NCBI RefSeq assembly: GCF_900176035.1
Contig: NZ_FWWT01000008.1
Span: 62,001 to 126,000, forward strand
Direction of reading: 5' to 3'
Length of the DNA: 64,000 nucleotides
DNA from: Desulfonispora thiosulfatigenes DSM 11270
GTDB lineage: Bacteria > Bacillota > Peptococcia > Peptococcales > Desulfonisporaceae
The notes under the pieces were generated by a model. The model did not search any database. It had not been told where the DNA came from and worked only from the letters and a program-made list of their open reading frames with translations. Of this stretch, positions 1-64,000 are shown in pieces. Position 1 is the first letter of the stretch. Each line of letters starts with the position of its first letter. Position numbers and translations under genes: made by a program.

Positions 1-1411
1 TAGATTTTAAAGAATTATATTCTGAATCTATATCTTTTAAATAAGAAGAAGTAGCCATGCGCATTTTTCCTAGTAAATCTCGTAAAGTGCTGTCATTACG
101 GAGGGTACCACTTTTAGCCTTTTCTTCCCAGAGCTCGACTTCTTTATCGGTCATGGCTTCTTTTTCTTCCTTACTTAAAGCATGGAAAGAACGGTATTTC
201 TTTTCGTCCATTTTACCATTTACTTGCTCTAAGAGTTTGTTATAGTCTTCCACAAATTCTTTAATTTTGTCAAAGACAGCTCCGGTATCATTAGTAATGA
301 CTATACTAGTCGTAGGATTTTCGGTAGTATTTACACCTTTTAACTCATAGGTGAGTCCATTAATTGTGAATTTATTTTCGGCCATTTCAAAGTCTGTGCC
401 GTTTAAGGTAACCTTTGCATTTAGCCCTGCTACTTTCCCTTTATCTGTCCCACTTTCCATAGTAGCCCCGATTTTAATAGTATCTAAAAACTCTAAGCCT
501 TTATCTGTTGTGCCGCTAAAATCAATTTTAGCATCTGCACCTGTTGTGCTAGTGGAAAAGAAAAATCTCTCCGTACCTTTATCATAAGAGGCTCTAACCC
601 CTGTATCCTTTTCGTGCTCATTGATTTTCTTGGCTATCTGCTCAAAACTATCCGTTGCTCTATTAAACGTAATCTCCGTGCCGTTAATTTTTAGCTTAGT
701 CTCAAAGTCCGCAAGTCCCTTAATTGTAGACATTTGGGCATCTAAAGAAGTTAATAATTTTGCACCATTATTTGTACCTTCAAGGTCTATACCTTCTACT
801 TTTATTTCCTTACCAAAGCTACTATCTACATTGGCTAAAAAGAACTTATTGGTATCAGCATTAAAAACAGCTGTTACTCCTGTGGTTTCCATCTTTTCGT
901 TTATTTTAGCAGCAATATCTTTGATGCTATCTGTTTCAGCATCAAATTCAATAGTCACTTTATCATTTATTCTAATTTGACCTTTAATTACTTCTTTGCC
1001 TTCTTCAGTGGTTTTGGTCCAGCCGGCTCCACTATATTGTTCGGCTAGGGTTTGACCTTCTATATAACCTGTGTCTATTTTTCCCGTACTAGTTCTAAAT
1101 GCCCCTTTGGCTAACTCATTTACCTGTAATTCATAATTACCTGGAGTGGCACTATTACCTGCCGTTACAGTGGCTACCTTATCCTGTGAGGTCGAGGCAC
1201 TTTTAGCCTGAAAGGTTCCTTGTAATTTTAAATCAAATAATTTATCCCGAAAGCTAAATAGAGACTTATTGATTTCCCTGTAATCTTCTTGCTGCCACTC
1301 GAGCCATTGTTTTTCTTGGTTTAATTTATCTAAAGGCATTTTGGCTACTTTCATCATATCTTTGACGATACTATCAGTATCCATGCCGCTTGCTAAGCCA
1401 CCAATTTTCAT
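1..1411 (-). CDS. fliD: Flagellar filament cap protein FliD (hook-associated protein 2), partial
   Basis: FliD caps the growing flagellar filament and helps exported flagellin subunits assemble. The 470 visible codons start at ATG 1411, after an AAGGAG Shine-Dalgarno, and stay open to the left edge, so the C-terminus is missing. The first residues carry the FliD signature IGGLASGMDTDSIV (FliD_N), followed by a Trp/Gln-rich helix (EKQWLEWQQEDYREI) that is typical of the coiled-coil stem. It is the last visible gene of the leftward flagellar operon, 104 bases after flaG. Only the C-terminal coiled coil should lie outside the window. Confidence 0.95.
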   Translation of the reverse strand, partial: MKIGGLASGMDTDSIVKDMMKVAKMPLDKLNQEKQWLEWQQEDYREINKSLFSFRDKLFDLKLQGTFQAKSASTSQDKVATVTAGNSATPGNYELQVNELAKGAFRTSTGKIDTGYIEGQTLAEQYSGAGWTKTTEEGKEVIKGQIRINDKVTIEFDAETDSIKDIAAKINEKMETTGVTAVFNADTNKFFLANVDSSFGKEIKVEGIDLEGTNNGAKLLTSLDAQMSTIKGLADFETKLKINGTEITFNRATDSFEQIAKKINEHEKDTGVRASYDKGTERFFFSTSTTGADAKIDFSGTTDKGLEFLDTIKIGATMESGTDKGKVAGLNAKVTLNGTDFEMAENKFTINGLTYELKGVNTTENPTTSIVITNDTGAVFDKIKEFVEDYNKLLEQVNGKMDEKKYRSFHALSKEEKEAMTDKEVELWEEKAKSGTLRNDSTLRDLLGKMRMATSSYLKDIDSEYNSLKS

Positions 1412-1515
1412 CTTTACCTTTTATCTCCTTTCTTTTTATCTTGTGAGTATACTTTTTGATTTTATGATGCTTTATATTTTTAATCTACTTTATGCTTTAC
1501 ACCTTTTACTCTGCT

Positions 1516-1893
1516 TTAAACTTTTTCATCCACAAATATTCCCGCAAGGTCCCACATGGAGGCAACCATGTCTAATATTTTTTCCGAAGGGATTTCCCTG
1601 ATTACTTCATCATTGTTTTTATCAATTACTTTAACCATGATTTCTTTAGTTTTTTCATGAATAGAGTATTCAAAACGAGTTTCTGTGAGTTCTAAGGATT
1701 TATTTGCCGTTTCGATTGCTTTAATTATTTGCTCGGCTTTATATTTATTTTCTTCGTTATACTTTTTTTCTTCGCTACCTGCGGTGTCTTTACTTTTTAC
1801 GACTTGGATATTTTCTTTTTCCTGCTTGCGATTTGTTTCTTTAAAAGCATCATTATACACGGGAGAATTACTATTTATAGAGGTTACTTTCAT
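1516..1893 (-). CDS. flaG: FlaG family flagellar protein
   Basis: FlaG proteins are small flagellar accessory proteins, linked in some bacteria to filament length. This 125-residue protein has a disordered, charged N-terminal half and a conserved C-terminal half: a short helix, then [20 protein letters not shown] and [27 protein letters not shown]. That layout is the FlaG domain. The start ATG 1893 overlaps the csrA stop by four bases (ATGA), so the two are probably translationally coupled. It precedes fliD, the usual order in Firmicutes. Confidence 0.88.
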
Positions 1894-2135
1894 TTTTCCT
1901 CGTCTCCTTTTGGTGTAGAATTAAATAAATTAAAATCAATTTCGGCGGTAGTTATTTTTCCGGCGGTGATATTTTCACTTTTTACGGCTTCATAGATTTC
2001 TTCTCGCACAATAGAAATATCCCTCGGTGCTTCGATTCCTATTTTTACTTTATTTCCTTCAATACTCAGCACGGATATTTTAATCTCTTCCCCGATTAAA
2101 AAAGATTCATTGTTTTTTCTAGTTAAAATTAACAT
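1890..2135 (-). CDS. csrA: Carbon storage regulator CsrA (translational repressor)
   Basis: CsrA is a dimeric RNA-binding protein that represses translation at GGA motifs, classically on flagellin mRNA in Bacillus, and is antagonised by FliW. The 81-residue protein opens with the canonical [18 protein letters not shown] and continues with the beta strands [20 protein letters not shown] and the RNA-binding segment VREEIYEAV. Start ATG 2135 is preferred over an upstream in-frame codon because it begins the family signature and has GGAGGG five bases upstream. It begins two bases after the fliW stop and overlaps flaG. The C-terminal tail (~20 residues) is longer than in E. coli CsrA, as is usual in Firmicutes. 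Confidence 0.96.
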
Positions 2136-2137
2136 AA

Positions 2138-2593
2138 TTACCCTCCGCACACTTTTTTAGTTTCTACTTTTGGAAAGAGAGGGTATTTAATCGTTAATTC
2201 TTTATTTTCTAAGACAATTTGTTTGCCTTTGTGGGCTTTAGCATTTAACACTAAAGGTCCCATTAAATTTGTGGTCGCATCTTTCAGACCACCTAGGGGT
2301 ACGCTAACAATGGTATAAATTATCACATCTTCTTCGGCTGTGATTTCTAATTCCGTACGAATATTTTCACTTAAATATACGGAATAATCCCCTTTAATGA
2401 CAAAGGGATCTACTACTAAAAAGGCGATTTCAGAATCTTCGGTTGATTGGAGCCATTTAAAAACAGGATTTTCTGCCACTTCTACTAAAATGAAATTGTG
2501 TAAATGTTCAAAGGCTAAAAGACCTGTGGCAAAATTTAAAATATCCTCTTTCCTTATTTCTAGTTCCCCAAAGCGGTCGGTCTTGATTTTCAT
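2138..2593 (-). CDS. fliW: Flagellar assembly factor FliW
   Basis: FliW binds flagellin and CsrA, coupling flagellin translation to secretion. The 151-residue protein shows the FliW beta-barrel pattern from [13 protein letters not shown] through the conserved [21 protein letters not shown] and the segment [18 protein letters not shown]. Both length and motifs are typical. ATG 2593 follows a GCAGGTG Shine-Dalgarno. It sits between flgL and csrA, and the fliW-csrA adjacency is the conserved FliW/CsrA/flagellin homeostasis module. No flagellin gene follows csrA here, so the flagellin target must be encoded elsewhere. Confidence 0.96.
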
Positions 2594-2605
2594 CTTTTCA
2601 CCTGC

Positions 2606-3553
2606 TTATTTCAAAAATTGGATTAATGAAGGTTGGATTGCTTTGGCACTGGTCATTAACGCTGCTTCATAAATGGCTTGTTGACTTTTAAATTCAATGC
2701 TTTTTTTTGCATAGTCGACATCTTCTATTTTTCCGAGAGTGTTTTTTAAATCTAATTGGAAGTTAAAGGACCTCTCTTTGGCACTTTCCATTCTTTTACT
2801 CATTGCTCCCACGGAGGCAATTTCTGAAAGTAGGTTATCATGGAGTTTATCAAAGGTTCCGACTGCTTTTGTGATTTCTTCGCCATTACCTGCTTGTAGA
2901 TTTTTCCGCAAATTAATCATTTCACTAAATATACTATTTAAACCTGGCTTGCCGTCAGCACCTGTATGAAAGGTTAATTTTCCAACGGAAACGTTCATAT
3001 TAACGCCTGCTTCTACTTCATACTCTAATTTATAGGTATCATTTAATTTATTTTTATCAAAGTCAGATTTAATAAAATCTACGCTTTCTACTTCTCCATT
3101 ACCATCTTTATTTACTTTAAACGGCGCCTCAGTGGTATGACCTCCGCCAAAGATATATCGTCCGCCGTAACTCACATTACCAATTTGGGCCATTTCCTCT
3201 ACTAATTTATCTATTTCCATGGCGATTGCTTCTCTAGATTCATCTGGTATTACTCCATTTGCCCCATAGATATCAAGCTCTCTGACTCTTTGGATAACCT
3301 TATTGACATTCATTAAAGCACCATCTGTGGTATCTAGCCACCCGATAGCATCATCCATATTTCTGTCATATTGTTCTTGATTACTTTGAATTGTTTTAAA
3401 ACTCATAATCCTCGCTACTGCAATAGGGTCATCCGAAGGACGCGAGACATTTTTGCCTGAAGACATTTGCTCATTTAATTTTTGTAATCTTGTTAAATTA
3501 GTATTAATATTATTTAAAGTCGTATTAGTCATAATTTTATTTGTAACTCGCAT
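2606..3553 (-). CDS. flgL: Flagellar hook-associated protein 3 FlgL
   Basis: FlgL forms the hook-filament junction together with FlgK. The 315-residue sequence has the flagellin-like N-terminal coiled coil (MRVTNKIMTNTTLNNINTNL, then LQKLNEQMSSGKNVSRPSDDP) and the C-terminal flagellin-like helix (KKSIEFKSQQAIYEAALMTSAK). A central variable domain holds the GGRYIFGG motif. Length is normal. A GTAGGTG Shine-Dalgarno precedes ATG 3553. The gene starts 9 bases after flgK and is followed 12 bases later by fliW, so it is clearly co-transcribed. Confidence 0.96.
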   Translation of the reverse strand: MRVTNKIMTNTTLNNINTNLTRLQKLNEQMSSGKNVSRPSDDPIAVARIMSFKTIQSNQEQYDRNMDDAIGWLDTTDGALMNVNKVIQRVRELDIYGANGVIPDESREAIAMEIDKLVEEMAQIGNVSYGGRYIFGGGHTTEAPFKVNKDGNGEVESVDFIKSDFDKNKLNDTYKLEYEVEAGVNMNVSVGKLTFHTGADGKPGLNSIFSEMINLRKNLQAGNGEEITKAVGTFDKLHDNLLSEIASVGAMSKRMESAKERSFNFQLDLKNTLGKIEDVDYAKKSIEFKSQQAIYEAALMTSAKAIQPSLIQFLK

Positions 3554-3562
3554 TTAATTCAC

Positions 3563-5056
3563 CTACCTTACCATATTGATTACTGTTTGTAACAATTCAT
3601 CCATGGTGCTAATTACTTTGGCATTTGCCTGATAAGCATGTTGAAAGCTAATTAAATTCGCCATTTCTTCGTCCATGGATACACCTATTAAGGATTCTTG
3701 ACGCATTTCTAATTGATTTACTAATACGCCTTGATTTTCGGTCATTCTATGAGCTTCTTTGGTGGCTACTCCTAGTTCTGCGGTCATGTCTTTATAGTAG
3801 TCGGCAAAATTAGTTCCGCCTCCACCAGTGGTTACTTCTAAATTACCACCAGTTATTTTTAAAGCTGCGCTTTGTAGTTTTGCTATATTCAGAGCTATTT
3901 CGCCATTACCTTTGGCAAAGTCACCTGGGTCTGATGGCGTAGCAGCGGCTGCTATTCTAGAAACGTCCTTTTCTATATCAGAGTTTAAGTAGATGTTAGC
4001 AGCACTAATTTTAGTTAGATCTGTAATTGGGTCGCCTTTTTCATCTTTAAACACAAAGAAATCTATGCCTGTTTCTTCTTTGAGGTTAGTTCCTTTTCTA
4101 TGCTCCTCATTAACTGCCTTTGCAATTCCTACGGCTAGGCTATCAAGTTTATTCTTATAAAACTGGATGGAATCGGTGCCTAAATCAGTACCCTCGGTTT
4201 TATTTAATTCGAGCATTCCAGCTAATTCACCATCAGCTAGTTTAATATCCGTGGTTTTACCATCCTTTTCTTTTAAAACTAATTTACCATCAGTAAATTC
4301 AACGTCATTAGATGTAATATTATCTACTAACTTCTGATCTCCAAACTTCACATCTAGTGCTCCGGTAGGCTTCCCATTTGCATCAAGCCTAGGCGTGGTT
4401 GTAATATTTCCCAGACCTGATAACTGATTTAAGAGCGTGTCTCTTTTATCTAATAAATCATTAGGATTATCACCGCTCATTTTAATATTTACAATTTTAT
4501 CGTTTAAACTAGCTATTTGTCTGCCCAGGGAATTTACATCTATGACCTTAATGCCCATGTTTTTAGTTGTATCCGTTTGAAAGTCAGTTAACTGTTTACT
4601 CATATGTCTAAAAGCATCGGTTAAGGAAACGGCGACCTCTTTTACCGTGGTTCTTATGGGAGAACTTTCGGCATATTTTGATAATTCCTGAAAGCCATTC
4701 CAAAAATCATTCATTAATTCATTAAAGCCTGTTTCAGAAGGTTCCATAAATACTGTTTCTATTTGCGATAAAGCATCACTTTTGGCTTCATTAGTACCCA
4801 GTTTTGAAGTTTCATTTCTAATTTGATAATCAATAAATTCATCTCTTAATCTTTGAATTTCTGCTATTTCTACCCCACTACCAAGTTGACCTTTACCAAG
4901 TCCTGAAATAGGGATACTTGTTTCCATAAAGGCCCTCTGCCTCGTGTAGCCAGGCGTGTTAGCATTTGCGACGTTATGTGAAGTTACATTTATTGCTGCT
5001 TGCTGAGCCATTAAACCCTTTACTCCTATATTTATCCCAAAAAATAATCCGCTCAT
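3563..5056 (-). CDS. flgK: Flagellar hook-associated protein 1 FlgK
   Basis: FlgK is the first hook-filament junction protein. The 497-residue protein begins with the rod/hook family helix (INIGVKGLMAQQAAINVTSHN, then VANANTPGYTRQR) and ends with the conserved C-terminal helix (EEMANLISFQHAYQANAKVI, then STMDELLQTVINMVR). Both termini form the coiled coils that pack in the filament axis, and the middle is the variable region. ATG 5056 has a GGGGTG Shine-Dalgarno. It lies between flgN and flgL in the flagellar operon. Confidence 0.97.
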   Translation of the reverse strand: MSGLFFGINIGVKGLMAQQAAINVTSHNVANANTPGYTRQRAFMETSIPISGLGKGQLGSGVEIAEIQRLRDEFIDYQIRNETSKLGTNEAKSDALSQIETVFMEPSETGFNELMNDFWNGFQELSKYAESSPIRTTVKEVAVSLTDAFRHMSKQLTDFQTDTTKNMGIKVIDVNSLGRQIASLNDKIVNIKMSGDNPNDLLDKRDTLLNQLSGLGNITTTPRLDANGKPTGALDVKFGDQKLVDNITSNDVEFTDGKLVLKEKDGKTTDIKLADGELAGMLELNKTEGTDLGTDSIQFYKNKLDSLAVGIAKAVNEEHRKGTNLKEETGIDFFVFKDEKGDPITDLTKISAANIYLNSDIEKDVSRIAAAATPSDPGDFAKGNGEIALNIAKLQSAALKITGGNLEVTTGGGGTNFADYYKDMTAELGVATKEAHRMTENQGVLVNQLEMRQESLIGVSMDEEMANLISFQHAYQANAKVISTMDELLQTVINMVR

Positions 5057-5071
5057 TTTTCCACCCCTATT

Positions 5072-5557
5072 TTATACACTTTTGTCTATCATTAACTGAT
5101 GTTTACTATTTTCTTTTGTACCGCTCTTACCATAGACCCCATTATCTTCACCTAAAATGTTCTTTAGCATTTTCTTGGAATAACTAAGTCCTTGTTTCAA
5201 TAAAAGCTTATTTAATTCTTGCGCTGTGTGTAATCTTTCATGCTTTATCAGAATTTTTTCCGAAATATTGGTTAATTTCTGTAAATCTTCTGGCGATAAA
5301 TGGCTCGCTAAATCCGTGATATTTGTGATAGTAATCTGATACTGATTTTGGTATTTAACTAAGAGTACCCCGCGATCTCGTTCTAAAAGAGCCAGTTTAC
5401 GACCTTGTTCTTCTTGAAGAACGGTGTGCCTTTTTAATTCTTCGATATTATTAACCTTTAAGATTTCAACTTGACTCTCTGCTAGATTTATTAAATTTTG
5501 GAGCACATTGCTTTGCTGTTCTAAAATAGTTAATAATTCATTTATTTCAATAGTCAC
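5072..5557 (-). CDS. flgN: FlgN family flagellar chaperone
   Basis: FlgN is the cytoplasmic export chaperone for FlgK and FlgL. The 161-residue, almost entirely helical protein has heptad-like Leu/Gln repeats (NELLTILEQQSNVLQNLINLAESQ) and the conserved charged centre (LQEEQGRKLALLERDRG). These match the FlgN family, which is weakly conserved in sequence. The probable start is GTG 5557 with GAGGTG upstream. Its position between flgM and flgK, 15 bases before flgK, supports the assignment more strongly than the sequence alone. Confidence 0.85.
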   Translation of the reverse strand: MTIEINELLTILEQQSNVLQNLINLAESQVEILKVNNIEELKRHTVLQEEQGRKLALLERDRGVLLVKYQNQYQITITNITDLASHLSPEDLQKLTNISEKILIKHERLHTAQELNKLLLKQGLSYSKKMLKNILGEDNGVYGKSGTKENSKHQLMIDKSV

Positions 5558-5567
5558 CTTTTACACC

Positions 5568-5849
5568 TCAAATTCTATTTTTACTAAGCATTTTGGCTGC
5601 TAATTGTTCTGGCGAAACCTGATAAGTATTATTTTTAATTTGTTCTTTAATTTCTTTGATTTTTTCTTCTCTAATTTCGGGGAAGTCTTTAGTCTTTTGC
5701 ACTAATTCGCTGATTTTTTTTGCTTCATTAGATAGTTCTAAGCTGTCTTTTTTCACATCTGTTTCGGCTGTCTTTTTAGTAGGCGCTGCCTTTTGCTGTT
5801 TTTGATAGATGTTTCCTATATTTTTTGGAATATTTCCCGTGATTTTCAT
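5568..5849 (-). CDS. flgM: Anti-sigma-28 factor FlgM
   Basis: FlgM binds the flagellar sigma factor (sigma-28/SigD) until the hook is complete. It is then exported, releasing late flagellar transcription. The 93-residue protein has a disordered N-terminus starting MKITGNIPKNIGNIY and a C-terminal sigma-binding half with DSLELSNEAKKISELV and REEKIKEIKEQIKNNTYQVS, ending EQLAAKMLS. This is the standard FlgM pattern. It is the first gene of the operon, and a sigma-28 promoter lies 37-63 bases upstream, giving the expected feedback loop. Confidence 0.93.
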   Translation of the reverse strand: MKITGNIPKNIGNIYQKQQKAAPTKKTAETDVKKDSLELSNEAKKISELVQKTKDFPEIREEKIKEIKEQIKNNTYQVSPEQLAAKMLSKNRI

Positions 5850-5885
5850 AAATTCACCTGCTTCATAATTTATCTTATACTTTAT

Positions 5886-5912
5886 ATATCGGCAATTAAC
5901 AAAAAAAGTTTA
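5886..5912 (-). promoter_or_regulatory. Sigma-28 (SigD/FliA) promoter of the flgM operon
   Basis: On the minus strand TAAA (5912-5909) and GCCGATAT (5893-5886) are separated by exactly 15 bases. This matches the sigma-28 consensus TAAA-N15-GCCGATAA except at the last base. It lies just upstream of flgM, the gene whose product inhibits sigma-28, so late flagellar genes here would be autoregulated. Confidence 0.85.
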
Positions 5913-5917
5913 GTATA

Positions 5918-5960
5918 AATATGCGCTATTTGCTCTTTTAAAGGATTAATAGCGCATATT
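5918..5960. repeat. Perfect 13-bp inverted repeat upstream of the flgM promoter
   Basis: Arms 5918-5930 (AATATGCGCTATT) and 5948-5960 are perfectly complementary around a 17-base loop. On the minus strand the arm is followed by a T-run only after about ten bases, overlapping the sigma-28 promoter spacer. It is therefore not a textbook terminator. It could be a second insulating hairpin behind the symporter gene or an operator. Confidence 0.5.
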
Positions 5961-5968
5961 CTTAATAC

Positions 5969-6005
5969 AAAAAAGGCCAGATTATCAACAATAGATAATC
6001 TGACC
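5969..6005 (-). terminator. Rho-independent terminator of the AGCS symporter gene
   Basis: A 12-bp stem (arms 5994-6005 and 5975-5986, one G-T pair) with a 7-base loop is followed on the minus strand by six T residues (5974-5969). It lies 8 bases after the symporter stop codon. Confidence 0.85.
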
Positions 6006-6012
6006 TAATATC

Positions 6013-7440
6013 TTATAATCCTTTTTCTACTTCATCCCAACACTCTACATTTTTTAAACCTTTAATACTATTAGCATGAAAAACTGGGTCTTTTCCTTGT
6101 CTTTTTTGTTTAACATAATCATCTAAAGCAGCAAAGGCTATTTTGCCAAGTAGGAAAATAGCAATTAAATTAATTATTGCCATTAGACCCATGAAGAGAT
6201 CAGCTAAATCCCAAACAATTTGAACTTTTGCAATTGAGCCAAAGATAACCATACCCATTACAGCTAAGCGATAAATAAATAACCAAACTTTATTAGTTTT
6301 AATAAACTCAATGTTTGTTTCTCCGTAATAATAATTTCCAACAATAGAGCTGAAAGCAAAAAGTAAAATACATAAAGCAACAAAACCATTGCCTAAAGAA
6401 CCAATATGTGTGCTTAATGCTTCTTGAGTAATTTGGATACCTTCTAAGCCTTCTATTTTATAGGCTCCTGATAATAAAACAATAAATGCTGTTGCACTAC
6501 AAATCAATAGAGTATCTGTAAATACGCCTAAAGTTTGAATTAAGCCTTGTTTAACTGGGTGAGTTACATCAGCTGTTGCAGCAGCGTTAGGCGCGCTTCC
6601 CATTCCTGCTTCATTAGAAAAAAGTCCTCTTTTGATACCTTGCATTAAAGCAGCAGCAATTCCTCCACCTACTGCTTGTTTAAAGCCGAAAGCACTACTT
6701 ATAATTAAACTAAACATTTCTGGAATAGCGGAAAAGTTTTTAATAACCACAAAAAAAGCAACAAACACATAAAGTATAGCCATTATTGGAACAATTATTT
6801 CAGCTACTCTAGCTACTCTTTTTACTCCACCAAAAATTATTATTGCAGTAAAGATCATTAAACCAATACCCATAACCAATCTATCTATACCAAAAGCTTT
6901 TTCAAACGCAAAAGAAATTGTATTTGCTTGTACAGAATTAAAAACAAGTCCAAAACTTATTGTTATTAATATTGAAAAAATTATACCCATCCATCTTTTA
7001 TTAAGAGCTTTTTCCATATAATAAGCAGGTCCACCTCGATAACCATTTTTATCATGGACTTTATAAATTTGAGCTAAGGTACTTTCGACAAAACTAGAAC
7101 CAGCACCAACTAAAGCAATTAACCACATCCAAAACACCGCTCCAGGTCCACCTATGGAAATAGCTATTGCTACACCAGCTAAATTACCAGTGCCTACCCT
7201 TGAAGCAGTACTAATACAAAATGCTTGGAAAGAAGAAACTTTCTTAGTTTTTTCTTTAGAAGTAACAGAATTACTAGCTCCTTGTCCTAATAATCTAAAC
7301 ATTTCCCCAAACAATCTAAATTGAACAAAATTTGTTCTAATTGTAAAATATATACCTAGGATTAGTAACATAGCAATAAGTACATATGACCAAAGTATGT
7401 TATTAGAAAAAGAAACAAAACTATTTAATAAATCTAACAA
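6013..7440 (-). CDS. Sodium:alanine/glycine symporter, AGCS family
   Basis: AGCS transporters import alanine or glycine with Na+ across the cytoplasmic membrane. This 475-residue protein has about 10-11 hydrophobic segments and family motifs: NNILWSYVLIAMLLILGIY at the N-terminus, FCISTASRVGTGNLAGVA, FWMWLIALVGAGSSFVEST, GGPAYYMEKAL and GLFSNEAGMGSAPNAAA. Start TTG 7440 is preferred over ATG 7491: it has AAGAGGTG upstream at good spacing, and homologues begin at this point. It sits alone between flgM and cheB with its own terminator. The exact amino acid cannot be read from sequence. Confidence 0.92.
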   Translation of the reverse strand: MLDLLNSFVSFSNNILWSYVLIAMLLILGIYFTIRTNFVQFRLFGEMFRLLGQGASNSVTSKEKTKKVSSFQAFCISTASRVGTGNLAGVAIAISIGGPGAVFWMWLIALVGAGSSFVESTLAQIYKVHDKNGYRGGPAYYMEKALNKRWMGIIFSILITISFGLVFNSVQANTISFAFEKAFGIDRLVMGIGLMIFTAIIIFGGVKRVARVAEIIVPIMAILYVFVAFFVVIKNFSAIPEMFSLIISSAFGFKQAVGGGIAAALMQGIKRGLFSNEAGMGSAPNAAATADVTHPVKQGLIQTLGVFTDTLLICSATAFIVLLSGAYKIEGLEGIQITQEALSTHIGSLGNGFVALCILLFAFSSIVGNYYYGETNIEFIKTNKVWLFIYRLAVMGMVIFGSIAKVQIVWDLADLFMGLMAIINLIAIFLLGKIAFAALDDYVKQKRQGKDPVFHANSIKGLKNVECWDEVEKGL

Positions 7441-7537
7441 AACTACACCTCTTTTCGACAATTTTTTTAAACATAAATAAAATTTTATCAAAAAAAGATT
7501 TTTTTCACAATATATTTAATATTACTAAGAAAATTAA

Positions 7538-7574
7538 AATGTCTATTAATACGAAAAAAGTATTAATAGACATT
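7538..7574. terminator. Perfect 15-bp stem-loop between cheB and the symporter gene
   Basis: Arms 7538-7552 and 7560-7574 are perfectly complementary around a 7-base A-rich loop. On the minus strand it follows cheB and continues into TTTAATTTTC, a weak U-tract, so it probably ends the cheB transcript. Confidence 0.65.
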
Positions 7575-7619
7575 AATTTGATACGCTTAAGTTTTTATTT
7601 AAGGGGCTTATTTCCTAGC

Positions 7620-8699
7620 TTATTTTCTCACTATCTTTTGCATTTCGCCTGCGATTTGAGACAGGGGCAGGATCTTATCTACCACACCTGCTTCAACGGC
7701 GCTTTTTGGCATCCCGTAGACGACTGAAGATGCTTCATCTTGGGCAAGGACGGTGGCGCCTAATTTTTTTAATTCTGTTAATCCTATTGTACCATCACTA
7801 CCCATGCCGGTTAAAATTACACCTAAGCAGTTTCCTCCATACACCTTTTTTAAAGAAAGCAACATCACATCCACGGAAGGTTTAAAGCGAGTTTGAATAG
7901 GTGCCACAGTTTTTAAATTTACGATTACTTCTTTTCCAGTTCGCTTAAAGTCTATTTGATAACCAGCTGGAGCGATTAACACCTTTCCTGGAGCAATTTT
8001 ATCTCCTTCTTCGGCTTCTTTAATATCTATCTCACACAGTTTATTTAGCCTAGTAGCTAAGGGTCCCGTAAATCCTTTTGGCATATGCTGGACAATTACG
8101 ATTCCTACAGGAAAATTTTTAGGTAAAGAAAGTAACAATTTTTGTAAAGCAGGAGGTCCACCTGTTGACGTTCCAATTGCGACTACTTCTATTTTATTTT
8201 TTACATCGATTTTTTTATCCTGATTTATTTTATCTTGCTTGATTTTTTCTGGAGATAGCTCTGGCTTTTTGATTGTCCCAGGAACTGTGCATTTTTTATT
8301 TACTTTTACTCTAGCCGCAATTTTTACTTTATGTACTAGTTCTTCTTCTAATAGAGCCATTTCCTCTCTTTTTTCAGGTTTAGCTACAAAATCAACAGCA
8401 CCTAATTCTAAAGCGTGTAAGGTTAGGCTAGCCCCTTCTGTAGTAAGGGAGCTAATCATAATTACAGGAAGTGGATTTTCGCAAATTAATTTTTCTAAAG
8501 TTTCAATACCATTCATAATCGGCATTTCAACATCTAAGGTAATTACATCAGGTTTATAAATTTTTATTTTGTTCAAGGCATCTTCACCATTACGTGCATA
8601 ACCGACTATTTCAATCTCATTACTTTTTTCTAAGGTGGAAATTATTATTCGTCTCATAAAGGCTGAGTCGTCAACAACCATTACTTTTATCGGTGACAT
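7620..8699 (-). CDS. cheB: Chemotaxis response regulator / protein-glutamate methylesterase CheB
   Basis: CheB demethylates (and deamidates) chemoreceptors and is activated by phosphorylation from CheA. The N-terminal receiver domain (residues ~4-122) has acidic pair D10-D11 and phospho-acceptor D56 in ITLDVEMP. After a Lys-rich linker (~140-168), the methylesterase domain shows the catalytic triad S178 (GTSTGG), H205 (IVQHMP) and D302 (TGMGSDG). ATG 8699 is chosen because it begins the receiver fold and has AAGGGGG upstream; an earlier in-frame ATG at 8744 has no ribosome site. It stands alone here, without cheA or cheR. Confidence 0.97.
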   Translation of the reverse strand: MSPIKVMVVDDSAFMRRIIISTLEKSNEIEIVGYARNGEDALNKIKIYKPDVITLDVEMPIMNGIETLEKLICENPLPVIMISSLTTEGASLTLHALELGAVDFVAKPEKREEMALLEEELVHKVKIAARVKVNKKCTVPGTIKKPELSPEKIKQDKINQDKKIDVKNKIEVVAIGTSTGGPPALQKLLLSLPKNFPVGIVIVQHMPKGFTGPLATRLNKLCEIDIKEAEEGDKIAPGKVLIAPAGYQIDFKRTGKEVIVNLKTVAPIQTRFKPSVDVMLLSLKKVYGGNCLGVILTGMGSDGTIGLTELKKLGATVLAQDEASSVVYGMPKSAVEAGVVDKILPLSQIAGEMQKIVRK

Positions 8700-8859
8700 A
8701 AAATCAAACCCCCTTATCCTGATTTTTTTTATGTAAATGTTCATAATATTATATCTTCTTAAGTATTATATTAACATATTCTAAAAGGTGTTTTCACTTA
8801 TCCTTTAGAAAAATAAAATTATTTAAAATTGTTATTATTTGTTTGTGAAAATATCATAT

Positions 8860-8882
8860 AATAGTTATATAATATAACTATT
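8860..8882. promoter_or_regulatory. 23-base palindrome in the divergent cheB / CNNM-protein intergenic region
   Basis: Arms AATAGTTATAT (8860-8870) and 8872-8882 are perfectly complementary around a single A, in the 273-base region between two divergently transcribed genes. It is 91 bases before the plus-strand start. It is AT-only apart from one G and one C. It may be a repressor site, but it could also be a chance product of low GC. Confidence 0.3.
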
Positions 8883-8972
8883 GATTATTGTACATTTAAG
8901 TCTTAATATAATTATGAATTTATGGTATAATTATCTAAAAATTTATAAAAATTTAATGGGAGTGTGGTAAAT

Positions 8973-10220
8973 TTGGAACCTGGGGTCACGTGGCAATTTA
9001 TAGCCTTACTTGTTTTACTATTTTTTTCTGGTTTTTTCTCTGCATCAGAGACTTCTTTAATGTCCCTTAGTAAAATAAGACTTAGAAATATGGTAGATGA
9101 AGGTGTTAAAGGAGCAGAATTAATTAGTAAACTAATAGAAAATCCAAATAAATTGTTAGGATCTATTTTAGTAGGAAATAATGTTGTTAATATTGGTGCT
9201 TCGGCATTAGCAACTTCTCTAGCAATTGATACTTGGGGAAGTACGGGTGTAGGTATTGCAACTGGAATAATGACTATTCTAGTGTTAATTTTTGGTGAAA
9301 TTGTGCCAAAATCTATAGCTACCCAAAATTCAGAGAAGGTTGCGTTAAAAGTATCAAGAGTAATAGCTTTTATTGCTACCATTTTAAACCCTATTATCAT
9401 AGTATTAATATCTTTAACAAATGTTATTGTAAGGTTAATAAGTGGTAAGGCTCCGAAGAAGCAACCTTTTATTACAGAAGATGAATTAAAAACAATGGTT
9501 ACAGTAAGTCATGAAGAAGGTGTTTTAGAAAACGACGAGAAAAAGATGATTGACAATGTTTTTGAGTTTGGGGATTCACAGGCAAAGGATGTCATGACTC
9601 CACGGATGGATATTGTATCAGTAGATATAAATTCAACCTATGATGAAATTCTTACTATTTTTAAAGAAGAAAAATTCTCTCGCCTTCCTATCTATGAGGA
9701 AAATAATGATAATATCGTGGGAATATTATATATTAAGGATTTCATTTTCTTTGAGGGTGATAATGAAACCTTTAACGTAAAGAATTTCATGCGAGAACCT
9801 TTTTTCACCTATGAATTTAAACGTACTTCTGAGCTATTTGCAGAAATGAGAACAAAGCATATTCCTATGGCTATTGTCTTAGATGAATACGGTGGGACTG
9901 ATGGTATTATAACCATTGAAGATCTCGTGGAAGAAATAGTGGGTGATATCAGAGATGAATATGACCACGAAGAAGTAGATGAAATTGAAGTAATTAAAGA
10001 AGATGAGTATGTTCTCCGGGGAAGTACGCGAATAGATGTAGTCAATGAATTGATTGGGGTTCACTTGGAGTCAGAGGATTTTGATTCTATTGGTGGCTTT
10101 GTAATTGATATCTTAGGCAGATTCCCTAGTATGGGGGAAAAGATTGAACACAATAATATCCAATTTATCATTGAAGAAATCGAAAAAAATCGAATTGAAA
10201 AATTAAGGATGCTAACGTAA
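8973..10220 (+). CDS. CNNM (DUF21) / CBS-pair / CorC_HlyC membrane protein
   Basis: This family (HlyC/CorC, YhdP/YqhB-type) is linked to Mg2+/Co2+ efflux or resistance. The 415-residue protein has an N-terminal DUF21 membrane domain with ~4 helices (motifs FFSGFFSASETSLMSLSKIR and NKLLGSILVGNNVVNIGAS). A CBS pair follows (DVMTPRMDIVSVD, FSRLPIYEEN, IPMAIVLDEYGGTDGIITIEDLVEE), then a C-terminal CorC_HlyC domain. TTG 8973 is taken as start because GGGAG lies ten bases upstream and the protein then begins at the usual place. GTG 8964 is possible but too close to the ribosome site. It is monocistronic. Confidence 0.9.
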   Translation: MEPGVTWQFIALLVLLFFSGFFSASETSLMSLSKIRLRNMVDEGVKGAELISKLIENPNKLLGSILVGNNVVNIGASALATSLAIDTWGSTGVGIATGIMTILVLIFGEIVPKSIATQNSEKVALKVSRVIAFIATILNPIIIVLISLTNVIVRLISGKAPKKQPFITEDELKTMVTVSHEEGVLENDEKKMIDNVFEFGDSQAKDVMTPRMDIVSVDINSTYDEILTIFKEEKFSRLPIYEENNDNIVGILYIKDFIFFEGDNETFNVKNFMREPFFTYEFKRTSELFAEMRTKHIPMAIVLDEYGGTDGIITIEDLVEEIVGDIRDEYDHEEVDEIEVIKEDEYVLRGSTRIDVVNELIGVHLESEDFDSIGGFVIDILGRFPSMGEKIEHNNIQFIIEEIEKNRIEKLRMLT

Positions 10221-10329
10221 AAACACATAAATAAGATTAGATAGTTGTTATAGGTAAGAATAGCTTAATCATTTGCTCAAGCAATAATTAAGCATAAAGT
10301 CCGATCAAAATTAATTAAATCTGTATAAA

Positions 10330-10365
10330 AAAAGGGATTTTACTTAAACTAGTAAAATCCCTTTT
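10330..10365. terminator. Bidirectional rho-independent terminator
   Basis: A perfect 15-bp stem (10330-10344 / 10351-10365) with a 6-base loop is flanked by A-run and T-run, so it works on both strands. It separates the convergent CNNM-protein and lipoprotein genes. Confidence 0.88.
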
Positions 10366-10448
10366 AATTTGAGCAATTATTGCTTTTGCTATAACAATTT
10401 TAGGTAGCTAATTTATAGGATAAGCTTGACCTAATATTGTTTGTGTTT

Positions 10449-11915
10449 TTATTTCTTTTTAATAGTTACCATTTGCGTTTTTGCGTTCCACTTCACACCG
10501 TAACCTACTTTTTCAAAATCTCTAATTTGGACAAAAGTAGTATTTTCAATAATAGTACCTGTGATCTCTGTACGTTTATCACCACGTTCTATAAAAGCTA
10601 CTTTAGCAGTTTCGTCCCAAACTACCTTTTCATCAAAAGCTTCTGCTATCTGACGAAGAGGTAAATAAGTTCTATCATTAATAATCTTAGCTTCTACTTC
10701 TGCAAAATCTGTGTCTAGTCCTTTTGATAATGTGTAAAAATTGCCATCTATACTAACATTCATTTTTGGTGGCATTTTTTTAGCTACTAATTCTAAGCTC
10801 GTAAGATCTTTATTTGGGAAAGAATATTCAAACGGCTCAATTACTTTGCTTGTTGCTTTTTCTGTAAGTGACATATTAAAAGATTCATCCTTATTTGCAG
10901 GGTCTTTAATATGAATTTTAATTGATTGCTCTGAAGAATAGTTACCTTCAGCTAGTTTAGTTATTTTAGTTTCAATTTTTGAATCGCCTAAAGTTTCTTT
11001 AATCATAGGATTTATAAAGGCATCCATTTGATTGATTTGAGCCTTCATTTCTTCTTTGTCAGCACTAATATTAGTTAACAGTTCATCAATTCCCTTAACT
11101 GCTTCTGTTTGCATTTCAGGAGTTAACTGAAACATTTTTAATTCTTCAGCATTTAAGTTTGTAATGAAGTTTTTAGCAAAGTTTCCTACCTTATTACTAT
11201 TTTCTAAAGAATATAGTAAAAATGGTTTTAAGAAATTAGTAAGACTATTAGCATCAAGTTTTACAATATACGTATCTCCCTTTTGCTCAATCATCCCTAA
11301 TTCAAAATCACGATAAACCTCGTGTACTAGACCATCTAATAATTTAATAGATATATCACGTTGCTTTTTAATTTGACCATCGCCATATAAAGGAGTTTCT
11401 AAATCTTTTTGACTATTAATGTGAATATATTTAGCATCACCTACTGCTGCTAAAAAGTCTTTAATTTCTTCATTATCACTAAATCTCTCTAAAATTATCT
11501 TTAAATCATCTACTTTTAAATAAATATTATCGCCTTTAATTGTGTACGAAATTAATTTTTCTTTGCCATTTGTAAATTTATTTTTTAAATAAAAGCTTCC
11601 ATCCATAAATTCATCTTCGACATTAACGCGCATTTCATAATTTAAAGTGGAGAACTTTAAAAGAGTTTGCAGCATTGCTAGATCCTTTTCGCCCATTTCT
11701 TCTTGCATTTCTTTCGGGATTTGATCAAGTTTAATCTCTACTTCACCAGTAGTTTCATATACATTTAAATTGCTCATTTCCTTTTGCAGATCATATAATC
11801 CTAGTTCTGCAGGCGTACAACCTGTCAATAAGCCAATTAGTAAAACTGGTACCAATACTAAGGTTAATATTTTTGTCTTGTGTAATTTTAACTTGTCCAC
11901 TTTTATTTTATTCAT
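10449..11915 (-). CDS. Lipoprotein with C-terminal copper-amine-oxidase-like (stalk) domain
   Basis: A 488-residue exported lipoprotein. A Lys-rich N-terminus and hydrophobic stretch ILTLVLVPVLLIGLLTGC place the lipid-modified Cys in an LTGC lipobox. The middle (~40-365) is a mixed alpha/beta region that I do not recognise. The last ~105 residues have the Cu_amine_oxidN1 pattern: INDRTYLPLRQIAEAFDEKV, VVWDETAKVAFIERG and VQIRDFEKVGYGVKWNAKTQ. That domain is common as a cell-wall module in anaerobic Firmicutes and does not imply copper chemistry. GAGGAGGG precedes ATG 11915. It is separated from the two-component genes by 262 bases. Confidence 0.8.
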   Translation of the reverse strand: MNKIKVDKLKLHKTKILTLVLVPVLLIGLLTGCTPAELGLYDLQKEMSNLNVYETTGEVEIKLDQIPKEMQEEMGEKDLAMLQTLLKFSTLNYEMRVNVEDEFMDGSFYLKNKFTNGKEKLISYTIKGDNIYLKVDDLKIILERFSDNEEIKDFLAAVGDAKYIHINSQKDLETPLYGDGQIKKQRDISIKLLDGLVHEVYRDFELGMIEQKGDTYIVKLDANSLTNFLKPFLLYSLENSNKVGNFAKNFITNLNAEELKMFQLTPEMQTEAVKGIDELLTNISADKEEMKAQINQMDAFINPMIKETLGDSKIETKITKLAEGNYSSEQSIKIHIKDPANKDESFNMSLTEKATSKVIEPFEYSFPNKDLTSLELVAKKMPPKMNVSIDGNFYTLSKGLDTDFAEVEAKIINDRTYLPLRQIAEAFDEKVVWDETAKVAFIERGDKRTEITGTIIENTTFVQIRDFEKVGYGVKWNAKTQMVTIKKK

Positions 11916-11991
11916 CTTGCCCTCCTCGTTTAGTTATAATTAGATTATTCTTTCATGGTTCGGCTAATCTTCGTACCACTTCCCTTCTTTT

Positions 11992-12051
11992 AAAATAAAT
12001 CGTGCTTAAATTTTAACATACTCTAAAAAATAAATCATGTTTAAACTTTAA
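11992..12051. repeat. Two 25-base direct repeats upstream of the lipoprotein gene
   Basis: 11992-12016 and 12027-12051 match at 22 of 25 positions, with a 35-base period. They lie 77-136 bases upstream of the lipoprotein start and downstream of the histidine-kinase gene. The shared core is TTAAA-Y-TTT-A-A. Spacing and position are compatible with response-regulator binding sites. The rest of the intergenic region holds nothing else I can name. Confidence 0.4.
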
Positions 12052-12177
12052 AATAATCCTTTTTAATATACTTTTGACAGAAAGAGTAAAATTCCTTTTT
12101 AAAATTTTGTTTCCTAAAAAATAAAATGCAAATTGCATCCTATTGGGCAGGAAATTATTTTATGAACTAAATCTCTA

Positions 12178-13611
12178 TTACGTAAAAGTTGTTTTCTTTG
12201 TGGGTTTAGCAATTATTAAAGTAAAGATTGTGCCTTTGATAGAACTTTCTTTTAAAATCAAGTCACCCCCTAATTCCTGAGCCATTAATTTACTAGAAGC
12301 AAGCCCTAATCCTAATCCTCTGATATTATCCATTTTTTCCTTTCCTCGATAGAATCGTTCAAATATTAAATCTTGCTCCCCTAGAGGAATCCCCCTCCCA
12401 TTATCTTTGATATCAATTCGAATTTCATTATTTTCTTGATGCATAATTATCTCTATTTTTCCCTTATCCCTAAGAGCTTGTTTAGCATTATTCAATAAAT
12501 TATATAAGATTTGTCGGATACGATTAGGATCAGTTTGAATCAAAATAGACTTCTCAAGTAAAACAGTATTTACTTCTACCACGTCTTCCTGTCCAATATG
12601 CCATTGATAGGTAATTTCTTTAATAAGTAAATTTATATCAACTTTTTCTTTATCTACTTTTATAGCCCCAACTGCAAAGGAGTTATAATCTAATAAATCT
12701 TCAATCATTTTTTCTAGTCTATTTGTTTCCTCATAACACATCTCCAAAAACTCATTTTCTTCTTCTTTAGAAACAACCCCATCTTTCATAGCTTGGAGCA
12801 GGGCGCTTATTGAAGTAACTGGAGTTTTTAACTCGTGGGTAATACCTGCTAAAAGTTCTGTACGCAGCCTTTCTAAACTTTTTAATCGAATAGTCATTTG
12901 TTCAAAAGAATTCATTAATTCGTATATTTCTTTTTGCTTATGATTATTATCTAAATGTATATCATAATTACCATTATCAACTTTATTCATAGCTTCTTTT
13001 AAATCCATTATAGGCCTAGATAGTTTGCGGGTAAGTAAGTATATTACTAACCACCCGAGAATAGCTAAACCAATTAGCATCATCACTAGAAGTTTCATTT
13101 CCTCAGGACTTTTAATAATACTTCTTTCAGGATTGAGCATAATAACCCAACCAAGGGTTTCGTTATTAACCGTTTCAATTTTATGTGTTACTTGATAAAA
13201 AACTTTATTATTACTAAATTTTATTTTCTTGTAATGTTCTGTATCTTCTAAAGATAAGAATGTATTATCCAATATTATTTTATCTATGATAGGTGATTTA
13301 CCATAAACTATTTGCCCACGTTTGTCCAAAACCATTATAAAACCTTTATCTAACTTTAAGAATCTATCCCTTTTTTCAATGATTCTTGCAAGCTTAAAAT
13401 TAATATTCATTTGACCGTTATTATCAATAACTATATCTGCTATTTCAGAAGCAAAAATATGCATAATGTCTATACGTTTTTTTATGGTACTATTTTTTAT
13501 AAATAAAGTAGAAATAATTCCAATAAGTATTAAGCCAATTAATAAAGTAACCAAATATCTCGTTGTCCAGTAACGCAGTAAGGGAACTCTCTTGTCATTT
13601 TCCTTTAACAC
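12178..13611 (-). CDS. Two-component sensor histidine kinase
   Basis: A membrane sensor kinase of 477 residues. Transmembrane helix 1 lies at ~18-38 and an extracytoplasmic sensor region at ~40-172. Helix 2 at ~173-193 is followed by HAMP (to ~246) and HisKA with phospho-acceptor H259 in GITHELKTP. HATPase_c follows, with N box NLLNNAKQAL, G1 box DNGRGIP and G2 box GLGLGLASSKLMA. The start is GTG 13611, overlapping the response-regulator gene by 17 bases, so the pair is translationally coupled. The ligand is unknown; the neighbouring lipoprotein and secreted protein are possible targets. Confidence 0.94.
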   Translation of the reverse strand: MLKENDKRVPLLRYWTTRYLVTLLIGLILIGIISTLFIKNSTIKKRIDIMHIFASEIADIVIDNNGQMNINFKLARIIEKRDRFLKLDKGFIMVLDKRGQIVYGKSPIIDKIILDNTFLSLEDTEHYKKIKFSNNKVFYQVTHKIETVNNETLGWVIMLNPERSIIKSPEEMKLLVMMLIGLAILGWLVIYLLTRKLSRPIMDLKEAMNKVDNGNYDIHLDNNHKQKEIYELMNSFEQMTIRLKSLERLRTELLAGITHELKTPVTSISALLQAMKDGVVSKEEENEFLEMCYEETNRLEKMIEDLLDYNSFAVGAIKVDKEKVDINLLIKEITYQWHIGQEDVVEVNTVLLEKSILIQTDPNRIRQILYNLLNNAKQALRDKGKIEIIMHQENNEIRIDIKDNGRGIPLGEQDLIFERFYRGKEKMDNIRGLGLGLASSKLMAQELGGDLILKESSIKGTIFTLIIAKPTKKTTFT

Positions 13612-14284
13612 AAAATTGATACCCCAATCCTCTAATAGTTTTTATCGTACCTTCTGATGATGCCCAATTTTTTAAAATATTTCTAATTCTTTTAATAGCC
13701 AAATCAACCGCTCTATCGCTACCTTCAAAATCAATTCCCCACACATTATCAATTAACTGCTCTCTCGTAAATGTCTGATTAGGGTGTTTTGCAAAAAAAA
13801 TTATTAGGGAAAGATCCCTGGGAATAAAAGTAAGTTCTAATCCCTGGTGAAAAATCCTATGAGATTTAAAGTCGACCTTTAAATTACCGAAATATCTAAT
13901 ATCTTCGTTATCCATAAATTCATGAGCCGATCTTCTTAATACCGCTCTTACTCTTTCAATAACTTCCTCGGCAATAAAAGGTTTAGTTATATAGTCATCT
14001 GCACCATTTTTTAAACCTTTTAATTTATTGTCAATTTGCCCAAGTGCGCTTAACATAATAACTGGACAAGAGCTTTTTTGACGTATATCCTCTAAAATAC
14101 TCCAGCCATCTTTATTAGGCAGCATAATATCCAATAAAACAAGATCTGGATCTAAGCTTGCAAATTTTTGAACGGCTTCATCTCCATTAAATTCCTGAAA
14201 TACTTGATATTTTTCTTTTTCTAAATATAATTTCAAAACACGAGAAATTGCAGGCTCATCTTCAATAATTAATATTTTTTTCAT
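13595..14284 (-). CDS. OmpR/PhoB-family response regulator
   Basis: A 229-residue DNA-binding response regulator. The receiver domain (1-~120) has acidic residues E8-D9, phospho-acceptor D52 (LLDIMLP) and the switch segment KNGADDYITKPF. The C-terminal winged helix (~130-227) carries TFIPRDLSLIIFFAKHPNQ, FTREQLIDNVWG, RAVDLAIKRIRNIL and TIKTIRGLGYQF, typical of OmpR/PhoB. It is read before, and overlaps, the kinase gene. The upstream gene (14441-14893) has TGACA half-sites 11 bp apart ahead of it, a spacing these regulators commonly bind. Confidence 0.95.
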   Translation of the reverse strand: MKKILIIEDEPAISRVLKLYLEKEKYQVFQEFNGDEAVQKFASLDPDLVLLDIMLPNKDGWSILEDIRQKSSCPVIMLSALGQIDNKLKGLKNGADDYITKPFIAEEVIERVRAVLRRSAHEFMDNEDIRYFGNLKVDFKSHRIFHQGLELTFIPRDLSLIIFFAKHPNQTFTREQLIDNVWGIDFEGSDRAVDLAIKRIRNILKNWASSEGTIKTIRGLGYQFCVKGK

Positions 14285-14354
14285 ATTAATGCTCCTTCCC
14301 CTATTTTATTTTACTCATTCTAGATCTAAAAGTAAAAAGCTTTACATAAATTTA

Positions 14355-14389
14355 GGAACATGACCTTCTTTTAAAGAAAGTCATGTTCC
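14355..14389. terminator. Stem-loop between the secreted repeat protein and the response regulator
   Basis: Ten-bp perfect arms GGAACATGAC (14355-14364) and 14380-14389 enclose a 15-base segment that can pair internally. There is no strong T-run on either strand. It could attenuate or process the transcript between the secreted-protein gene and the two-component genes. Confidence 0.5.
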
Positions 14390-14440
14390 ATGTTTAACTA
14401 TTACTGTTTTTTCTATTTATCATTATTAAGTTTTACCTAA

Positions 14441-14893
14441 TTACTTTTTAAAATTTTTACCTGGTCCAAAATTCTTAATTCCTAACTCTTCCATTTGTGT
14501 TTTTGCTTGTTCTTTAGTTAACTCGCCTGCTTTTACCTTTTCTCTAATTTCGGTTAACTTGGCCTTGGTTGCTTCATCTATTTTCATTTCTGGTTTTTTA
14601 TGATCAGGAAATTTAATTCCTAACCCTTCTATTTCCGCTTTTGCTTGTTCTTTAGTTAATTCTCCTACTTTTACCTTTTCTCTAATTTCGGTTAACTTCG
14701 CCTTAGTTGCGTCATCTAGTTTCATTTCTGGTCTTTTATGGTCAGCAAGGTTTTGTTTAAATGCTCGGTGTATCCCAGGCTTGTTGTTTTCTACCTCTGT
14801 TTTGCTTACAGTATCTGCAGCAAAAGATGCTGTTGGTGCTAGCAAGCTTAAGCCTAAAGCACCTGTGGCAAGTACGGATAATATTTTTTTCAA
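14441..14893 (-). CDS. Small secreted protein with two 46-residue tandem repeats
   Basis: A 150-residue exported protein. The signal peptide (MKKILSVLATGALGLSLLAP) probably ends after ASFA at residue 25. Two units at residues 52-97 and 98-143 are nearly identical, each containing ATKAKLTEIREKVK, GELTKEQAK and a GIK end. They are predicted helical, highly charged and Cys-free. The start is TTG 14893 with GGAGAGG upstream. Function not recognised. The repeated Glu/Lys helices recall periplasmic metal- or stress-related helical proteins, but no family signature is visible. It lies directly upstream of the two-component genes, so it may be their target. Confidence 0.75.
   Translation of the reverse strand: MKKILSVLATGALGLSLLAPTASFAADTVSKTEVENNKPGIHRAFKQNLADHKRPEMKLDDATKAKLTEIREKVKVGELTKEQAKAEIEGLGIKFPDHKKPEMKIDEATKAKLTEIREKVKAGELTKEQAKTQMEELGIKNFGPGKNFKK
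14465..14740 (-). repeat. Tandem repeat of 138 bp, two copies, inside the secreted-protein gene
   Basis: Copy 1 is 14740-14603 and copy 2 is 14602-14465. The copies encode 46 residues each, with roughly four fifths of positions identical, and nucleotide similarity is visible over most of the length. This indicates a recent internal duplication. Confidence 0.7.
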
Positions 14894-14950
14894 TGTAATC
14901 CTCTCCTTTTGTAATTAATTTGATTACATTGTTAGATTAACAGGTGAATG

Positions 14951-14966
14951 TGTCAGCTAAATGTCA
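14951..14966 (-). promoter_or_regulatory. Pair of TGACA half-sites 11 bp apart upstream of the secreted-protein gene
   Basis: On the minus strand TGACA occurs at 14966-14962 and 14955-14951, 11 bp apart. They lie 58-73 bases upstream of TTG 14893. OmpR-family regulators bind direct repeats of this period, and such a regulator is encoded next door. This is inference only. Confidence 0.35.
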
Positions 14967-14974
14967 ATAGAAAA

Positions 14975-15625
14975 TTAATTTTTAATAAACAAGCCATATT
15001 TCCTTTTAATTCTCTGGAGCATTTTTTCCCATTTATGCGCAAATACTTTTAAGAAAAATACATTTGAAATTCCATGGGCTAAATCAAAATAAAAGCTAGC
15101 TAAATAGGCCGTCAATAAGCCTTTCCAAGAAAAAGGAGAAATAAAACCAACTAAAAACCACAAATTCATTATCCAGCCAAAAATAAAACCCCAGACAAAA
15201 CCAAAGATTAATAATTTGGGGGAGCTATTGAACCAGTTTTTTTTCTGAAAATATCCCGCCGTAAACCCCATTAAACCCCATGCAAACATTTGCCAGGGTG
15301 TCCAGGGTCCTTGTCCTAAAAAAATATTCGAAACAAACGCACTAACTATCCCTACCAAAAATCCGGTCTCCCTGCCAAAGACAATTCCAGTCATAATAAT
15401 TACAAACGAAGTAGGTTGAACGCTGGGTAATGCCGCAAAAGGTATTCTACTTACAGCAGCAATAGCAGCTAAGATCGCAATTATTACAATCTCTTTTGCT
15501 TCTAGCTTTTTAGCTTCAAATTTGCGTATTAAAGGAATAAAAGATAAAACCATAAGTGCAACAGCTACTAATAAATAATAATTTGACGTCCATACTATAC
15601 CTAAAGTCATATCTTTAAAAATCAT
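14975..15625 (-). CDS. ECF transporter substrate-binding (S) component, probably corrinoid
   Basis: S components are small membrane proteins that bind one vitamin and dock on an EcfA/EcfT module. This 216-residue protein has ~6 hydrophobic helices. It shows the S-component pattern IAAVSRIPFAALPSVQPTSF, followed by a glycine-rich helix (TGIVFGRETGFLVGIVSAFV) and WTPWQMFAWGLMGFTAGY. It overlaps the ATPase gene by 11 bases and ends the operon. Neighbours carry transcobalamin-like domains and a cobalamin riboswitch lies at the head of the cluster, so cobalamin or a precursor (CbrT-like role) is the likely substrate. The sequence alone does not prove it. Confidence 0.85.
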   Translation of the reverse strand: MIFKDMTLGIVWTSNYYLLVAVALMVLSFIPLIRKFEAKKLEAKEIVIIAILAAIAAVSRIPFAALPSVQPTSFVIIMTGIVFGRETGFLVGIVSAFVSNIFLGQGPWTPWQMFAWGLMGFTAGYFQKKNWFNSSPKLLIFGFVWGFIFGWIMNLWFLVGFISPFSWKGLLTAYLASFYFDLAHGISNVFFLKVFAHKWEKMLQRIKRKYGLFIKN

Positions 15626-17519
15626 CTTTTTTCACATCTTTATTATTTATATCGTTCTTATGACTATCAGCTGTATTGCACAATTTAATCACATCTGTTT
15701 CTGTTAAAGCTGTCGGCAGATAGTCTCTTATAGCTCTATTGATAGCTGTGGTGTAATAATAATTACTACTAAAAAAATCCGTAGGGCTTCCGCTAAAAGA
15801 TATTTCACCATTAAATAAAAGTGCGCACTTCGTGGCATACCCAGCTGTAAATTCAACATCATGGGTACTCATAATTATGGTCAAGCCTTTTTGACGTAAT
15901 TTATTCAGAATCTGCATAAAATTTACTTTAGAGATAGGATCTAAACCTTTAGTAGGTTCATCAAGTAATAAAATATCAGGATTATTAAGTAGCACACAAG
16001 CAATGGCAAGTTTTTGCTGCTGCCCTCCACTTAAATCATAGGGGTGCTTTGAAAATAAGTTTTGCAAATCAAATAAAGTGATAATTTGCTCTCGAGTAAT
16101 TTGGCTAACCTGATTACCTTGAATTAGTTGGTCGTTTCTAAGTTTAGCATTTATAAATTTAGTATTTAAGCTGTTTTGAGTATTTACGTTATTAACTTTA
16201 ACCCCAGAGTGCTCTAGCTCGGCTTCCACCGTGTCCAGCGTAAAATGGAGCAAAGGATTTTGAGCAACATAACCTATTTTTTGATATTTTTCTGGATTAT
16301 CTATCTGCTTTAATTTTTTATTGTGTAAATAAACATTACCCTTTTGCGGTGAAAGTAGCCCCGCTAAAACTTTTAACAGAGTGGACTTACCTGCTCCATT
16401 TCCCCCTAAAACAGCTAAAAAATCTCCTGCTTCAATAGTCAGGGAAAGATCCTTTAATATTAAAGGGCTTTTAGGACTATATTTAAAATAGATTTCTTGA
16501 CATTTTAGTAATGGATCAGGGGTGGGGGATTTTGACCGAATAACTTTGAACTTATTATGTTCTGATTTATTATTAAATTTATTATTTACACCATCATTTA
16601 ATTTATTACTAATATTATGCTCATTGTTATTATTTTGTTCATTAGCACCGCTTCTACTATTTGACTTAATCACTTGTTTGTTTTCTTTAATAAATTGTTT
16701 TGCTTCTCGTACTGTGAGTGGAATTTGCTCTGTCTTTATTTTGCTGGTATTATTTAAGTTTTGGTACATTCGGGCAATTGCAGGTAAAAAGGCTAAATCC
16801 CTAGTTTGCTTACTTTCCATTATAGTTTTACTAATTTGCTTTGGATTACCTTGATATTTTATTTTTCCTGCTTCTAAGTAGACAATTTTGTCGGCCAGGG
16901 GAAAAACATCTTCTAGTCTATGCTCACTTAAAATAACTGTTAGAGAAAGTTCTTGATTTAAGTCATAGAGCATTTTAATAAATTTCTTTGCCCCAATGGG
17001 ATCTAATTGAGAAGTGGGCTCATCTAAAAGAAGTACCTTGGGCTGAAACATTAATACCGAACACAAATTAACAATTTGCTTTTGACCACCTGATAACTCA
17101 TGAATAAGCTTATCTAAAGAATCTTCTAAACCAAAAAAGGTAACAATTTCAGAGGTTCTTTTTTTAATCACTTCCGGTGCTAGTCCTAAATTTTCTAATG
17201 AAAAGGCAAGTTCTTGGATTACAGTATCTAAAACAATTTGATTTTCGGGATCTTGAAAAACCATGCCTATTTCACTAATCGATTTTAGCAAATCTAATGA
17301 TTCCAGTTCTTTATCTTGATATAAAATTTGCCCTGTTTTTTCCCCGATGGGAGTTATCTCTTTTTTTAAATTGCGTAATAACGTGGTTTTCCCAGATCCT
17401 GAGGGCCCACATAATACTACAAAACTTCCTTCTTCTATCATTAAATTGACCCCGGTTAACGCATTTTCCTGTTCCCCAGGATAGCGAAAATTCAGGTTTT
17501 TAATTTCCATAATTGCCAT
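15615..17519 (-). CDS. ECF transporter fused double ATPase (EcfA-EcfA')
   Basis: Energises vitamin import by the ECF complex. It is 634 residues with two ABC domains. Domain 1 (~1-255) has Walker A GPSGSGKTT, signature LSGGQKQ and Walker B VLLLDEPTSQLDP. Domain 2 (~335-605) has GGNGAGKST, LSGGQQQ and ILLLDEPTKGLDP. Most ECF modules use two separate ATPases; fusion is a known variant. The linker at ~275-325 is unusually Asn/Ser/Lys-rich, and a second Asn-rich insertion lies in domain 2 before the signature. The gene overlaps the T gene by 28 bases and the S gene by 11, so all three are coupled. Confidence 0.94.
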   Translation of the reverse strand: MAIMEIKNLNFRYPGEQENALTGVNLMIEEGSFVVLCGPSGSGKTTLLRNLKKEITPIGEKTGQILYQDKELESLDLLKSISEIGMVFQDPENQIVLDTVIQELAFSLENLGLAPEVIKKRTSEIVTFFGLEDSLDKLIHELSGGQKQIVNLCSVLMFQPKVLLLDEPTSQLDPIGAKKFIKMLYDLNQELSLTVILSEHRLEDVFPLADKIVYLEAGKIKYQGNPKQISKTIMESKQTRDLAFLPAIARMYQNLNNTSKIKTEQIPLTVREAKQFIKENKQVIKSNSRSGANEQNNNNEHNISNKLNDGVNNKFNNKSEHNKFKVIRSKSPTPDPLLKCQEIYFKYSPKSPLILKDLSLTIEAGDFLAVLGGNGAGKSTLLKVLAGLLSPQKGNVYLHNKKLKQIDNPEKYQKIGYVAQNPLLHFTLDTVEAELEHSGVKVNNVNTQNSLNTKFINAKLRNDQLIQGNQVSQITREQIITLFDLQNLFSKHPYDLSGGQQQKLAIACVLLNNPDILLLDEPTKGLDPISKVNFMQILNKLRQKGLTIIMSTHDVEFTAGYATKCALLFNGEISFSGSPTDFFSSNYYYTTAINRAIRDYLPTALTETDVIKLCNTADSHKNDINNKDVKKDDF

Positions 17520-18376
17520 ACTAGAGCTTCCTTTCCTTCTTCAATCACAGGTATAAAACTTAGGAGTAAAAAAACACCATAAAAAAACATATCGAGTATA
17601 TTAAATGAGATTCTTTGTAATTCTGGATAAATATTTAAGCTAGAATAACCCTGAAACCAGCCATACATTGTAACCAAGCTAAGAATAAGAATAAAAACTA
17701 ATAAACCTATGTCTCGTTTTTTCATTTTATATACTAAATAACTTGTTCTTTGGGTTAATCCATAACCTCTAGCTTTCATAGAATCGGCAGTTTGTAAGGC
17801 TTCTTCTAAAGACCAGTTGACTAATACATTTAGAAGTTGCATTCCATCCCTAGCTTTCTTTTTTAAGGTACCTACAGAAGTGTCTACCCCTTTTGTTTTT
17901 TGCACTAGGGTTATTTCTTCTAATCTTCTTTTTAATAAAGGCACAAAACGAATCGTCATCATAATTAAAAATGCCGTAGTAGGTATAAGTTTGCCAAATA
18001 AATATAAAAATTTATGGTGATCTAAAACCTTTTGCAATGAATGAAAGATCATTAAAATTGTCAGTAAAGATAAACTCATTATTAGTCCATAAATAGTAGC
18101 TTCTAAGGTAATTGGATTATTAAAAAGGTAAAATAAAATTGTGGCGCCTCGATGATTTAATATTGGGTTAATCAAAAAAACTGCAATCGCCATATTCAAA
18201 TAAAACTTCCCTGATTTAAATAAACTCGTTTTATCAGTGACAATTAAATTAAAAATAAAGCTTGAGCATAAGGCTATACTCAAATAAACTGGATGAAAAA
18301 GTAAAATTGCAAAGATAATAAGAAAGAGATAATAAGCAAAAATAACTAAAGGATGCCTGTTTGAAAAACCTTGCAC
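17492..18376 (-). CDS. ECF transporter transmembrane (T) component EcfT
   Basis: EcfT links the S component to the ATPases in the membrane. It is 294 residues with ~6 hydrophobic helices. The coupling-helix motif MKARGYGLTQR contains the conserved Ala-Arg-Gly, and an upstream KTKGVD replaces the other Arg-Gly motif. The start is GTG 18376, sharing one base with the TAG stop of the preceding lipoprotein gene. The ATPase gene overlaps its 3' end. This arrangement implies strict co-translation of lipoprotein, T, A-A and S. Confidence 0.92.
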   Translation of the reverse strand: MQGFSNRHPLVIFAYYLFLIIFAILLFHPVYLSIALCSSFIFNLIVTDKTSLFKSGKFYLNMAIAVFLINPILNHRGATILFYLFNNPITLEATIYGLIMSLSLLTILMIFHSLQKVLDHHKFLYLFGKLIPTTAFLIMMTIRFVPLLKRRLEEITLVQKTKGVDTSVGTLKKKARDGMQLLNVLVNWSLEEALQTADSMKARGYGLTQRTSYLVYKMKKRDIGLLVFILILSLVTMYGWFQGYSSLNIYPELQRISFNILDMFFYGVFLLLSFIPVIEEGKEALVWQLWKLKT

Positions 18377-19281
18377 TATTGATTTACCCCTATACCTTTA
18401 TTAAATTCTCGTCCTAAATCAATTGTATATAAAAATTCAATTTTATCTCCTGGCTTTACTTTATAGGCTCCTACACTTTGGTTTGGAAAGGTACTATTTA
18501 CGCGATAAACCCAGCCACTTTCAGGCCCATGATCAAATTCATAGATATTATTAATTCCTTCAATATATGCGAAACCTTTTGCTCCTGTATACTCCATTTG
18601 AATTCGTTTTTCTTTAGTAATCTTTAATAAAATATCTAAAACTGTATCTTTTTCTGCAAATTTAACCTTTGTACTACCTAAAATACTCCCTGTTTCTTTT
18701 GGTCCTATAATAGATACACTAATCATTTCTGCTTTAGGTTGAGCTGGAGGATTAATAGGGGCTTGGGGTTTAATTTGACTTTGAGAATTAGTTTGTGTTG
18801 GATTACTTTGTTGAGTGTTACTTTGAACTTGGTTATTGTTCTTATTATTTGTTTGACCTTTATTATTTGACGTAGTCGAATTACTGTTTTTTGCTGAATC
18901 TGTGCCTTTTGCGTTTGCTGTGTTCTCAAGGTTATTTTTAGTTAAATCAGGATTTTTTGAACCTGCTTGCTCATTTGCATCTTGAGAACTTTTAGATTTA
19001 CTCTTATCCTGTAAATTTACTTGTACCTCTGTCCCTTGAGTTTTTGTAGACTCTTGGAGTTTGTTTTCTTCTAAAGATTTTTCACTATTATTACCACAGG
19101 AAACTAGTAAGGTAAAAGAAAATAGTAGTAATAGCGTAGAAATAATTTTAATTTTTCCGGTCCTACTACTAGCTATATTTTCATTATTCTTTGCTCGGTT
19201 TATCTGCTGGTTAATCTGTCTATCTTGCTTTATCTCCTGTCCTTTTTCTTTTGTTTTCTTATTTATTTCTAAATCCCTCAT
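18376..19281 (-). CDS. DUF4430 (transcobalamin-like C-terminal domain) lipoprotein
   Basis: 301 residues. A lipobox LLVSC puts the lipidated Cys at 62, after an unusually long, charged 43-residue pre-region. Residues ~65-185 are a disordered Asn/Gln/Ser/Thr-rich spacer. Residues ~186-301 form a DUF4430 domain (VSIIGPKETG, YIEGINNIYEFDHGPESGW, VKPGDKIEFLYTIDLG), the fold of the C-terminal beta domain of transcobalamin and intrinsic factor. AAGGAGG precedes ATG 19281. It is the first gene of the ECF operon and overlaps ecfT. Inference: it hands a captured corrinoid to the S component at the membrane surface. Confidence 0.88.
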   Translation of the reverse strand: MRDLEINKKTKEKGQEIKQDRQINQQINRAKNNENIASSRTGKIKIISTLLLLFSFTLLVSCGNNSEKSLEENKLQESTKTQGTEVQVNLQDKSKSKSSQDANEQAGSKNPDLTKNNLENTANAKGTDSAKNSNSTTSNNKGQTNNKNNNQVQSNTQQSNPTQTNSQSQIKPQAPINPPAQPKAEMISVSIIGPKETGSILGSTKVKFAEKDTVLDILLKITKEKRIQMEYTGAKGFAYIEGINNIYEFDHGPESGWVYRVNSTFPNQSVGAYKVKPGDKIEFLYTIDLGREFNKGIGVNQ

Positions 19282-19316
19282 AACTAAATTTTCCTCCTTA
19301 TATCTACGAAAAATAC

Positions 19317-19322
19317 ATTATA
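19317..19322 (-). promoter_or_regulatory. Possible -10 box for the lipoprotein-ECF operon
   Basis: TATAAT on the minus strand (19322-19317), 36 bases upstream of the start codon, with a poor -35 (GTTAAA) 17 bases further up. With the terminator at 19455-19474 it suggests that the ECF operon can be transcribed separately from the riboswitch-controlled gene. The region 19330-19440 also has imperfect repeats of ATATAGAYAATGAAAAAG. Confidence 0.4.
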
Positions 19323-19454
19323 GAATACGATAAATCCTATTTAACTTTCTATACTTTAAAATTTTCTTCCTTATTTCTACTATAAATCCTTTTTCATTGT
19401 CTATATTATAAAATCTTTTTCATTATCTATATTTTTTACTTTTTAAAAATAAAG

Positions 19455-19474
19455 AAGGGAGAAAGATCTCCCTT
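19455..19474 (-). terminator. Terminator after the transcobalamin-like surface protein gene
   Basis: An 8-bp perfect stem (19455-19462 / 19467-19474) with a 4-base loop is followed on the minus strand by CTTTATTTTT. It lies just after the stop codon of the 1194-residue gene and before the lipoprotein gene. Confidence 0.75.
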
Positions 19475-19478
19475 AACT

Positions 19479-22400
19479 TTACTTCTTTTCATATAATCTT
19501 ACAGCTATGGCTGCTGCCATTTCACGAGTGGTCGGTTTTTTAGGACTAAAATATCCATTATCCCCCACTATAATTTTTTCCTTAAACACAGTTAAGACAG
19601 AATCCTTTGCCCAATCAGAGATTTGAAGATTATCTTTAATTATACTAGCTTCAGTATTGTCATTATCAAAAGAAGTATCTAGTTTCAGGGCTCTAACAAG
19701 GATAGCCGCCATTTCTTCTCTAGAGATAGGTTTTTGTGATGCAAACTCGTCAGGAGATACCCCTACTACTAAACCTTTTTCCCTAGCTGTCATGACTGCA
19801 GTATAATGCCAGTCTCCAGGTTTTACATCTTTATACACTTTATTAAAAGTATTATTTTGTTTAATAGTATTATTTTGCTTATTTATATTATTTTGCGTAC
19901 TTATAACTTTTTGGTTTTCTTTTTTATCTAATAAATTTAATAATAAACTTACAAACTCAGCTCTAGTGATATTTCTTTTTCCTTCAAAAGTGTTTTTAAC
20001 TAAGTCTGTGCCATTCATAAGCTGATACTCTTTTGCTTTTAGGACACTATTAAAAGCCCAATTAGATATTTCTGCTTCATCAGAATAACCTCCAGATGGT
20101 ACTTCAGGTTTCTCTGGTTTTGGCTCTAACTTATCATTAGATAAAAAGTAAACTTTATTTTGTCCCTTTAAATATCTTTCATAAGCAACAAGGGCAGTTA
20201 AAGCTTGCTCGGTTGCTATTTCATCTCTTGCTCCACCTTTAACATGACTAAAGCTCCCATCTTCTCTTGCAAAGCTTAATAATCTTGTTAATAATGTCTT
20301 GTCATCTTTAATAAATCTACTATCTTCAGGTGTAATTCCTAAAGAAGTTAAAGCAATAATAATTTGAGCCACATTCTCACAGTTTTCACTTTTAGTATTC
20401 GTAGCAAGATAATTTAAGGCTTTGTCGATGGCCTTTTGAGCAGTTTCTTGATTTTTATAGTTAGCAAGTGCTTGTACTGCCATAGCTGTAATATCAAGAT
20501 CGCTCTCTCCATTTTTCGCTAATGAAAAACTACCATCTGAATGTTGATAAGTTAAAATTGTTGTAGTTAAATTATCCCTTGTCCATTTAGACCCTGCTGG
20601 AATGTCATAATTTCCACTATCTAAAGCAATTAAAGCAAAAATAACACCATTGACACCTTGCTTTTCAAGGTTACTATGATTGTAAACCTTTTCAATAAGA
20701 TTTATACCCTCAATGTTAAGTGGATTTAAGCCAAGTGACCTCGCTAATAAAACAGTTCTTTCTAAATCTGTTATTTTTCTAAATTCACCTTTGTTATTTT
20801 TAAGCGTATCTTTTAAAGAATCTATATATTTTTCTGGAATTTTTTCATTATTACGAACTAAAGCAAATAACGACCAATCAGAAATATTATCCTGTGCTAA
20901 TATGCTTTTAGTAGTAAATTTGACTTTGTCTGATACCGCCTTTTGTACTTCTGCTGATGGTTTTACGACTTCTCCAGGTTTTACTGGATCTACTATAGTC
21001 CCAGGTGAACCACTTGTATTTTTATCCCCTACATCTTTACCCATATTTAAAGTATAGAGCCACTCAACACTATCACCGTTTTCCAGCTCATAATTACTTG
21101 CACTACCCTGAATGAAGTCACCATTAACAGCGAACATCCAGCCACTTTCTGGACCTTTATCAAATTCAAAAAGACCATTGATACCACGAACATAAATGCT
21201 TGATCCCGAACCACTAAACTGCACTTGTCCTGGTAATTCACGTTCTAAAATACTAAAAGGCGTATCATTTTTTCTTAATTCAACCTGTTTAGTTGTTAAA
21301 ATTACACCTTTATCACCTTTAACGTAAAGGCTAACTTTTTTTACGTTAGGATCAGTATTGTCATTACCACCGGTGCTATCTGTTTTATTAGTATACACTA
21401 CCGGGATTTCTCCCGTTCTCACAATTCTCGGATAACTATCCTGTACATCTTTGCTAACCTTTAAAAAATACTTTTCTCCATAATTCATATCTTTAGCTTG
21501 TATCGTTACAGTTCCACTATCATCGGTAGTATATTCCTGATTATTAAAGGTTACCGTTGCTCCCGTAACTTTGACATTTACATCTTTATTCGAGTTCCAG
21601 TCAAAATAATTAGAACTTACGGTAATTTCTAAATTATCTCCTTTTTGAGGTGAACTTGGCGAAATATCTACAATTGGTACTAATGTGTCTGGGGCAAACA
21701 TACCATAATAAACGATTATTTCATCGCCTTCATTAATAACTTGTTCCCCTATTCCTACATTGGAAGGTTTACCACTAACTAGATACATCCAGCCATCATA
21801 ACCACCAAATTTTCCAGCACTTTCTCCTTGAATATTTTGAATGTAGGCACCATATTGATTTGTTGGAATTTTATAACTTATCTTTTCAGCATCTAAAGCC
21901 TTTTTTATAACATCTAGTGCTGTTACTTTCCCTTTTGTAGGTTGAGCATTAATATCTTTATCTAAAATATTACTCTTAATTCCTTCTATGCGAAGATGAA
22001 CATTTACTCTATCACCTAGTGGGTTATCTTTATCATCATTAGGTTTCTCACTTGGATTATTTGGAGTAGTATCCCCTGGGCTATGATTTACTTTGTCTAA
22101 TCTTTTCCACACACTATCACCATTACTAATATCACCTAAAGCAATAAAGGATTGGCTGGTAGCAAAAGAATCAGACTTCTTTGGTTCACCTTTTGATGGG
22201 AAAGTGTACATAAAAGTTTTATCATCTAATTGAAATGCAAATAAAGCATCAAGCATTGTCTTGTTATTTTTTTGCCATTTATCCGTAAATATATTTTCTC
22301 CTACAGCAACAAGACCAGAAATAACTGTTGCAATAGTATTAGAACTTTCTGTTCCCCATGATCTAAAACCTGCACTACTAAGTTGATCTTTTTTCAGAAA

Positions 22401-23063
22401 TTCTAAAGATTTAGCAATCGCAGTTTGTACATTTTTGTTCTCCTGATGATTAGATAAAGCAATTAAAACCATTCCTGTACTATCGGCATCACCATCTTGA
22501 CCAAAAAAATTAAACCCACCATCAGCCTTTTGCTGAGCTATTAAGTGATTTAGAGCCTTATCTACATCATACTCTCCACTCGCTGCATCAAGAGCAATCA
22601 TCGCCCAAACATGACTGTTACTTAAACCAAAAGATCCTTCCTTATTTTGTTTGTTTTGTAATTCGCTAACAACATTTCTACCATTCCATAAATTTTTAGG
22701 ATTTTCTCCTTTGGCTAGCGACCCTAAAATTTTTGCAGCATAATCAGTTTCTTGAGACTTATCAGTTAAATCTTCACTTTTCCACAGGGGGAGTTTCTTT
22801 TTCCACTTTTCACTTTGTAAATCCTCCCCCGCTCCTTTCAGTCCTCCTAATTGATCCCAAGAAAATCCATCCCACGAAGTTAAGCTAGATTTACTCGCGT
22901 AATATTTAACTATTTCCGCTGTTGTTTCTTGCGCTAATTGTTGTGGTGTTTTTGTAGTAATATCTGCTGTATCAGCAAATGCTCCTACGGGTAAAAAACT
23001 TAATAGTATAGTTATCATTAATAAGATTGCTATACTATTTTTAAAGTTATTTTTATAATGCAT
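19479..23063 (-). CDS. SLH-anchored surface protein with two transcobalamin/intrinsic-factor-like units
   Basis: 1194 residues, exported. Signal peptide ~1-30 (AFA-D). An alpha/alpha-toroid with prenyltransferase-like repeats spans ~105-325 (KEGSFGLSNSHVWAMIALDA, ADGGFNFFGQ). DUF4430 domain 1 is at ~352-455 (GGYDGWMYLVSGKP) and an Ig-like region at ~462-558. DUF4430 domain 2 is at ~575-677 (DKGPESGWMFAVNG, VEWLYTLNMG) and a second toroid at ~702-970 (HSDGSFSLAKNGESDLDITA). Three SLH repeats lie at ~995-1194. Toroid plus DUF4430 is the architecture of human B12 carriers. A cobalamin riboswitch and terminator control it; AGAGGTGG precedes ATG 23063. Inference: surface capture of corrinoids. It is not a terpene cyclase, because it is exported and carries DUF4430. 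Confidence 0.88.
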   Translation of the reverse strand: MHYKNNFKNSIAILLMITILLSFLPVGAFADTADITTKTPQQLAQETTAEIVKYYASKSSLTSWDGFSWDQLGGLKGAGEDLQSEKWKKKLPLWKSEDLTDKSQETDYAAKILGSLAKGENPKNLWNGRNVVSELQNKQNKEGSFGLSNSHVWAMIALDAASGEYDVDKALNHLIAQQKADGGFNFFGQDGDADSTGMVLIALSNHQENKNVQTAIAKSLEFLKKDQLSSAGFRSWGTESSNTIATVISGLVAVGENIFTDKWQKNNKTMLDALFAFQLDDKTFMYTFPSKGEPKKSDSFATSQSFIALGDISNGDSVWKRLDKVNHSPGDTTPNNPSEKPNDDKDNPLGDRVNVHLRIEGIKSNILDKDINAQPTKGKVTALDVIKKALDAEKISYKIPTNQYGAYIQNIQGESAGKFGGYDGWMYLVSGKPSNVGIGEQVINEGDEIIVYYGMFAPDTLVPIVDISPSSPQKGDNLEITVSSNYFDWNSNKDVNVKVTGATVTFNNQEYTTDDSGTVTIQAKDMNYGEKYFLKVSKDVQDSYPRIVRTGEIPVVYTNKTDSTGGNDNTDPNVKKVSLYVKGDKGVILTTKQVELRKNDTPFSILERELPGQVQFSGSGSSIYVRGINGLFEFDKGPESGWMFAVNGDFIQGSASNYELENGDSVEWLYTLNMGKDVGDKNTSGSPGTIVDPVKPGEVVKPSAEVQKAVSDKVKFTTKSILAQDNISDWSLFALVRNNEKIPEKYIDSLKDTLKNNKGEFRKITDLERTVLLARSLGLNPLNIEGINLIEKVYNHSNLEKQGVNGVIFALIALDSGNYDIPAGSKWTRDNLTTTILTYQHSDGSFSLAKNGESDLDITAMAVQALANYKNQETAQKAIDKALNYLATNTKSENCENVAQIIIALTSLGITPEDSRFIKDDKTLLTRLLSFAREDGSFSHVKGGARDEIATEQALTALVAYERYLKGQNKVYFLSNDKLEPKPEKPEVPSGGYSDEAEISNWAFNSVLKAKEYQLMNGTDLVKNTFEGKRNITRAEFVSLLLNLLDKKENQKVISTQNNINKQNNTIKQNNTFNKVYKDVKPGDWHYTAVMTAREKGLVVGVSPDEFASQKPISREEMAAILVRALKLDTSFDNDNTEASIIKDNLQISDWAKDSVLTVFKEKIIVGDNGYFSPKKPTTREMAAAIAVRLYEKK

Positions 23064-23157
23064 TCTTCCACCTCTTAATAATTTGATTTATGACAATATA
23101 TACATACAATTAGTTTGTATAAAAGATTGTCCTTTTCCACCGAATAATCCTTTACAT

Positions 23158-23186
23158 AAAAAATCTCTAAAACAATTGTTTTAGAG
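23158..23186 (-). terminator. Riboswitch-controlled intrinsic terminator
   Basis: A perfect 22-base palindrome (23165-23186; arm CTCTAAAAC) is followed on the minus strand by A and six T residues. It lies between the cobalamin aptamer and the start codon, so it is the probable expression platform: B12-bound aptamer, terminator forms. Confidence 0.85.
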
Positions 23187-23206
23187 GTCAGAAAACCAGC
23201 CATAAA

Positions 23207-23226
23207 ATATGCTTAAATAAGCATAT
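23207..23226 (-). repeat. Leader hairpin between aptamer and terminator
   Basis: Arms ATATGCTTA (23207-23215) and 23218-23226 are perfectly complementary with a two-base centre. It is part of the leader RNA downstream of the aptamer. Its role in switching is unknown. Confidence 0.5.
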
Positions 23227-23261
23227 TACTTACAGCTAAGTCACCCCCTATCTCCCGTAGA

Positions 23262-23425
23262 GTTAATGGTGTTACAAAATAGGCAGGTCTTCTGGCTTAA
23301 GTATCAACATCTTTTCTGCCTTCCCAGTTTTAAACTAGTGGCTCATAGAAAAGACTACTCTATTACAGCGGCGGGACCGCGTGGGACTCACACCCACTTC
23401 CCTTTTAATTATTGTAAAGTTAAAT
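23262..23425 (-). ncRNA. Cobalamin (B12) riboswitch
   Basis: On the minus strand the leader contains the conserved cobalamin-aptamer elements in order: AAAAGGGAAG, a P4-like stem GTGGG..CCCAC, GCGGTCCCGCCGCTGTAAT, then AGCCAGAAGACCTGCC, and the 3' end ATTTTGTAACACC (the reverse of the plus-strand GGTGTTAC at 23268-23275). These are the most conserved parts of the class. It precedes the transcobalamin-like gene and an intrinsic terminator, so B12 is expected to shut off the surface protein. Confidence 0.95.
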
Positions 23426-23479
23426 TTTTCAAAAAAGACTTTACAAATAAACCTATTTTTTGCGTATTTATTTAATTTA

Positions 23480-23508
23480 AATATATCAAAGTCTTAGGTT
23501 TTTTACAA
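23480..23508 (-). promoter_or_regulatory. Sigma-A promoter of the riboswitch leader
   Basis: TTGTAA (23508-23503) and TATATT (23485-23480) on the minus strand with a 17-base spacer. It lies about 55 bases upstream of the first conserved aptamer element. Confidence 0.65.
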
Positions 23509-23540
23509 CTATTCTAAAAAATTGCTCTCTTCTAATTAAA

Positions 23541-23570
23541 AAAAAGCCAAAATTTAAATTTTAGCTTTTT
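23541..23570 (-). terminator. Terminator of the comFB operon
   Basis: A 15-bp inverted repeat (23541-23555 / 23556-23570, one G-T pair) is followed on the minus strand by further T residues. It overlaps the comFB stop codon at 23561. Confidence 0.75.
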
Positions 23571-23830
23571 AAATGCCGAGGATTTTTACAAATTATCTCT
23601 ATTGACTTGATAATTTCTTTAAGAATGTCGGTATGAAATTGCATTTCTAGTTCATGTAATTTCGCATAAGTATTTCCTTGCTCAGTTACAACATATAAAG
23701 GATAAAATTTATTTAGGGTAAGCGCTTTTACATCTTCAATACATTTCTCACATTTGCATATATCTTTATATTCCTTCAAAACCCTCGTTAATATTTCTTC
23801 AACTACATCTTCCATATAATTTTTCATCAT
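23561..23830 (-). CDS. ComFB-family protein (probable cyclic-dinucleotide receptor)
   Basis: An 89-residue cytoplasmic protein with the ComFB pattern: MEDVVEEILTRVLKEYKDIC, a Cys cluster CKCEKCIEDVKALTLNKFYP, then YVVTEQGNTYAKLHELEMQF. ComFB was named for a late competence locus in Bacillus, and members have since been reported to bind cyclic dinucleotides. Here it lies 24 bases after a GGDEF gene and shares its terminator, which fits a c-di-GMP effector. The Cys-x-Cys-x2-Cys cluster may bind metal. AGGGG precedes ATG 23830. Confidence 0.85.
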   Translation of the reverse strand: MMKNYMEDVVEEILTRVLKEYKDICKCEKCIEDVKALTLNKFYPLYVVTEQGNTYAKLHELEMQFHTDILKEIIKSIEIICKNPRHLKS

Positions 23831-23853
23831 ATTAATCCCCTGCCTATATAGAG

Positions 23854-25215
23854 TTAATTTCCTTTATTTCTTTTCTTGCACTCATACATTTTTAAATCAG
23901 CTAGTCTGAGAACTTCAAATATTTCATTTTTATTTTTTAGTTCTTGAATTCCAAAAGATATATCTACTTTAAATTTAAAATCATCTAAATTATGTATGTT
24001 AGTTTGAATTCTTTGCACAATATCATTCGCAAAATTCTTACAGCATTTATTTAGGATTAATAAAAACTCGTCCCCACCATATCTGATCACAAAATCTCCA
24101 TCTCTAACTGAAGACTTTAAAATTTCTGCTATTTTTTGCAGAACTTTATCCCCGATGGTATGCCCATTTTTATCATTAATACTTTTAAAATTATCTACAT
24201 CTATCATAATAAATGTATACAGGCTTTTTTCATGTTCTTGTTTATCAACTTCACTATTTATCCATTGTTCAAAAAACCACCTAGAGTACACTCCTGTTAA
24301 TGGATCTTTAAGGGCATATTCTTTATACTCTTCTTGTCCTTTTTCAGCTCGAGATAATAGTTTTTTGGCATTTTTCACAATTAACCAGTTAGTTAAAAAT
24401 ATAAAAAATAGTATGCTAATTGCAAATCCTATGAATGTAATACGAAGAACTCTTTGTATAGGCCTAAATAAAATATCATTATTCATTTTTGTATATATGT
24501 ATTTATCCGTGCTAGCTAATTTACTTATAAATCCAGTGTAATTACCGTCCGTAATTAAAGAGAAATTTTCACTTAACGAAGTGTCCTTGTTATTTAGTAA
24601 AACTTGCGCTTTTTTTTGCTCTAAAACTAAGGATTGGATATGATTTTTATTTAATTTTTCTATAATTGGATTAATATCATAAAAAACTATATCATAACCT
24701 AAAATCAACTCATTTTCTTTAATGGGTGAATACACTATAACCTGATATTTATCTTGATCTTCGATCTTACAGGTTAAGCTCTGGACTTTTTTTAAGTCCT
24801 TAATCCTTTTTTCATCTATAATTCCTTGCTTGGCAATGATTTGGTTATCTACAACCCTATATGCCCCTATTACATTTTCTAAAGCCTTAATTCCATCATA
24901 GTATAAGGGATTAGTATAATCTTTTAACTCATCAATACTAATAAGGTTATTTTTATATTCTAGCGCTTTACGCCTTATCATGGTTCTGCTAGACATACTA
25001 GCAGAACCCTCTTTACAACGCTCGAGCCTATGCTCTAAAATATGTTTATTAGCTTGTGCCATTAAGGATAAGTTTTCTAATTCGCTCTTTTTTAGGACAT
25101 CCTTCATGGGCACGTAAATGCTTAGGTAAGTCAATGAGGTTGCTAAAATAAGACAGACAATAAAAACTATTTTAACCTTTTTTACTAACTCGTTCATAAA
25201 ACCACATCGATTCAT
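23854..25215 (-). CDS. Membrane diguanylate cyclase (extracytoplasmic sensor + GGDEF)
   Basis: Makes cyclic di-GMP from GTP. 453 residues: transmembrane helix ~13-33, an extracytoplasmic sensor region of ~220 residues without a recognised signature (dCache-like layout), a second helix ~258-280, then GGDEF (~300-453). The active site YGGDEF and the upstream inhibitory-site RxxD (RDGDFVIRYGGDEF) are intact, so it should be active and feedback-inhibited. ATG 25215 overlaps the TGA of the FAD-protein gene (ATGA); ATG 25197 is an alternative. No strong ribosome site is visible, so translation probably depends on coupling. Confidence 0.92.
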   Translation of the reverse strand: MNRCGFMNELVKKVKIVFIVCLILATSLTYLSIYVPMKDVLKKSELENLSLMAQANKHILEHRLERCKEGSASMSSRTMIRRKALEYKNNLISIDELKDYTNPLYYDGIKALENVIGAYRVVDNQIIAKQGIIDEKRIKDLKKVQSLTCKIEDQDKYQVIVYSPIKENELILGYDIVFYDINPIIEKLNKNHIQSLVLEQKKAQVLLNNKDTSLSENFSLITDGNYTGFISKLASTDKYIYTKMNNDILFRPIQRVLRITFIGFAISILFFIFLTNWLIVKNAKKLLSRAEKGQEEYKEYALKDPLTGVYSRWFFEQWINSEVDKQEHEKSLYTFIMIDVDNFKSINDKNGHTIGDKVLQKIAEILKSSVRDGDFVIRYGGDEFLLILNKCCKNFANDIVQRIQTNIHNLDDFKFKVDISFGIQELKNKNEIFEVLRLADLKMYECKKRNKGN

Positions 25216-26306
25216 TTCAAAGTATTTTTAACTAAGGGTCTTAAAATATAGCTAACATACCTTAAAGGATCAAAGCTACTAGTGTTAAATACTTTCTCAA
25301 TAATTTTACTATCCAAAGATTTTACTAATGTATCAAGAGCTTTGTTGTCTAGCTTTTCCATAGCCCTGCGTAAAACTAAAGAATTAGTATAAGCTTTTTT
25401 TAAAGGTTTAGTTAATTCTTCATAGCTACCTTGTCCACATAGATCCATGGCTGCGTAAATACCTGTTAAAATGGCCACATATTGACCAAAACCTAGAAAA
25501 GGCATAATAGAACCAAAATTATTCCCCACAAAAAAGGTATTTCCAATACGTGGATATTGGCAAGTTCCGATAATATATTTGTTCACTTCAAAATTATCCA
25601 CTATCTTTAAGTCTTGTTTAATATCTTTGCAAACTTTTTGAAAATATAATTTCCACATTTCTTCAAGATTGTTCTTCTGATTTTCGGGATACTCTGGGTA
25701 AGCAATCACGATATTTGCCTCAGTTTTTGAAAGAGGAATCATGTAACCATACCCTTGAGGTGCAAATCTACTATCAAGCCATGAGGCTACCTTAAAGCAA
25801 TTAAAATTTCCTTCTACTATTGCTCCTTTTAACGTAACTGTTAAATCTTCCTTAAAATTTTGAATTTCCTTAGCATAAGCCGCATCACCTGTAGCTAAAA
25901 TAACATGCGTAAAATCTTTTAGTAATTCCTCATAAGTAAACTTAGAATTAAAGAAAATTTTACTTTTTACTTGTCTAGCAAGTTGAGCCTCCATAGAATC
26001 TTGATGACGTCCTCTAATATTACTAAAGCCTAGTTGCCCCTCTATCGTTGCTTGATTATTTTCAGAAAAGACATTCATTGCCTTGATATTGCCAATAGGA
26101 CTTAAAAAAATTTCATAGTTTTCAGATAAATAAGCTAGAGCATCTCTCACCGGTCTATTCATTAAGGAAAGAATAATTTCGCCATTTTTAAATCTATCCC
26201 CTACTTGTTCCCTATCTTCAAAGATAATTGGCTCTATGCCAAACTTTTCTAAAGTTATCGCACAAGCTAAGCCCGCTAATCCTGCACCCATAATTGCAAC
26301 TTTCAT
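25212..26306 (-). CDS. FAD-dependent oxidoreductase, geranylgeranyl-reductase-like
   Basis: 364 residues beginning with the Rossmann motif MKVAIMGAGLAGLACAITLEK and an acidic strand end (PIIFEDRE). Later motifs are VILATGDAAYAKEI and FFVGNNFGSIMPFLGFGQY, the C-terminal FAD-binding region of flavoprotein reductases of the GGR/phenol-hydroxylase type. The substrate is not recognised. ATG 26306 is preferred over an upstream GTG because GAAGGTG sits at proper spacing. It is translationally coupled to the diguanylate cyclase gene, suggesting a redox or lipid-related link to c-di-GMP output. A Fur-like palindrome lies 68-84 bases upstream. Confidence 0.8.
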   Translation of the reverse strand: MKVAIMGAGLAGLACAITLEKFGIEPIIFEDREQVGDRFKNGEIILSLMNRPVRDALAYLSENYEIFLSPIGNIKAMNVFSENNQATIEGQLGFSNIRGRHQDSMEAQLARQVKSKIFFNSKFTYEELLKDFTHVILATGDAAYAKEIQNFKEDLTVTLKGAIVEGNFNCFKVASWLDSRFAPQGYGYMIPLSKTEANIVIAYPEYPENQKNNLEEMWKLYFQKVCKDIKQDLKIVDNFEVNKYIIGTCQYPRIGNTFFVGNNFGSIMPFLGFGQYVAILTGIYAAMDLCGQGSYEELTKPLKKAYTNSLVLRRAMEKLDNKALDTLVKSLDSKIIEKVFNTSSFDPLRYVSYILRPLVKNTLK

Positions 26307-26373
26307 GATAAACACCTTCTATTTTAAGTAATGTCTTCTCATTATTTGCAATTAACCCGGATATATACAGGAA

Positions 26374-26390
26374 TTAATAATAATTATTAA
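26374..26390. promoter_or_regulatory. Fur-like palindrome upstream of the FAD-protein operon
   Basis: TTAATAAT-A-ATTATTAA is a perfect 8-1-8 palindrome differing by one base per half from the Fur core TTGATAAT-N-ATTATCAA. In DNA this AT-rich such a match can arise by chance. Confidence 0.3.
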
Positions 26391-26434
26391 CAGCAACGAT
26401 TATCAAAACTTATACTATTATTTTACACTTCATT

Positions 26435-28324
26435 TTAGTCTTTTTCATTACTTAATATCCTCAAGAACAATTTAACTATATCTGGATCAAATTGGGTACC
26501 AGCGCATCTTTTTAACTCTTTTATAGCTTCTGATTTACTCTTTGGTTTATTGTACGGCCTATTACTTGTCATGGCATCAAAGGCATCAACGACAGCTAAT
26601 ATTCTACACTCTATTGGAATTTTAGCTCCTTTTATCTTTAATGGGTAACCCGTACCATCCCATTTTTCATGATGTTTTAAAATTAAATCGGCAATTTTTG
26701 CAAGATCTGGTGAAGAAATGGCAATGCGGTAGCCTTTTTCAGAATGTTTTTTCATTATCTCCCATTCTTCACTTGTTAAGGGGCCAGCCTTTAAAAGAAT
26801 GCTATCTGGTATTCCTACCTTTCCTAAATCATGAACTTGAGCTAAAAGATTAAGATTTGTAATTATATTTGAAGCTAAATTAAATTTTTCACCAATTTCT
26901 ATACAATATTCCGAAATTCTATGCGAATGTCCTTCTGTAATATAATCTTTTTCTGCCAAAGCTGCCATTAATGAGTCTATAATTTGACTACGACTACTTC
27001 TTTTTTGAATTAATTTTTCATGGTACATTTTTTCATCTGCTTTTTTTAATGTATCATTTAATGATTTGCAACTAATAGTTGTTGTGGCAGTTCCTAAAGA
27101 AAGGCTAAGAGGAAGATCTTGATTTTTTAAGTTATAATAATTTACACTATTTCTAATTTCGCTAACTATTTTTTCACTTTCTCTTTTTGTGGTCTTATTT
27201 AACAAGATAGAAAATTCATCTCCACCTGTACGTGCTAAAGTATCCCCAGTACGCAAGAATTTTCGTAATATATCTGCACATATTTTTAATAATTTGTCTC
27301 CATTTTCATGTCCTATTGTATCATTAATTATTTTAAGCCCATCTAAATCACAAGATATTACCGATATGGGATGACTATTAACATCTATTAATTTCTTAAT
27401 TTGCGCTTCAAAATAATTGCGATTATAGAGACCTGTTAGTTGATCATAAAGACTTAAATGTTTTAATTGTGCCTCCTTTTGTTTGCGCTCAGTGATATCC
27501 TCTGCACAACAAATCACATACTCTACATTTCCATCTTTACCTATATAAGGGGTTTTGACAATTGAGAAAGTTCTTAATTTACCTTTATAATTTGTTAATT
27601 CTTCTTCAGTACATATTTTTTTTCGCTCTTTAAAAACTCTTTTATTACTTTCTATGCATCTATCCGCTTCCTTTTTAGACATGAAATTATAAATTGATTG
27701 ATTTTCTACTTTCTCAATGTTTAGTCTATAAAAATTTGCATGGGCTTTATTAACAAGTCCATAAGTATCATAGCTTTTTAAATACCAAATATGATGATCA
27801 ATATTATCTAATAATAATGCTTGAGATTCTGCTATCCTTTTTAACTCCTTTTCCATAGTTTTCTTTTCAGTTACCTCACGCTGAATACCAAAGTGACCAA
27901 TAATCCTACCTTGGGCATCATAAAGACAGGTATAATCTCCTTCTATCCATATTTGAGTACCGTCTTTTTTACGTTCATCAGTATCAAAATGGACTTTTCC
28001 GTGATCAAAAAATTCTACCCATAATTCCTTACCATAATTAGGGTTATAAGCAAATAAATCATTAGGAGTTAGTCCTAAAAATTCGTCCTTGGTGTATCCA
28101 TACTGCTTAAGCATAGCACTATTAACTTTGGTTATTCTTTGATGAGCAAAAACATAATCCATTACCTTTTCTTTATCCACTTCATCATTCCAATAAACCG
28201 GCTCATCTATTATCATAAAGAAAAAACCATCCTGCGATTGACTAAAGAATAAATCTAATAATTCTTCTTTTTCCTTTAAAGCTCGCTTTAGTTTAAGATA
28301 TGTGCTTTTTCGTTGTTTTTTCAT
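26435..28324 (-). CDS. PAS-PAS-GGDEF-HD-GYP bifunctional c-di-GMP protein
   Basis: 629 residues, no membrane segment. Two PAS domains occupy ~15-155 and ~160-285. GGDEF (~290-450) has active site RTGGDEF and inhibitory RTGD. HD-GYP (~455-625) has HSHRISEYC, VHDLGKVGIPDS, HHEKWDGTGYP and DAFDAMTSNRPYN. It could both make and degrade c-di-GMP. PAS domain 1 has an aromatic-rich insert and may sense a small ligand or redox state. The ribosome site AAGGAGTG is rather far (13 bases) from ATG 28324. It is monocistronic, upstream of the FAD-GGDEF-ComFB operon on the same strand. Confidence 0.93.
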   Translation of the reverse strand: MKKQRKSTYLKLKRALKEKEELLDLFFSQSQDGFFFMIIDEPVYWNDEVDKEKVMDYVFAHQRITKVNSAMLKQYGYTKDEFLGLTPNDLFAYNPNYGKELWVEFFDHGKVHFDTDERKKDGTQIWIEGDYTCLYDAQGRIIGHFGIQREVTEKKTMEKELKRIAESQALLLDNIDHHIWYLKSYDTYGLVNKAHANFYRLNIEKVENQSIYNFMSKKEADRCIESNKRVFKERKKICTEEELTNYKGKLRTFSIVKTPYIGKDGNVEYVICCAEDITERKQKEAQLKHLSLYDQLTGLYNRNYFEAQIKKLIDVNSHPISVISCDLDGLKIINDTIGHENGDKLLKICADILRKFLRTGDTLARTGGDEFSILLNKTTKRESEKIVSEIRNSVNYYNLKNQDLPLSLSLGTATTTISCKSLNDTLKKADEKMYHEKLIQKRSSRSQIIDSLMAALAEKDYITEGHSHRISEYCIEIGEKFNLASNIITNLNLLAQVHDLGKVGIPDSILLKAGPLTSEEWEIMKKHSEKGYRIAISSPDLAKIADLILKHHEKWDGTGYPLKIKGAKIPIECRILAVVDAFDAMTSNRPYNKPKSKSEAIKELKRCAGTQFDPDIVKLFLRILSNEKD

Positions 28325-28624
28325 TTTTCGAAAAATTCACTCCTTTTATAAAATCAGCGATTTTATAAGTCAGAAAACTGCTCTTATCTTTTAGACTATA
28401 ATAGTTAAATATAATTAATTTCGACAATTTTAATAATACTACTTCATATTATATCATTTTATACCTATATTATCCAGGGGGGAAGGTACAAAAAACCCGT
28501 GAAGGTAACCAGAATTCTCTGATTACCCGCACGGGCTCCTTAAAACTATTGTATTATTTTTTCATTGGCTATTATTAGTCACATTTTTTTGCAAATAATA
28601 ATGTAGTTTATGATCGATACTTAT
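28325..28624. other. 300-base intergenic region
   Basis: Holds the glmS terminator (28491-28535) and, between it and 28325, an AT-rich promoter region for the PAS-GGDEF-HD-GYP gene with several TATAAT-like words but no clear -35/-10 pair. Nothing else was recognised. Confidence 0.5.
28491..28535 (-). terminator. Terminator after the glmS-like gene
   Basis: Outer stem 28496-28501 / 28530-28535 (CCCGTG/CACGGG) and inner stem 28504-28513 / 28518-28527 with one mismatch. On the minus strand it is followed by TTTTT. It is a strong GC-rich intrinsic terminator 90 bases after the stop codon. Confidence 0.88.
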
Positions 28625-29731
28625 TTATCCAATTACTGCCTTTGTTAAATTTCTCGGCTGATCTATTTCACAGCCTTTTGCTTTCGAAATATAGTAAGCG
28701 ATTAATTGTAAAGGCATAACCGCAAGTGCTGGTAATAATAAATTATCAACTTCTGGGATATATATTACTTCTTCAGTATATTTCGCCAATTCAGTATCCC
28801 CTTCTACGCCAATAGCTACAACCTTTGCTCCTCTTTCACTAAATTCTTTAATGTTAGCTAAGGTTTTGTCATAGATAGATTTTTGAGTGCAAACGGCAAT
28901 AATTAAAGTACCTTCATTAACTAATGCTGTTGTTCCGTGCTTAAATTCACCTGAAGGATAGGCTTCAGCATGAATATAAGAAGTTTCTTTTAACTTTAGT
29001 GCTCCTTCTAATGCTATTGCCCAGTCAAATCCACGTCCAATAAAGAATACGTTTTCTTTATCTTTAAACTCTTGTGCAATTTTTTCAAATTTATCAACTT
29101 CTGCTAAAATCTTTTCAATTTCTTTTGGTAGCTGTTGTAATTCTTTAATGATTTTTGCTGATGTTTCTTCATCTATTATTCCTTTTATTTGACCTAAATA
29201 TAATACTAATAAATACTCAGCTATTAGCATTGCGGTATAGGCTTTAGTAGAAGGTATCGCTACTTCTGATCCTGCCCAGATATAGATTACATAATCTGAT
29301 TCACGAGCTATTGTGCTATCTACTACGTTAGTAATTGCCATAACATCTGCACCTTTGCTTTTTGCTTCTCTTAAGGCTTCTAAGGTATCTGTTGTTTCTC
29401 CGGACTGGGTTACAACAATTACTAAAGTTTTTTCATCTACTAATGGTTCACGAAACGCGAATTCAGAAGCAATGTCTACTTCTACTGGCATTTTTAATAA
29501 TTTTTCGAATAGTTTTTTTCCTACTAGTCCTGCATGGTAAGCCGTTCCACAGGCAACAATATACACCTTATTCCATTTTTTTGCTGTTTCTAAGGATATT
29601 TCAAAGTCTTGAAATGTCACCTTATTGTTTTCGATTCTTCCATTTAATGTTCTGTTTACAGTTGCTGGCTGTTCATGGATTTCTTTAAGCATAAAATGCT
29701 CATATCCATTTTTTTCATCTAACTTTACCAT
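28625..29731 (-). CDS. GlmS isomerase half only (glutamine amidotransferase domain absent)
   Basis: Full GlmS (~600 residues) makes glucosamine-6-phosphate from fructose-6-phosphate and glutamine. This 368-residue protein aligns with the C-terminal ~365 residues only. It begins at the interdomain linker (GYEHFMLKEIHEQP) and has both SIS domains with VACGTAYHAG, VTQSGETTDTL, PSTKAYT, LEGALKLKETSYIHAEAY, EFKHG and the C-terminal DQPRNLTKAV. No N-terminal Cys glutaminase is encoded. TTAGGAGG precedes ATG 29731, and a glmS ribozyme lies immediately upstream, so the short form is not an artefact of start choice. It might use free ammonia, run as a deaminase, or pair with a separate glutaminase. 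Confidence 0.93.
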   Translation of the reverse strand: MVKLDEKNGYEHFMLKEIHEQPATVNRTLNGRIENNKVTFQDFEISLETAKKWNKVYIVACGTAYHAGLVGKKLFEKLLKMPVEVDIASEFAFREPLVDEKTLVIVVTQSGETTDTLEALREAKSKGADVMAITNVVDSTIARESDYVIYIWAGSEVAIPSTKAYTAMLIAEYLLVLYLGQIKGIIDEETSAKIIKELQQLPKEIEKILAEVDKFEKIAQEFKDKENVFFIGRGFDWAIALEGALKLKETSYIHAEAYPSGEFKHGTTALVNEGTLIIAVCTQKSIYDKTLANIKEFSERGAKVVAIGVEGDTELAKYTEEVIYIPEVDNLLLPALAVMPLQLIAYYISKAKGCEIDQPRNLTKAVIG

Positions 29732-29749
29732 TAAAAAATCCTCCTAAGT

Positions 29750-29896
29750 TTAAGCACACTGCATCTAATACCCTTTGTCCCTAAAATTACTTTTAGGATT
29801 TAAGATATCTTTTTCGGTCATGCAGCAACCGGGAAGCATCCGCCGAATTTTCGATTAAACTTCCCCCTCGTCAACCATGTACTGGTCCAGGCGCTT
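29750..29896 (-). ncRNA. glmS ribozyme
   Basis: A self-cleaving ribozyme and riboswitch activated by glucosamine-6-phosphate. On the minus strand, A at 29895 precedes GCGCCTGGACC, the cleavage-site motif. Then come TTGACGAGG, AATCGA...TCGGCGG, TTCCCGG and GACCG in the canonical order, and a closing hairpin CCTAAAA-GTAA-TTTTAGG before the ribosome site. Cleavage is predicted between 29895 and 29894. Confidence 0.95.
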
Positions 29897-29935
29897 ATTC
29901 ATACCACTGTGCTTAGTTCAAATACGGTACACTAC

Positions 29936-29964
29936 AGTATAACCTTTCTGCCTTTAATTAACAA
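29936..29964 (-). promoter_or_regulatory. Sigma-A promoter of the glmS ribozyme leader
   Basis: TTGTTA (29964-29959) and TATACT (29941-29936) on the minus strand with a 17-base spacer, about 40 bases upstream of the ribozyme cleavage site. Confidence 0.65.
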
Positions 29965-30019
29965 TAGGACATTTTTTCTAGTTTCACCCTTACTCTATGC
30001 ATAGACTTAAAGATTGCTA

Positions 30020-30640
30020 CTATAAATTAACTAGTTTTTTCAATTCCTTAATTTTGGTCTGATATTTTTTCTTGGACCAACTACCATAAGAGGGATGTGG
30101 TACTTCCCAGATAATATTCCAGTCCTTTTCATTAATCATTTGTTTTAGGTAATATTCGGCTGTTTTTCCACAAGGAATGAGTAAAGTGTCTTTTTGTACG
30201 CTTTGAATTTTAATTTTAAACTTAGTAAGTAAAATTTCTTTAATTATTAATTCTTTGTCACTTAATCTTTTAACATTTTTTCTTAACCTTTCTAGAATAC
30301 TTAAGATTTGCTGATACTTTTCTTGGACGTCTTCTGGATACGCTAATTTCTGCATTGGGATTTCACAAATGTTAGTTATACCTATTTTTTGAACTTTTTC
30401 ATTTTCCCCACTCTCAGAATCTAGGAATAACCCTAATGGTAAGGGCTTTTTTTTGTATTCCTCTGGGAATAAATGTTTAGTCATCATTTTCCCTGAGCTA
30501 CCTGCTACGGGTAATTTATATTTTAATTCTTCTACATGAGGACTTTCTAAAATAAAAATATACTCTGCTATAGCTAAATTAACACCCTGCACACTAAAAT
30601 ATTCATGTAAATAATCTAAGTCTTTACTTAATTTATCCAT
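30020..30640 (-). CDS. Uracil-DNA-glycosylase-superfamily-like protein
   Basis: 206 residues. The segment YIFILESPHVEEL..LPVAGSSGKMM resembles motif 1 of family-4/5 uracil-DNA glycosylases (Pro and Glu, then a G-x-SG loop). LLIPCGKTAEYYL resembles the central strand, and WEVPHPSYGSW resembles the HPS motif. The match is at the fold level; the catalytic polar residue of motif 1 is not clear. ATG 30640 is preferred over TTG 30652, which lies in the GGAGG ribosome site. It follows pyk by 35 bases, across an intrinsic terminator, so expression would rely on read-through or a nearby promoter. Confidence 0.55.
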   Translation of the reverse strand: MDKLSKDLDYLHEYFSVQGVNLAIAEYIFILESPHVEELKYKLPVAGSSGKMMTKHLFPEEYKKKPLPLGLFLDSESGENEKVQKIGITNICEIPMQKLAYPEDVQEKYQQILSILERLRKNVKRLSDKELIIKEILLTKFKIKIQSVQKDTLLIPCGKTAEYYLKQMINEKDWNIIWEVPHPSYGSWSKKKYQTKIKELKKLVNL

Positions 30641-30652
30641 TTCATCCTCCAA

Positions 30653-30676
30653 TAAAAAAAGCCCCTCAGGGCTTTT
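30653..30676 (-). terminator. Terminator after pyk
   Basis: An 8-bp stem AAAAGCCC/GGGCTTTT (30657-30664 / 30669-30676) with a 4-base loop, followed on the minus strand by TTTT and more. It overlaps the pyk stop codon and sits directly ahead of the next gene's ribosome site. Confidence 0.85.
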
Positions 30677-32423
30677 ATATTACATTTGCTATACCTCGAT
30701 AAACTGCACCTCTATTTACGTCTAAGGTAAATATTTCGCCATTTTTAAATTTATTTCTAGCATCTTTAATTCCTACGATTACCGATACCCCAATATTTAA
30801 GCCAACTATTGCAGCATGAGAAGTAATTCCTGCTTCTTCTGTGATAACCGCTGCTGCTTTTTTCATATATGGTACCATTTCAGCAGTGGTTCCAAAAGTA
30901 ACTAAAATTTCCCCTTCTTCTAGCTGTTTAGCATCTTCTAGATTATTAACTATTCTTGCTTTACCTACTACAGAATTATAGCCAATTCCTGTACCTAGTG
31001 CGACTATTTGACCTACTACTTCTACCTTTAGGATATTAGTTGTTCCGGCTAGCCCCACAGGTACACCTGCTGTAACTACAACTAAATCACCGTTATTAAT
31101 AAATCCTGCCTCTAATGTTGTATCTATGGCTTGTTCGATCATTTTATCTGTCCCATTAGCCTCATCAGTATAAATAGGATTTACTCCCCATACTATGGAT
31201 AACTTGGTCAGTGCCCTCATACATGGTGTATTTGCCACAATTGTAGCTTTTGGCCTGTATTTAGATATCATTCGGGCTGTAAAACCTGTTTTGGTTACGG
31301 TAATAATTGCAGCTGCTCTTAAATCTCTAGCCGTAGAGCAAGTTGCATGACTAATAGCATCAGTTGTAGTTTTACGAGTCTTTATTTCTTTAAATCTATG
31401 GTGGTCATCATAATTAATAGCTGACTCTGTTTTTTCTGCTATACGTGTCATTGTTTGTAAGGATATTACGGGATATTTTCCTGCCGCCGTCTCCCCTGAT
31501 AACATTATTGCATCTGTGCCATCAAAAATTGCATTAGCTACATCACTAGCTTCTGCTCTTGTTGGACGAGGGTTTCGCATCATTGAATCTAACATTTGCG
31601 TAGCTGTAATTACAGGTTTGCCAAGTTTATTGCACTTCTTTATTAATATCTTTTGAATTATTGGTACTTCTTCCGTTGGAATTTCTACTCCTAAGTCTCC
31701 TCTTGCAACCATAATTCCTTCAGATACTTCTAAGATTTCATCAATATTATCGACACCTTGGCGATTTTCTATTTTAGAAATAATATCTATATCTGCGTTC
31801 TCTTCTTCTAATATTTTCTTAATAGCTAAAACATCTTGGGCATTTCTAATAAAGGATGCCGAAATAAAGTCTACACCATATTTAATCCCGAACTTAATAT
31901 CTGCAATATCTTTTTCCGTAATAGATGGTAAATTAATTCTGACATCAGGCACATTTACACCTTTACGGTTAGAAATTTCTCCACTATTTAAAATCTTACA
32001 TTTTATTTCTGATTTTTCTACATTTAATACTTCTAAAGAAATAATTCCATCATCTAAAAGAATTTGATTTCCTGGCTTTACATCCTGTGGTAAACCAGCA
32101 TAATTTACAAAAATTCTAGACTCATCACCTTCTATTTCATCAGTGGTTAAGGTAATTTCATTTCCTGCTATTAAATTAGCCTTGCCATCTTTAATTAGAC
32201 CTATTCTAATCTCAGGTCCTTTGGTATCAAGCATAATCCCAATTGGCTTCTTTGTTATCTCTACAGCTTTAGCAATAGCTCCAATTCTCTCGGCATGTTC
32301 TTCATAATTTCCGTGTGAAAAATTGAGTCTAGCTACATTCATGCCATTATTGATTAATTCTACTAATGTTTCTACCGATTGACTTGCTGGACCTATTGTG
32401 CAGACAATTTTTGTTTTTTTCAT
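30675..32423 (-). CDS. pyk: Pyruvate kinase with C-terminal PEP-utiliser-like domain
   Basis: Converts PEP and ADP to pyruvate and ATP, the last step of glycolysis. 582 residues. The catalytic core has KIVCTIGPAS, NVARLNFSHG, MVARGDLGVEIP and ITATQMLDSM. The extra ~100-residue C-terminal domain has GITSHAAIVG, the PEP-utiliser His-containing motif found in Bacillus-type enzymes. ATG 32423 is chosen because GGAGG is six bases upstream; the adjacent ATG 32426 is too close. pfkA starts the pair 25 bases upstream, the conserved pfkA-pyk glycolytic operon of Firmicutes. Confidence 0.97.
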   Translation of the reverse strand: MKKTKIVCTIGPASQSVETLVELINNGMNVARLNFSHGNYEEHAERIGAIAKAVEITKKPIGIMLDTKGPEIRIGLIKDGKANLIAGNEITLTTDEIEGDESRIFVNYAGLPQDVKPGNQILLDDGIISLEVLNVEKSEIKCKILNSGEISNRKGVNVPDVRINLPSITEKDIADIKFGIKYGVDFISASFIRNAQDVLAIKKILEEENADIDIISKIENRQGVDNIDEILEVSEGIMVARGDLGVEIPTEEVPIIQKILIKKCNKLGKPVITATQMLDSMMRNPRPTRAEASDVANAIFDGTDAIMLSGETAAGKYPVISLQTMTRIAEKTESAINYDDHHRFKEIKTRKTTTDAISHATCSTARDLRAAAIITVTKTGFTARMISKYRPKATIVANTPCMRALTKLSIVWGVNPIYTDEANGTDKMIEQAIDTTLEAGFINNGDLVVVTAGVPVGLAGTTNILKVEVVGQIVALGTGIGYNSVVGKARIVNNLEDAKQLEEGEILVTFGTTAEMVPYMKKAAAVITEEAGITSHAAIVGLNIGVSVIVGIKDARNKFKNGEIFTLDVNRGAVYRGIANVI

Positions 32424-32447
32424 CATTATCCTCCTTTCCTGCTACAA

Positions 32448-33407
32448 TTATATTGCAAGTATTCCTGCTAAATTATGTACATACTCATCTATTCCTTTTT
32501 TCTTGCCGATAATTTCTTGAAGTGGTATCCCCACAACGTGATTACCTACCATACCTGCCATTAAATCTGTTTTTCCATCTAACAGGAGGTTAACTGCAAA
32601 GGCTCCCATTTTACTAGCAATTATCCGGTCTGTGGCACTAGGGGTACCTCCACGTAAAGTATGACCTAAAACAGTTACTCGGATATCATAATCTGCTAAT
32701 TCTTGAATTTTTCTTTTTACGTCAAAAGCCGAACCTACACCCTCAGCAACTAAAATTATGCTATGTCTTTTTCCTCTATCTAATCCTCTTTGTAATCTTT
32801 TTACTATCGTCTCGTAGTCTACAGGTGTTTCTGGAACTAAAATTGATTCTGCTCCACCTGCTAGTCCTGCTTCAAGTGCTAGCCATCCTGAATTACGCCC
32901 CATTACTTCAATCAAGAATATTCTCTCATGCGAGGTAGCAGTATCTCTAATTCTATTAATAGCATCTAAGGCAGTGTTTACTGCTGTGTCAAATCCTATG
33001 GTTAAGTCCGTTCCAAAAATATCATTATCAATAGTTGCAGGAACTCCAATTACAGGAACATTTAATTCACATAATTCTCGAGCACCTCTAAAGGAACCGT
33101 CTCCACCTACTACAACTAGTCCATCAATTTTATGGATTCGAATACTTTCAAGGGCTTCTTCTTTACCTTCTTTAGTCATAAATTCTTCACTTCTAGCTGT
33201 ATGTAAAAAAGTTCCACCTCTTTGAATAATATCTGCTACTGACCCTAAATCTAATTTTGTAAAATCTCCATCAATCAATCCAGCATAGCCTCTTTTTATC
33301 CCAACTGCTTCACAACCATTATAAATTGTAGTCCTCACAACAGCCCTTATCGCAGCGTTCATCCCTGGGGCATCACCACCACTTGTTAAAACAGCGATTT
33401 TTTTCAT
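32448..33407 (-). CDS. pfkA: ATP-dependent 6-phosphofructokinase
   Basis: Phosphorylates fructose-6-phosphate, the committed step of glycolysis. 319 residues with all PfkA motifs: LTSGGDAPGMNAAIRAVVR (ATP loop), GGDGSFRGA, the catalytic ATIDNDIFGTD loop, MGRNSGWLAL and LRGGTPSATDR (effector/substrate sites). The Gly after GGDG indicates ATP rather than pyrophosphate use. GAGGGGG precedes ATG 33407. It is co-transcribed with pyk downstream and probably with the DUF2007-mtrB-coaD genes upstream. Confidence 0.97.
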   Translation of the reverse strand: MKKIAVLTSGGDAPGMNAAIRAVVRTTIYNGCEAVGIKRGYAGLIDGDFTKLDLGSVADIIQRGGTFLHTARSEEFMTKEGKEEALESIRIHKIDGLVVVGGDGSFRGARELCELNVPVIGVPATIDNDIFGTDLTIGFDTAVNTALDAINRIRDTATSHERIFLIEVMGRNSGWLALEAGLAGGAESILVPETPVDYETIVKRLQRGLDRGKRHSIILVAEGVGSAFDVKRKIQELADYDIRVTVLGHTLRGGTPSATDRIIASKMGAFAVNLLLDGKTDLMAGMVGNHVVGIPLQEIIGKKKGIDEYVHNLAGILAI

Positions 33408-33427
33408 TTAATAGTCCCCCTCTTTAT

Positions 33428-33628
33428 TTAAAATGATATTGAACTATTTATTATTTCTATTGCTTCTTCAGCTTCTGATTCAGGTACAGAAATTTCTACT
33501 GCTCCAGAATCACCTAAATGTGGTACTCCCATTGATTTGAGATTAACTAAGAGTCCTTCTCCTTTAAGCAGCGTACTTATCTGTTCGGCGATAATTCGGT
33601 TTGGTGCTATATAGATTATAGTCCACAT
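33428..33628 (-). CDS. Small DUF2007-like protein (putative signal-transducing protein)
   Basis: 66 residues: MWTIIYIAPNRIIAEQISTL, then a Leu/Gly-rich loop (LKGEGLLVNLKSMGVPHLG), and a beta-alpha end VEISVPESEAEEAIEIINSS. This ferredoxin-like beta-alpha-beta pattern with a gene-start Tyr-x-Ala and a short helix fits DUF2007, small proteins of unknown role. It is placed 20 bases upstream of pfkA and 19 bases after mtrB, so it is in the same operon. A metabolite-sensing role next to glycolytic genes is speculation. Confidence 0.65.
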   Translation of the reverse strand: MWTIIYIAPNRIIAEQISTLLKGEGLLVNLKSMGVPHLGDSGAVEISVPESEAEEAIEIINSSISF

Positions 33629-33647
33629 AAAGCATTACCTACCTTCC

Positions 33648-33878
33648 TTATTCGTCTAGAGTTCCTGCTTTTATTATTCCATGTTCTGTATAAATTAATG
33701 CTTTTCCTTTTATTTTCATTGCGGATGTTTGCTCGGTAAATTGGGCAATAACTACATCTCCACCATCTAATTTTTCTGTATGATGAAATTTTGTATCTCT
33801 TCCCCTAGTAAGTCCGCTAATATGTACACCATTTTCCATAGCTTTTATTACAATATACTTTTCATTATCTCCGGCCAT
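33648..33878 (-). CDS. mtrB: trp RNA-binding attenuation protein (TRAP)
   Basis: TRAP forms an 11-mer ring that, with tryptophan bound, wraps (G/U)AG repeats in trp leaders to cause termination. The 76-residue protein closely matches Bacillus Mtr[50 protein letters not shown]. Of the RNA-contact triad, Lys37 and Lys56 equivalents are present, while Arg58 is Lys. ATG 33878 has AGGTGG at good spacing; GTG 33887 lies in the ribosome site. It overlaps the coaD 3' end. In Bacillus it sits with folE; here it is between coaD and pfkA. Confidence 0.93.
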
Positions 33879-34383
33879 TTTTTCCACCTACCTCATATTT
33901 TCTTTTAAGAGCTTCACTGACGATTGGAGGTACTAATTCCTCTACATTTCCGCCCATTATAGCTACACCTTTAATGATGGTCGAGCTTACAAACGAATAA
34001 TTTGTATCTGACATTAAAAATACAGTCTCTATTTGCTTATTAAGAGTTTTATTCATTGATGCCATTTGCATCTCATGTTCAAAATCTGAAATCGCCCTTA
34101 AACCTCTAATAATTGCAGTAGCATTTTTACTTTCAAGATAAGGTACTAGTAAACCCCTAAAAGACTCAACTTCTATATTATTGATATTTTCATCACAAAT
34201 ATCCCCACAACATTTATGGATAAGCTGTAATCTTTCTTCTAATGTAAATATATTATCCTTATAATTATCTGCTGCTACGGCGATTATAACTTTATCAAAA
34301 AGTTTTGCTGCTCTTTGTAATATATTCAAATGACCATAAGTTATCGGGTCAAATGTTCCTGGATATACTGCTATTGTAGTCAA
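33865..34383 (-). CDS. coaD: Phosphopantetheine adenylyltransferase
   Basis: Catalyses the penultimate step of coenzyme A synthesis (4'-phosphopantetheine + ATP to dephospho-CoA). 172 residues with the nucleotidyltransferase motif [14 protein letters not shown], the substrate segment [18 protein letters not shown] and the C-terminal [10 protein letters not shown] loop. Normal length. The start is TTG 34383, nine bases after GGAGG; TTG 34392 touches the ribosome site. Its end overlaps mtrB by 14 bases. Confidence 0.97.
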
Positions 34384-34479
34384 TAAAACCAACCTCCAAA
34401 AATAATTACCTAATTGCTATGTATCACAACAATAATTCTATTAATACCCTTATTATCCTGCAATATCTTAAAATTAATC

Positions 34480-34523
34480 TAAAGAAACAGGACTTGTAAA
34501 ATTATACAAGTCCTGTTTCTTTA
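34480..34523 (-). terminator. 19-bp stem-loop overlapping the 3' end of pgpA
   Basis: Perfect arms 34480-34498 and 34505-34523 around a 6-base loop. The promoter-proximal arm is the last seven codons of the gene. The U-tract on the minus strand is weak (AGATTAATTTT). It is probably a terminator or 3'-stabilising hairpin. Confidence 0.7.
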
Positions 34524-34975
34524 GCATGAGCTATCTTAGCAGCACTAGCTGAAGCTATAGCGGCGACTAAATCATCTAAAAAGGTATTCACTTGTTCTTT
34601 AGAGGAATCTAAGGTTCCAATTATACCAATTTTCATTTTATCTAAATAACCAAAACTAGTAATTCCAATCGTTCCATAAATATTAGTTATTGCCATAGCT
34701 AAAATTTCATCAACACCATATAAAGGTTCATCTATTTGTACAGTCCCTAAAATAGGCTCGGGTAAATTACCTTGTTCTGCTGCCATATCTAAAGCTATTC
34801 CTGTTAATACAGCATATTGAACTTCTCTTTTTTCTAAAACTGCATCAATTGCATCAAGGCAAGTAGACATTAATAAATCAGGGTAATAGGCAATTTGCAA
34901 AGTATGCACTATATCAGCTATATCTTGTAATTCTACCCCACGATCTCTTAATTGTTCTTTAACTTTATCTTTCAT
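34502..34975 (-). CDS. Phosphatidylglycerophosphatase A-family protein (YutG-like)
   Basis: 157 residues with the PgpA/YutG pattern: LQDIADIVHTLQIAYYPDL, a cytoplasmic helical body, DEPLYGVDEILAMAITNIYG and FGYLDKMKIGIIGTLD. No membrane helix is seen, as in the soluble YutG branch, whose substrate is uncertain. E. coli PgpA dephosphorylates phosphatidylglycerol-phosphate. AAAGGGGG precedes ATG 34975. It sits 125 bases after dnaE and ends in its own hairpin before coaD. Confidence 0.85.
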   Translation of the reverse strand: MKDKVKEQLRDRGVELQDIADIVHTLQIAYYPDLLMSTCLDAIDAVLEKREVQYAVLTGIALDMAAEQGNLPEPILGTVQIDEPLYGVDEILAMAITNIYGTIGITSFGYLDKMKIGIIGTLDSSKEQVNTFLDDLVAAIASASAAKIAHAKETGLV

Positions 34976-35100
34976 TTAATTTCCCCCTTTTACCTGACTA
35001 ACCCGTATTTCTCATAATTATGCATAGAGGAAAAATAATAGAATGATCCTATCTATAAATATCAGATAATTAATTATTAAACAGCAGAAATCCTCTAGAA

Positions 35101-38100
35101 CTATGTGGTTAGTGATATCTCTTTTTTAGATAGAATATTTAATAATTCCGTATATAATTCTTCTTGCCACGTTACCCAGTAATTATTTTTTAACTGAATT
35201 AGCTTTTTTTCGGGCAAGTAGTATAAATAAACCGGCATTTTTCCAGGATATTTCATGAGTATATCCATTATTTTCTGTGTTTGCTCAGGACTAATTTGCT
35301 GGGTATCTATTTTTAAATATAGCTTTTGCAAAATTTGCTTATCTGATTCATGTTCGAGATTATTAAGTGGAACTAGATCTTCGGCAAAGAGTTTAGGATT
35401 ATCTTCTTGTAAATTTATTCTTCCTTTAATAGCTAAAAGCATATCTTCTTGGACAAGACTAGAGTACTTTTGTAATACCCTTGGAAAAATTAAGACATCT
35501 ATGGAACCTGTTAAATCCTCTAAAACAGAATAAACCATCATCTCACCTTTTTTCGTGATGCTTCTTTTCACAAAGCTTAGAATGCCACCTAAAACAACTT
35601 TTCTTCCATCATGTATTTCCTCTATTTCGTCAATCCTTAGCTTTATTTTGGTCTTTAAGACTTCAATATATTCATCTAAAGGGTGTCCACTTACATAAAA
35701 TCCTAAAGTTTCTTTTTCCATTTCTAAAATATCTTTCATCTCAAACTCGTCTACGTTTGGCAGTTTCACTTCATCAAATTCTAAAGTAAATCCTGCTTCT
35801 TCTCCGATATCAAAAAGTGAAACTTGCTTACTATTTTTATCTTTCTGAATTAAATGACCTCTTTCATAACAATCATCTAAAACTTGCATTAATTGTACTC
35901 TATTTCCGGGCACAGAATGAAAGGCACCACATCTAATTAGGCTTTCTATCACTCTTCTATTTACATGGCTTAAATCTACCCTGGCACAAAAGTCTTGTAA
36001 AGATTTAAACCCACCTTCTTCACGCGCCTTTATGATGTCTTGGATAGCTCCTTTACCTACATTTTTTACAGCAGCTAAGCCAAAGCGGATGTTTTCATCA
36101 TCAACAATAAAACTTTCGGTACTTTGATTTACATCAGGAGGCAAGACATTAATCCCCATATTTCGACATTCAGCAATATAAAAAGGCACCTTATCAGCTG
36201 TTTCCATCACGCTTGATAAAAGGGCTGCCATAAACTCTCTAGGATAATGGGCCTTTAAAAAAGCAGTTTGAAACGAGATATATGCATAAGCTGCACTATG
36301 ACTTTTATTAAATCCATAACCTGCAAAATATTCTATTAGTTCAAAAATCTTAGTAGCTATTTCTTTATCTATTTTATTTTTTTCTGCACCTTTAATAAAT
36401 TGTTCTTTTAGGTCTGCTATTATTTCTGGTTTCTTTTTACCCATGGCTCTTCTTAATAAATCCGCTTCTCCTAAGGAAAATCCTGCTAGATCACTGGCAA
36501 TTCTCATTACCTGTTCTTGATACAAAATTACCCCATAAGTTGCTTTCAAAATAGGTTCTAATAAAGGATGTAAATACTCGGTAGATTTTTTTCCATGTTT
36601 TCTAGCGATGAAATCTTCAACCATACCGCTCCCTAAAGGTCCTGGTCTATATAAAGCCACCAAAGCGATAATATCTTCAAAATGGGCTGGTTTTAGATCT
36701 TTTAAAATTGCCCTTAGACCCGAGCTCTCAAGTTGGAATACGCCAATAGTATTTCCAGCACTTAATAATTCATAAGTTTTCTCATCATCAAAATCTGTAT
36801 TTTTAAAATCAACTAAGATATTTTTATTTTTATGAATTAATTCTACAGCTTTATTAATTACAGTTAGAGTTCTAAGTCCTAACATGTCCATTTTTAAAAG
36901 ACCAATTTCTTCTACATTTTCTTTAGCAAACTGGGTACTTACTGCCTCATCGCTAGTTCTTTGTAAAGGTAAGTAAGTATCTAAAGGTTCTTTAGAAATA
37001 ACTAGTCCAGCTGCATGGGTACCAGAATGTCTTGGCATACCTTCTAAACCTTTTGCGGTATAAAATAATTCTTTAATTTGTTCATTTTCTTCTATTAATT
37101 GTCTTAAATCTGGAGAAATGTTGATTGCCTTTTCTAAGGTTATCCCGATTTCATTAGGTACTAGCTTTGCTACTTTATCTACTATGCCTAAAGGAATATT
37201 CATAACCCTCCCAACATCCCTAATTGCTGCTCTAGCCGCCATTGTACCAAAAGTAATAATTTGCGATACTCTTTCTTTACCATATTTACTTACTACATAA
37301 TCAATTACTTCTCCGCGTCTTTCATAACAAAAATCAATATCTATATCGGGCATACTTACTCTTTCTGGATTTAAAAATCTTTCAAATAATAAATCATATT
37401 TAATGGGATCAATATCTGTAATTCCAAGTGTATACGAAACTATACTACCTGCAGCCGAGCCCCTTCCTGGTCCTACATAAATACCTTGTTTTTTGGCATA
37501 ATTAATAAAGTCCCATACAATGAGAAAATAGCCAGGATAACCCATTTTATTAATTGTTTGCAATTCAAATTCTAGCCTTTTTTTAATTGTTTCATCTATA
37601 TTTTCATATCGTTCTTTTAAACCATCAACACATAATTTTTCTAAATATGTTTCTAAAGTGTAGCCTTCGGGGATATCAAAATTAGGCATATGGTTTTGGC
37701 CAAAGGTAAAGTCCACATTACACATCTCCGCAATTTTAACCGTATTATTGAGAGCATCTTGATATTCTCCTAATCTTAAATTCATTTCGTCATAGCTTTT
37801 AAGGTAAAAGTCTTCTGAGTCAAATCTTAATCTAGAGTCATCTCCTAAGGTTTTTCCCATTTGAATGCACATTAAAACATCTTGTAATTTTGAATCTTCT
37901 TTCTCAATATAATGGACGTCATTACTGGCTACTAAAGGAATATTCGTTTCCTTGCTAATATTTGCAATTAATCTATTTAAATTATCTTGCTCACTTAGTC
38001 CTTGATTTTGTAATTCTAAATAGAAGTTTTCTGCTCCAAAAGTTTCTTGATACCATAGGGCTACTTCTTTAGCCTCTTCATACTTTTCTCCCATTAATAA

Positions 38101-38535
38101 GGCATTTATTTCACCAGCAAGGCAGGCACTGGTCACAATTAAACCTTCACTATACTGGGCTAATATGTCTTTATCAACTCTAGGTTTATAATAAAAACCT
38201 TCTGTATGAGCTAAAGAAACTAATTTAATTAAATTTTGATACCCAATATTATTTTTAGCAAGTAACACTAAATGATGGGCTCTATCATCTATATTTGGTC
38301 TTTTATCAAAACGAGAATTTGGAGCAACATATACTTCACATCCGATGATAGGTTTTATTCCTTCTTTTTTGCAAGCCTTATAAAAATCAATTACTCCATA
38401 CATTACGCCATGATCTGTAATGGCAATAGCGGGCATATTTAATTCCTTAGCCCTTTTGACCATTTTATCTATTCGACATGCCCCATCTAATAGGCTATAG
38501 GATGTATGCACATGTAAATGAACAAATGACTTCAT
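35101..38535 (-). CDS. dnaE: DNA polymerase III alpha subunit DnaE
   Basis: Replicative DNA polymerase subunit. 1144 residues. The N-terminal PHP domain has FVHLHVHTSYSLLDG, GVMYGVIDFYKACK and NDVHYI. The palm has the catalytic MPDIDIDFCYERR and GRGSAAGS. The fingers contain GPLGSGMVEDFIARKHG and GFNKSHSAAYA. A C-terminal OB fold carries MMVYSVLEDLTGSIDVLIFP. There is no proofreading exonuclease insertion, so it is DnaE and not PolC. ATG 38535 starts the PHP motif; an earlier in-frame ATG at 38565 lacks support. It is divergent from ytrH, as in Bacillus. Confidence 0.97.
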   Translation of the reverse strand: MKSFVHLHVHTSYSLLDGACRIDKMVKRAKELNMPAIAITDHGVMYGVIDFYKACKKEGIKPIIGCEVYVAPNSRFDKRPNIDDRAHHLVLLAKNNIGYQNLIKLVSLAHTEGFYYKPRVDKDILAQYSEGLIVTSACLAGEINALLMGEKYEEAKEVALWYQETFGAENFYLELQNQGLSEQDNLNRLIANISKETNIPLVASNDVHYIEKEDSKLQDVLMCIQMGKTLGDDSRLRFDSEDFYLKSYDEMNLRLGEYQDALNNTVKIAEMCNVDFTFGQNHMPNFDIPEGYTLETYLEKLCVDGLKERYENIDETIKKRLEFELQTINKMGYPGYFLIVWDFINYAKKQGIYVGPGRGSAAGSIVSYTLGITDIDPIKYDLLFERFLNPERVSMPDIDIDFCYERRGEVIDYVVSKYGKERVSQIITFGTMAARAAIRDVGRVMNIPLGIVDKVAKLVPNEIGITLEKAINISPDLRQLIEENEQIKELFYTAKGLEGMPRHSGTHAAGLVISKEPLDTYLPLQRTSDEAVSTQFAKENVEEIGLLKMDMLGLRTLTVINKAVELIHKNKNILVDFKNTDFDDEKTYELLSAGNTIGVFQLESSGLRAILKDLKPAHFEDIIALVALYRPGPLGSGMVEDFIARKHGKKSTEYLHPLLEPILKATYGVILYQEQVMRIASDLAGFSLGEADLLRRAMGKKKPEIIADLKEQFIKGAEKNKIDKEIATKIFELIEYFAGYGFNKSHSAAYAYISFQTAFLKAHYPREFMAALLSSVMETADKVPFYIAECRNMGINVLPPDVNQSTESFIVDDENIRFGLAAVKNVGKGAIQDIIKAREEGGFKSLQDFCARVDLSHVNRRVIESLIRCGAFHSVPGNRVQLMQVLDDCYERGHLIQKDKNSKQVSLFDIGEEAGFTLEFDEVKLPNVDEFEMKDILEMEKETLGFYVSGHPLDEYIEVLKTKIKLRIDEIEEIHDGRKVVLGGILSFVKRSITKKGEMMVYSVLEDLTGSIDVLIFPRVLQKYSSLVQEDMLLAIKGRINLQEDNPKLFAEDLVPLNNLEHESDKQILQKLYLKIDTQQISPEQTQKIMDILMKYPGKMPVYLYYLPEKKLIQLKNNYWVTWQEELYTELLNILSKKEISLTT

Positions 38536-38623
38536 AATATATCCACATCCTTTATTTTCTCTCATAATTTTAATTAAAACAGATATACATATATACTACA
38601 AATAAAATAAAGTAGGTAAATAT

Positions 38624-38947
38624 ATGTTTTCTTTTCCAAACAAATTGCTTTTCATTTTTTGTACTGCTTTAGGCTTAATTCTGGGTGGTTCTTTAATTGG
38701 ATCCTTATCTACTATTATAACTGGTGATGAGCCATATTCCACTATGAGAAAATTGGCGGAGGATATTAAAATTTGGGCAGTTGTGGCTGCAATTGGTGGT
38801 TCCTTTACACCTTACGAAGCATTTGGGTCAGGAATATTTTCAGGGGACATCAGATCTCTTGGAAAACAGTTTTTTTATGTGGTTAGTTCTCTTACAGGGG
38901 CTGAATTTGGAATATACTTAATTTATACTTTTACAGGAAATCGTTAA
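38624..38947 (+). CDS. ytrH: YtrH-family sporulation membrane protein
   Basis: 107 residues with ~3 hydrophobic helices and the family core ALGLILGGSLIGSLSTIITG, LAEDIKIWAVVAAIGGSF and ISSLTGAEFGI-like VVSSLTGAEFGIYLIYTF. In Bacillus YtrH is sigma-E-dependent and needed for efficient sporulation. GTAGGT precedes ATG 38624. The gene abuts ytrI (the next codon starts at 38948). The divergent neighbour is dnaE, the same order as in Bacillus. Confidence 0.9.
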   Translation: MFSFPNKLLFIFCTALGLILGGSLIGSLSTIITGDEPYSTMRKLAEDIKIWAVVAAIGGSFTPYEAFGSGIFSGDIRSLGKQFFYVVSSLTGAEFGIYLIYTFTGNR

Positions 38948-39457
38948 ATGAAAAATACCTTTTTTTTAAATGCTAGTTTTTCGCAAATAATGGCTGCCTG
39001 GATTATTGGTATCTTGATTGGAGCTGCTTTAACTAGTCTTGCCATTGGGTATCATCTAGATAATATTAATAATCAAAATCAAATATTAGAAGGAAAATTA
39101 TTAGAAAAAGAAGGTCAAATGAAAATATTAGAGGATAAAGTATCTAATACTAAAAGATGGCTAATTGTTGAGGAAATTATCATTGAACTAGAATTAACTA
39201 AAAGAGAATTTCCTGATAAAGAAAGTTTGCATTGCGAAATAGAACAACAAATACGCGAAATGGTAAATAATATTCGAGGTAAAAAAGTAAAGGACTTGGA
39301 TCCCCAGGTTTTATGGAATATTATTGAAAAGAGAAATGTTTCGCTCAAAGGGCATAGTTTCACTTTAGAAGTAAGAGGTTTACTTATTTCAGAAAAACTG
39401 ACTTATTATGTATTTGCAAAATTTAATGAACCTAAACAACCTATTGAAAATATGTAA
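38948..39457 (+). CDS. YtrI-like sporulation protein
   Basis: 169 residues: one N-terminal membrane helix (~15-37, IMAAWIIGILIGAALTSLAI), a short coiled coil (~40-70, NNQNQILEGKLLEKEGQMKI), then an alpha/beta domain. YtrI in Bacillus is the membrane partner of YtrH in the mother cell. The assignment rests on the layout and on ytrH directly upstream without a gap. Sequence conservation in this family is low. Confidence 0.7.
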   Translation: MKNTFFLNASFSQIMAAWIIGILIGAALTSLAIGYHLDNINNQNQILEGKLLEKEGQMKILEDKVSNTKRWLIVEEIIIELELTKREFPDKESLHCEIEQQIREMVNNIRGKKVKDLDPQVLWNIIEKRNVSLKGHSFTLEVRGLLISEKLTYYVFAKFNEPKQPIENM

Positions 39458-39458
39458 A

Positions 39459-39521
39459 AGCTCTATGCTCAGTAAAATGCATCCTTTGTAAAGGCCATTT
39501 TATAGTGGGCATAGAGCTCAT
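39459..39521. terminator. Terminator between ytrI and the ytoI-like gene
   Basis: Ten-bp arms AGCTCTATGC (39459-39468) and 39509-39518 with an inner GTAAAATG/CATTTTAT stem. It is followed on the plus strand by CATTTTTATTTT. Convergent genes end on both sides, and it overlaps the start of neither. Confidence 0.75.
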
Positions 39522-39523
39522 TT

Positions 39524-40843
39524 TTATTTTCGTACTGCTTTTGCAGTAGTCATAGCTTTTGCTTTTAATTCAGAATCGCTATAAAATTCAATTTCTACCA
39601 TACATGTTTTTTTGTCTGATTTTAAAATAGTAGTTAAAACTTCAACCTTATCTCCAACAGCGGGTGGATTCATTTGATGAATTGTAAAGGTATCATTAAT
39701 TGCATCCCAACGTAACTTTTTGCGAATAGCTATGTACGCTGCAGTACTCATAATCATCACTACCGTACCTATACTTGCTGTACCTAGTTCACTAACCATA
39801 AACTGAGTTATTTCCCCAGATAGCTTAACTCCACCCTCCCATTCTTCTAATTTAAAGCCACTTAGGGTAAGATTGTCTACAGTTTCTCCAAATTTAGGTT
39901 GTCTTTGCGTTTGCTGAAAAGCCTTTAAAATATCCCTCCGGCTAATAGTTCCTAAAAGATGCTTTTGTTCATCGACAACAGGAACCAGCTCAAACCCTTC
40001 CCATACTAATAGTCTTGATAAATGAGTTACAAGCGTTTTTCGCTCAGCAGTTAAAACATCGGCATTCATTACTGCTAAGATACTCGTTTCTGGCTCTACT
40101 CCTGCAATATCAACAGCTGTAACTATACCGACAACGATTCCATATTGGTCAACTACTGGAAATCTACTACGCCCCGTTTTTTTAGCTAATTCATGCCAAT
40201 CAAAAACAGTAGCATCTGGTGATATATATTTAATATTCCTCGTCATTATATCTTCTACTCTAACTAATTCTTTCGCCTTTAATCTTTCATAAACGGCTTT
40301 ATTAATCATAGAAGTTGCTAAAAAGGTATCGTAAGGAGATTTAATAATAGGTAGACCTAGTTCTTTGGCCTTTTTTAAGACTTCTTCCTTAACATCTACC
40401 GCTCCTGTAATTAATAAGGCTGATCCATAATTTAAGCCTGCTAATTGCAGATCGACTCTATCACCAACAATTAATAGCGCAGGTTTTTCAACATCACGTT
40501 CAAAAATTTCTTTTGATGAAGCTCCGATTAAAAATTGTTCTGGAGTCATGCTTAGATTTTCTTGTCCTGTTAAAACTTCACCTTCAACAATTATAATAAT
40601 TTCTTTTAAACTAAAATCTTCTAACTCTTTTTCTTCTTCTTCCTCAATCCGAATAGTTCCAACCTTTGGAATCGAACTTACTAATCCTTTATTTTCCGCT
40701 TCTTTAATAGCCCTATAGGCTGTTCCTTCACTAACATCTAACTCTTTAGCTATTTGGCGCACTGATACCTTTGTACTTATTTCTAAATTTTTTATATATT
40801 GAATAATTATTTCATGCTTAGTTAGGACTATTTTCTTCACCAC
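39524..40843 (-). CDS. ytoI: YtoI-like regulator: HTH, DRTGG, CBS pair, hotdog domain
   Basis: 439 residues, cytoplasmic. The N-terminal winged HTH has VSVRQIAKELDVSEGTAYRAIKEAENKGLV. A DRTGG domain (~80-190) is followed by two CBS motifs (~195-315; VEDIMTRNIKYISPDATVF, GTISRRDILKAF). The C-terminal hotdog/thioesterase-like domain (~330-439) contains FTIHQMNPPAVGDKVEV. The same four-part order occurs in Bacillus YtoI, located in the same neighbourhood. Probably an adenine-nucleotide-sensing transcription factor; its targets are unknown. The start could be GTG 40843 or the next GTG. Confidence 0.9.
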   Translation of the reverse strand: MVKKIVLTKHEIIIQYIKNLEISTKVSVRQIAKELDVSEGTAYRAIKEAENKGLVSSIPKVGTIRIEEEEEKELEDFSLKEIIIIVEGEVLTGQENLSMTPEQFLIGASSKEIFERDVEKPALLIVGDRVDLQLAGLNYGSALLITGAVDVKEEVLKKAKELGLPIIKSPYDTFLATSMINKAVYERLKAKELVRVEDIMTRNIKYISPDATVFDWHELAKKTGRSRFPVVDQYGIVVGIVTAVDIAGVEPETSILAVMNADVLTAERKTLVTHLSRLLVWEGFELVPVVDEQKHLLGTISRRDILKAFQQTQRQPKFGETVDNLTLSGFKLEEWEGGVKLSGEITQFMVSELGTASIGTVVMIMSTAAYIAIRKKLRWDAINDTFTIHQMNPPAVGDKVEVLTTILKSDKKTCMVEIEFYSDSELKAKAMTTAKAVRK

Positions 40844-40903
40844 CCTTTAATATCTTCTTTAATTATAACAAAACAACAAACTTATTGTAATACTTTTTTT
40901 GAA

Positions 40904-40937
40904 AAATAGGTTACTGTATTATAACAGGAACCTATTT
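40904..40937 (-). terminator. Terminator of the SASP gene
   Basis: Nine-bp arms AAATAGGTT (40904-40912) and 40929-40937 plus inner CTGT/ACAG pairing. On the minus strand it is followed by TTTCAAAAAAAG and T-rich sequence. It overlaps the stop codon. Confidence 0.65.
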
Positions 40938-41102
40938 CCAGTCAAATTCTTTTATTTTTCGAGTCATTATGCCTCCTATTCGACCTGTTTCTTCAGCCGT
41001 TAACTCACCCCAACCGAGTTCTTTTATTTTATGTGTTAAACCTAATTCTTCAGCAACTTCTAATTTTAAAATATCTTTAGTTACATATACTTTTTTCTTC
41101 AT
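40932..41102 (-). CDS. Small acid-soluble spore protein, alpha/beta type (SspF-like)
   Basis: 56 residues, below the usual length cutoffs. It starts MKKKVYVTKDILKLEVAEEL and continues with a GLTHKIKELGWGELTAEE block. It ends with TGRIGGIMTRKIKEFDW. The two conserved SASP segments are recognisable (K.E.A.ELG and G-x-(V/I)-GG-x-M-(T/V)-(K/R)), with the GWGE of SspF-like minor forms. These proteins coat spore DNA. GAGGGTG precedes ATG 41102 at good spacing and a terminator follows. It confirms a spore-forming host together with ytrH/ytrI. Confidence 0.85.
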   Translation of the reverse strand: MKKKVYVTKDILKLEVAEELGLTHKIKELGWGELTAEETGRIGGIMTRKIKEFDWK

Positions 41103-41306
41103 CTCATTCACCCTCGATAATTAAATTAGACTTATACTTAATGCCCCTAAAGATGATTATTTCTAAACCTAATTTTTTAAATTTCTTTGTTTTTATCTTT
41201 TACCATTTTCTTTTAATTAATCATGTTATTACTTTACTAAGTTATTTTTTTCTTTTTGAATAAATATTAGTATTTTTCGCAAACTATCTAAGAAGGAGGG
41301 ATGAAA

Positions 41307-41507
41307 ATGGATAAAACAGCTTTGACTTTAGTTATTATTGGTGCACTTAACTGGGGACTTATTGGTCTGTTTAACTTTGATCTTGTAGCCACTTTATTTG
41401 GTGGACAAACTTCTTGGTTAAGTAGGATAGTTTATTCTCTTGTAGGTATTGCTGGATTATATGCAATCTCCTTATTATTTACTAAAGATAAGGTTACTGA
41501 TCGTTAA
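41307..41507 (+). CDS. DUF378 small membrane protein
   Basis: 66 residues with two membrane helices: the family motif VIIGALNWGLIGLFNFDLVA, then SRIVYSLVGIAGLYAISLL. DUF378 proteins are of unknown function. AAGGAGG is 7 bases before ATG 41307; an ATG at 41301 is too close to it. It is monocistronic and ended by the terminator at 41560. Confidence 0.9.
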   Translation: MDKTALTLVIIGALNWGLIGLFNFDLVATLFGGQTSWLSRIVYSLVGIAGLYAISLLFTKDKVTDR

Positions 41508-41559
41508 AAGTTATTAATAATTCTTTTCTAACAAATAAAACTAATAAGTATTAAAATAG

Positions 41560-41604
41560 GAAAGAGGCTGGTGAAAATAAAAATATCACAGCCTCTTTTC
41601 TTAT
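41560..41604 (+). terminator. Terminator after the DUF378 gene
   Basis: Eleven-bp arms 41560-41570 and 41589-41599 (GAAAGAGGCTG, one G-T pair) with inner GTGA/TCAC pairing, then TTTTC. Confidence 0.75.
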
Positions 41605-41721
41605 AGGCAAAAATTTTTAAGAATTTGTTCACTCTTTAGCTGCTTCTTACATACTATGTTTTATCACCAAATACTTGATCCTTACTAAAAGATAAAAAAT
41701 AATCTTTTGGGGGTGCTAAAC

Positions 41722-41841
41722 TTGAAAAGGTGCGAAAACTGTTGGAAGAAAGTAGTCTGCAATTGTTCCATAAAGGAAAGATGTCCATATTGGGAAACAA
41801 CAGATAGAGCAATTAGCACAAAAAAGATGATTAGAACCTAA
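41722..41841 (+). CDS. 39-residue Cys-rich small protein, unknown
   Basis: TTG 41722 has GGGGGTG six bases upstream and opens a 39-codon frame. It encodes CENCWKKVVCNCSIKERCPYW followed by a basic tail. The five Cys follow C-x2-C-x5-C-x-C-x5-C, suggesting a metal-binding or disulfide microprotein. No family recognised. A strong terminator follows 33 bases later. The good ribosome site and Cys pattern support it, but a chance frame is possible. Confidence 0.45.
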   Translation: MKRCENCWKKVVCNCSIKERCPYWETTDRAISTKKMIRT

Positions 41842-41873
41842 TAGGATAGAATTGGCGATACTGAAAGAAAAAA

Positions 41874-41897
41874 TCCACCTTTAAATTTAAAGGTGGA
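41874..41897. terminator. Bidirectional terminator
   Basis: A perfect 24-base palindrome (arm TCCACCTTTAAA) with A-run on its left and T-run on its right. It ends the deacetylase gene on the minus strand and the small Cys-rich frame on the plus strand. Confidence 0.85.
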
Positions 41898-41913
41898 CTT
41901 TTTCTGTATACTT

Positions 41914-43182
41914 TTATTTTTTAATGCTTAATCCTTTTTCTTCATTCCAGTTTATTTGCAACCCAAATTCCTCAGTAACATATTTCCAAGTCAAAGGCAT
42001 ATAAGTAATATCTTTATAATTTAAAAAAGGATATTCTTCATCTTTATTAATATTATTTTCATTTATCTTGATTTGTAAATTAGCTAATTGTGCATAATAT
42101 GCTTTACCTAAAGTATTATTACCACTTAAATCTTGATTTAAAATATCGCTCGCTGTTTCCTTCTTACTAAGGCCTAATCCGTTGGTGTTATCCCAGGTTA
42201 TATTAATTCCTAAAGCCCCACAATAATCCCAAGTTAAAGGTAAATAAGTTATATCCTTATAAATTAAAATAGGAAATTTATTTTTTGTGTTATCCACAAT
42301 CATATCATTAATAGTTACAGGGAAGGTTGGCACAGTTACCCTGATACCATTATCTACCTTAGGTTTACTTGCAGTTGTACTACCAAAAATAAGTGGCTCT
42401 TTTATATTTTCTAAAGTTCTCATTTCAAAATTATTAGCAAGATATTCTAAAAGAGGACGTAAATTTTTTACCGTAGTTGGCATGTCATGAATTAAAATAA
42501 CAGGTTCAATATTTCTATGCTGTAAATTTTTTATTTGCTCTATAGCTTTAGTGGCTAATCTTTTGTCTTTATAAGCCCAATCTCTTGTATCTACATTCCA
42601 ATCCCACATTTGAAATCCTGCTTCTTTAACTGCTTGGATATAGGAGGGTTTCATATGGGGGTGACTCCCATAGGGCACACGAATCAAGTAAGCATCAGTT
42701 CCAGTTACTTTTTTAATATATTCTTTACCTTGAGTCATTTCCTGTACAACCGTATATTTAGATTTATAAAATTTATTCTTATCATGTGTAACCCCGTGCA
42801 TTCCTAACGCATGACCTTCTTTTACCATTCTATTTAAAGTGTCTGAATGTTGTTTCATTCTTGGCTCTAGCATAAAAAAAGTCGCCTTAACATCATATTC
42901 AGCGAGTAAATTTAATAGTTCGTTTGTTGCATAAGATGGACCATCATCTATAGTAAGATAGGCTATCTTTTTTCCACTAGCCTTTTTAACAGGTTCTTTA
43001 ATATTCTTAGGTACTGATGGTTGACCAACATTTTTCACTTGGGTATTAGTGTTTTCTGCGGCGGAGACAACTTCGCCTTCTGAGGGCTTAGGAAAAGAAA
43101 AAATAATAGTAATAGCAATTAACATTACTAGTAAATTTACTATTTTGATGTTTTTAATATTTTTGTCTGTTCTCTTTTTCAT
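41914..43182 (-). CDS. Exported polysaccharide deacetylase with copper-amine-oxidase-like C-terminus
   Basis: 422 residues. A membrane-anchor/signal helix lies at ~14-33. The NodB domain (~70-265) has motifs AYLTIDDGPS (catalytic and metal Asp), GHALGMHGVTHD (metal His), RVPYGSHP, WDWNVDTRDW and ILIHDM. These form a complete catalytic set for removing N- or O-acetyl groups from cell-wall glycans. The C-terminus has two copies of a stalk-domain segment (YKDITYLPLTWDYCGALGIN and YKDITYMPLTWKYVTEEFGL), each followed by a W-x2-x-GL end, as in the lipoprotein at 10449. The ribosome site is weak (GGACGG). Confidence 0.9.
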   Translation of the reverse strand: MKKRTDKNIKNIKIVNLLVMLIAITIIFSFPKPSEGEVVSAAENTNTQVKNVGQPSVPKNIKEPVKKASGKKIAYLTIDDGPSYATNELLNLLAEYDVKATFFMLEPRMKQHSDTLNRMVKEGHALGMHGVTHDKNKFYKSKYTVVQEMTQGKEYIKKVTGTDAYLIRVPYGSHPHMKPSYIQAVKEAGFQMWDWNVDTRDWAYKDKRLATKAIEQIKNLQHRNIEPVILIHDMPTTVKNLRPLLEYLANNFEMRTLENIKEPLIFGSTTASKPKVDNGIRVTVPTFPVTINDMIVDNTKNKFPILIYKDITYLPLTWDYCGALGINITWDNTNGLGLSKKETASDILNQDLSGNNTLGKAYYAQLANLQIKINENNINKDEEYPFLNYKDITYMPLTWKYVTEEFGLQINWNEEKGLSIKK

Positions 43183-43299
43183 GAAATCCCGTCCTAATAA
43201 TGTATTTTTTGTAATAATTAATATTATATCTTAAATAGTTCTTTTATGACAACTAATAAAAATACAAAAAGGTGACAAGTTATTTACAAAACCGTTACA

Positions 43300-43326
43300 A
43301 AAAAACGAACCTTTTAATTAGGCTCG
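43300..43326 (-). terminator. Terminator of the SIMPL-domain gene
   Basis: Arms CGAACCT (43306-43312) and AGGCTCG (43320-43326, with a G-T pair), followed on the minus strand by a run of T residues. Confidence 0.8.
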
Positions 43327-43356
43327 CCTTGTTATATTATATTTTAGATTATTTTT

Positions 43357-44076
43357 TTATTTTATGATATAAGTTATTTTTACCATTACCTGATATTCAA
43401 TATTTTGAGGTTCAATAGGTATCGAGCTATCTTCAGCTTTAGACATTTCATTTGTCATGAAAACAGGATATGAATTAAAGTTTTTTTGCACTTCGATATT
43501 CTTAATTTTAACTATTTGAGATCCAATTGCTGTAGTAACCATTTTTGCTTGAGCTTTAGCATCATTAATCGCCTTTACAATTGCTTCATTTAAGAGCTTT
43601 TGTTGTCCTGTTTCTGATAAAATAAACTCTACGCCACTCATGCTCTCTGCACCATTTTTAATTGCTATATCAATAATTTCTCCTGTTTTAGCTAGGTTTT
43701 TAGTAGTAACTATAATATAGTTAGTTGCCCTATAACCTGTGTTTTCTTCTTGTTCTAAATCATTATTCCATCTAGTTAAGGGATAAAAATTAATATTTTC
43801 GGTTTTAATTTCTTTTTTGTCTATTCCTGAATTTTCTAGCAAGTTAATAACCTTCTTTGTTTTAGCAGAAGTTTCATCCATAATGTTTTTAGATTTTCCT
43901 TCTGTGCTTACTTCAAATCGGATGCTAACTAGATCAGGATCTGCTGATATTTTACCTGTCCCCACAACATCTACCGTAGAAAGATCTTTTACGCTTTCCT
44001 CTGATGCAAAACCAGTAAACATAGCCATAGATAATACTAACATAATTAACAACAATAACTTTCGACATATTTTCAT
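43357..44076 (-). CDS. SIMPL (DUF541) domain exported protein
   Basis: 239 residues with signal peptide MKICRKLLLLIMLVLSMAMF and cleavage near GFAS-E. The SIMPL/DUF541 pattern is VDVVGTGKISADPDLVSIRF, VINLLENSGIDKKEIKTENI, YRATNYIIVTTKNLAKTGEI and EAIVKAINDAKAQAKMV. The family resembles Omp26/YggE; its role is unknown, perhaps in envelope stress. GGGGAG precedes ATG 44076. It is monocistronic. Confidence 0.88.
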   Translation of the reverse strand: MKICRKLLLLIMLVLSMAMFTGFASEESVKDLSTVDVVGTGKISADPDLVSIRFEVSTEGKSKNIMDETSAKTKKVINLLENSGIDKKEIKTENINFYPLTRWNNDLEQEENTGYRATNYIIVTTKNLAKTGEIIDIAIKNGAESMSGVEFILSETGQQKLLNEAIVKAINDAKAQAKMVTTAIGSQIVKIKNIEVQKNFNSYPVFMTNEMSKAEDSSIPIEPQNIEYQVMVKITYIIK

Positions 44077-44111
44077 TTAAATCTCCCCTTTCTTAAGTAT
44101 AGACGTTTATG

Positions 44112-44142
44112 AAATAGAATAAGTTTCCTGATTATTCTATTT
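44112..44142. terminator. Stem-loop after folD
   Basis: Perfect 11-bp arms AAATAGAATAA (44112-44122) and 44132-44142 around a 9-base loop. The U-tract is weak on both strands. It lies 24 bases after folD. Confidence 0.5.
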
Positions 44143-44165
44143 TATCCCGTTTATTCATGGAGAAA

Positions 44166-45011
44166 TTAAATACTTTGCGCCGCCTCTAAAGTATTTTCTA
44201 AAAGCATGGCTATCGTCATAGGCCCTACCCCTCCAGGCACTGGTGTAATGAAACTTGCTACTTCTTTTGCTCCTTCAAATTCGACGTCTCCAGTTAACTT
44301 ACCATTTTCTAAACGATTTATACCCACATCAATTACTATTGCTCCTGGCTTAATCATCTCGGCTGTAATGAAATTAGGTTTTCCAATAGCAGCTATTAAT
44401 ATATCTGCTGCTTTAATTTCCTCGGACAAGTTTTTTGTTTTTGAATGGCAAATTGTTACTGTGGCATTTTGGGCTAATAGCATTAAGGCGATAGGTTTTC
44501 CTACAATATTACTTCTACCTACCACTACTGCCTTTTTCCCAGCTATTTCGATCCCAGTTTCTTTAATTAATCTCATACACCCTTTAGGAGTACAAGCCTC
44601 AAATGTTTTTTCTCCTACTAGCAATTTACCTGTATTTATCGGGTGAAATCCATCTACATCCTTTTCTGGGGATATTTTTAAAATCACTTCTTTTTCATCT
44701 AGATGTTTTGGTAAAGGCAATTGCACCAAAATACCATGAATTTTACTATCTTTATTTAATTTATCAATCAAATCTATCAATTCATTTTGACTTGTAGATT
44801 CAGATATACGATGAATTTCTGAATGCATACCAACTTCAGTACACGCCTTTTCTTTACTCGCTACATAAACCTTGGATGCTGGATCTTCTCCTACTAATAC
44901 AACAGCTAAGCCAGGAATGACTCCATTTGCTTTAAGTGCTTGTACCTTTTCTTTGATTTCTGTTCTAATCTTTTGTGATATTTCTTTTCCACTAATTAAC
45001 TTTGCCTCCAT
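44166..45011 (-). CDS. folD: Bifunctional methylenetetrahydrofolate dehydrogenase/cyclohydrolase
   Basis: Interconverts methylene-, methenyl- and formyl-tetrahydrofolate. 281 residues with [20 protein letters not shown] (catalytic Lys), [14 protein letters not shown], the [16 protein letters not shown] loop, the NADP motif [12 protein letters not shown] and the C-terminal [16 protein letters not shown]. Typical length. It follows a DUF503 gene by 11 bases and is probably co-transcribed. Confidence 0.97.
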
Positions 45012-45022
45012 TAAAACTCCCC

Positions 45023-45304
45023 CTAAAAAATATCTTTATCTATTTCAGTTATTTCTAGCTCATAATTTGCTTCGATAAAATCAATTATTTCAGACATTTG
45101 CTTATCAATTATTTGTTTGTTTGTACTAACTATAGACATACCAATTACAGCTATTTGCCACTGATCATTTTCAGCCACTTCAGCTATGGAAACATTAAAC
45201 TTATTCCTAAGTTTAGCCATAATACTTTTGATGATACTTCTTTTTTCCTTTAAAGAGTGCACATACGAAATATGTATTTTAACAATTAAACTACCAATAA
45301 ACAT
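45023..45304 (-). CDS. DUF503 family protein (YlxP-like)
   Basis: 93 residues with a ferredoxin-like beta-alpha-beta: [20 protein letters not shown], then [20 protein letters not shown] and [11 protein letters not shown]. This is the DUF503/YlxP pattern (YlxP is encoded beside infB/rbfA in Bacillus and may act in ribosome assembly). Here it is in front of folD instead. It starts at ATG 45304. Confidence 0.9.
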
Positions 45305-45356
45305 TTAAAACACCCTTTGTTAAATTATTATTTTATTAATTCTCGTTATCTTAATC

Positions 45357-46472
45357 TTATTCCTGCGCCATAGTCCAAATGTCGTCTACCGTTTTGCTCG
45401 TAGATTCTGGTTTTTTTAAATAAGATGCCATTTCTTTTACTTGTTTAATTTTTACCGGATTCTCTAATAATAAATTCATCTCAGTAATTAAATCATCAAT
45501 TTTCCGAACCTTTACTGCTAATCCCCTATTTAATAAAAAATGAGTATTTCTATCTTCTTGGCCTGGTAAAGAAGACAATATTAAAATAGGAAGTTTCATA
45601 GTCAGAGCTTCTGCTATCGTAACTCCACCTGGCTTACTGATTAAAATATCGCAAGCAGACATTACCTTTGCTATATTAGTAACATAACCATAAATATGTA
45701 ATTTATTTTGGAATTTTAATTCTTCTAGATCAGCCTTTAATTTTTCATTTTTTCCCGCTATAACGATAACCTGTAGATCTGATTCTTTTAATAATTTTTT
45801 TGTGATTTCTTTAATATTTCCAAGACCTAGTCCTCCACCCATAATAAGGGCAGTAGGGCAGTCCTCTAGATTCAATTCTGTGCGCATCTGTTGTTTCGAA
45901 TATACTTCTTTAAATTGTTTTCTTATTGGAATCCCATAATCTTTAATTTTCTTAGTATCTATATCTTCTTTGATTAAAGGGTTTATTAAATCTATATCTG
46001 GTATCACAAATAAATCTACTTGTGGCTGTACCCAGAAATTATGAACTGTATAGTCTGTAATACAGGCAATCAAAGGTGCGTTTATTTTTTCTTTCTTTTT
46101 TAAAACTGATAAAATGCTCACAGGAAATGCATGTGTACAGACAATTACATCTGGCTTAAAATCTTGCAACAGTTTATCCATTTTAGGTGATAATAAATGG
46201 GAGAGAACTTGTCCTAAATCTACTAAACCGTCTCCTTCTTCAGCTTGTTGATATAGGTAACCCCAAAGTTTAGGTGTAAATTTTAAGGTCTCCATATAAC
46301 TTCCTACTACCACTTTATTAAATAATGTATTAATATAGTGAAATGTATCTACTATTTTTACTTCTGATCTTTCTGACCTTGACTTTATTTCTTCATTTAA
46401 CGAATAGGCAACACTATCATGACCTGAACCAATAGATACTGAAAAGATTAATATTTTAAGAGGTTTTAGCAC
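45357..46472 (-). CDS. GT28-type glycosyltransferase (UgtP/MGDG-synthase-like)
   Basis: 371 residues. The N-terminus ILIFSVSIGSGHDSVAYSL is the acceptor-domain glycine loop of the MGDG-synthase/UgtP group. A middle segment has VCTHAFPVSILSVL and CITDYTVHNFWVQPQVDLFV. The donor domain has LIMGGGLGLGNIKEI, SKPGGVTIAEALTMKLP and PGQEDRNTHFLLNRG (UDP-sugar motif). It probably glycosylates diacylglycerol using a UDP-sugar, at the inner membrane face. GTG 46472 has AAAGGAG upstream. It is divergent from the PP-loop gene. Confidence 0.9.
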   Translation of the reverse strand: MLKPLKILIFSVSIGSGHDSVAYSLNEEIKSRSERSEVKIVDTFHYINTLFNKVVVGSYMETLKFTPKLWGYLYQQAEEGDGLVDLGQVLSHLLSPKMDKLLQDFKPDVIVCTHAFPVSILSVLKKKEKINAPLIACITDYTVHNFWVQPQVDLFVIPDIDLINPLIKEDIDTKKIKDYGIPIRKQFKEVYSKQQMRTELNLEDCPTALIMGGGLGLGNIKEITKKLLKESDLQVIVIAGKNEKLKADLEELKFQNKLHIYGYVTNIAKVMSACDILISKPGGVTIAEALTMKLPILILSSLPGQEDRNTHFLLNRGLAVKVRKIDDLITEMNLLLENPVKIKQVKEMASYLKKPESTSKTVDDIWTMAQE

Positions 46473-46514
46473 TATATATCTCCTTTCGAAATCATAAAAA
46501 AGAAGGTGACTTTA

Positions 46515-47243
46515 ATGTGGCGCAACTATAAGCATCCCATGTTTACAAAAGTAAAAAAGGCAATGTATAAATATAATATGATAGAAGATAATGACACCAT
46601 TGCGGTGGGTGTTTCAGGAGGAAAGGATAGTATTTTTCTACTTAACTCTTTAGCTGTCTTAAAAGAAATCCTCCCTGTAAAATTTAATATTATCGCAATT
46701 ACTTTAGATTTAGGTTATGAAAATGATTATTCTACTGTAGAAAAGTATTGTAAAAGCTTAAATATACCTTACCATATCAAAAATACGGATATAGCGAAAG
46801 TTGTTTTTGATGAACGTAAAGAAAAAAGTCCATGTTCCTTATGTGCAAAAATGCGTAGAGGGGCTTTAAATAATTTTGCTAAAGAATTAGGTTGTAACAA
46901 GGTTGCACTTGGTCATCACAGTGATGACGCTATTGAAACCTTTATGCTAAGCCTTCACTATGAAGGTAGGATTCATTGTTTTGCCCCGAGCACTTATCTA
47001 AGTAGAATTGATTTAACTGTGGTTAGACCTTTAATATTTATAGCTGAAAAGGATATTATTTATCTAGTTAAAAAGTTTGACCTTCCAATAGTGGTTAATA
47101 ACTGTCCTGCAAATGGAAAAACTAAACGCCAAGAAGTTAAAGATTTACTTAGTGATATGAAAAAAAATAACCCGTTAGTCAAAGATCATATGCTAAGTGC
47201 TATTATAAATACTATCTGGAAAGGCCAAACTAATACTGAATAA
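46515..47243 (+). CDS. TtcA-family PP-loop ATPase (tRNA thiolation type)
   Basis: 242 residues. The PP-loop VGVSGGKDSIFLL activates a tRNA base by adenylation. The CSLCAKMRRGAL motif, NKVALGHHSDDAIETFMLSL and the later NCPANGKTKRQEVKDLL match TtcA-like enzymes that use a 4Fe-4S cluster to make 2-thiocytidine. ATG 46515 is preferred because AAGGTG is six bases upstream; GTG 46506 is part of the ribosome site. Its stop codon is the first triplet of a heptamer repeat. Confidence 0.88.
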   Translation: MWRNYKHPMFTKVKKAMYKYNMIEDNDTIAVGVSGGKDSIFLLNSLAVLKEILPVKFNIIAITLDLGYENDYSTVEKYCKSLNIPYHIKNTDIAKVVFDERKEKSPCSLCAKMRRGALNNFAKELGCNKVALGHHSDDAIETFMLSLHYEGRIHCFAPSTYLSRIDLTVVRPLIFIAEKDIIYLVKKFDLPIVVNNCPANGKTKRQEVKDLLSDMKKNNPLVKDHMLSAIINTIWKGQTNTE

Positions 47244-47275
47244 CTAATAACTAATAACTAATAACTAATAACTAA
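47241..47275. repeat. Five perfect tandem copies of TAACTAA
   Basis: A 7-bp unit repeated five times without error (47241-47275), starting exactly at the stop codon of the PP-loop gene. Because 7 is not a multiple of 3 it places stop codons in all three frames. It is too short and unit-tight to be a CRISPR array. Confidence 0.95.
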
Positions 47276-47279
47276 GTTT

Positions 47280-47324
47280 AAGGGTAAATTATCTTTGAAA
47301 ACCGTTCACTGATAGTTTACCCTT
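47280..47324 (+). terminator. Terminator after the PP-loop gene
   Basis: Arms AAGGGTAAA (47280-47288) and TTTACCCTT (47316-47324), with possible inner pairing, followed by TCTTTTGC. The convergent nth gene ends inside the right arm (stop at 47317). Confidence 0.65.
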
Positions 47325-47937
47325 TCTTTTGCTCAAAATTACATAGACCTCTTAGCTGGCACTCCTCACACATAGGATTTCTAGCTTTACAGACCAATCT
47401 ACCATGCCAAATTAACCAATGATGAGCATCTGACCAAGATTCCTTAGGGATTACATCCATTAGTTGTTTTTCGGTTTCTAAGGTGTCTTTTCCTGCCACT
47501 AATCCTAAACGATTACTCACTCTAAATACATGTGTATCTACGGCAATAGATGGGATATTAAATGCACAGCTTAATACTACATTAGCCGTTTTACGACCTA
47601 CCCCTGGTAAGTTCATTAAATCTTCTCGATTTTGTGGTACTTGTCCATTATGTTTTTCTACTAGTAAGTTACAAGTAGCAATAATATTTTTACTTTTATT
47701 TTTATACAGTCCAATTGTTTTTATATACTCTGCTAATTCTTCAGGTTTTAAAGCTCCTAAAAGAGCAGGACTAGGATATTTATCAAAAAGGGTTATGGTA
47801 ACCTTATTAACTTGATTATCATTAGTTTGAGCTGAAAGAATTGTGGCTATTAGTAGCTCAAAAGGGTTTCTATAAAAAAGTGCCGTTTTCACATCTGGAT
47901 ACAGTTCTTTTAATCTTTCTATAATTTTCTTTTTCAT
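47317..47937 (-). CDS. nth: Endonuclease III
   Basis: A DNA glycosylase/AP lyase for oxidised pyrimidines. 206 residues: helix-hairpin-helix LPGVGRKTANVVLSCAF with catalytic Lys, catalytic Asp in AVDTHVFRVSNRLGL, and a C-terminal 4Fe-4S loop C-x6-C-x2-C-x5-C (CKARNPMCEECQLRGLC). All essential residues are present. It is monocistronic, converging on the PP-loop gene. Confidence 0.97.
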   Translation of the reverse strand: MKKKIIERLKELYPDVKTALFYRNPFELLIATILSAQTNDNQVNKVTITLFDKYPSPALLGALKPEELAEYIKTIGLYKNKSKNIIATCNLLVEKHNGQVPQNREDLMNLPGVGRKTANVVLSCAFNIPSIAVDTHVFRVSNRLGLVAGKDTLETEKQLMDVIPKESWSDAHHWLIWHGRLVCKARNPMCEECQLRGLCNFEQKKG

Positions 47938-47973
47938 CTAGGCAAACTCCTTTCTAATTAAAAGAATTGAAAA

Positions 47974-47998
47974 AAGAGTCTTATTTAATAAGACTCTT
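47974..47998 (-). terminator. Terminator after mecA
   Basis: Inverted repeat with 12-bp arms AAGAGTCTTATT around one base, with a run of T residues on the minus strand. It lies 10 bases past the mecA stop. Confidence 0.85.
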
Positions 47999-48007
47999 AA
48001 AAAAACT

Positions 48008-48664
48008 TTATAATGAACCTAAAACATTAATTGCATTATCTTTAATTAATAACTCACCGTGTTCATCTAGAAAACTACTATCATAAATTTTGCTTTGTCC
48101 ATATTCCCCTATTCTCACTCTTTGATATTCAGAAACTTGTTCAGCTATTTTAAATACTAAATAGTAACTGTTCTTAAACTTATAAAGAGAGCTAACTCCT
48201 TCAAAATCAGAAGTCATGGTTTTACTTAGTTGAACTGCATTTTCAAAACTTGCAAATGCATATACTAAATCCTTACTTAAATAGGGACTTAAATCTTCTT
48301 CTTCGCTCTCATCTAGGTCACTCATATAATCTTCAAACTGTTCTATATCTTCCATCATTTCGTCAGCGGTTCTAAAGAGTAAGTTTTTTTCTTTGTTAGT
48401 ATGCCTTTTTTGTTTTTGCTTTAACTTAGTAACAATAACGACTAAACTCTCGGAAGTCATTGGATATGCTTCGACCATTAACTGAGTATCTGAATCGACT
48501 TCAAAACCACATTCGTTATAAGCCTGCTCTAACATTTCTTGAAATAATTCCTGTGCTCTGGGACTATTTGGCATGAGGTCCCACTTTTTCACTTGTTTTC
48601 TTTCTAAATCTTCACTACTGATAATGATTTGAATTTTATCTTCATTGATACGTTTAAACTTCAT
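48008..48664 (-). CDS. mecA: Adaptor protein MecA
   Basis: MecA delivers substrates such as ComK to ClpC/ClpP in Bacillus. The 218-residue protein has the N-terminal substrate-binding domain (MKFKRINEDKIQIIISSEDL, then WDLMPNSPRAQELFQEMLEQ), an acidic linker (~110-125) and the C-terminal ClpC-binding domain (VYAFASFENAVQLSKTM, SLYKFKNSYYLVF, YGQ). GAGGAGG precedes ATG 48664. It is monocistronic. Its presence implies a ClpC-type protease in the host. Confidence 0.95.
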   Translation of the reverse strand: MKFKRINEDKIQIIISSEDLERKQVKKWDLMPNSPRAQELFQEMLEQAYNECGFEVDSDTQLMVEAYPMTSESLVVIVTKLKQKQKRHTNKEKNLLFRTADEMMEDIEQFEDYMSDLDESEEEDLSPYLSKDLVYAFASFENAVQLSKTMTSDFEGVSSLYKFKNSYYLVFKIAEQVSEYQRVRIGEYGQSKIYDSSFLDEHGELLIKDNAINVLGSL

Positions 48665-48763
48665 TGAAACATCCTCCTCTCGAAGGGGAATGTATTTTAT
48701 AATATATGTTATTAACTAGTGATGTCAATATAAACTTAAACATTTATTCCCTCTCCATTAATC

Positions 48764-49276
48764 TTATAATAATAACTCCGCTTTCTTTAAATCTATTTCT
48801 ATTTTTTCTAATATATCCATTGTTTTAGCTTCAACTGTATGCAAATGAACTCCTTTTGTCAAGACAGCTAAAGGCTCTGCTTTTTTTTCTATGAGATTAT
48901 CAACAAAGTTATTTACATCATCTATACTTTCCAACATTAAATTACCTTTAATTTCTCCGTAAAGGGGGTGTTCAATATAAACATCTAAAACCTTACCACC
49001 CATTTTCACTATTATTTCTAATTCTTTTCTCATGTCTTCATAAGTTTCATGTATGCAAGGTAAAATTTTTTTAACTCTACTATTATCTTGTGATTTAGCA
49101 ATAAAATATCCTTGAGGAGTAGCGACGATTTCTTCGCCCTGAGCGCGTAACAAAGCTATATCTTGCACTATTACTTGCCTACTGACCCCTAGCTTTTCTG
49201 CTAAATCTCCGCCTTTAACAGGTTTGAAGGAATTTTGCAAAATATCCATAATAATAACTCGACGATTTTCTGCCAT
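48764..49276 (-). CDS. niaR: NiaR family transcriptional repressor (niacin-responsive)
   Basis: Represses NAD synthesis and niacin uptake genes when niacin is present. 170 residues: the N-terminal HTH_11 (PVKGGDLAEKLGVSRQVIVQ) and the 3H domain with its conserved His positions (ILPCIHETYEDMRKEL, YIEHPLYGEIKGNLML, KGVHLHTVEA). GGGAGG precedes ATG 49276. No NAD gene lies beside it, so its targets are outside the window or it is autoregulated. Confidence 0.93.
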   Translation of the reverse strand: MAENRRVIIMDILQNSFKPVKGGDLAEKLGVSRQVIVQDIALLRAQGEEIVATPQGYFIAKSQDNSRVKKILPCIHETYEDMRKELEIIVKMGGKVLDVYIEHPLYGEIKGNLMLESIDDVNNFVDNLIEKKAEPLAVLTKGVHLHTVEAKTMDILEKIEIDLKKAELLL

Positions 49277-49408
49277 CTCTACTACCTCCCTTATCTGAAT
49301 TATGCCGTATAATTAATAATTTTGCAAACTCAAATGATATGTTTTTATCATCTTTCTATATAATATGATAAAGATGTAATTATTTTACTACTTATTATCT
49401 TAATAAAA

Positions 49409-49444
49409 AAATATGCTATCCCATATTTATGAGATAGCATATTT
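49409..49444. terminator. Bidirectional terminator after the ferredoxin gene
   Basis: Perfect 12-bp arms AAATATGCTATC (49409-49420) and 49433-49444, with A-run on the left and T-run on the right. Confidence 0.85.
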
Positions 49445-49445
49445 T

Positions 49446-49631
49446 TTATTCTTCTATAATTGCATCCGTAGGGCAAATATCTTTAGCCTCTACTGCACTG
49501 TCTTTTAATTCAGCAGTTATTTCTGCAATTACATCGGCCTTACCGCTTCCATTCCAATCATATACTTCTGGACAAAGAGCAATACAAGAGCCACAAGCAA
49601 TACATAATTCTTGGTCAACATATAAATTCAT
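49446..49631 (-). CDS. Small 4Fe-4S ferredoxin
   Basis: 61 residues. It starts MNLYVDQELCIACGSCIALC and has a later ICPTDAI. The cluster ligands are C-x2-C-x2-C from the first motif plus the distal Cys, so it is a single-cluster ferredoxin; a fourth Cys in the first motif may form the usual disulfide. It is acidic, as electron carriers are. ATG 49631 has AGGGGTG upstream. It could carry electrons for pyruvate:ferredoxin oxidoreductase encoded in the same window. Confidence 0.93.
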   Translation of the reverse strand: MNLYVDQELCIACGSCIALCPEVYDWNGSGKADVIAEITAELKDSAVEAKDICPTDAIIEE

Positions 49632-49698
49632 CTTCAACACCCCTTTTTTTAATATAAACATATATATACATTTCCCATTTTACCAATGTTTTATACAT

Positions 49699-50439
49699 CT
49701 AACCAATTTTTTTAAACTTCTCTGGCCCTTGCTTACAGATAGGACATTTTTCAGGTGGCTTTTCACCTACATGAATATGCTGACAAACAACACACTCCCA
49801 CTTATCACCAGTAGCCTTTTCTTTATCTTGATTTTTTAATTCACGATATCGTTCATATGTAGTTGCTCCTTGCTCACCTGTATCCTGAGCTGAAATAACG
49901 TCTACTATAAATAAAGTATGACTACCTAAATCTATAGATTTTTCTACTTTACAATCAAACCACGCAATAGATTGCTTGATAACAGGATTACCTAGTTGAG
50001 TTAAAGAATGTTCTATACCTTCAAATTTATCTATATTTCTGCCCGAATTATAGCCAAATCTACTTACAATATCTAAACAATCATCACTTAAAATACAAAT
50101 ACTTAAACTTCCAGATGCTGTAATATGTTCATGAGTAAGGTTATTTTTATTAATACCCACAGCTACCCTTACTGGACTACTAGTTATTTGAAATACAGTA
50201 TTACATATTTGTCCGTTAATTTTTCCATCTTTAGCTGATCCAACCATAAATAAACCATATTGAATTTTAAATAATGCATTTCGAATAGCCTTTTGTTCTT
50301 CTGGGCTAGTAGAAAGTTCAATCTCTCCTAACAATTCAAAAACTTCTGGACCATAATCGCATTCTGGACATTTATCAGGAGGATTATCACCAACATGAAT
50401 ATAATTACATACTGTACACTTCCATTTTTTAGTTAACAT
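49699..50439 (-). CDS. Flavin reductase flanked by two rubredoxin-like domains
   Basis: 246 residues. Domain 1 (~1-38) is a rubredoxin-like knuckle pair (WKCTVCNYIHVGDNPPDKCP, then ECD). Domain 2 (~50-205) is an FMN-binding flavin-reductase domain (FMVGSAKDGKINGQICNTVF, GSLSICILS, HTLFIVDVISAQDTG). Domain 3 (~212-246) is a second rubredoxin-like unit (WECVVCQHIHVGEKPPEKCP, then IC). Known high-molecular-weight rubredoxins have the flavin domain with one rubredoxin; here it is sandwiched. The likely role is electron transfer to an oxygen- or NO-reducing flavodiiron protein. TGGAGG precedes ATG 50439. Confidence 0.9.
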   Translation of the reverse strand: MLTKKWKCTVCNYIHVGDNPPDKCPECDYGPEVFELLGEIELSTSPEEQKAIRNALFKIQYGLFMVGSAKDGKINGQICNTVFQITSSPVRVAVGINKNNLTHEHITASGSLSICILSDDCLDIVSRFGYNSGRNIDKFEGIEHSLTQLGNPVIKQSIAWFDCKVEKSIDLGSHTLFIVDVISAQDTGEQGATTYERYRELKNQDKEKATGDKWECVVCQHIHVGEKPPEKCPICKQGPEKFKKIG

Positions 50440-50732
50440 TTCAAACCTCCATTAATAGTTTTTTCTTTTTACTAAACAAACAGGAAAATTCATCTATCTT
50501 TAATATATATGCTATGAACTTAAATTTCAATAAAGGAGAATTAAATGTGTAAGAATATTAAATATATACTATAAACCTCTATCTGTAACACATAAACATT
50601 CAATGTGTTTAAAATTCCTCAAAATATAAAAGCTCCTCTTGTAGTAAACAGTTTTTTTACCTGTCTACTACAAGGGAGCATATCATTAATTTTAAAACTC
50701 GTCAGATAAATATATCAGCTTAAAATCAATAC
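50440..50732. other. ~290-base intergenic region
   Basis: Contains the terminator of the CBS gene (50628-50680) and an AT-rich stretch upstream of the flavin-reductase gene. No convincing promoter pair or reading frame was seen. Confidence 0.5.
50628..50680 (-). terminator. Terminator of the DUF3892-CBS genes
   Basis: Long stem 50632-50646 / 50666-50679 with a single bulge, followed on the minus strand by TTTTATATTTT. Confidence 0.8.
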
Positions 50733-51164
50733 TTAAGATAAAGGCTTACTTGGTTGTGATATTTTACTTAAAGCTTGGCCTGCTTCATCTACGTGGATAT
50801 TTTGTGTTGCTAAATCACCCATAGATAACATTCCTACCATTTGATTGTTTTCTATAACTGGTAATCTTCTAACTTGACTATTTGACATTTCATTTGCTGC
50901 ATCTTGAGCGCTCATTTCTGAAGAAGCTGATTTAAGTGACTTAGACATAACTTCACTTACTTTTACATCATTAAGATTTTTGCCTTCTGCTACTACTCTT
51001 AATGCTATATCTCTATCCGTTAAAATACCTTGAACTTCTTTATTTTGACTACATACTGGGATACTACCTACATTTCTTTGCTTCATAATTCTCGCAGCTT
51101 CTATTACTGAATCTTCAGGACATACCGAAGAAACATCTTTAGTCATCAATTCTTTTACTTTCAT
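50733..51164 (-). CDS. CBS-pair protein
   Basis: 143 residues forming two CBS motifs: VKELMTKDVSSVCPEDSVIE, NVGSIPVCSQ, GILTDRDIALRVVAEGKN, then VSEVMSKSLKSASSEMSAQD and VRRLPVIENNQMVGMLSMGD. Stand-alone CBS pairs bind adenine nucleotides and act as sensors; the partner is unknown. AGGAGG precedes ATG 51164. It is 12 bases after a DUF3892 gene and shares its terminator. The pattern is the common stress-type small CBS protein of Clostridia. Confidence 0.92.
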   Translation of the reverse strand: MKVKELMTKDVSSVCPEDSVIEAARIMKQRNVGSIPVCSQNKEVQGILTDRDIALRVVAEGKNLNDVKVSEVMSKSLKSASSEMSAQDAANEMSNSQVRRLPVIENNQMVGMLSMGDLATQNIHVDEAGQALSKISQPSKPLS

Positions 51165-51176
51165 TTAAACTACCTC

Positions 51177-51404
51177 CTAATTAATGATATTATTTAAATT
51201 GCTTAGATTATTATCCAGACTTTCATCTGGATAAGTTCGTAAATACTTCGTTCCTTCACGACTAACTACTTCCATTCCAGTAAAATTACCCTTTTCTACT
51301 TCATCAATTGCTTGATTTAAGCTGTAAATGATGTTGTCATCTGTTTTTACTGCAATAATAGTACCATCTGGATCTTTACTTACTGCAACGATTTCTTTTT
51401 TCAT
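51177..51404 (-). CDS. DUF3892 family small protein
   Basis: 75 residues, MKKEIVAVSKDPDGTIIAVK followed by INQAIDEVEKG-like LNQAIDEVEKGNFTGMEVV and LRTYPDES. This is the DUF3892 pattern, of unknown function. ATG 51404 has GGAGGGG upstream. It lies before the CBS gene in a two-gene operon. Confidence 0.8.
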   Translation of the reverse strand: MKKEIVAVSKDPDGTIIAVKTDDNIIYSLNQAIDEVEKGNFTGMEVVSREGTKYLRTYPDESLDNNLSNLNNIIN

Positions 51405-51548
51405 CAAAATCCCCTCCAGCACTCTTAATATGTGTATTTTATAAAAAATCTATACTAATAAAATTAATTACCTATATTTTCAACTAATTAATATTGGAAA
51501 TTTACAAAAGATAATAATGCAACTTAATAGTTAGAGGAGGTTTTAACT

Positions 51549-51821
51549 ATGAAAAAGAACATTAGCGATATGGAAGCATTTATTCGTTTATGGGCAGGTT
51601 TTTCTATGTTAGGAGTAGGTATTGCTAGAGATTCTAGTAGTATGACTATCTTAGGCTCTGGTAAGATTGCTGAGGGACTTTTCAAGTATTGTCCTGTAAA
51701 GCACTTATTCCAAGTTACAACTAAGCATAAAGAAATATTCGCAGAGAAAAAAGAAGATATCACAGAAACAATTAAGGAAACAGTAAATGATACTGTAGAA
51801 GAGGGTTTAGGCGCTTTTTAA
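51549..51821 (+). CDS. DUF2892 (YgaP-type membrane) protein
   Basis: 90 residues. The N-terminus ISDMEAFIRLWAGFSMLGVG has the DUF2892 signature (N/D-x4-R-x4-G). Only about one clear hydrophobic segment is followed by LGSGKIAEGLFKYCPVKHLF, where the usual GxCPxY motif appears as KYCPVKHLF. The acidic C-terminal tail is helical. AGAGGAGG precedes ATG 51549. It is divergent from DUF3892-CBS. The function of the family is unknown. Confidence 0.8.
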   Translation: MKKNISDMEAFIRLWAGFSMLGVGIARDSSSMTILGSGKIAEGLFKYCPVKHLFQVTTKHKEIFAEKKEDITETIKETVNDTVEEGLGAF

Positions 51822-51836
51822 CCTAAAGTTACAAAA

Positions 51837-51870
51837 AAAGGTTTAGAAAATTGTAATTTTCTAAACCTTT
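51837..51870 (+). terminator. Terminator after the DUF2892 gene
   Basis: Perfect 16-bp arms (51837-51852 / 51855-51870) followed by TTTTTT. There is an A-run on the left, so it could act on both strands, also behind the lipoprotein gene. Confidence 0.85.
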
Positions 51871-51944
51871 TTTATCTACTATAAATTTTACATGAAATGA
51901 GAGTTATAATTTTTCAATTCTAGATTCAAACTTTACCTGATACT

Positions 51945-52631
51945 TTACTTGTTATTTTTAAAGCTAGGTACAGTATATTCTTGTAATTCTTCAGTAATCT
52001 TATATTCTTCACCAATATATTCTTGTTTTACTAATCCTAGTCCAGGTTTATAGTATACATAACTTATATTTCCATTTTCCGACTTTACAGTTACTTTAAT
52101 ACAATCGCTAAACTCACCTGCTGGAACTACAACCTTTTCGCTTAAAGAATCAATCGTAAATATATTACTTTCTGATTCCCAGGAATTACCTACCTCTATT
52201 GGTTCAGCTAAAATCACCTGGTCTACATTATTCTCTTGTTTTAAGATATTTTCATCTCCATACATTTCTTCTTGATTAAATACCACTTTTAATTTTCCAT
52301 CTTGATATTCATAGATTCTGCCAAGAGTTGTCCCACCATTATTAAACTGAGTTTGCACCCTATTATCTTCACGATATAATACCTTTTGTTCAAATCCGGC
52401 AAATTCGTTTCCTTCTCCTTTTAGCGTCCAGCTATCTCCTGGATTTAAAGGATATACATCTTCAACTGTTAAGCTTACTGGTTCTGGTTCATTTTGATCA
52501 TTTTGTTCGTTTTCATCCTTTACTGGCTCATTATCTTGTCCATCTGGTGTAGATGCAGCATCACATCCCGTAAAAATCAGCGTTACACTTAAACACAAAA
52601 TTAATGTTAATAACATAATTTTTTTCTTCAT
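51945..52631 (-). CDS. Lipoprotein of unknown function
   Basis: 228 residues. The signal MKKKIMLLTLILCLSVTLIF ends in a FTGC lipobox (Cys ~23). An acidic Asp/Glu/Asn/Pro linker (~25-55) leads to a beta-rich domain. Segments YPLNPGDSWTLKGEGNEF, VVPAGEFSDCIKVTV and YYKPGLGLVKQEYIG resemble the GxxW..xGxGLVK pattern of many secreted beta-sheet proteins of anaerobes. ATG 52631 has GGAGGG upstream. It stands alone between terminators. Function not recognised. Confidence 0.75.
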   Translation of the reverse strand: MKKKIMLLTLILCLSVTLIFTGCDAASTPDGQDNEPVKDENEQNDQNEPEPVSLTVEDVYPLNPGDSWTLKGEGNEFAGFEQKVLYREDNRVQTQFNNGGTTLGRIYEYQDGKLKVVFNQEEMYGDENILKQENNVDQVILAEPIEVGNSWESESNIFTIDSLSEKVVVPAGEFSDCIKVTVKSENGNISYVYYKPGLGLVKQEYIGEEYKITEELQEYTVPSFKNNK

Positions 52632-52724
52632 ATTATTTCCCTCCACAAAAAAGATTAAAAAATAGTTTCTTTTTTAACCTTATATATTAAATTAGTTAGA
52701 AAAAGCTAAAGCAAATATTAAGCT

Positions 52725-54401
52725 TTAACTTTCTCTAAAACAACTTCCACCGATAAATTCTTTTAAAATAGAGTTTATTGGAACATTATCTGGGAATGCA
52801 GGAACAAAGAATTGTAGTAACCGAATTAATCTTTGAGCCTCAAGAAATTCGGGCTCTCCAGGACCAATCTTTTCTAATTCAGGTTGCACCAAGCCTTTCA
52901 AAATTGCTTTTTCATATATGAGCGCTGAGTTAAACATATAGTCTGCTTCTTCTTGGAAAGGAAAAATATTTTTTGCTTCTCCCTTACGCACTGAAGGCCA
53001 TCTATTAATAGTTTGCTTAGCACTAGTTCCCCTATATTGAATATCTCTGTAAATACGTCTAATTAACCTAGTATCAGAACTAGAAATAGGGGTCCAATCG
53101 TCAACATTTAATTGAGTCAAAGCACTTATATATATTTTCCTTTTATTACTATGTGGTATTGATTCGGTCAACTTTTCATTTAAGCCATGTATACCTTCAA
53201 TAATTAAGACTTGATTAGCTTCTAATTTGACTTTATGACCTTCTGCTTTTCGTCTACCTGTAGTAAAGTCAAACCTTGGTACAATAACCTCTTTTCCATC
53301 AATCAAATCAACTAAATGTCGATTAAATAATTCTAAATCTAAAGCATTGATACTCTCAAAATCCAAACCACCATTTTCATCTTTAGGAGTAAATTCCCGA
53401 TCAACAAAATAATCATCTAACGAAATAGTTATAGGTTTTATACCATTAACTCTTAATTGAATATAAAGTCTATGGGCAAAGGTCGTCTTCCCTGAAGATG
53501 AAGGTCCAGCAATCAAAATGAGCTTTACTTCGTCATTATGGTCACTAATACTTTTAGCAATTTCATATAGATTTCTTTCATGTAGGGCTTCATTAATTTG
53601 AACAAATTCACCTAATTGATTTGTTTCAATAATATTATTAAGTTGAGCAATATTTTCAACTTCTAATAGTTCACCCCAACGCTCACCTTCATATAATATT
53701 TGTGAAAGCTTTTGGGGGGCATGATAAGTTGGTAAAATGTTAGGATTGTTTTTTGCTGGTATCCTCAAAATAAGTCCATAGTGATAGCTATGTAAATCAA
53801 AAAGTTTTAAAACTCCTGTACTTGTAGCAACTGGTTCATAAAAATAGTCAAATACAGTACCACAACTATATAAACTTACTGTATCTCCTGGTTTATATTT
53901 AATATTATTAGCATTTTCAAATCTACCTTGACCTTGGAAAAATTTAATTGCATCATTTTTGAAAATATCTTGACGTTTAATAGGTCTATTTTCTGCAATG
54001 ATTCTTTTCATTTCATTTTTTATAGCATTAACATTCTCTTCAACTAAAATCCTAAAATCTTCACATCTTATTTCACAATAGGTACCATGAGGCAAGGAAT
54101 GCTCAATTTTTAAAGTAGCCTTGGGAAAAATATTATTTACAGCTGTCGCTAACACTAAAAAAAGACCTCGTTTATATATCCTCATGCCAATATCATTAGT
54201 TGTATCTATCCAAGTAATATTACTATCTGCATAAATAGGGTATGTTAATTCCTGAATTTGACCATTAACTATGGCTGCTAGCGGAGTGTGTAGTGGCGCA
54301 GGTACTACTTTTAAAATATCCTCAAGTGTTGAGCCTTGATCAATTTGTAATGGTTGATTATTAACCTCAACATTTATAAGATTCTGGTTTAATACTTTCA
54401 T
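52725..54401 (-). CDS. TGS-domain nucleoside (uridine) kinase family protein
   Basis: 558 residues. N-terminal TGS/ThrRS-like region (~1-70 TGS; ~70-270 resembling the threonyl-tRNA synthetase second domain, with HSLPHGTYCEI and YHAPQKLSQILYE). Then a P-loop kinase of the uridine-kinase/phosphoribulokinase type (~280-500): LIAGPSSSGKTTFAHRLY, SLDDYFVDR, EVIVPRFDFTTGRR, QVLIIEGIHGLN and RLIRRIYRDIQYRG. This fused form is common in Clostridia. The phosphorylated nucleoside is not known. AGGGGG precedes ATG 54401. Confidence 0.9.
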   Translation of the reverse strand: MKVLNQNLINVEVNNQPLQIDQGSTLEDILKVVPAPLHTPLAAIVNGQIQELTYPIYADSNITWIDTTNDIGMRIYKRGLFLVLATAVNNIFPKATLKIEHSLPHGTYCEIRCEDFRILVEENVNAIKNEMKRIIAENRPIKRQDIFKNDAIKFFQGQGRFENANNIKYKPGDTVSLYSCGTVFDYFYEPVATSTGVLKLFDLHSYHYGLILRIPAKNNPNILPTYHAPQKLSQILYEGERWGELLEVENIAQLNNIIETNQLGEFVQINEALHERNLYEIAKSISDHNDEVKLILIAGPSSSGKTTFAHRLYIQLRVNGIKPITISLDDYFVDREFTPKDENGGLDFESINALDLELFNRHLVDLIDGKEVIVPRFDFTTGRRKAEGHKVKLEANQVLIIEGIHGLNEKLTESIPHSNKRKIYISALTQLNVDDWTPISSSDTRLIRRIYRDIQYRGTSAKQTINRWPSVRKGEAKNIFPFQEEADYMFNSALIYEKAILKGLVQPELEKIGPGEPEFLEAQRLIRLLQFFVPAFPDNVPINSILKEFIGGSCFRES

Positions 54402-54595
54402 ACTTTTATTTCCCCCTCCCAGTCACTTACTTATATATATTCATACTATATTCTAGATATAAGAGCAAATCCCTTTTATTGCGTTTCTATCTAAAAGTTT
54501 AAGTGTCTTTAACTAGTATAAGTAAGTTTCTTTTTTCTATGTAAACTTGAATAGGTTTACCTAATATGCAGCTGTACTTTATTAAAATCCAAAAT

Positions 54596-54640
54596 AAAAA
54601 ACCCTAATTAAATCGGAATAAACAGATTTAACTAAGGTTT
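54596..54640 (-). terminator. Terminator of yajQ
   Basis: Stem of AACC-x-TAATTAAATC (from 54600) with GATTTAACTAAGGTT (to ~54639), with mismatches, followed on the minus strand by TTTTTATTTT. Confidence 0.75.
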
Positions 54641-54644
54641 TCTC

Positions 54645-55136
54645 TTATCTATAATTATTAAATTGTAAATCTACATCATATTCTTTACCTTTTAAAGTCG
54701 CAATTACAGATTGCAAATCATCAAGTTTTTTGCCAGTTACTCTAACTTGGTCTTCCTGGATAGAGGCTTGCACCTTAAGCTTCATGTTCTTTATATCTTT
54801 AACAATTTCTTTAGCTACATCTGTAGAAAGTCCTTGCTGTATTTTCACCATTTGTTTGACTAATCCGCCACCTACATCTTCAACTTTACCATAATCAAAG
54901 TTTTTAACTGAAACATTTCGACGGATAAGTTTCGTTTGTAAAATATCTACTACGCTGTTTAATCGCATAGTATCATCTGCAATAATTTTTATTTCTTCTT
55001 TTTCGAGTTTAACTTCGGACTTACTATTTTTAAAATCAAATCTTTGACTAATCTCTTTATTAGTCTGGTTTATAGCATTGTCTACTTCTTGCATATCCAC
55101 TTTGGATACTACATCAAAAGATGGATCCTTTGCCAA
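54645..55136 (-). CDS. yajQ: YajQ-family nucleotide-binding protein
   Basis: 163 residues, two repeated alpha/beta domains. Segments [55 protein letters not shown] and [20 protein letters not shown] are diagnostic of YajQ/DUF520. Some members are reported c-di-GMP effectors. The host has two GGDEF proteins nearby, so such a role is possible. The start is TTG 55136 with GGGGG upstream. Monocistronic. Confidence 0.95.
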
Positions 55137-55207
55137 TATAATTACCCCCTTTTACCAGTAATTATATCTCATTTCACTAGAAAATATAATGAAAACTTCT
55201 ATATTAA

Positions 55208-55417
55208 TTATTTTTGACCATTCTGAGTACTAGTTGCAGTTTCTTCTGTTTCATTTGCCTCAGACATTACTGACTGTTTGAGATCTGTAGAAGCCTTTTT
55301 AAATTCTTTGATTCCATTTCCGAGGGATTTTCCTATTTCAGGTAGCTTGCTAGGTCCAAATATTACTAAAGCAACAATTAAAATCAAGGTTATTTCACCA
55401 AAACCTAAATTAAACAT
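55208..55417 (-). CDS. tatA: Twin-arginine translocase TatA/TatE, copy 1
   Basis: 69 residues: one N-terminal membrane helix (GEITLILIVALVIFGPSKLP), then the FGP hinge, an amphipathic helix (LGNGIKEFKKASTDL) and a polar tail. TatA forms the Tat pore for folded proteins. It lies 3 bases after a second tatA, whose stop region supplies its ribosome site (GGGGGC). No tatC is visible within the window. Confidence 0.93.
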   Translation of the reverse strand: MFNLGFGEITLILIVALVIFGPSKLPEIGKSLGNGIKEFKKASTDLKQSVMSEANETEETATSTQNGQK

Positions 55418-55420
55418 TTT

Positions 55421-55591
55421 TTAGCCCCCGATTTCTTCTTGATTTTCTTTATCATCTTTAACGGATTTTTTAAATTCTTTTAAAGATTGCCCTATAGCTT
55501 TGCCTACTCCAGGCAACTTTCCAGGTCCAAAAACAACTAAAACTAAAAATAAGATTAAAAGTAACTCAGGAATACCTATATTTCCAAACAT
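55421..55591 (-). CDS. tatA: Twin-arginine translocase TatA, copy 2
   Basis: 56 residues, shorter than common cutoffs: [40 protein letters not shown], then a charged tail ending EEIGG. It has the same membrane helix, FGP hinge and amphipathic helix as copy 1. AGGGGGTG precedes ATG 55591. It is the upstream gene of the pair, so tandem duplication and divergence are likely. Confidence 0.92.
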
Positions 55592-55688
55592 CGCTGCACC
55601 CCCTAAAATAAGATATTTATAAATATCTTTTATTCTATTCTAACCCTAAATGCAGAGAGTTACAATTTCTTTTTTAATTAGAACTTTC

Positions 55689-55717
55689 TTGCTATTATAT
55701 AAGTTTGCAATTATAAT
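55689..55717 (+). promoter_or_regulatory. Sigma-A promoter of the zinc-ribbon gene
   Basis: TTGCTA (55689-55694) and TATAAT (55712-55717), 17-base spacer. The predicted leader is about 85 bases, starting near 55725. Confidence 0.7.
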
Positions 55718-55741
55718 AGGTGTAGGAATAGTTTAGGTCCA

Positions 55742-55805
55742 TTTAACTCACCTCCAAATTGGTGGTTTAAACCCTAATACCCTAGTTAAACCTGGAAAGG
55801 AGGTG
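55742..55805 (+). promoter_or_regulatory. Leader with anti-Shine-Dalgarno and alternative hairpins
   Basis: CACCTCC (55749-55755) is a perfect complement of the Shine-Dalgarno GGAGGTG (55799-55805). CACC also pairs with GGTG (55761-55764), extended by TTTAA/TTAAA. GGTTTAA (55764-55770) can instead pair with TTAAACC (55786-55792). The pairings are mutually exclusive, so the leader could expose or hide the ribosome site. Confidence 0.5.
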
Positions 55806-55811
55806 CTCCAC

Positions 55812-56084
55812 ATGGAATTTCAAGATAGAACTATTGCCTGTAAAGAATGTTCTGAAGACTTTGTATTTACAGCGGGTGAACAAGAATTTTACGCTGAAAA
55901 AGGCTTTGAAAACGAACCTCAACGTTGCCCTGATTGCCGTAAAGCAAGAAAACAACGTGTAAATAATAGAAGAGAAAAAGAAATGTTTAATACAACATGC
56001 TCGAGCTGTGGAGTTGAAACTCAGGTACCATTCAAACCAAATGGTTTAAAACCTGTATATTGTAGAGATTGTTTTAGAAAATAA
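55812..56084 (+). CDS. Zinc-ribbon protein (two CxxC-type ribbons)
   Basis: 90 residues. The first zinc ribbon uses C-x2-C (IACKECSEDF) and C-x2-C (RCPDCRKAR), with the aromatic FTAGEQEFYAEKGF between, a common Zn-ribbon/cold-shock-neighbour family. The second ribbon has CSSCGVETQVPFKPNGLKPV and YCRDCF. Probably nucleic-acid or ribosome associated. ATG 55812 is six bases after AAAGGAGGTG; GTG 55803 is inside the ribosome site. A structured leader precedes it and a strong terminator follows. Confidence 0.9.
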   Translation: MEFQDRTIACKECSEDFVFTAGEQEFYAEKGFENEPQRCPDCRKARKQRVNNRREKEMFNTTCSSCGVETQVPFKPNGLKPVYCRDCFRK

Positions 56085-56085
56085 T

Positions 56086-56110
56086 AAAAAAGCCGATTTC
56101 GGCTTTTTTT
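56086..56110. terminator. Bidirectional terminator after the zinc-ribbon gene
   Basis: Stem AAAAAAGCCGA/TCGGCTTTTTT (56086-56096 / 56099-56109) with a T-run. It also ends the convergent 2H-phosphoesterase gene. Confidence 0.9.
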
Positions 56111-56119
56111 ATTTGTTTA

Positions 56120-56698
56120 CTATTCTTCTGTATCAGCTGCCCTTTTTAAATTAAAGGTTTGGATGATTTTTTTCTCAGAGGAAATTATAGGTCGCCATAA
56201 TTCTAATCGCTCGATAACACACCTGCCCTGTACAGATATATCATTAACCATCTCTGAAGCTCTATAAAACTCTTCTTCACTCCACTCTCTATCAGCCCCA
56301 AAAACTCCTGCTATCGTAATATGAAACTTCCAACCACTAAAATTTTCACGGCTAGTGAGTCCCTTTGCCTGTAGTTGTTCATGGATTAAATAAGATAAGT
56401 TTTCAATAAAATAATTATCCCTTATTGCTAAAGTAATTGCTTTATGTGGTGGAGGAAAAAATTCAAATCCTTTTACTTCTAATGTAAAAGATTTAAATTT
56501 ATCTACAATGCTACTAATAATTTGTTCACATTCTTTTAAATCTTCGTTATTTTCTATTTTTAGAACTTCAATGGTTGCATGCAAAGAAGGTTCTATCCAT
56601 GAATAGAGATGAAATTCATTATTTATTTTTTCGCGTAAATCTTTAGCTAATTCTAAAACAGGACCTGTAGGTATGGCTACTAAAAATAATTGGTTCAT
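56120..56698 (-). CDS. 2H phosphoesterase (2'-5' RNA ligase / cyclic phosphodiesterase-like)
   Basis: 192 residues with the paired H-x-T/S-x motifs of the 2H superfamily: LHATIEVLKI (~residue 42) and WKFHITIAGVF (~125). It starts MNQLFLVAIPTGPVLELAKD. Members open 2',3'-cyclic phosphates on RNA or nucleotides; the true substrate is unknown. ATG 56698 has AGAGGT upstream. It may be read with the CoA-binding gene 46 bases upstream. Confidence 0.85.
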   Translation of the reverse strand: MNQLFLVAIPTGPVLELAKDLREKINNEFHLYSWIEPSLHATIEVLKIENNEDLKECEQIISSIVDKFKSFTLEVKGFEFFPPPHKAITLAIRDNYFIENLSYLIHEQLQAKGLTSRENFSGWKFHITIAGVFGADREWSEEEFYRASEMVNDISVQGRCVIERLELWRPIISSEKKIIQTFNLKRAADTEE

Positions 56699-56744
56699 AA
56701 TATTTACCTCTGAATTCAATTATATTTACTATGTACAACTTTAA

Positions 56745-57131
56745 TTATACATCCTTCGGGAATTTTTTGCTTAATTCAACTAATACACATCCCTCTAAGG
56801 CCATTATATCATTTTCCTGGCAAAAATTCAGAATTTCTTCACTTTCAGCTCCTGGTTGAATTAAGATTTTATTAATATTAAGTTCTTTAGCTTCTTTTAC
56901 TAAGTTAATGCCTATTTTCGGATGAATACATAGGTCTATTGCATCTACCTTTTCGGTAATATCATCAAAAGATGTATAAACTTCTTCCTTTTTAGTGCGT
57001 GGATTTACTTTAAACACATTATATCCATGCTCCTCTAGCTTTTTAGTAATTTTATAGGCATATTTGTTTTCATTTAAAACGTCTCCACAAACAGCCCAAT
57101 TTTTAAATTGTAAGAAATCTTGACCGCTCAT
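56745..57131 (-). CDS. CoA-binding-domain protein (YccU-like)
   Basis: 128 residues, one Rossmann-type CoA-binding domain: NWAVCGDVLNENKYAYKITK, HGYNVFKVNPRTKKE, AIDLCIHPKIGINLVKEAKE, ILIQPGAESEEIL and ALEGCVLVEL. It matches the YccU/CoA_binding_2 family, of unknown physiological role. AAGGGG precedes ATG 57131. Confidence 0.88.
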   Translation of the reverse strand: MSGQDFLQFKNWAVCGDVLNENKYAYKITKKLEEHGYNVFKVNPRTKKEEVYTSFDDITEKVDAIDLCIHPKIGINLVKEAKELNINKILIQPGAESEEILNFCQENDIMALEGCVLVELSKKFPKDV

Positions 57132-57206
57132 AACCTTACCCCTTTTATTATAGTATATTTACATATGTTCATTTTAACTTATTATATTAATCGGGTAAAT
57201 AGTTGT

Positions 57207-57878
57207 TTATCCACCCAAGGTAATATCTTGATCTTGATACCAATTAAGTGCGTTATAAAATTGTTCTGGCTTAAAATCTGGCCATAAATCATCTACTATA
57301 AAAAAATCAGCATAGATAGATTGTACAGGTAAAAAACCACTTAATCTTCTTCTCCCTCCCCAGCGTACAATTAAGTCCATACGTGAGATATCAGAAGATG
57401 CAATACTCTTTATTAAAGAATCATGACTCCAATCTCCTTCAAAAGCCTTGTTTTTCAAAGTATAGTTTAAATCCCAGTTCCAACCGTAATTCACTAGAAA
57501 ATTAACTTTAATTAATCCTTTGCCAAACTTAACTCTTTTAGTATAAGGAATTAGTTCTTTAGGAAATAAAGGCGAAGATGTGTTCCCCACAACTAATAAA
57601 TCAGCATCCCTATTGGCTAATTTTTCTACTGCATCTACGCAAGCTTTTTGAAATGCTTTAGTTTGAATAGCAGGTCTTTTAGTATTATCTTGAGTAAACC
57701 CATATAAGGTTAATTCCTCCACGCCTAACTCAAGGCACAATTCATAAAGCTTAAAACCTGGATCAATACCATAATCATACCCATCTTGTTTATTAAAGCC
57801 ATTATTTAAAGCCCATCTCCGATTCCCATCAGGAATAATACCGATATGTTTAGGCACACGTTTAAAGTTTATAATCAT
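57207..57878 (-). CDS. Divergent undecaprenyl-diphosphate-synthase-like protein
   Basis: 223 residues of the cis-prenyltransferase fold. The N-terminal motif is HIGIIPDGNRRWALNNGF (catalytic Asp kept; the usual Met-Asp-Gly-Asn-Gly-Arg is altered). LTLYGFTQDNTKRP is conserved. The C-terminal motif is DLIVRWGGRRRLSGFLPVQS, then YADFFIVDDLWPDF. The two diphosphate-binding Arg are present, but the Glu that ligands Mg2+ in UppS (Y-x-E) appears as Asp. It is shorter than UppS (~250). Probably a specialised paralogue and not the main lipid-carrier synthase. Confidence 0.85.
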   Translation of the reverse strand: MIINFKRVPKHIGIIPDGNRRWALNNGFNKQDGYDYGIDPGFKLYELCLELGVEELTLYGFTQDNTKRPAIQTKAFQKACVDAVEKLANRDADLLVVGNTSSPLFPKELIPYTKRVKFGKGLIKVNFLVNYGWNWDLNYTLKNKAFEGDWSHDSLIKSIASSDISRMDLIVRWGGRRRLSGFLPVQSIYADFFIVDDLWPDFKPEQFYNALNWYQDQDITLGG

Positions 57879-57957
57879 CACACACCTTTTTTTATGATTG
57901 CTTTTTATCAGTATTATTCCACAAATAGGAGTCTTCCATACATATTTCTAGGTTATT

Positions 57958-58575
57958 TTAAAAGGATCCAAACATCATACCTAATGGACCTTCTTCATCA
58001 ATAATATCTTCAATTTCATATATTGAAATTGGGAAGTAAGGTATTCCATAGGCATAGGCAGTTAATTCATATAATTGAAAATAAATAACTAATGATTTAT
58101 CAGCTATATAAAATTCTTGATTTCTTTTTATTCCAGTAAATTCTTCAAATAAAGATATATCTCTTTGTTCGATTTGCTTTTTAATAATATCAGATAAAAC
58201 CTGAACATAATTACTTCCTTTTTTAAATAAATCCTTAAGCTCATATTTTTGACCTGTTTGCATGTTAAAGGTTAAAGAATCCATAAGGGTAAGTCCATGG
58301 GCTCCCCCTGAATATGCATAATTACCTAAAGAAATACTTAAAATTGATCTTTGATTATTTTTAATTTCATAGAATCCCGATACTTCTGTTTGAGGATTTT
58401 CGTAAAATCCTTGCTTTACATTCATTTCATGCACCTTATTTGCAATTGTAGTATTTACCCTTTGCGCTACATAAGGATTAATATTATAATCATGAACTAC
58501 TGGATAATATATATCCATTCTTGGCCTAACTAGACGCATAGTAGTTGTATTAACTGGAAATCTAGATTTATCCAT
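57958..58575 (-). CDS. DUF4163/DUF3298 domain protein
   Basis: 205 residues without a signal peptide. It has YYPVVHDYNINPYVAQRVNT (DUF4163-like start) and the DUF3298 core SISLGNYAYSGGAHGLTLMD, SLTFNMQTGQKYELKDLFKK, YITDKSLVIYF-like YIADKSLVIYFQLYELTAYA and YGIPYFPISI. The same pair of domains forms the extracytoplasmic part of RsiV-type anti-sigma factors that bind lysozyme, but no membrane helix is seen here. Function unknown. AGGAGG precedes ATG 58575. Confidence 0.85.
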   Translation of the reverse strand: MDKSRFPVNTTTMRLVRPRMDIYYPVVHDYNINPYVAQRVNTTIANKVHEMNVKQGFYENPQTEVSGFYEIKNNQRSILSISLGNYAYSGGAHGLTLMDSLTFNMQTGQKYELKDLFKKGSNYVQVLSDIIKKQIEQRDISLFEEFTGIKRNQEFYIADKSLVIYFQLYELTAYAYGIPYFPISIYEIEDIIDEEGPLGMMFGSF

Positions 58576-58641
58576 AAATTTTACCTCCTATTTTAAAATA
58601 ACTTTCTATCTATTTTATTCAAATAGGGGCAAAATGCTTGC

Positions 58642-58679
58642 AAAAAAAGCAGGAAGGAAATTAATCCTACCTGCTTTTT
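58642..58679 (-). terminator. Terminator of the pyruvate:ferredoxin oxidoreductase gene
   Basis: Stem AAAAGCAGG (58645-58653) / CCTGCTTTT (58670-58678) with inner GGA/TCC, then T residues on the minus strand. Confidence 0.88.
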
Positions 58680-58690
58680 ATATATTTATA

Positions 58691-61600
58691 TTATTGAGCT
58701 GCTTTCTTTTTATATCCTTCGTATCTTGCTAAAGCATTCTTTTCTGTTTGAACAAATAAATCTTCAGCATGATCTGGATATGCTTTTAATAAAGATGTAT
58801 AACGAACTTCTCCCATGATAAAGTCTCTGAAGCTACCTGTTGGCTCTTTTGAATCAAGGACAAATGGGTTCTTTCCTTCTTCTTCAAGAAGAGGGTTGAA
58901 TCTCCATAAATGCCAGTATCCACTGTCAACAGCATCTTTCATTTGTTGCATTGATTTACCCATACCTTTTCTAATACCATGATTTACACATGGAGCATAA
59001 GCAATAATTAAAGATGGACCTGGATAGCTTTCAGCTTCTTTAATAGCTTTTAAAGTTTGATTCATATTTGCACCCATTGCTATTTGTGCAACATAAACAT
59101 AACCATAAGTTGCTGCAATCATACCTAAGTCTTTCTTCTTAATCTTTTTACCAGAAGCTGCAAATTTAGCAACTGCTCCAGTTGGAGTAGATTTTGCTGC
59201 CTGACCACCAGTATTAGAGTAAACTTCTGTATCAAATACGAAAATATTAATGTCTTCACCAGAAGCTAATACGTGGTCTACACCACCAAATCCGATGTCA
59301 TAAGACCAGCCGTCTCCACCAAAGATCCATTGAGATTGCTTGATTAGATAGTTTTTACCTTTTAAAATTTCTTTAACTAGTTCATGATCTTCTTGCTCTA
59401 ATAAAGGTAATAATTTAGCTGTCGCTTCTTTAGAAGCTTCGCCATTATCTTTATTTGCAATCCATTCCTTCATTGCTTCTGTTAATTCAGCTGATATGTT
59501 AGCTTCAATTGCTTGTTCCATTACCATCGCAATTCTTTCTCTGTTCTTTCTAGAACCCATTAACATACCATAACCAAATTCTGCATTATCTTCAAATAAT
59601 GAGTTAGCCCAAGCAGGTCCTTTACCTTCTTTATTTGTGCAATATGGCATACTTGGAGCTGATCCACCCCAAATTGATGAACAACCTGTAGCATTTGCAA
59701 TCATCATTCTATCACCAAATAATTGAGTGATTAATTTTGCATAAGGTGTCTCTCCACAACCCGCACAAGCACCAGAGAATTCAAATAAAGGTTGTGCAAA
59801 TTGGCTACCTTTTACAGAGTCTTTACTCATTAAGTTATCTTTGTAATCAACAGAATTTTCAAGGTAATTCCAGTTATCAGCTTCAGTTTCAGCTACAACA
59901 TCAAGATTTTTCATCACTAATGCTTTTTCTTTAGCTGGGCAAACATCAGCACAACTTCCACAGCCAGCACAGTCATAAGGACTTACTTGGATACGGAATT
60001 CTAAACCTTCAAATTGTTTACCAATAGCTTTTTTAGTTTGTAAATTTTCAGGCGCATTTTTTACGTCTTCTTCATTTAATAAGAATGGTCTAATAGCTGC
60101 ATGTGGACATACTAGAGCACATTGATTACATTGGATACAATTGTCCACTACCCATTCAGGTACCTTAATAGCTATTCCACGTTTTTCATATTTAGCTGTA
60201 GCTTGTGGGAATGTACCATCTTCCATACCTATAAATGTACTTACTGGTAATTTATCCCCCTGTTGTTGATTCATTGGCTCAATAACATTTTTAACAAACT
60301 CAGGAACATCAGTAGTTGCTGCTACTTCATCTAAAACATTTATTTGAGTCCAAGTAATCGGAACATCTATTTTAACTAAAGCTTCTGCCGCACGGTCAAC
60401 AGCTGCATTGTTCATGTTAACAATTGCGTCACCTTTTTTACCATAAGTCTTTTTAATTGCCGTTTTAATATAGCCTACTGCCTCATCATAAGGAATAACA
60501 TTAGCTAATTTAAAGAATGCAGATTGAGTAACCATATTTGTTCTATGACCAAGTCCTACTTCTGCTGCAATATCAATTGCATTAATAATGTAGAAGTTTG
60601 CTTTCTTTTCAGCTAAGTGCTTTTTAAGACTAGCTGGTAAATGCTCTTCTACTTCAGAAGGATCCCAGTTGCAGTTTAATAAGAAAGTACCACCCTCTTT
60701 TAAACCTTCGATAACATCATATTGATAAATATAAGCCTGTTTGTGACAAGCAATATAGTCAGCTTGGTCAATTAAATAAGTTGATCTAATTGGTGTCTTA
60801 CCAAAACGCAAGTGAGAAATAGTAATACCACCAGATTTTTTAGAGTCATATGCAAAATATCCTTGTGCATAAAGATCAGTGTTATCACCGATAATTTTAA
60901 TAGCGTCTTTGTTAGCTCCTACTGTACCATCAGAACCAAAGCCCCAGAACTTACAGCTTGTAATATCTTTAGGTGCAACATTAATTTGCTCTGTAGGATT
61001 TAAACTTGTAAATGTAACGTCATCATTGATTCCGATTGTAAATCCGTTTTTAGGCTCATCAGCATTTAAGTTTTCAAATACTGCTTTAAGGTAAGTTGGA
61101 GTTACATCTTTAGATCCAAGTCCATATCTTCCGCCTACGATTAATGGAGAATTCTCTCTACCATAAAATAAAGCACGAATTTCTTCAAATAAAGGTTCGC
61201 CTAATGCGCCTGGCTCTTTAGTTCTATCTAAAACAGCAATTTTCTTAACTGTTTCTGGTAATACATCAAAGAAATATTTTGGAGAAAATGGACGATATAA
61301 ATGGATTTTAATAATACCTACTTTTTCTCCTCTTGCTACTAAATAGTCTACAGTTTCTTCTAAAGATTCAGTTACTGAACCCATTGCAATAACAACACGT
61401 TTAGCATCAGGAGCACCATAATAATTAAATGGTTTATACTCTCTACCTGTAATGTCGCTAATTTCTTTCATGTAGTCTGCTACGATATCTGGAACAGCAT
61501 CATAGAATTTATTTTGTACTTCACGACCTTGGAAGAACACGTCAGGGTTTTGAGCCGTACCTCTTAATACTGGTGCCTCTGGATTTAAAGCGCGATCTCT

Positions 61601-62209
61601 AAATTCTTGAACTGCTTCTTTATCTAATAATCTGTCAAAATGTTCGTAATCCATTACTTCTACTTTTTGAATTTCATGAGAAGTTCTAAAACCATCAAAG
61701 AAATGTAAAAATGGCATTCTAGCTTTAATTGCTGCTAAGTGAGCAACTCCACCTAAATCCATTACTTCTTGTACACTACCAGTTGCAAGCATAGCAAATC
61801 CAGTTTGACGACAAGCCATAACGTCTGAATGATCTCCAAAGATATTAAGAGCATGTGTTGCTAATGAACGAGCACTTACGTGGAATACAGCTGGTAAAAG
61901 TTCACCTGCAAGTTTATACATATTAGGAATCATTAATAATAAACCTTGAGATGCTGTATAAGTAGTTGTTAAAGCACCAGCTTGTAAAGAACCGTGTACA
62001 GTACCAGCAGCCCCTGCTTCAGATTGTAATTCAGTTACTGTTACTGTTTGTCCAAAAATATTTTTCTTTCCTTGTGAACTCCACTCTTCAACGGACTCTG
62101 CCATTGGTGAAGATGGTGTAATAGGGTATATTGAAGCAATTTCTGTAAACGCATATGAACAATGTGCGGCTGCAGTATTGCCATCCATAGTTTTCATTAC
62201 TTTTGCCAT
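58691..62209 (-). CDS. nifJ: Pyruvate:ferredoxin (flavodoxin) oxidoreductase
   Basis: Oxidises pyruvate with CoA to acetyl-CoA and CO2, reducing ferredoxin. It is the single-chain homodimeric form, 1172 residues, with all fused domains. Domain I has YPITPSSPMAE (TPP/substrate). Domain III has FGFGSDGTVGANK. The two 4Fe-4S motifs are CIQCNQCALVCP and CAGCGSCADVCP. The TPP domain has the proximal-cluster CAGCGETPYAK, ATGCSSIWGGS, GDGWSYDIGFGG and VFDTEVYSNTGGQ. ATG 62209 is preferred over GTG 62221, which touches the AAGGAG ribosome site. It is a central enzyme of an anaerobe. A Rex-like site covers its promoter. Confidence 0.97.
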   Translation of the reverse strand: MAKVMKTMDGNTAAAHCSYAFTEIASIYPITPSSPMAESVEEWSSQGKKNIFGQTVTVTELQSEAGAAGTVHGSLQAGALTTTYTASQGLLLMIPNMYKLAGELLPAVFHVSARSLATHALNIFGDHSDVMACRQTGFAMLATGSVQEVMDLGGVAHLAAIKARMPFLHFFDGFRTSHEIQKVEVMDYEHFDRLLDKEAVQEFRDRALNPEAPVLRGTAQNPDVFFQGREVQNKFYDAVPDIVADYMKEISDITGREYKPFNYYGAPDAKRVVIAMGSVTESLEETVDYLVARGEKVGIIKIHLYRPFSPKYFFDVLPETVKKIAVLDRTKEPGALGEPLFEEIRALFYGRENSPLIVGGRYGLGSKDVTPTYLKAVFENLNADEPKNGFTIGINDDVTFTSLNPTEQINVAPKDITSCKFWGFGSDGTVGANKDAIKIIGDNTDLYAQGYFAYDSKKSGGITISHLRFGKTPIRSTYLIDQADYIACHKQAYIYQYDVIEGLKEGGTFLLNCNWDPSEVEEHLPASLKKHLAEKKANFYIINAIDIAAEVGLGHRTNMVTQSAFFKLANVIPYDEAVGYIKTAIKKTYGKKGDAIVNMNNAAVDRAAEALVKIDVPITWTQINVLDEVAATTDVPEFVKNVIEPMNQQQGDKLPVSTFIGMEDGTFPQATAKYEKRGIAIKVPEWVVDNCIQCNQCALVCPHAAIRPFLLNEEDVKNAPENLQTKKAIGKQFEGLEFRIQVSPYDCAGCGSCADVCPAKEKALVMKNLDVVAETEADNWNYLENSVDYKDNLMSKDSVKGSQFAQPLFEFSGACAGCGETPYAKLITQLFGDRMMIANATGCSSIWGGSAPSMPYCTNKEGKGPAWANSLFEDNAEFGYGMLMGSRKNRERIAMVMEQAIEANISAELTEAMKEWIANKDNGEASKEATAKLLPLLEQEDHELVKEILKGKNYLIKQSQWIFGGDGWSYDIGFGGVDHVLASGEDINIFVFDTEVYSNTGGQAAKSTPTGAVAKFAASGKKIKKKDLGMIAATYGYVYVAQIAMGANMNQTLKAIKEAESYPGPSLIIAYAPCVNHGIRKGMGKSMQQMKDAVDSGYWHLWRFNPLLEEEGKNPFVLDSKEPTGSFRDFIMGEVRYTSLLKAYPDHAEDLFVQTEKNALARYEGYKKKAAQ

Positions 62210-62256
62210 TAAAAAATTCACTCCTTAGTAAAATTAAAATAAATTTAACTTATCTC

Positions 62257-62286
62257 ATTATACACACAAGTAATAAGTCTTGTGAA
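62257..62286 (-). promoter_or_regulatory. Sigma-A promoter of nifJ
   Basis: TTCACA (62286-62281) and TATAAT (62262-62257) on the minus strand with an 18-base spacer, about 50 bases upstream of the start codon. Confidence 0.65.
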
Positions 62287-62297
62287 GTTCATTACAA
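62280..62297. promoter_or_regulatory. Rex-like operator overlapping the nifJ -35 box
   Basis: TTGTGAAGTTCATTACAA compared with the Rex consensus TTGTGAA-N4-TTCACAA: the left half is perfect, the right half has two changes. It overlaps the -35 hexamer, the position expected for a repressor. Rex senses NADH/NAD+ and controls fermentation genes in Clostridia. Confidence 0.5.
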
Positions 62298-62523
62298 TAT
62301 TTTGTAATTTTCTAAATAATATCTATATTAAATCAACTCCTTTAATCCCCCCTTATTATTTTACTTTTTTACTATAATCATGATTATATTTACTTAAAAT
62401 TACATAAATAATTATATAATTCTAAATTATGTGGTGTGTTAATATATAATTTAAAATTTTCAGTTTATTTTTGCTTTTTATATATTAAATAAAACTAATT
62501 TATCCTAGTATAATGAGCATTTT

Positions 62524-63222
62524 ATGGTTAAAATATTAGTTATGAACAGAATATGGGAAATAGACTTTTTACGTGGAATAGCTCTTGTTTTAATGATTTA
62601 TTATCACCTATGTTTTGACTTAGTAGAATTTTATGATTATTCACTTAATTACGAAGGAGGTCTTATCTATTTGCTCGGCAAATTATCTTCTACTCTTTTT
62701 ATTATTTTAGCAGGTATTAGTAGTAGTTTAAGTAAAAACAATTATAAAAGAAGTATCAAAATACTCGGGTTTGCCTTAATAATAACAATTGCAACTTATA
62801 TCTTTGATCCCGAGACATATATTAGATTTGGTATTTTGCATTTATTAGGATTAAGTATTTTTCTTTCTACCTTTTTTATTAAACTATCTAAATATACACT
62901 ACTGATTTTAGGTCTTTTAATTACTTTAATAGGATATTACTTTAAAAATATAACCATGTCTAGTAATTTATTGTTCCCTCTAGGGCTAATTAATGATAAC
63001 TACATATCCTTAGATTACTTTCCCCTCTTTCCCTACTTTGGAGTATTTCTGTTAGGAATGTTTTTAGGAAAGATTTTGTACCAGCAAAAAAGGTCAATAA
63101 TTAATCTTAATTTAAATATTGAAGCTATCTCTTACTTAGGAAGACATTCCTTACTAATTTATTTAGTGCACCAGCCTCTTTTATTAGCTTTTTTATATCT
63201 ATTCTATAGTATTTTTGAGTAA
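62524..63222 (+). CDS. DUF1624 membrane protein (acyltransferase-like)
   Basis: 232 residues with ~6-7 membrane helices. The signature WEIDFLRGIALVLMIYYHLC is the N-terminal motif of DUF1624/heparan-alpha-glucosaminide acetyltransferase-like proteins, with the His in helix 1. IRFGILHLLGLSIFL and SYLGRHSLLIYLVHQPLLLA are also conserved. The substrate is unknown. ATG 62542 (MNRIWEIDF) is an alternative start. A TATAAT nine bases before 62524 would leave almost no leader for the longer form, so the shorter form may be real. Confidence 0.8.
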   Translation: MVKILVMNRIWEIDFLRGIALVLMIYYHLCFDLVEFYDYSLNYEGGLIYLLGKLSSTLFIILAGISSSLSKNNYKRSIKILGFALIITIATYIFDPETYIRFGILHLLGLSIFLSTFFIKLSKYTLLILGLLITLIGYYFKNITMSSNLLFPLGLINDNYISLDYFPLFPYFGVFLLGMFLGKILYQQKRSIINLNLNIEAISYLGRHSLLIYLVHQPLLLAFLYLFYSIFE

Positions 63223-63243
63223 AAACATACTAAAATTTATGTC

Positions 63244-63290
63244 TAAAGAACAGATTAAGCTTATGCTACTTCTTAGTCTGTTCTTTATTT
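63244..63290 (+). terminator. Terminator after the DUF1624 gene
   Basis: Arms TAAAGAACAGA (63244-63254) and 63277-63287, extended by TAAG/CTTA past a mismatch, followed by TTTACTT. Confidence 0.65.
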
Positions 63291-63328
63291 ACTTAATTAA
63301 GGAAACTAATCAACATGTTAAGTTAATT

Positions 63329-63637
63329 TTATTCTTCGTGGATTTCTTCTGCCTGAACTTTATTTAAAATTAGTTTATAACCATCAGCACCATAATTTAG
63401 ACACTTTTTAACGCGACTAATAGTAGCGGTGCTTGCACCTGTTTCCGTAGCAATATCTGTATAAGTTCTATCTTTATCTAACATTTTGGCTACTTCTAAC
63501 CTTTGAGCAATTGACTTTAATTCGCTAATTGTCAAAATATCCTCAAAAAACCGGTGACATTCTTCTGTATTTTCTAATAATAATATTGCTTCTATAAATT
63601 TATCAATAAACGGTTCTTTTAAACGATTATTATACAT
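63329..63637 (-). CDS. YerC/YecD family TrpR-like repressor
   Basis: 102 residues, all helical. The segments FFEDILTISELKSIAQRLEV and AKMLDKDRTYTDIATETGAS, then TATISRVKKCLNYGADGY, are diagnostic of YerC/YecD, relatives of the Trp repressor with the same helix-turn-helix. The ligand and targets are not established. It is monocistronic and starts at ATG 63637. It may relate to the TRAP protein in the window only through fold name; no shared target is visible. Confidence 0.92.
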   Translation of the reverse strand: MYNNRLKEPFIDKFIEAILLLENTEECHRFFEDILTISELKSIAQRLEVAKMLDKDRTYTDIATETGASTATISRVKKCLNYGADGYKLILNKVQAEEIHEE

Positions 63638-63752
63638 TAGATTCGCTCCTTTATTATTTCTAACTCACACTTTAACATACTAATATTTTACCAATATAAT
63701 ATACATAATTAAAGCTTTAAATCTTATTAGTTGTATTTCCTACTTAAACTTA

Positions 63753-63781
63753 TTGACAGATAAATATAGTGATGCTATTAT
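63753..63781 (+). promoter_or_regulatory. Sigma-A promoter of the SAM riboswitch leader
   Basis: TTGACA (63753-63758) is a perfect -35, and TATTAT (63776-63781) follows after a 17-base spacer, about 25 bases before the aptamer. Confidence 0.85.
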
Positions 63782-63803
63782 TTTTCTTAAAGCAAATAAC
63801 ATA

Positions 63804-63907
63804 TAACCATCAAGAGAGGTGGAGGGACTGGCCCTGTGAAACCCGGCAACAACTGATTTAATCAGAAATGTGCCAATTCCAGCAGAAAAACTCTGAGAGA
63901 TGGTAGT
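63804..63907 (+). ncRNA. SAM-I riboswitch (S-box leader)
   Basis: The leader has the S-box core in order: ATCAAGAGAGGTGGAGGGAC, TGGCCCTGTGAAACCCGGCA, AC, then GTGCCAATTCCAGCAG and GAGAGATGGT. P1 pairs ACCATC (63806-63811) with GATGGT (63899-63904). The class controls methionine/SAM biosynthesis or transport by transcription termination. Confidence 0.96.
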
Positions 63908-63921
63908 AATATTAGTTTATT

Positions 63922-63949
63922 ACCTCTCGTATACAGCGAGGGGTTTTTT
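63922..63949 (+). terminator. S-box terminator
   Basis: Stem ACCTCTCG (63922-63929) / CGAGGGGT (63937-63944, one G-T pair) then six T. The upstream GGTAGTAA (63902-63909) can pair with TTATTACC (63917-63924), giving the competing antiterminator. Confidence 0.9.
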
Positions 63950-64000
63950 GTTATCTATGATTCGAGGTGTAATATTTGATTAAAATAAATGAACTAACTA

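Follow-up and report, generated by a model that had tools for sequence, protein, structure and literature searches.

The gene at positions 19479 to 23063 (minus strand) of a 64,000-nucleotide stretch of Desulfonispora thiosulfatigenes DSM 11270 DNA, referred to here as the window, probably encodes a cell-wall-anchored B12 (cobamide) receptor with two transcobalamin-like units, T1-D1 and D2-T2, joined from receptors of the T-D and D-T types, where T denotes an alpha/alpha toroid and D a DUF4430 beta-grasp domain. Corrinoid binding by this protein is, in our judgement, very likely.

Domain composition and operon context

The open reading frame is intact and specifies 1194 aa in the order T1-D1-Ig-D2-T2-SLHx3, with all features on the minus strand. 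Behind a signal-like N-terminus (putative signal peptide at about residues 1-30, 22974..23063, deduced from sequence), toroid T1 occupies residues 65-316 (22116..22871) and is followed by D1 (residues 365-456, 21696..21971), an Ig-like domain (residues 458-560, 21384..21692), D2 (residues 585-676, 21036..21311), toroid T2 (residues 724-969, 20157..20894) and three SLH repeats that form the cell-wall anchor (residues 993-1192, 19488..20087). A Pfam scan of the whole protein returned DUF4430 twice (97 bits summed), SLH in three stretches (80.7 bits) and toroid-type families on both helical regions, while the SLH region also matched the fold of the SLH domain of Bacillus anthracis Sap (3pyw); by virtue of its three SLH repeats the receptor is an SLH-anchored cell-wall protein. 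When scanned alone, T1 matched SQHop_cyclase_C (37.4 bits) and T2 Prenyltrans (34.4 bits), both above the curated Pfam cut-offs, and D1 and D2 scored 53.0 and 56.2 bits, respectively, against the DUF4430 cut-off of 23.8. The Ig-like region gave sub-threshold matches only when scanned alone against Pfam, and its assignment is based on modelled beta strands and on a profile built from the receptor itself, which finds a match at the same place in the proteins of Paenibacillus nasutitermitis (L055), Paenisporosarcina sp. HGH0030 (L060) and a Sporosarcina MAG (L078). Pfam and our own profiles thus bear out the domain order and coordinates proposed in the sequence-only reading of this DNA.

Automatic annotation of relatives would make the protein a terpene cyclase or prenyltransferase, as the toroid profiles match squalene-hopene cyclases by sequence and one relative is labelled 'terpene cyclase/mutase'. 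This can hardly be entertained, however, given that the DxDD motif has lost its last Asp in both toroids (D-L-D-I in T2 and D-A-D-S in T1) and that the protein appears to be secreted, wall-anchored and encoded in a B12 ECF operon.

A cobalamin riboswitch aptamer (RF00174, 23265..23470, minus strand, 112.6 bits, E 2.1e-27), the single match in the whole genome, lies upstream of the receptor gene on the same strand, and a terminator-like hairpin followed by a T run (23165..23186, minus strand), the presumed expression platform, is located between aptamer and start codon. Downstream of the receptor gene, and on the same strand, are genes for a DUF4430 lipoprotein (D3; 18376..19281), an ECF transporter T component of the CbiQ family recognised by Pfam (17492..18376), fused ECF ATPases A-A' of 634 aa identified by profile matches (15615..17519) and an ECF S component (14975..15625), the closest solved structure to which is that of the vitamin B12 S component CbrT (6fnp, E 7.4e-15). 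The lipoprotein comprises a lipobox with Cys62, an N/Q/S/T-rich linker of approximately 135 residues and a DUF4430 domain at residues 197-291; it probably contributes to the binding path. The genome holds three DUF4430 domains, all within the receptor operon, and the third, that of the lipoprotein next door, had been absent from the sequence-only reading. A second terminator-like hairpin (19455..19474, minus strand) in the interval between receptor and lipoprotein genes could uncouple the two, although co-transcription of the ECF part with the receptor gene is likely, to judge from the sequence.

With a CbrT-homologous S component alongside ECF T and A components, the transporter is of the CbrT-type ECF B12 class, and cobalamin is its predicted cargo. 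CbrT is the vitamin B12 S component of Lactobacillus delbrueckii ECF-CbrT (PMC5997447; 6fnp), a system that likewise comprises a T component and ATPases and from which the present locus differs in being a dedicated operon with a surface receptor and a lipoprotein; term searches of PMC5997447 brought up no extracellular binding protein. The host genome encodes a MetH-like methionine synthase, a B12 enzyme, the gene of which adjoins that of MTHFR, while CbiC, the one marker checked, was not found in the assembly (99.6% complete).

It is conceivable that the surface protein captures a different ligand, such as heme, another tetrapyrrole or a glycan, in which case control by the riboswitch would be indirect: heme uptake is known for one ECF transporter (PMC7299338), and the ligands of the SLBB superfamily are diverse (PMC1796856). 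We consider this very unlikely in view of the cobalamin riboswitch, which recurs in many relatives, the CbrT-like S component and the closest folds, which are those of B12 carriers. Riboswitch, ECF operon and fold matches together back the earlier description of a B12-carrier-like protein in which two toroid-DUF4430 units stand in opposite order.

Predicted fold

AlphaFold modelling of the mature protein, supplied together with 26 related sequences, yielded a mean pLDDT of 83 and a pTM of 0.39; the individual domains are well determined in this model, each toroid consisting of about 12 helices with pLDDT mostly above 90, while their mutual arrangement is not. The full-length prediction proposed in the sequence-only reading therefore settled the domain folds, but not how the domains pair. 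When the model was compared with the PDB by fold, the 15 highest-ranking hits were all to transcobalamin, haptocorrin or intrinsic factor, with 442-465 alignment columns, corresponding to approximately a whole carrier, and E values of 4e-8 to 4e-6; the rmsd to transcobalamin is about 15 Å and the T1-D1 docking is not reproduced.

The D2-T2 unit modelled alone reached a pLDDT of 88 and a pTM of 0.80, which would suggest that some docking of the two domains is predicted, since by our estimate a random placement of D2 would give about 0.65-0.7. Its best structural match is 3u7z (TM 0.73 on the target, presumably via D2), Ruminococcus gnavus RUMGNA_00854, a 'putative metal binding protein' which, in contrast to the receptor, is a stand-alone domain whose function is not established there. 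Further matches comprise transcobalamin, farnesyltransferase beta subunits and the isolated transcobalamin beta domain, the last including 5np4 with bound cyanocobalamin. As the Foldseek comparison is sequential, it cannot reveal whether the reversed D2-T2 unit docks as transcobalamin does.

By sequence, the link of D to the animal carriers is weak, human transcobalamin-2 being the best PDB match of the D profile (E 0.033). For the toroids, Pfam and PDB profile searches revealed no such link, and neither toroid matched Pfam Cobalamin_bind (PF01122) up to E 10; fold comparison alone connects them to the carriers. With transcobalamin, haptocorrin and intrinsic factor the receptor shares the combination of toroid and beta-grasp fold, but it differs in its sequence (about 15% identity), its two units, its wall anchoring and the reversal of the second unit.

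T1 and T2, 29% identical across 215 aligned positions (E 2e-19), are homologous, although, as their sequences suggest, old relatives. Since both models in addition match transcobalamin, both toroids are taken as real, the carrier resemblance of the models covers both units, and the objection that one of them might be an unrelated helical region is excluded. D1 and D2 are barely alignable by BLAST, while D2 and the lipoprotein domain D3 share 37% identity (E 4e-25). T1 and D1 form the more divergent pair, and their ligand may have been lost or changed.

Relatives and origin of the mirrored protein

Bacterial transcobalamin-like SLBB proteins were already recognised by Burroughs et al. in 2007, whose paper (PMC1796856) describes a toroid on either side of the SLBB domain, predicts a role in B12 scavenging, notes Ig domains as well as operons that include CbiO, CbiQ and a further SLBB protein, and traces the B12 carriers of animals to such bacterial proteins as their likely origin. 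The present receptor resembles them in its signal peptide, its alpha/alpha toroid with SLBB (DUF4430) domain, its Ig-fold addition and its operon, and differs in carrying both orders on one polypeptide and in its SLH anchoring; the text of that paper does not describe a two-unit mirrored protein. Literature searches with DUF4430, SLBB and transcobalamin-like terms returned no experimental work on the bacterial proteins. The riboswitch and the CbrT-like S component represent evidence added here, and the mirrored two-unit architecture and its recurrence, the stand-alone existence of its halves and the fully split forms described below are likewise new.

Twenty loci of related genomes, together with 80 named ones chosen by toroid similarity, made up the comparison sample, and all were annotated with profiles built from the receptor's own domains; being drawn by T2 similarity, the sample yields counts that hold within it and not as natural frequencies. 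All 81 loci with an ECF-T gene also contain a toroid gene, 78 of them contain an S component and 73 have a lone DUF4430 gene directly before ECF-T. Rfam cobalamin riboswitches precede many of the relative loci, and a simple B12-box pattern was detected in 55 of 101 loci, which is a minimum, since the pattern misses some riboswitches found with Rfam.

The mirrored T-D...D-T arrangement on one polypeptide was observed in 17 loci, that is, in 16 others besides Desulfonispora, while T-D without a second toroid stands alone in 15 loci and D-T in 16, including those of Cohnella (L064, L074 and L105). The order T-D-Ig-D-T-SLH is shared by the Desulfonispora receptor with Paenisporosarcina sp. HGH0030, the Sporosarcina MAG and P. 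nasutitermitis. In both Paenisporosarcina and Sporosarcina the receptor gene is followed by a lone D gene and ECF genes, as in Desulfonispora, although the Paenisporosarcina protein has only about 32% identity to the receptor over the alignable length. Further Paenibacillus proteins carry additional D or Ig domains, such that the number of these domains between the two ends differs from locus to locus.

Phylogenetic analysis placed receptor T1 with toroids that come first in the proteins of Sporosarcina and some Paenibacillus (SH-aLRT 99), found T2 nearest to last-position toroids, and rejected a tree in which T1 and T2 are forced to be sisters (AU p 1.1e-5). In the D tree, which is based on few columns, D1 lies nearest to D domains that follow a toroid, D2 to those that precede one and D3 to lone D proteins; AU tests on the same few columns gave p 0.096 for D1 with D2 and p 0.28 for D2 with D3, values that reject neither grouping. 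The earlier statement that the protein is not a simple tandem duplication is upheld by the rejected sisterhood. A recent inverted duplication inside the receptor gene, for which the mirrored order and nothing else speaks, has practically no likelihood given the same rejection and the clustering of T1 and T2 each with the toroids of Bacilli in the same position. The receptor is most likely an old fusion in which a T-D receptor was joined to a D-T receptor, since both orders also exist as separate bacterial proteins. The second unit is well described as mirrored, but the inversion implied by that wording did not hold, as T-D and D-T both pre-exist alone and the fused order recurs.

Strict positional lineages of toroids were also considered and rejected: many Paenibacillus first toroids group away from receptor T1, and many were aligned to receptor T2 in the AlphaFold alignment. 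This off-position grouping indicates an exchange of toroids between positions. Each of the five operon proteins is closer to those of Bacilli, mostly Paenibacillus, than to those of the same-order loci in the sample. This is a hint of horizontal transfer of the operon, in a sample that favours loci resembling the receptor locus.

Pairing of the domains and hand-over of the ligand

Co-divergence of the domains was assessed in 14 mirrored operons after removal of the ECF trend, with p values obtained by permutation. The highest partial correlations were those of the adjacent pairs D2-T2 (r 0.64, p 0.0005) and T1-D1 (r 0.47, p 0.0005), followed by D2-D3 (r 0.39, p 0.0045), T2-D3 (r 0.28, p 0.027) and T1-T2 (r 0.23, p 0.036), while T1-D2 (r 0.18) and D1-T2 (r 0.05) were not significant. 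When the Desulfonispora receptor was left out, T2-D3 lost its significance (r 0.11, p 0.22), which several weak pairs gained. Physical linkage alone can produce co-divergence of neighbours and may account for part of the signal; D1-D2, which likewise reside in the same gene, reached r 0.15 only.

Because T1-D1 and D2-T2 covary most, two adjacent-pair sites are favoured over one non-adjacent site, and on this sequence-derived evidence it is quite probable that the receptor holds two sites rather than one. The sequence-only reading had left the choice between two ligands and one ligand held between non-adjacent domains, and the first of these fits better, adjacent pairs being the only ones to covary strongly. 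The second would have T1 with D2, or D1 with T2, close on a single ligand by folding the protein back on its Ig-like hinge, as the mirrored order permits and as the pTM of the full-length model leaves room for. We regard it as very improbable: non-adjacent pairs show little co-divergence, each half is found alone as T-D or D-T, and the varying number of D and Ig domains in the interior is hard to square with a fixed cross-pairing.

The two-site receptor is envisaged to act as follows. B12 shortage would cause the riboswitch to let transcription through, and the secreted receptor would be retained on the wall by its SLH repeats, where each unit would sandwich one corrinoid between a DUF4430 beta-grasp domain and the adjacent toroid in the manner of transcobalamin and intrinsic factor. 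The corrinoid would then be passed to the membrane-tethered lipoprotein D3, whose long flexible linker would reach into the wall, and from D3 to the importer, at its CbrT-like S component. We give the hand-over through D3 an even chance.

Relatives in which the halves are separated bear on this last step. Five genomes (L073, L079 of Rossellomorea marisflavi, L095, L116 and L120) contain exactly one DUF4430 domain, located on a lone D protein, and a toroid on a separate wall protein, which is of the LPxTG type in L073, L079 and L095 and of the SLH type in L116 and L120. The fully split state is clearest in the latter two, although both are MAGs: their lone D protein is small and tethered, and their toroid-SLH protein leaves no space in which a beta domain could hide. 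It is probable from the sequence in the former three, Bacillus-type isolates in which part of the toroid protein has no domain assignment; among isolates, R. marisflavi with its minimal pair of proteins is the cleanest case. With the halves on separate polypeptides, toroid and DUF4430 must act in trans or separately in these genomes. The combination of a wall-anchored toroid and a membrane-tethered DUF4430 domain in relatives suggests hand-over to the lipoprotein.

Such pairing in trans might extend to the receptor itself, with T2 taking lipoprotein D3 rather than D2 as its ligand partner, so that B12 would be enclosed by a toroid on the wall and a beta-grasp domain on the membrane, acting as a split transcobalamin, and D2 would serve for storage, compete or be vestigial. 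Besides the genomes with a single DUF4430 and a separate toroid (L116, L120 and probably L073, L079 and L095), the constancy of D3, which no other surface component of the operon matches (73 of 81 loci), its close kinship with D2 (37% identity) and the T2-D3 correlation point in this direction. Against it, D2-T2 covariation exceeds that of T2-D3, which in addition loses significance without the Desulfonispora receptor; D-T proteins with a D of their own occur together with a lone D (L064, L074 and L105), and D3 might hold B12 alone, as does the isolated human beta domain (5np4). We therefore consider trans pairing in the receptor unlikely and retain D2 as the partner of T2.

A more general picture, to which we lend somewhat less than even credence, is that of a split-transcobalamin relay in Gram-positive bacteria: a toroid on the wall and a beta-grasp lid on a long-tethered membrane protein would close B12 between them and carry it across the wall to a CbrT-like importer, the receptor being a two-site elaboration of this scheme, with D3 taking over from D2. 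The literature we searched contained no description of Gram-positive B12 capture outside the membrane ahead of an ECF importer. A receptor family that comes in cis, mirrored and fully split versions would offer a test bed for the opening of a two-domain B12 trap, its hand-over and its evolution. It would also explain what the large DUF4430 family does, and likewise the many proteins now wrongly labelled terpene cyclases.

As regards membrane tethering, a simple pattern detected a lipobox in 45 of 91 lone D proteins, with a median distance of 153 residues from Cys to domain, and those pattern-negative proteins that were inspected have a hydrophobic start resembling a membrane helix.

Kinship of the operon and variation among related loci

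All five proteins encoded by the operon at 14975-23470 (minus strand) were found to be closer to those of Bacilli operons, mostly of Paenibacillus, than to loci of the same order in what is a biased sample, and this pattern hints at horizontal transfer of the operon. In Paenibacillus-type receptors (L055, L056, L058, L061, L065, L068 and L076), a stretch of approximately 200 residues without domain assignment separates the final DUF4430 from the final toroid. Two Clostridium proteins (L090:16082-20416 and L094:14816-19171) each carry four consecutive toroids, with no DUF4430 detected, and are encoded next to other toroid/DUF4430 genes. Upstream of a toroid-SLH gene in a further locus, a tandem pair of cobalamin riboswitches is present (L049:6280-7009).

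Annotation of related proteins

A relative of T2, the receptor's second toroid, is encoded on plasmid NZ_AP023417.1 (97714-98514; match H2) and is annotated as a 'terpene cyclase/mutase family protein', a label which probably represents misannotation of a B12 toroid. The solved stand-alone DUF4430 protein of R. gnavus (RUMGNA_00854; PDB 3u7z), labelled a 'putative metal binding protein', may be the beta domain of a B12 system.

A GlmS-like gene and other features of the window

Directly behind a glmS ribozyme (29757-29906, minus strand) lies an ORF of 368 aa (28625-29731, minus strand) whose GlmS-like product comprises two SIS domains and nothing else, the glutaminase half being absent; it is possible that this protein is an ammonia-dependent GlmS. 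Genome-wide, the glmS model yielded one other match, N-terminal within a 484-aa ORF that is probably PurF.

The gene just downstream of ECF-S (14441-14893, minus strand) encodes a small secreted protein that contains a pair of nearly identical repeats and matches DUF2680 below threshold. A SAM riboswitch (63804-63906, plus strand) is located at the window's edge.
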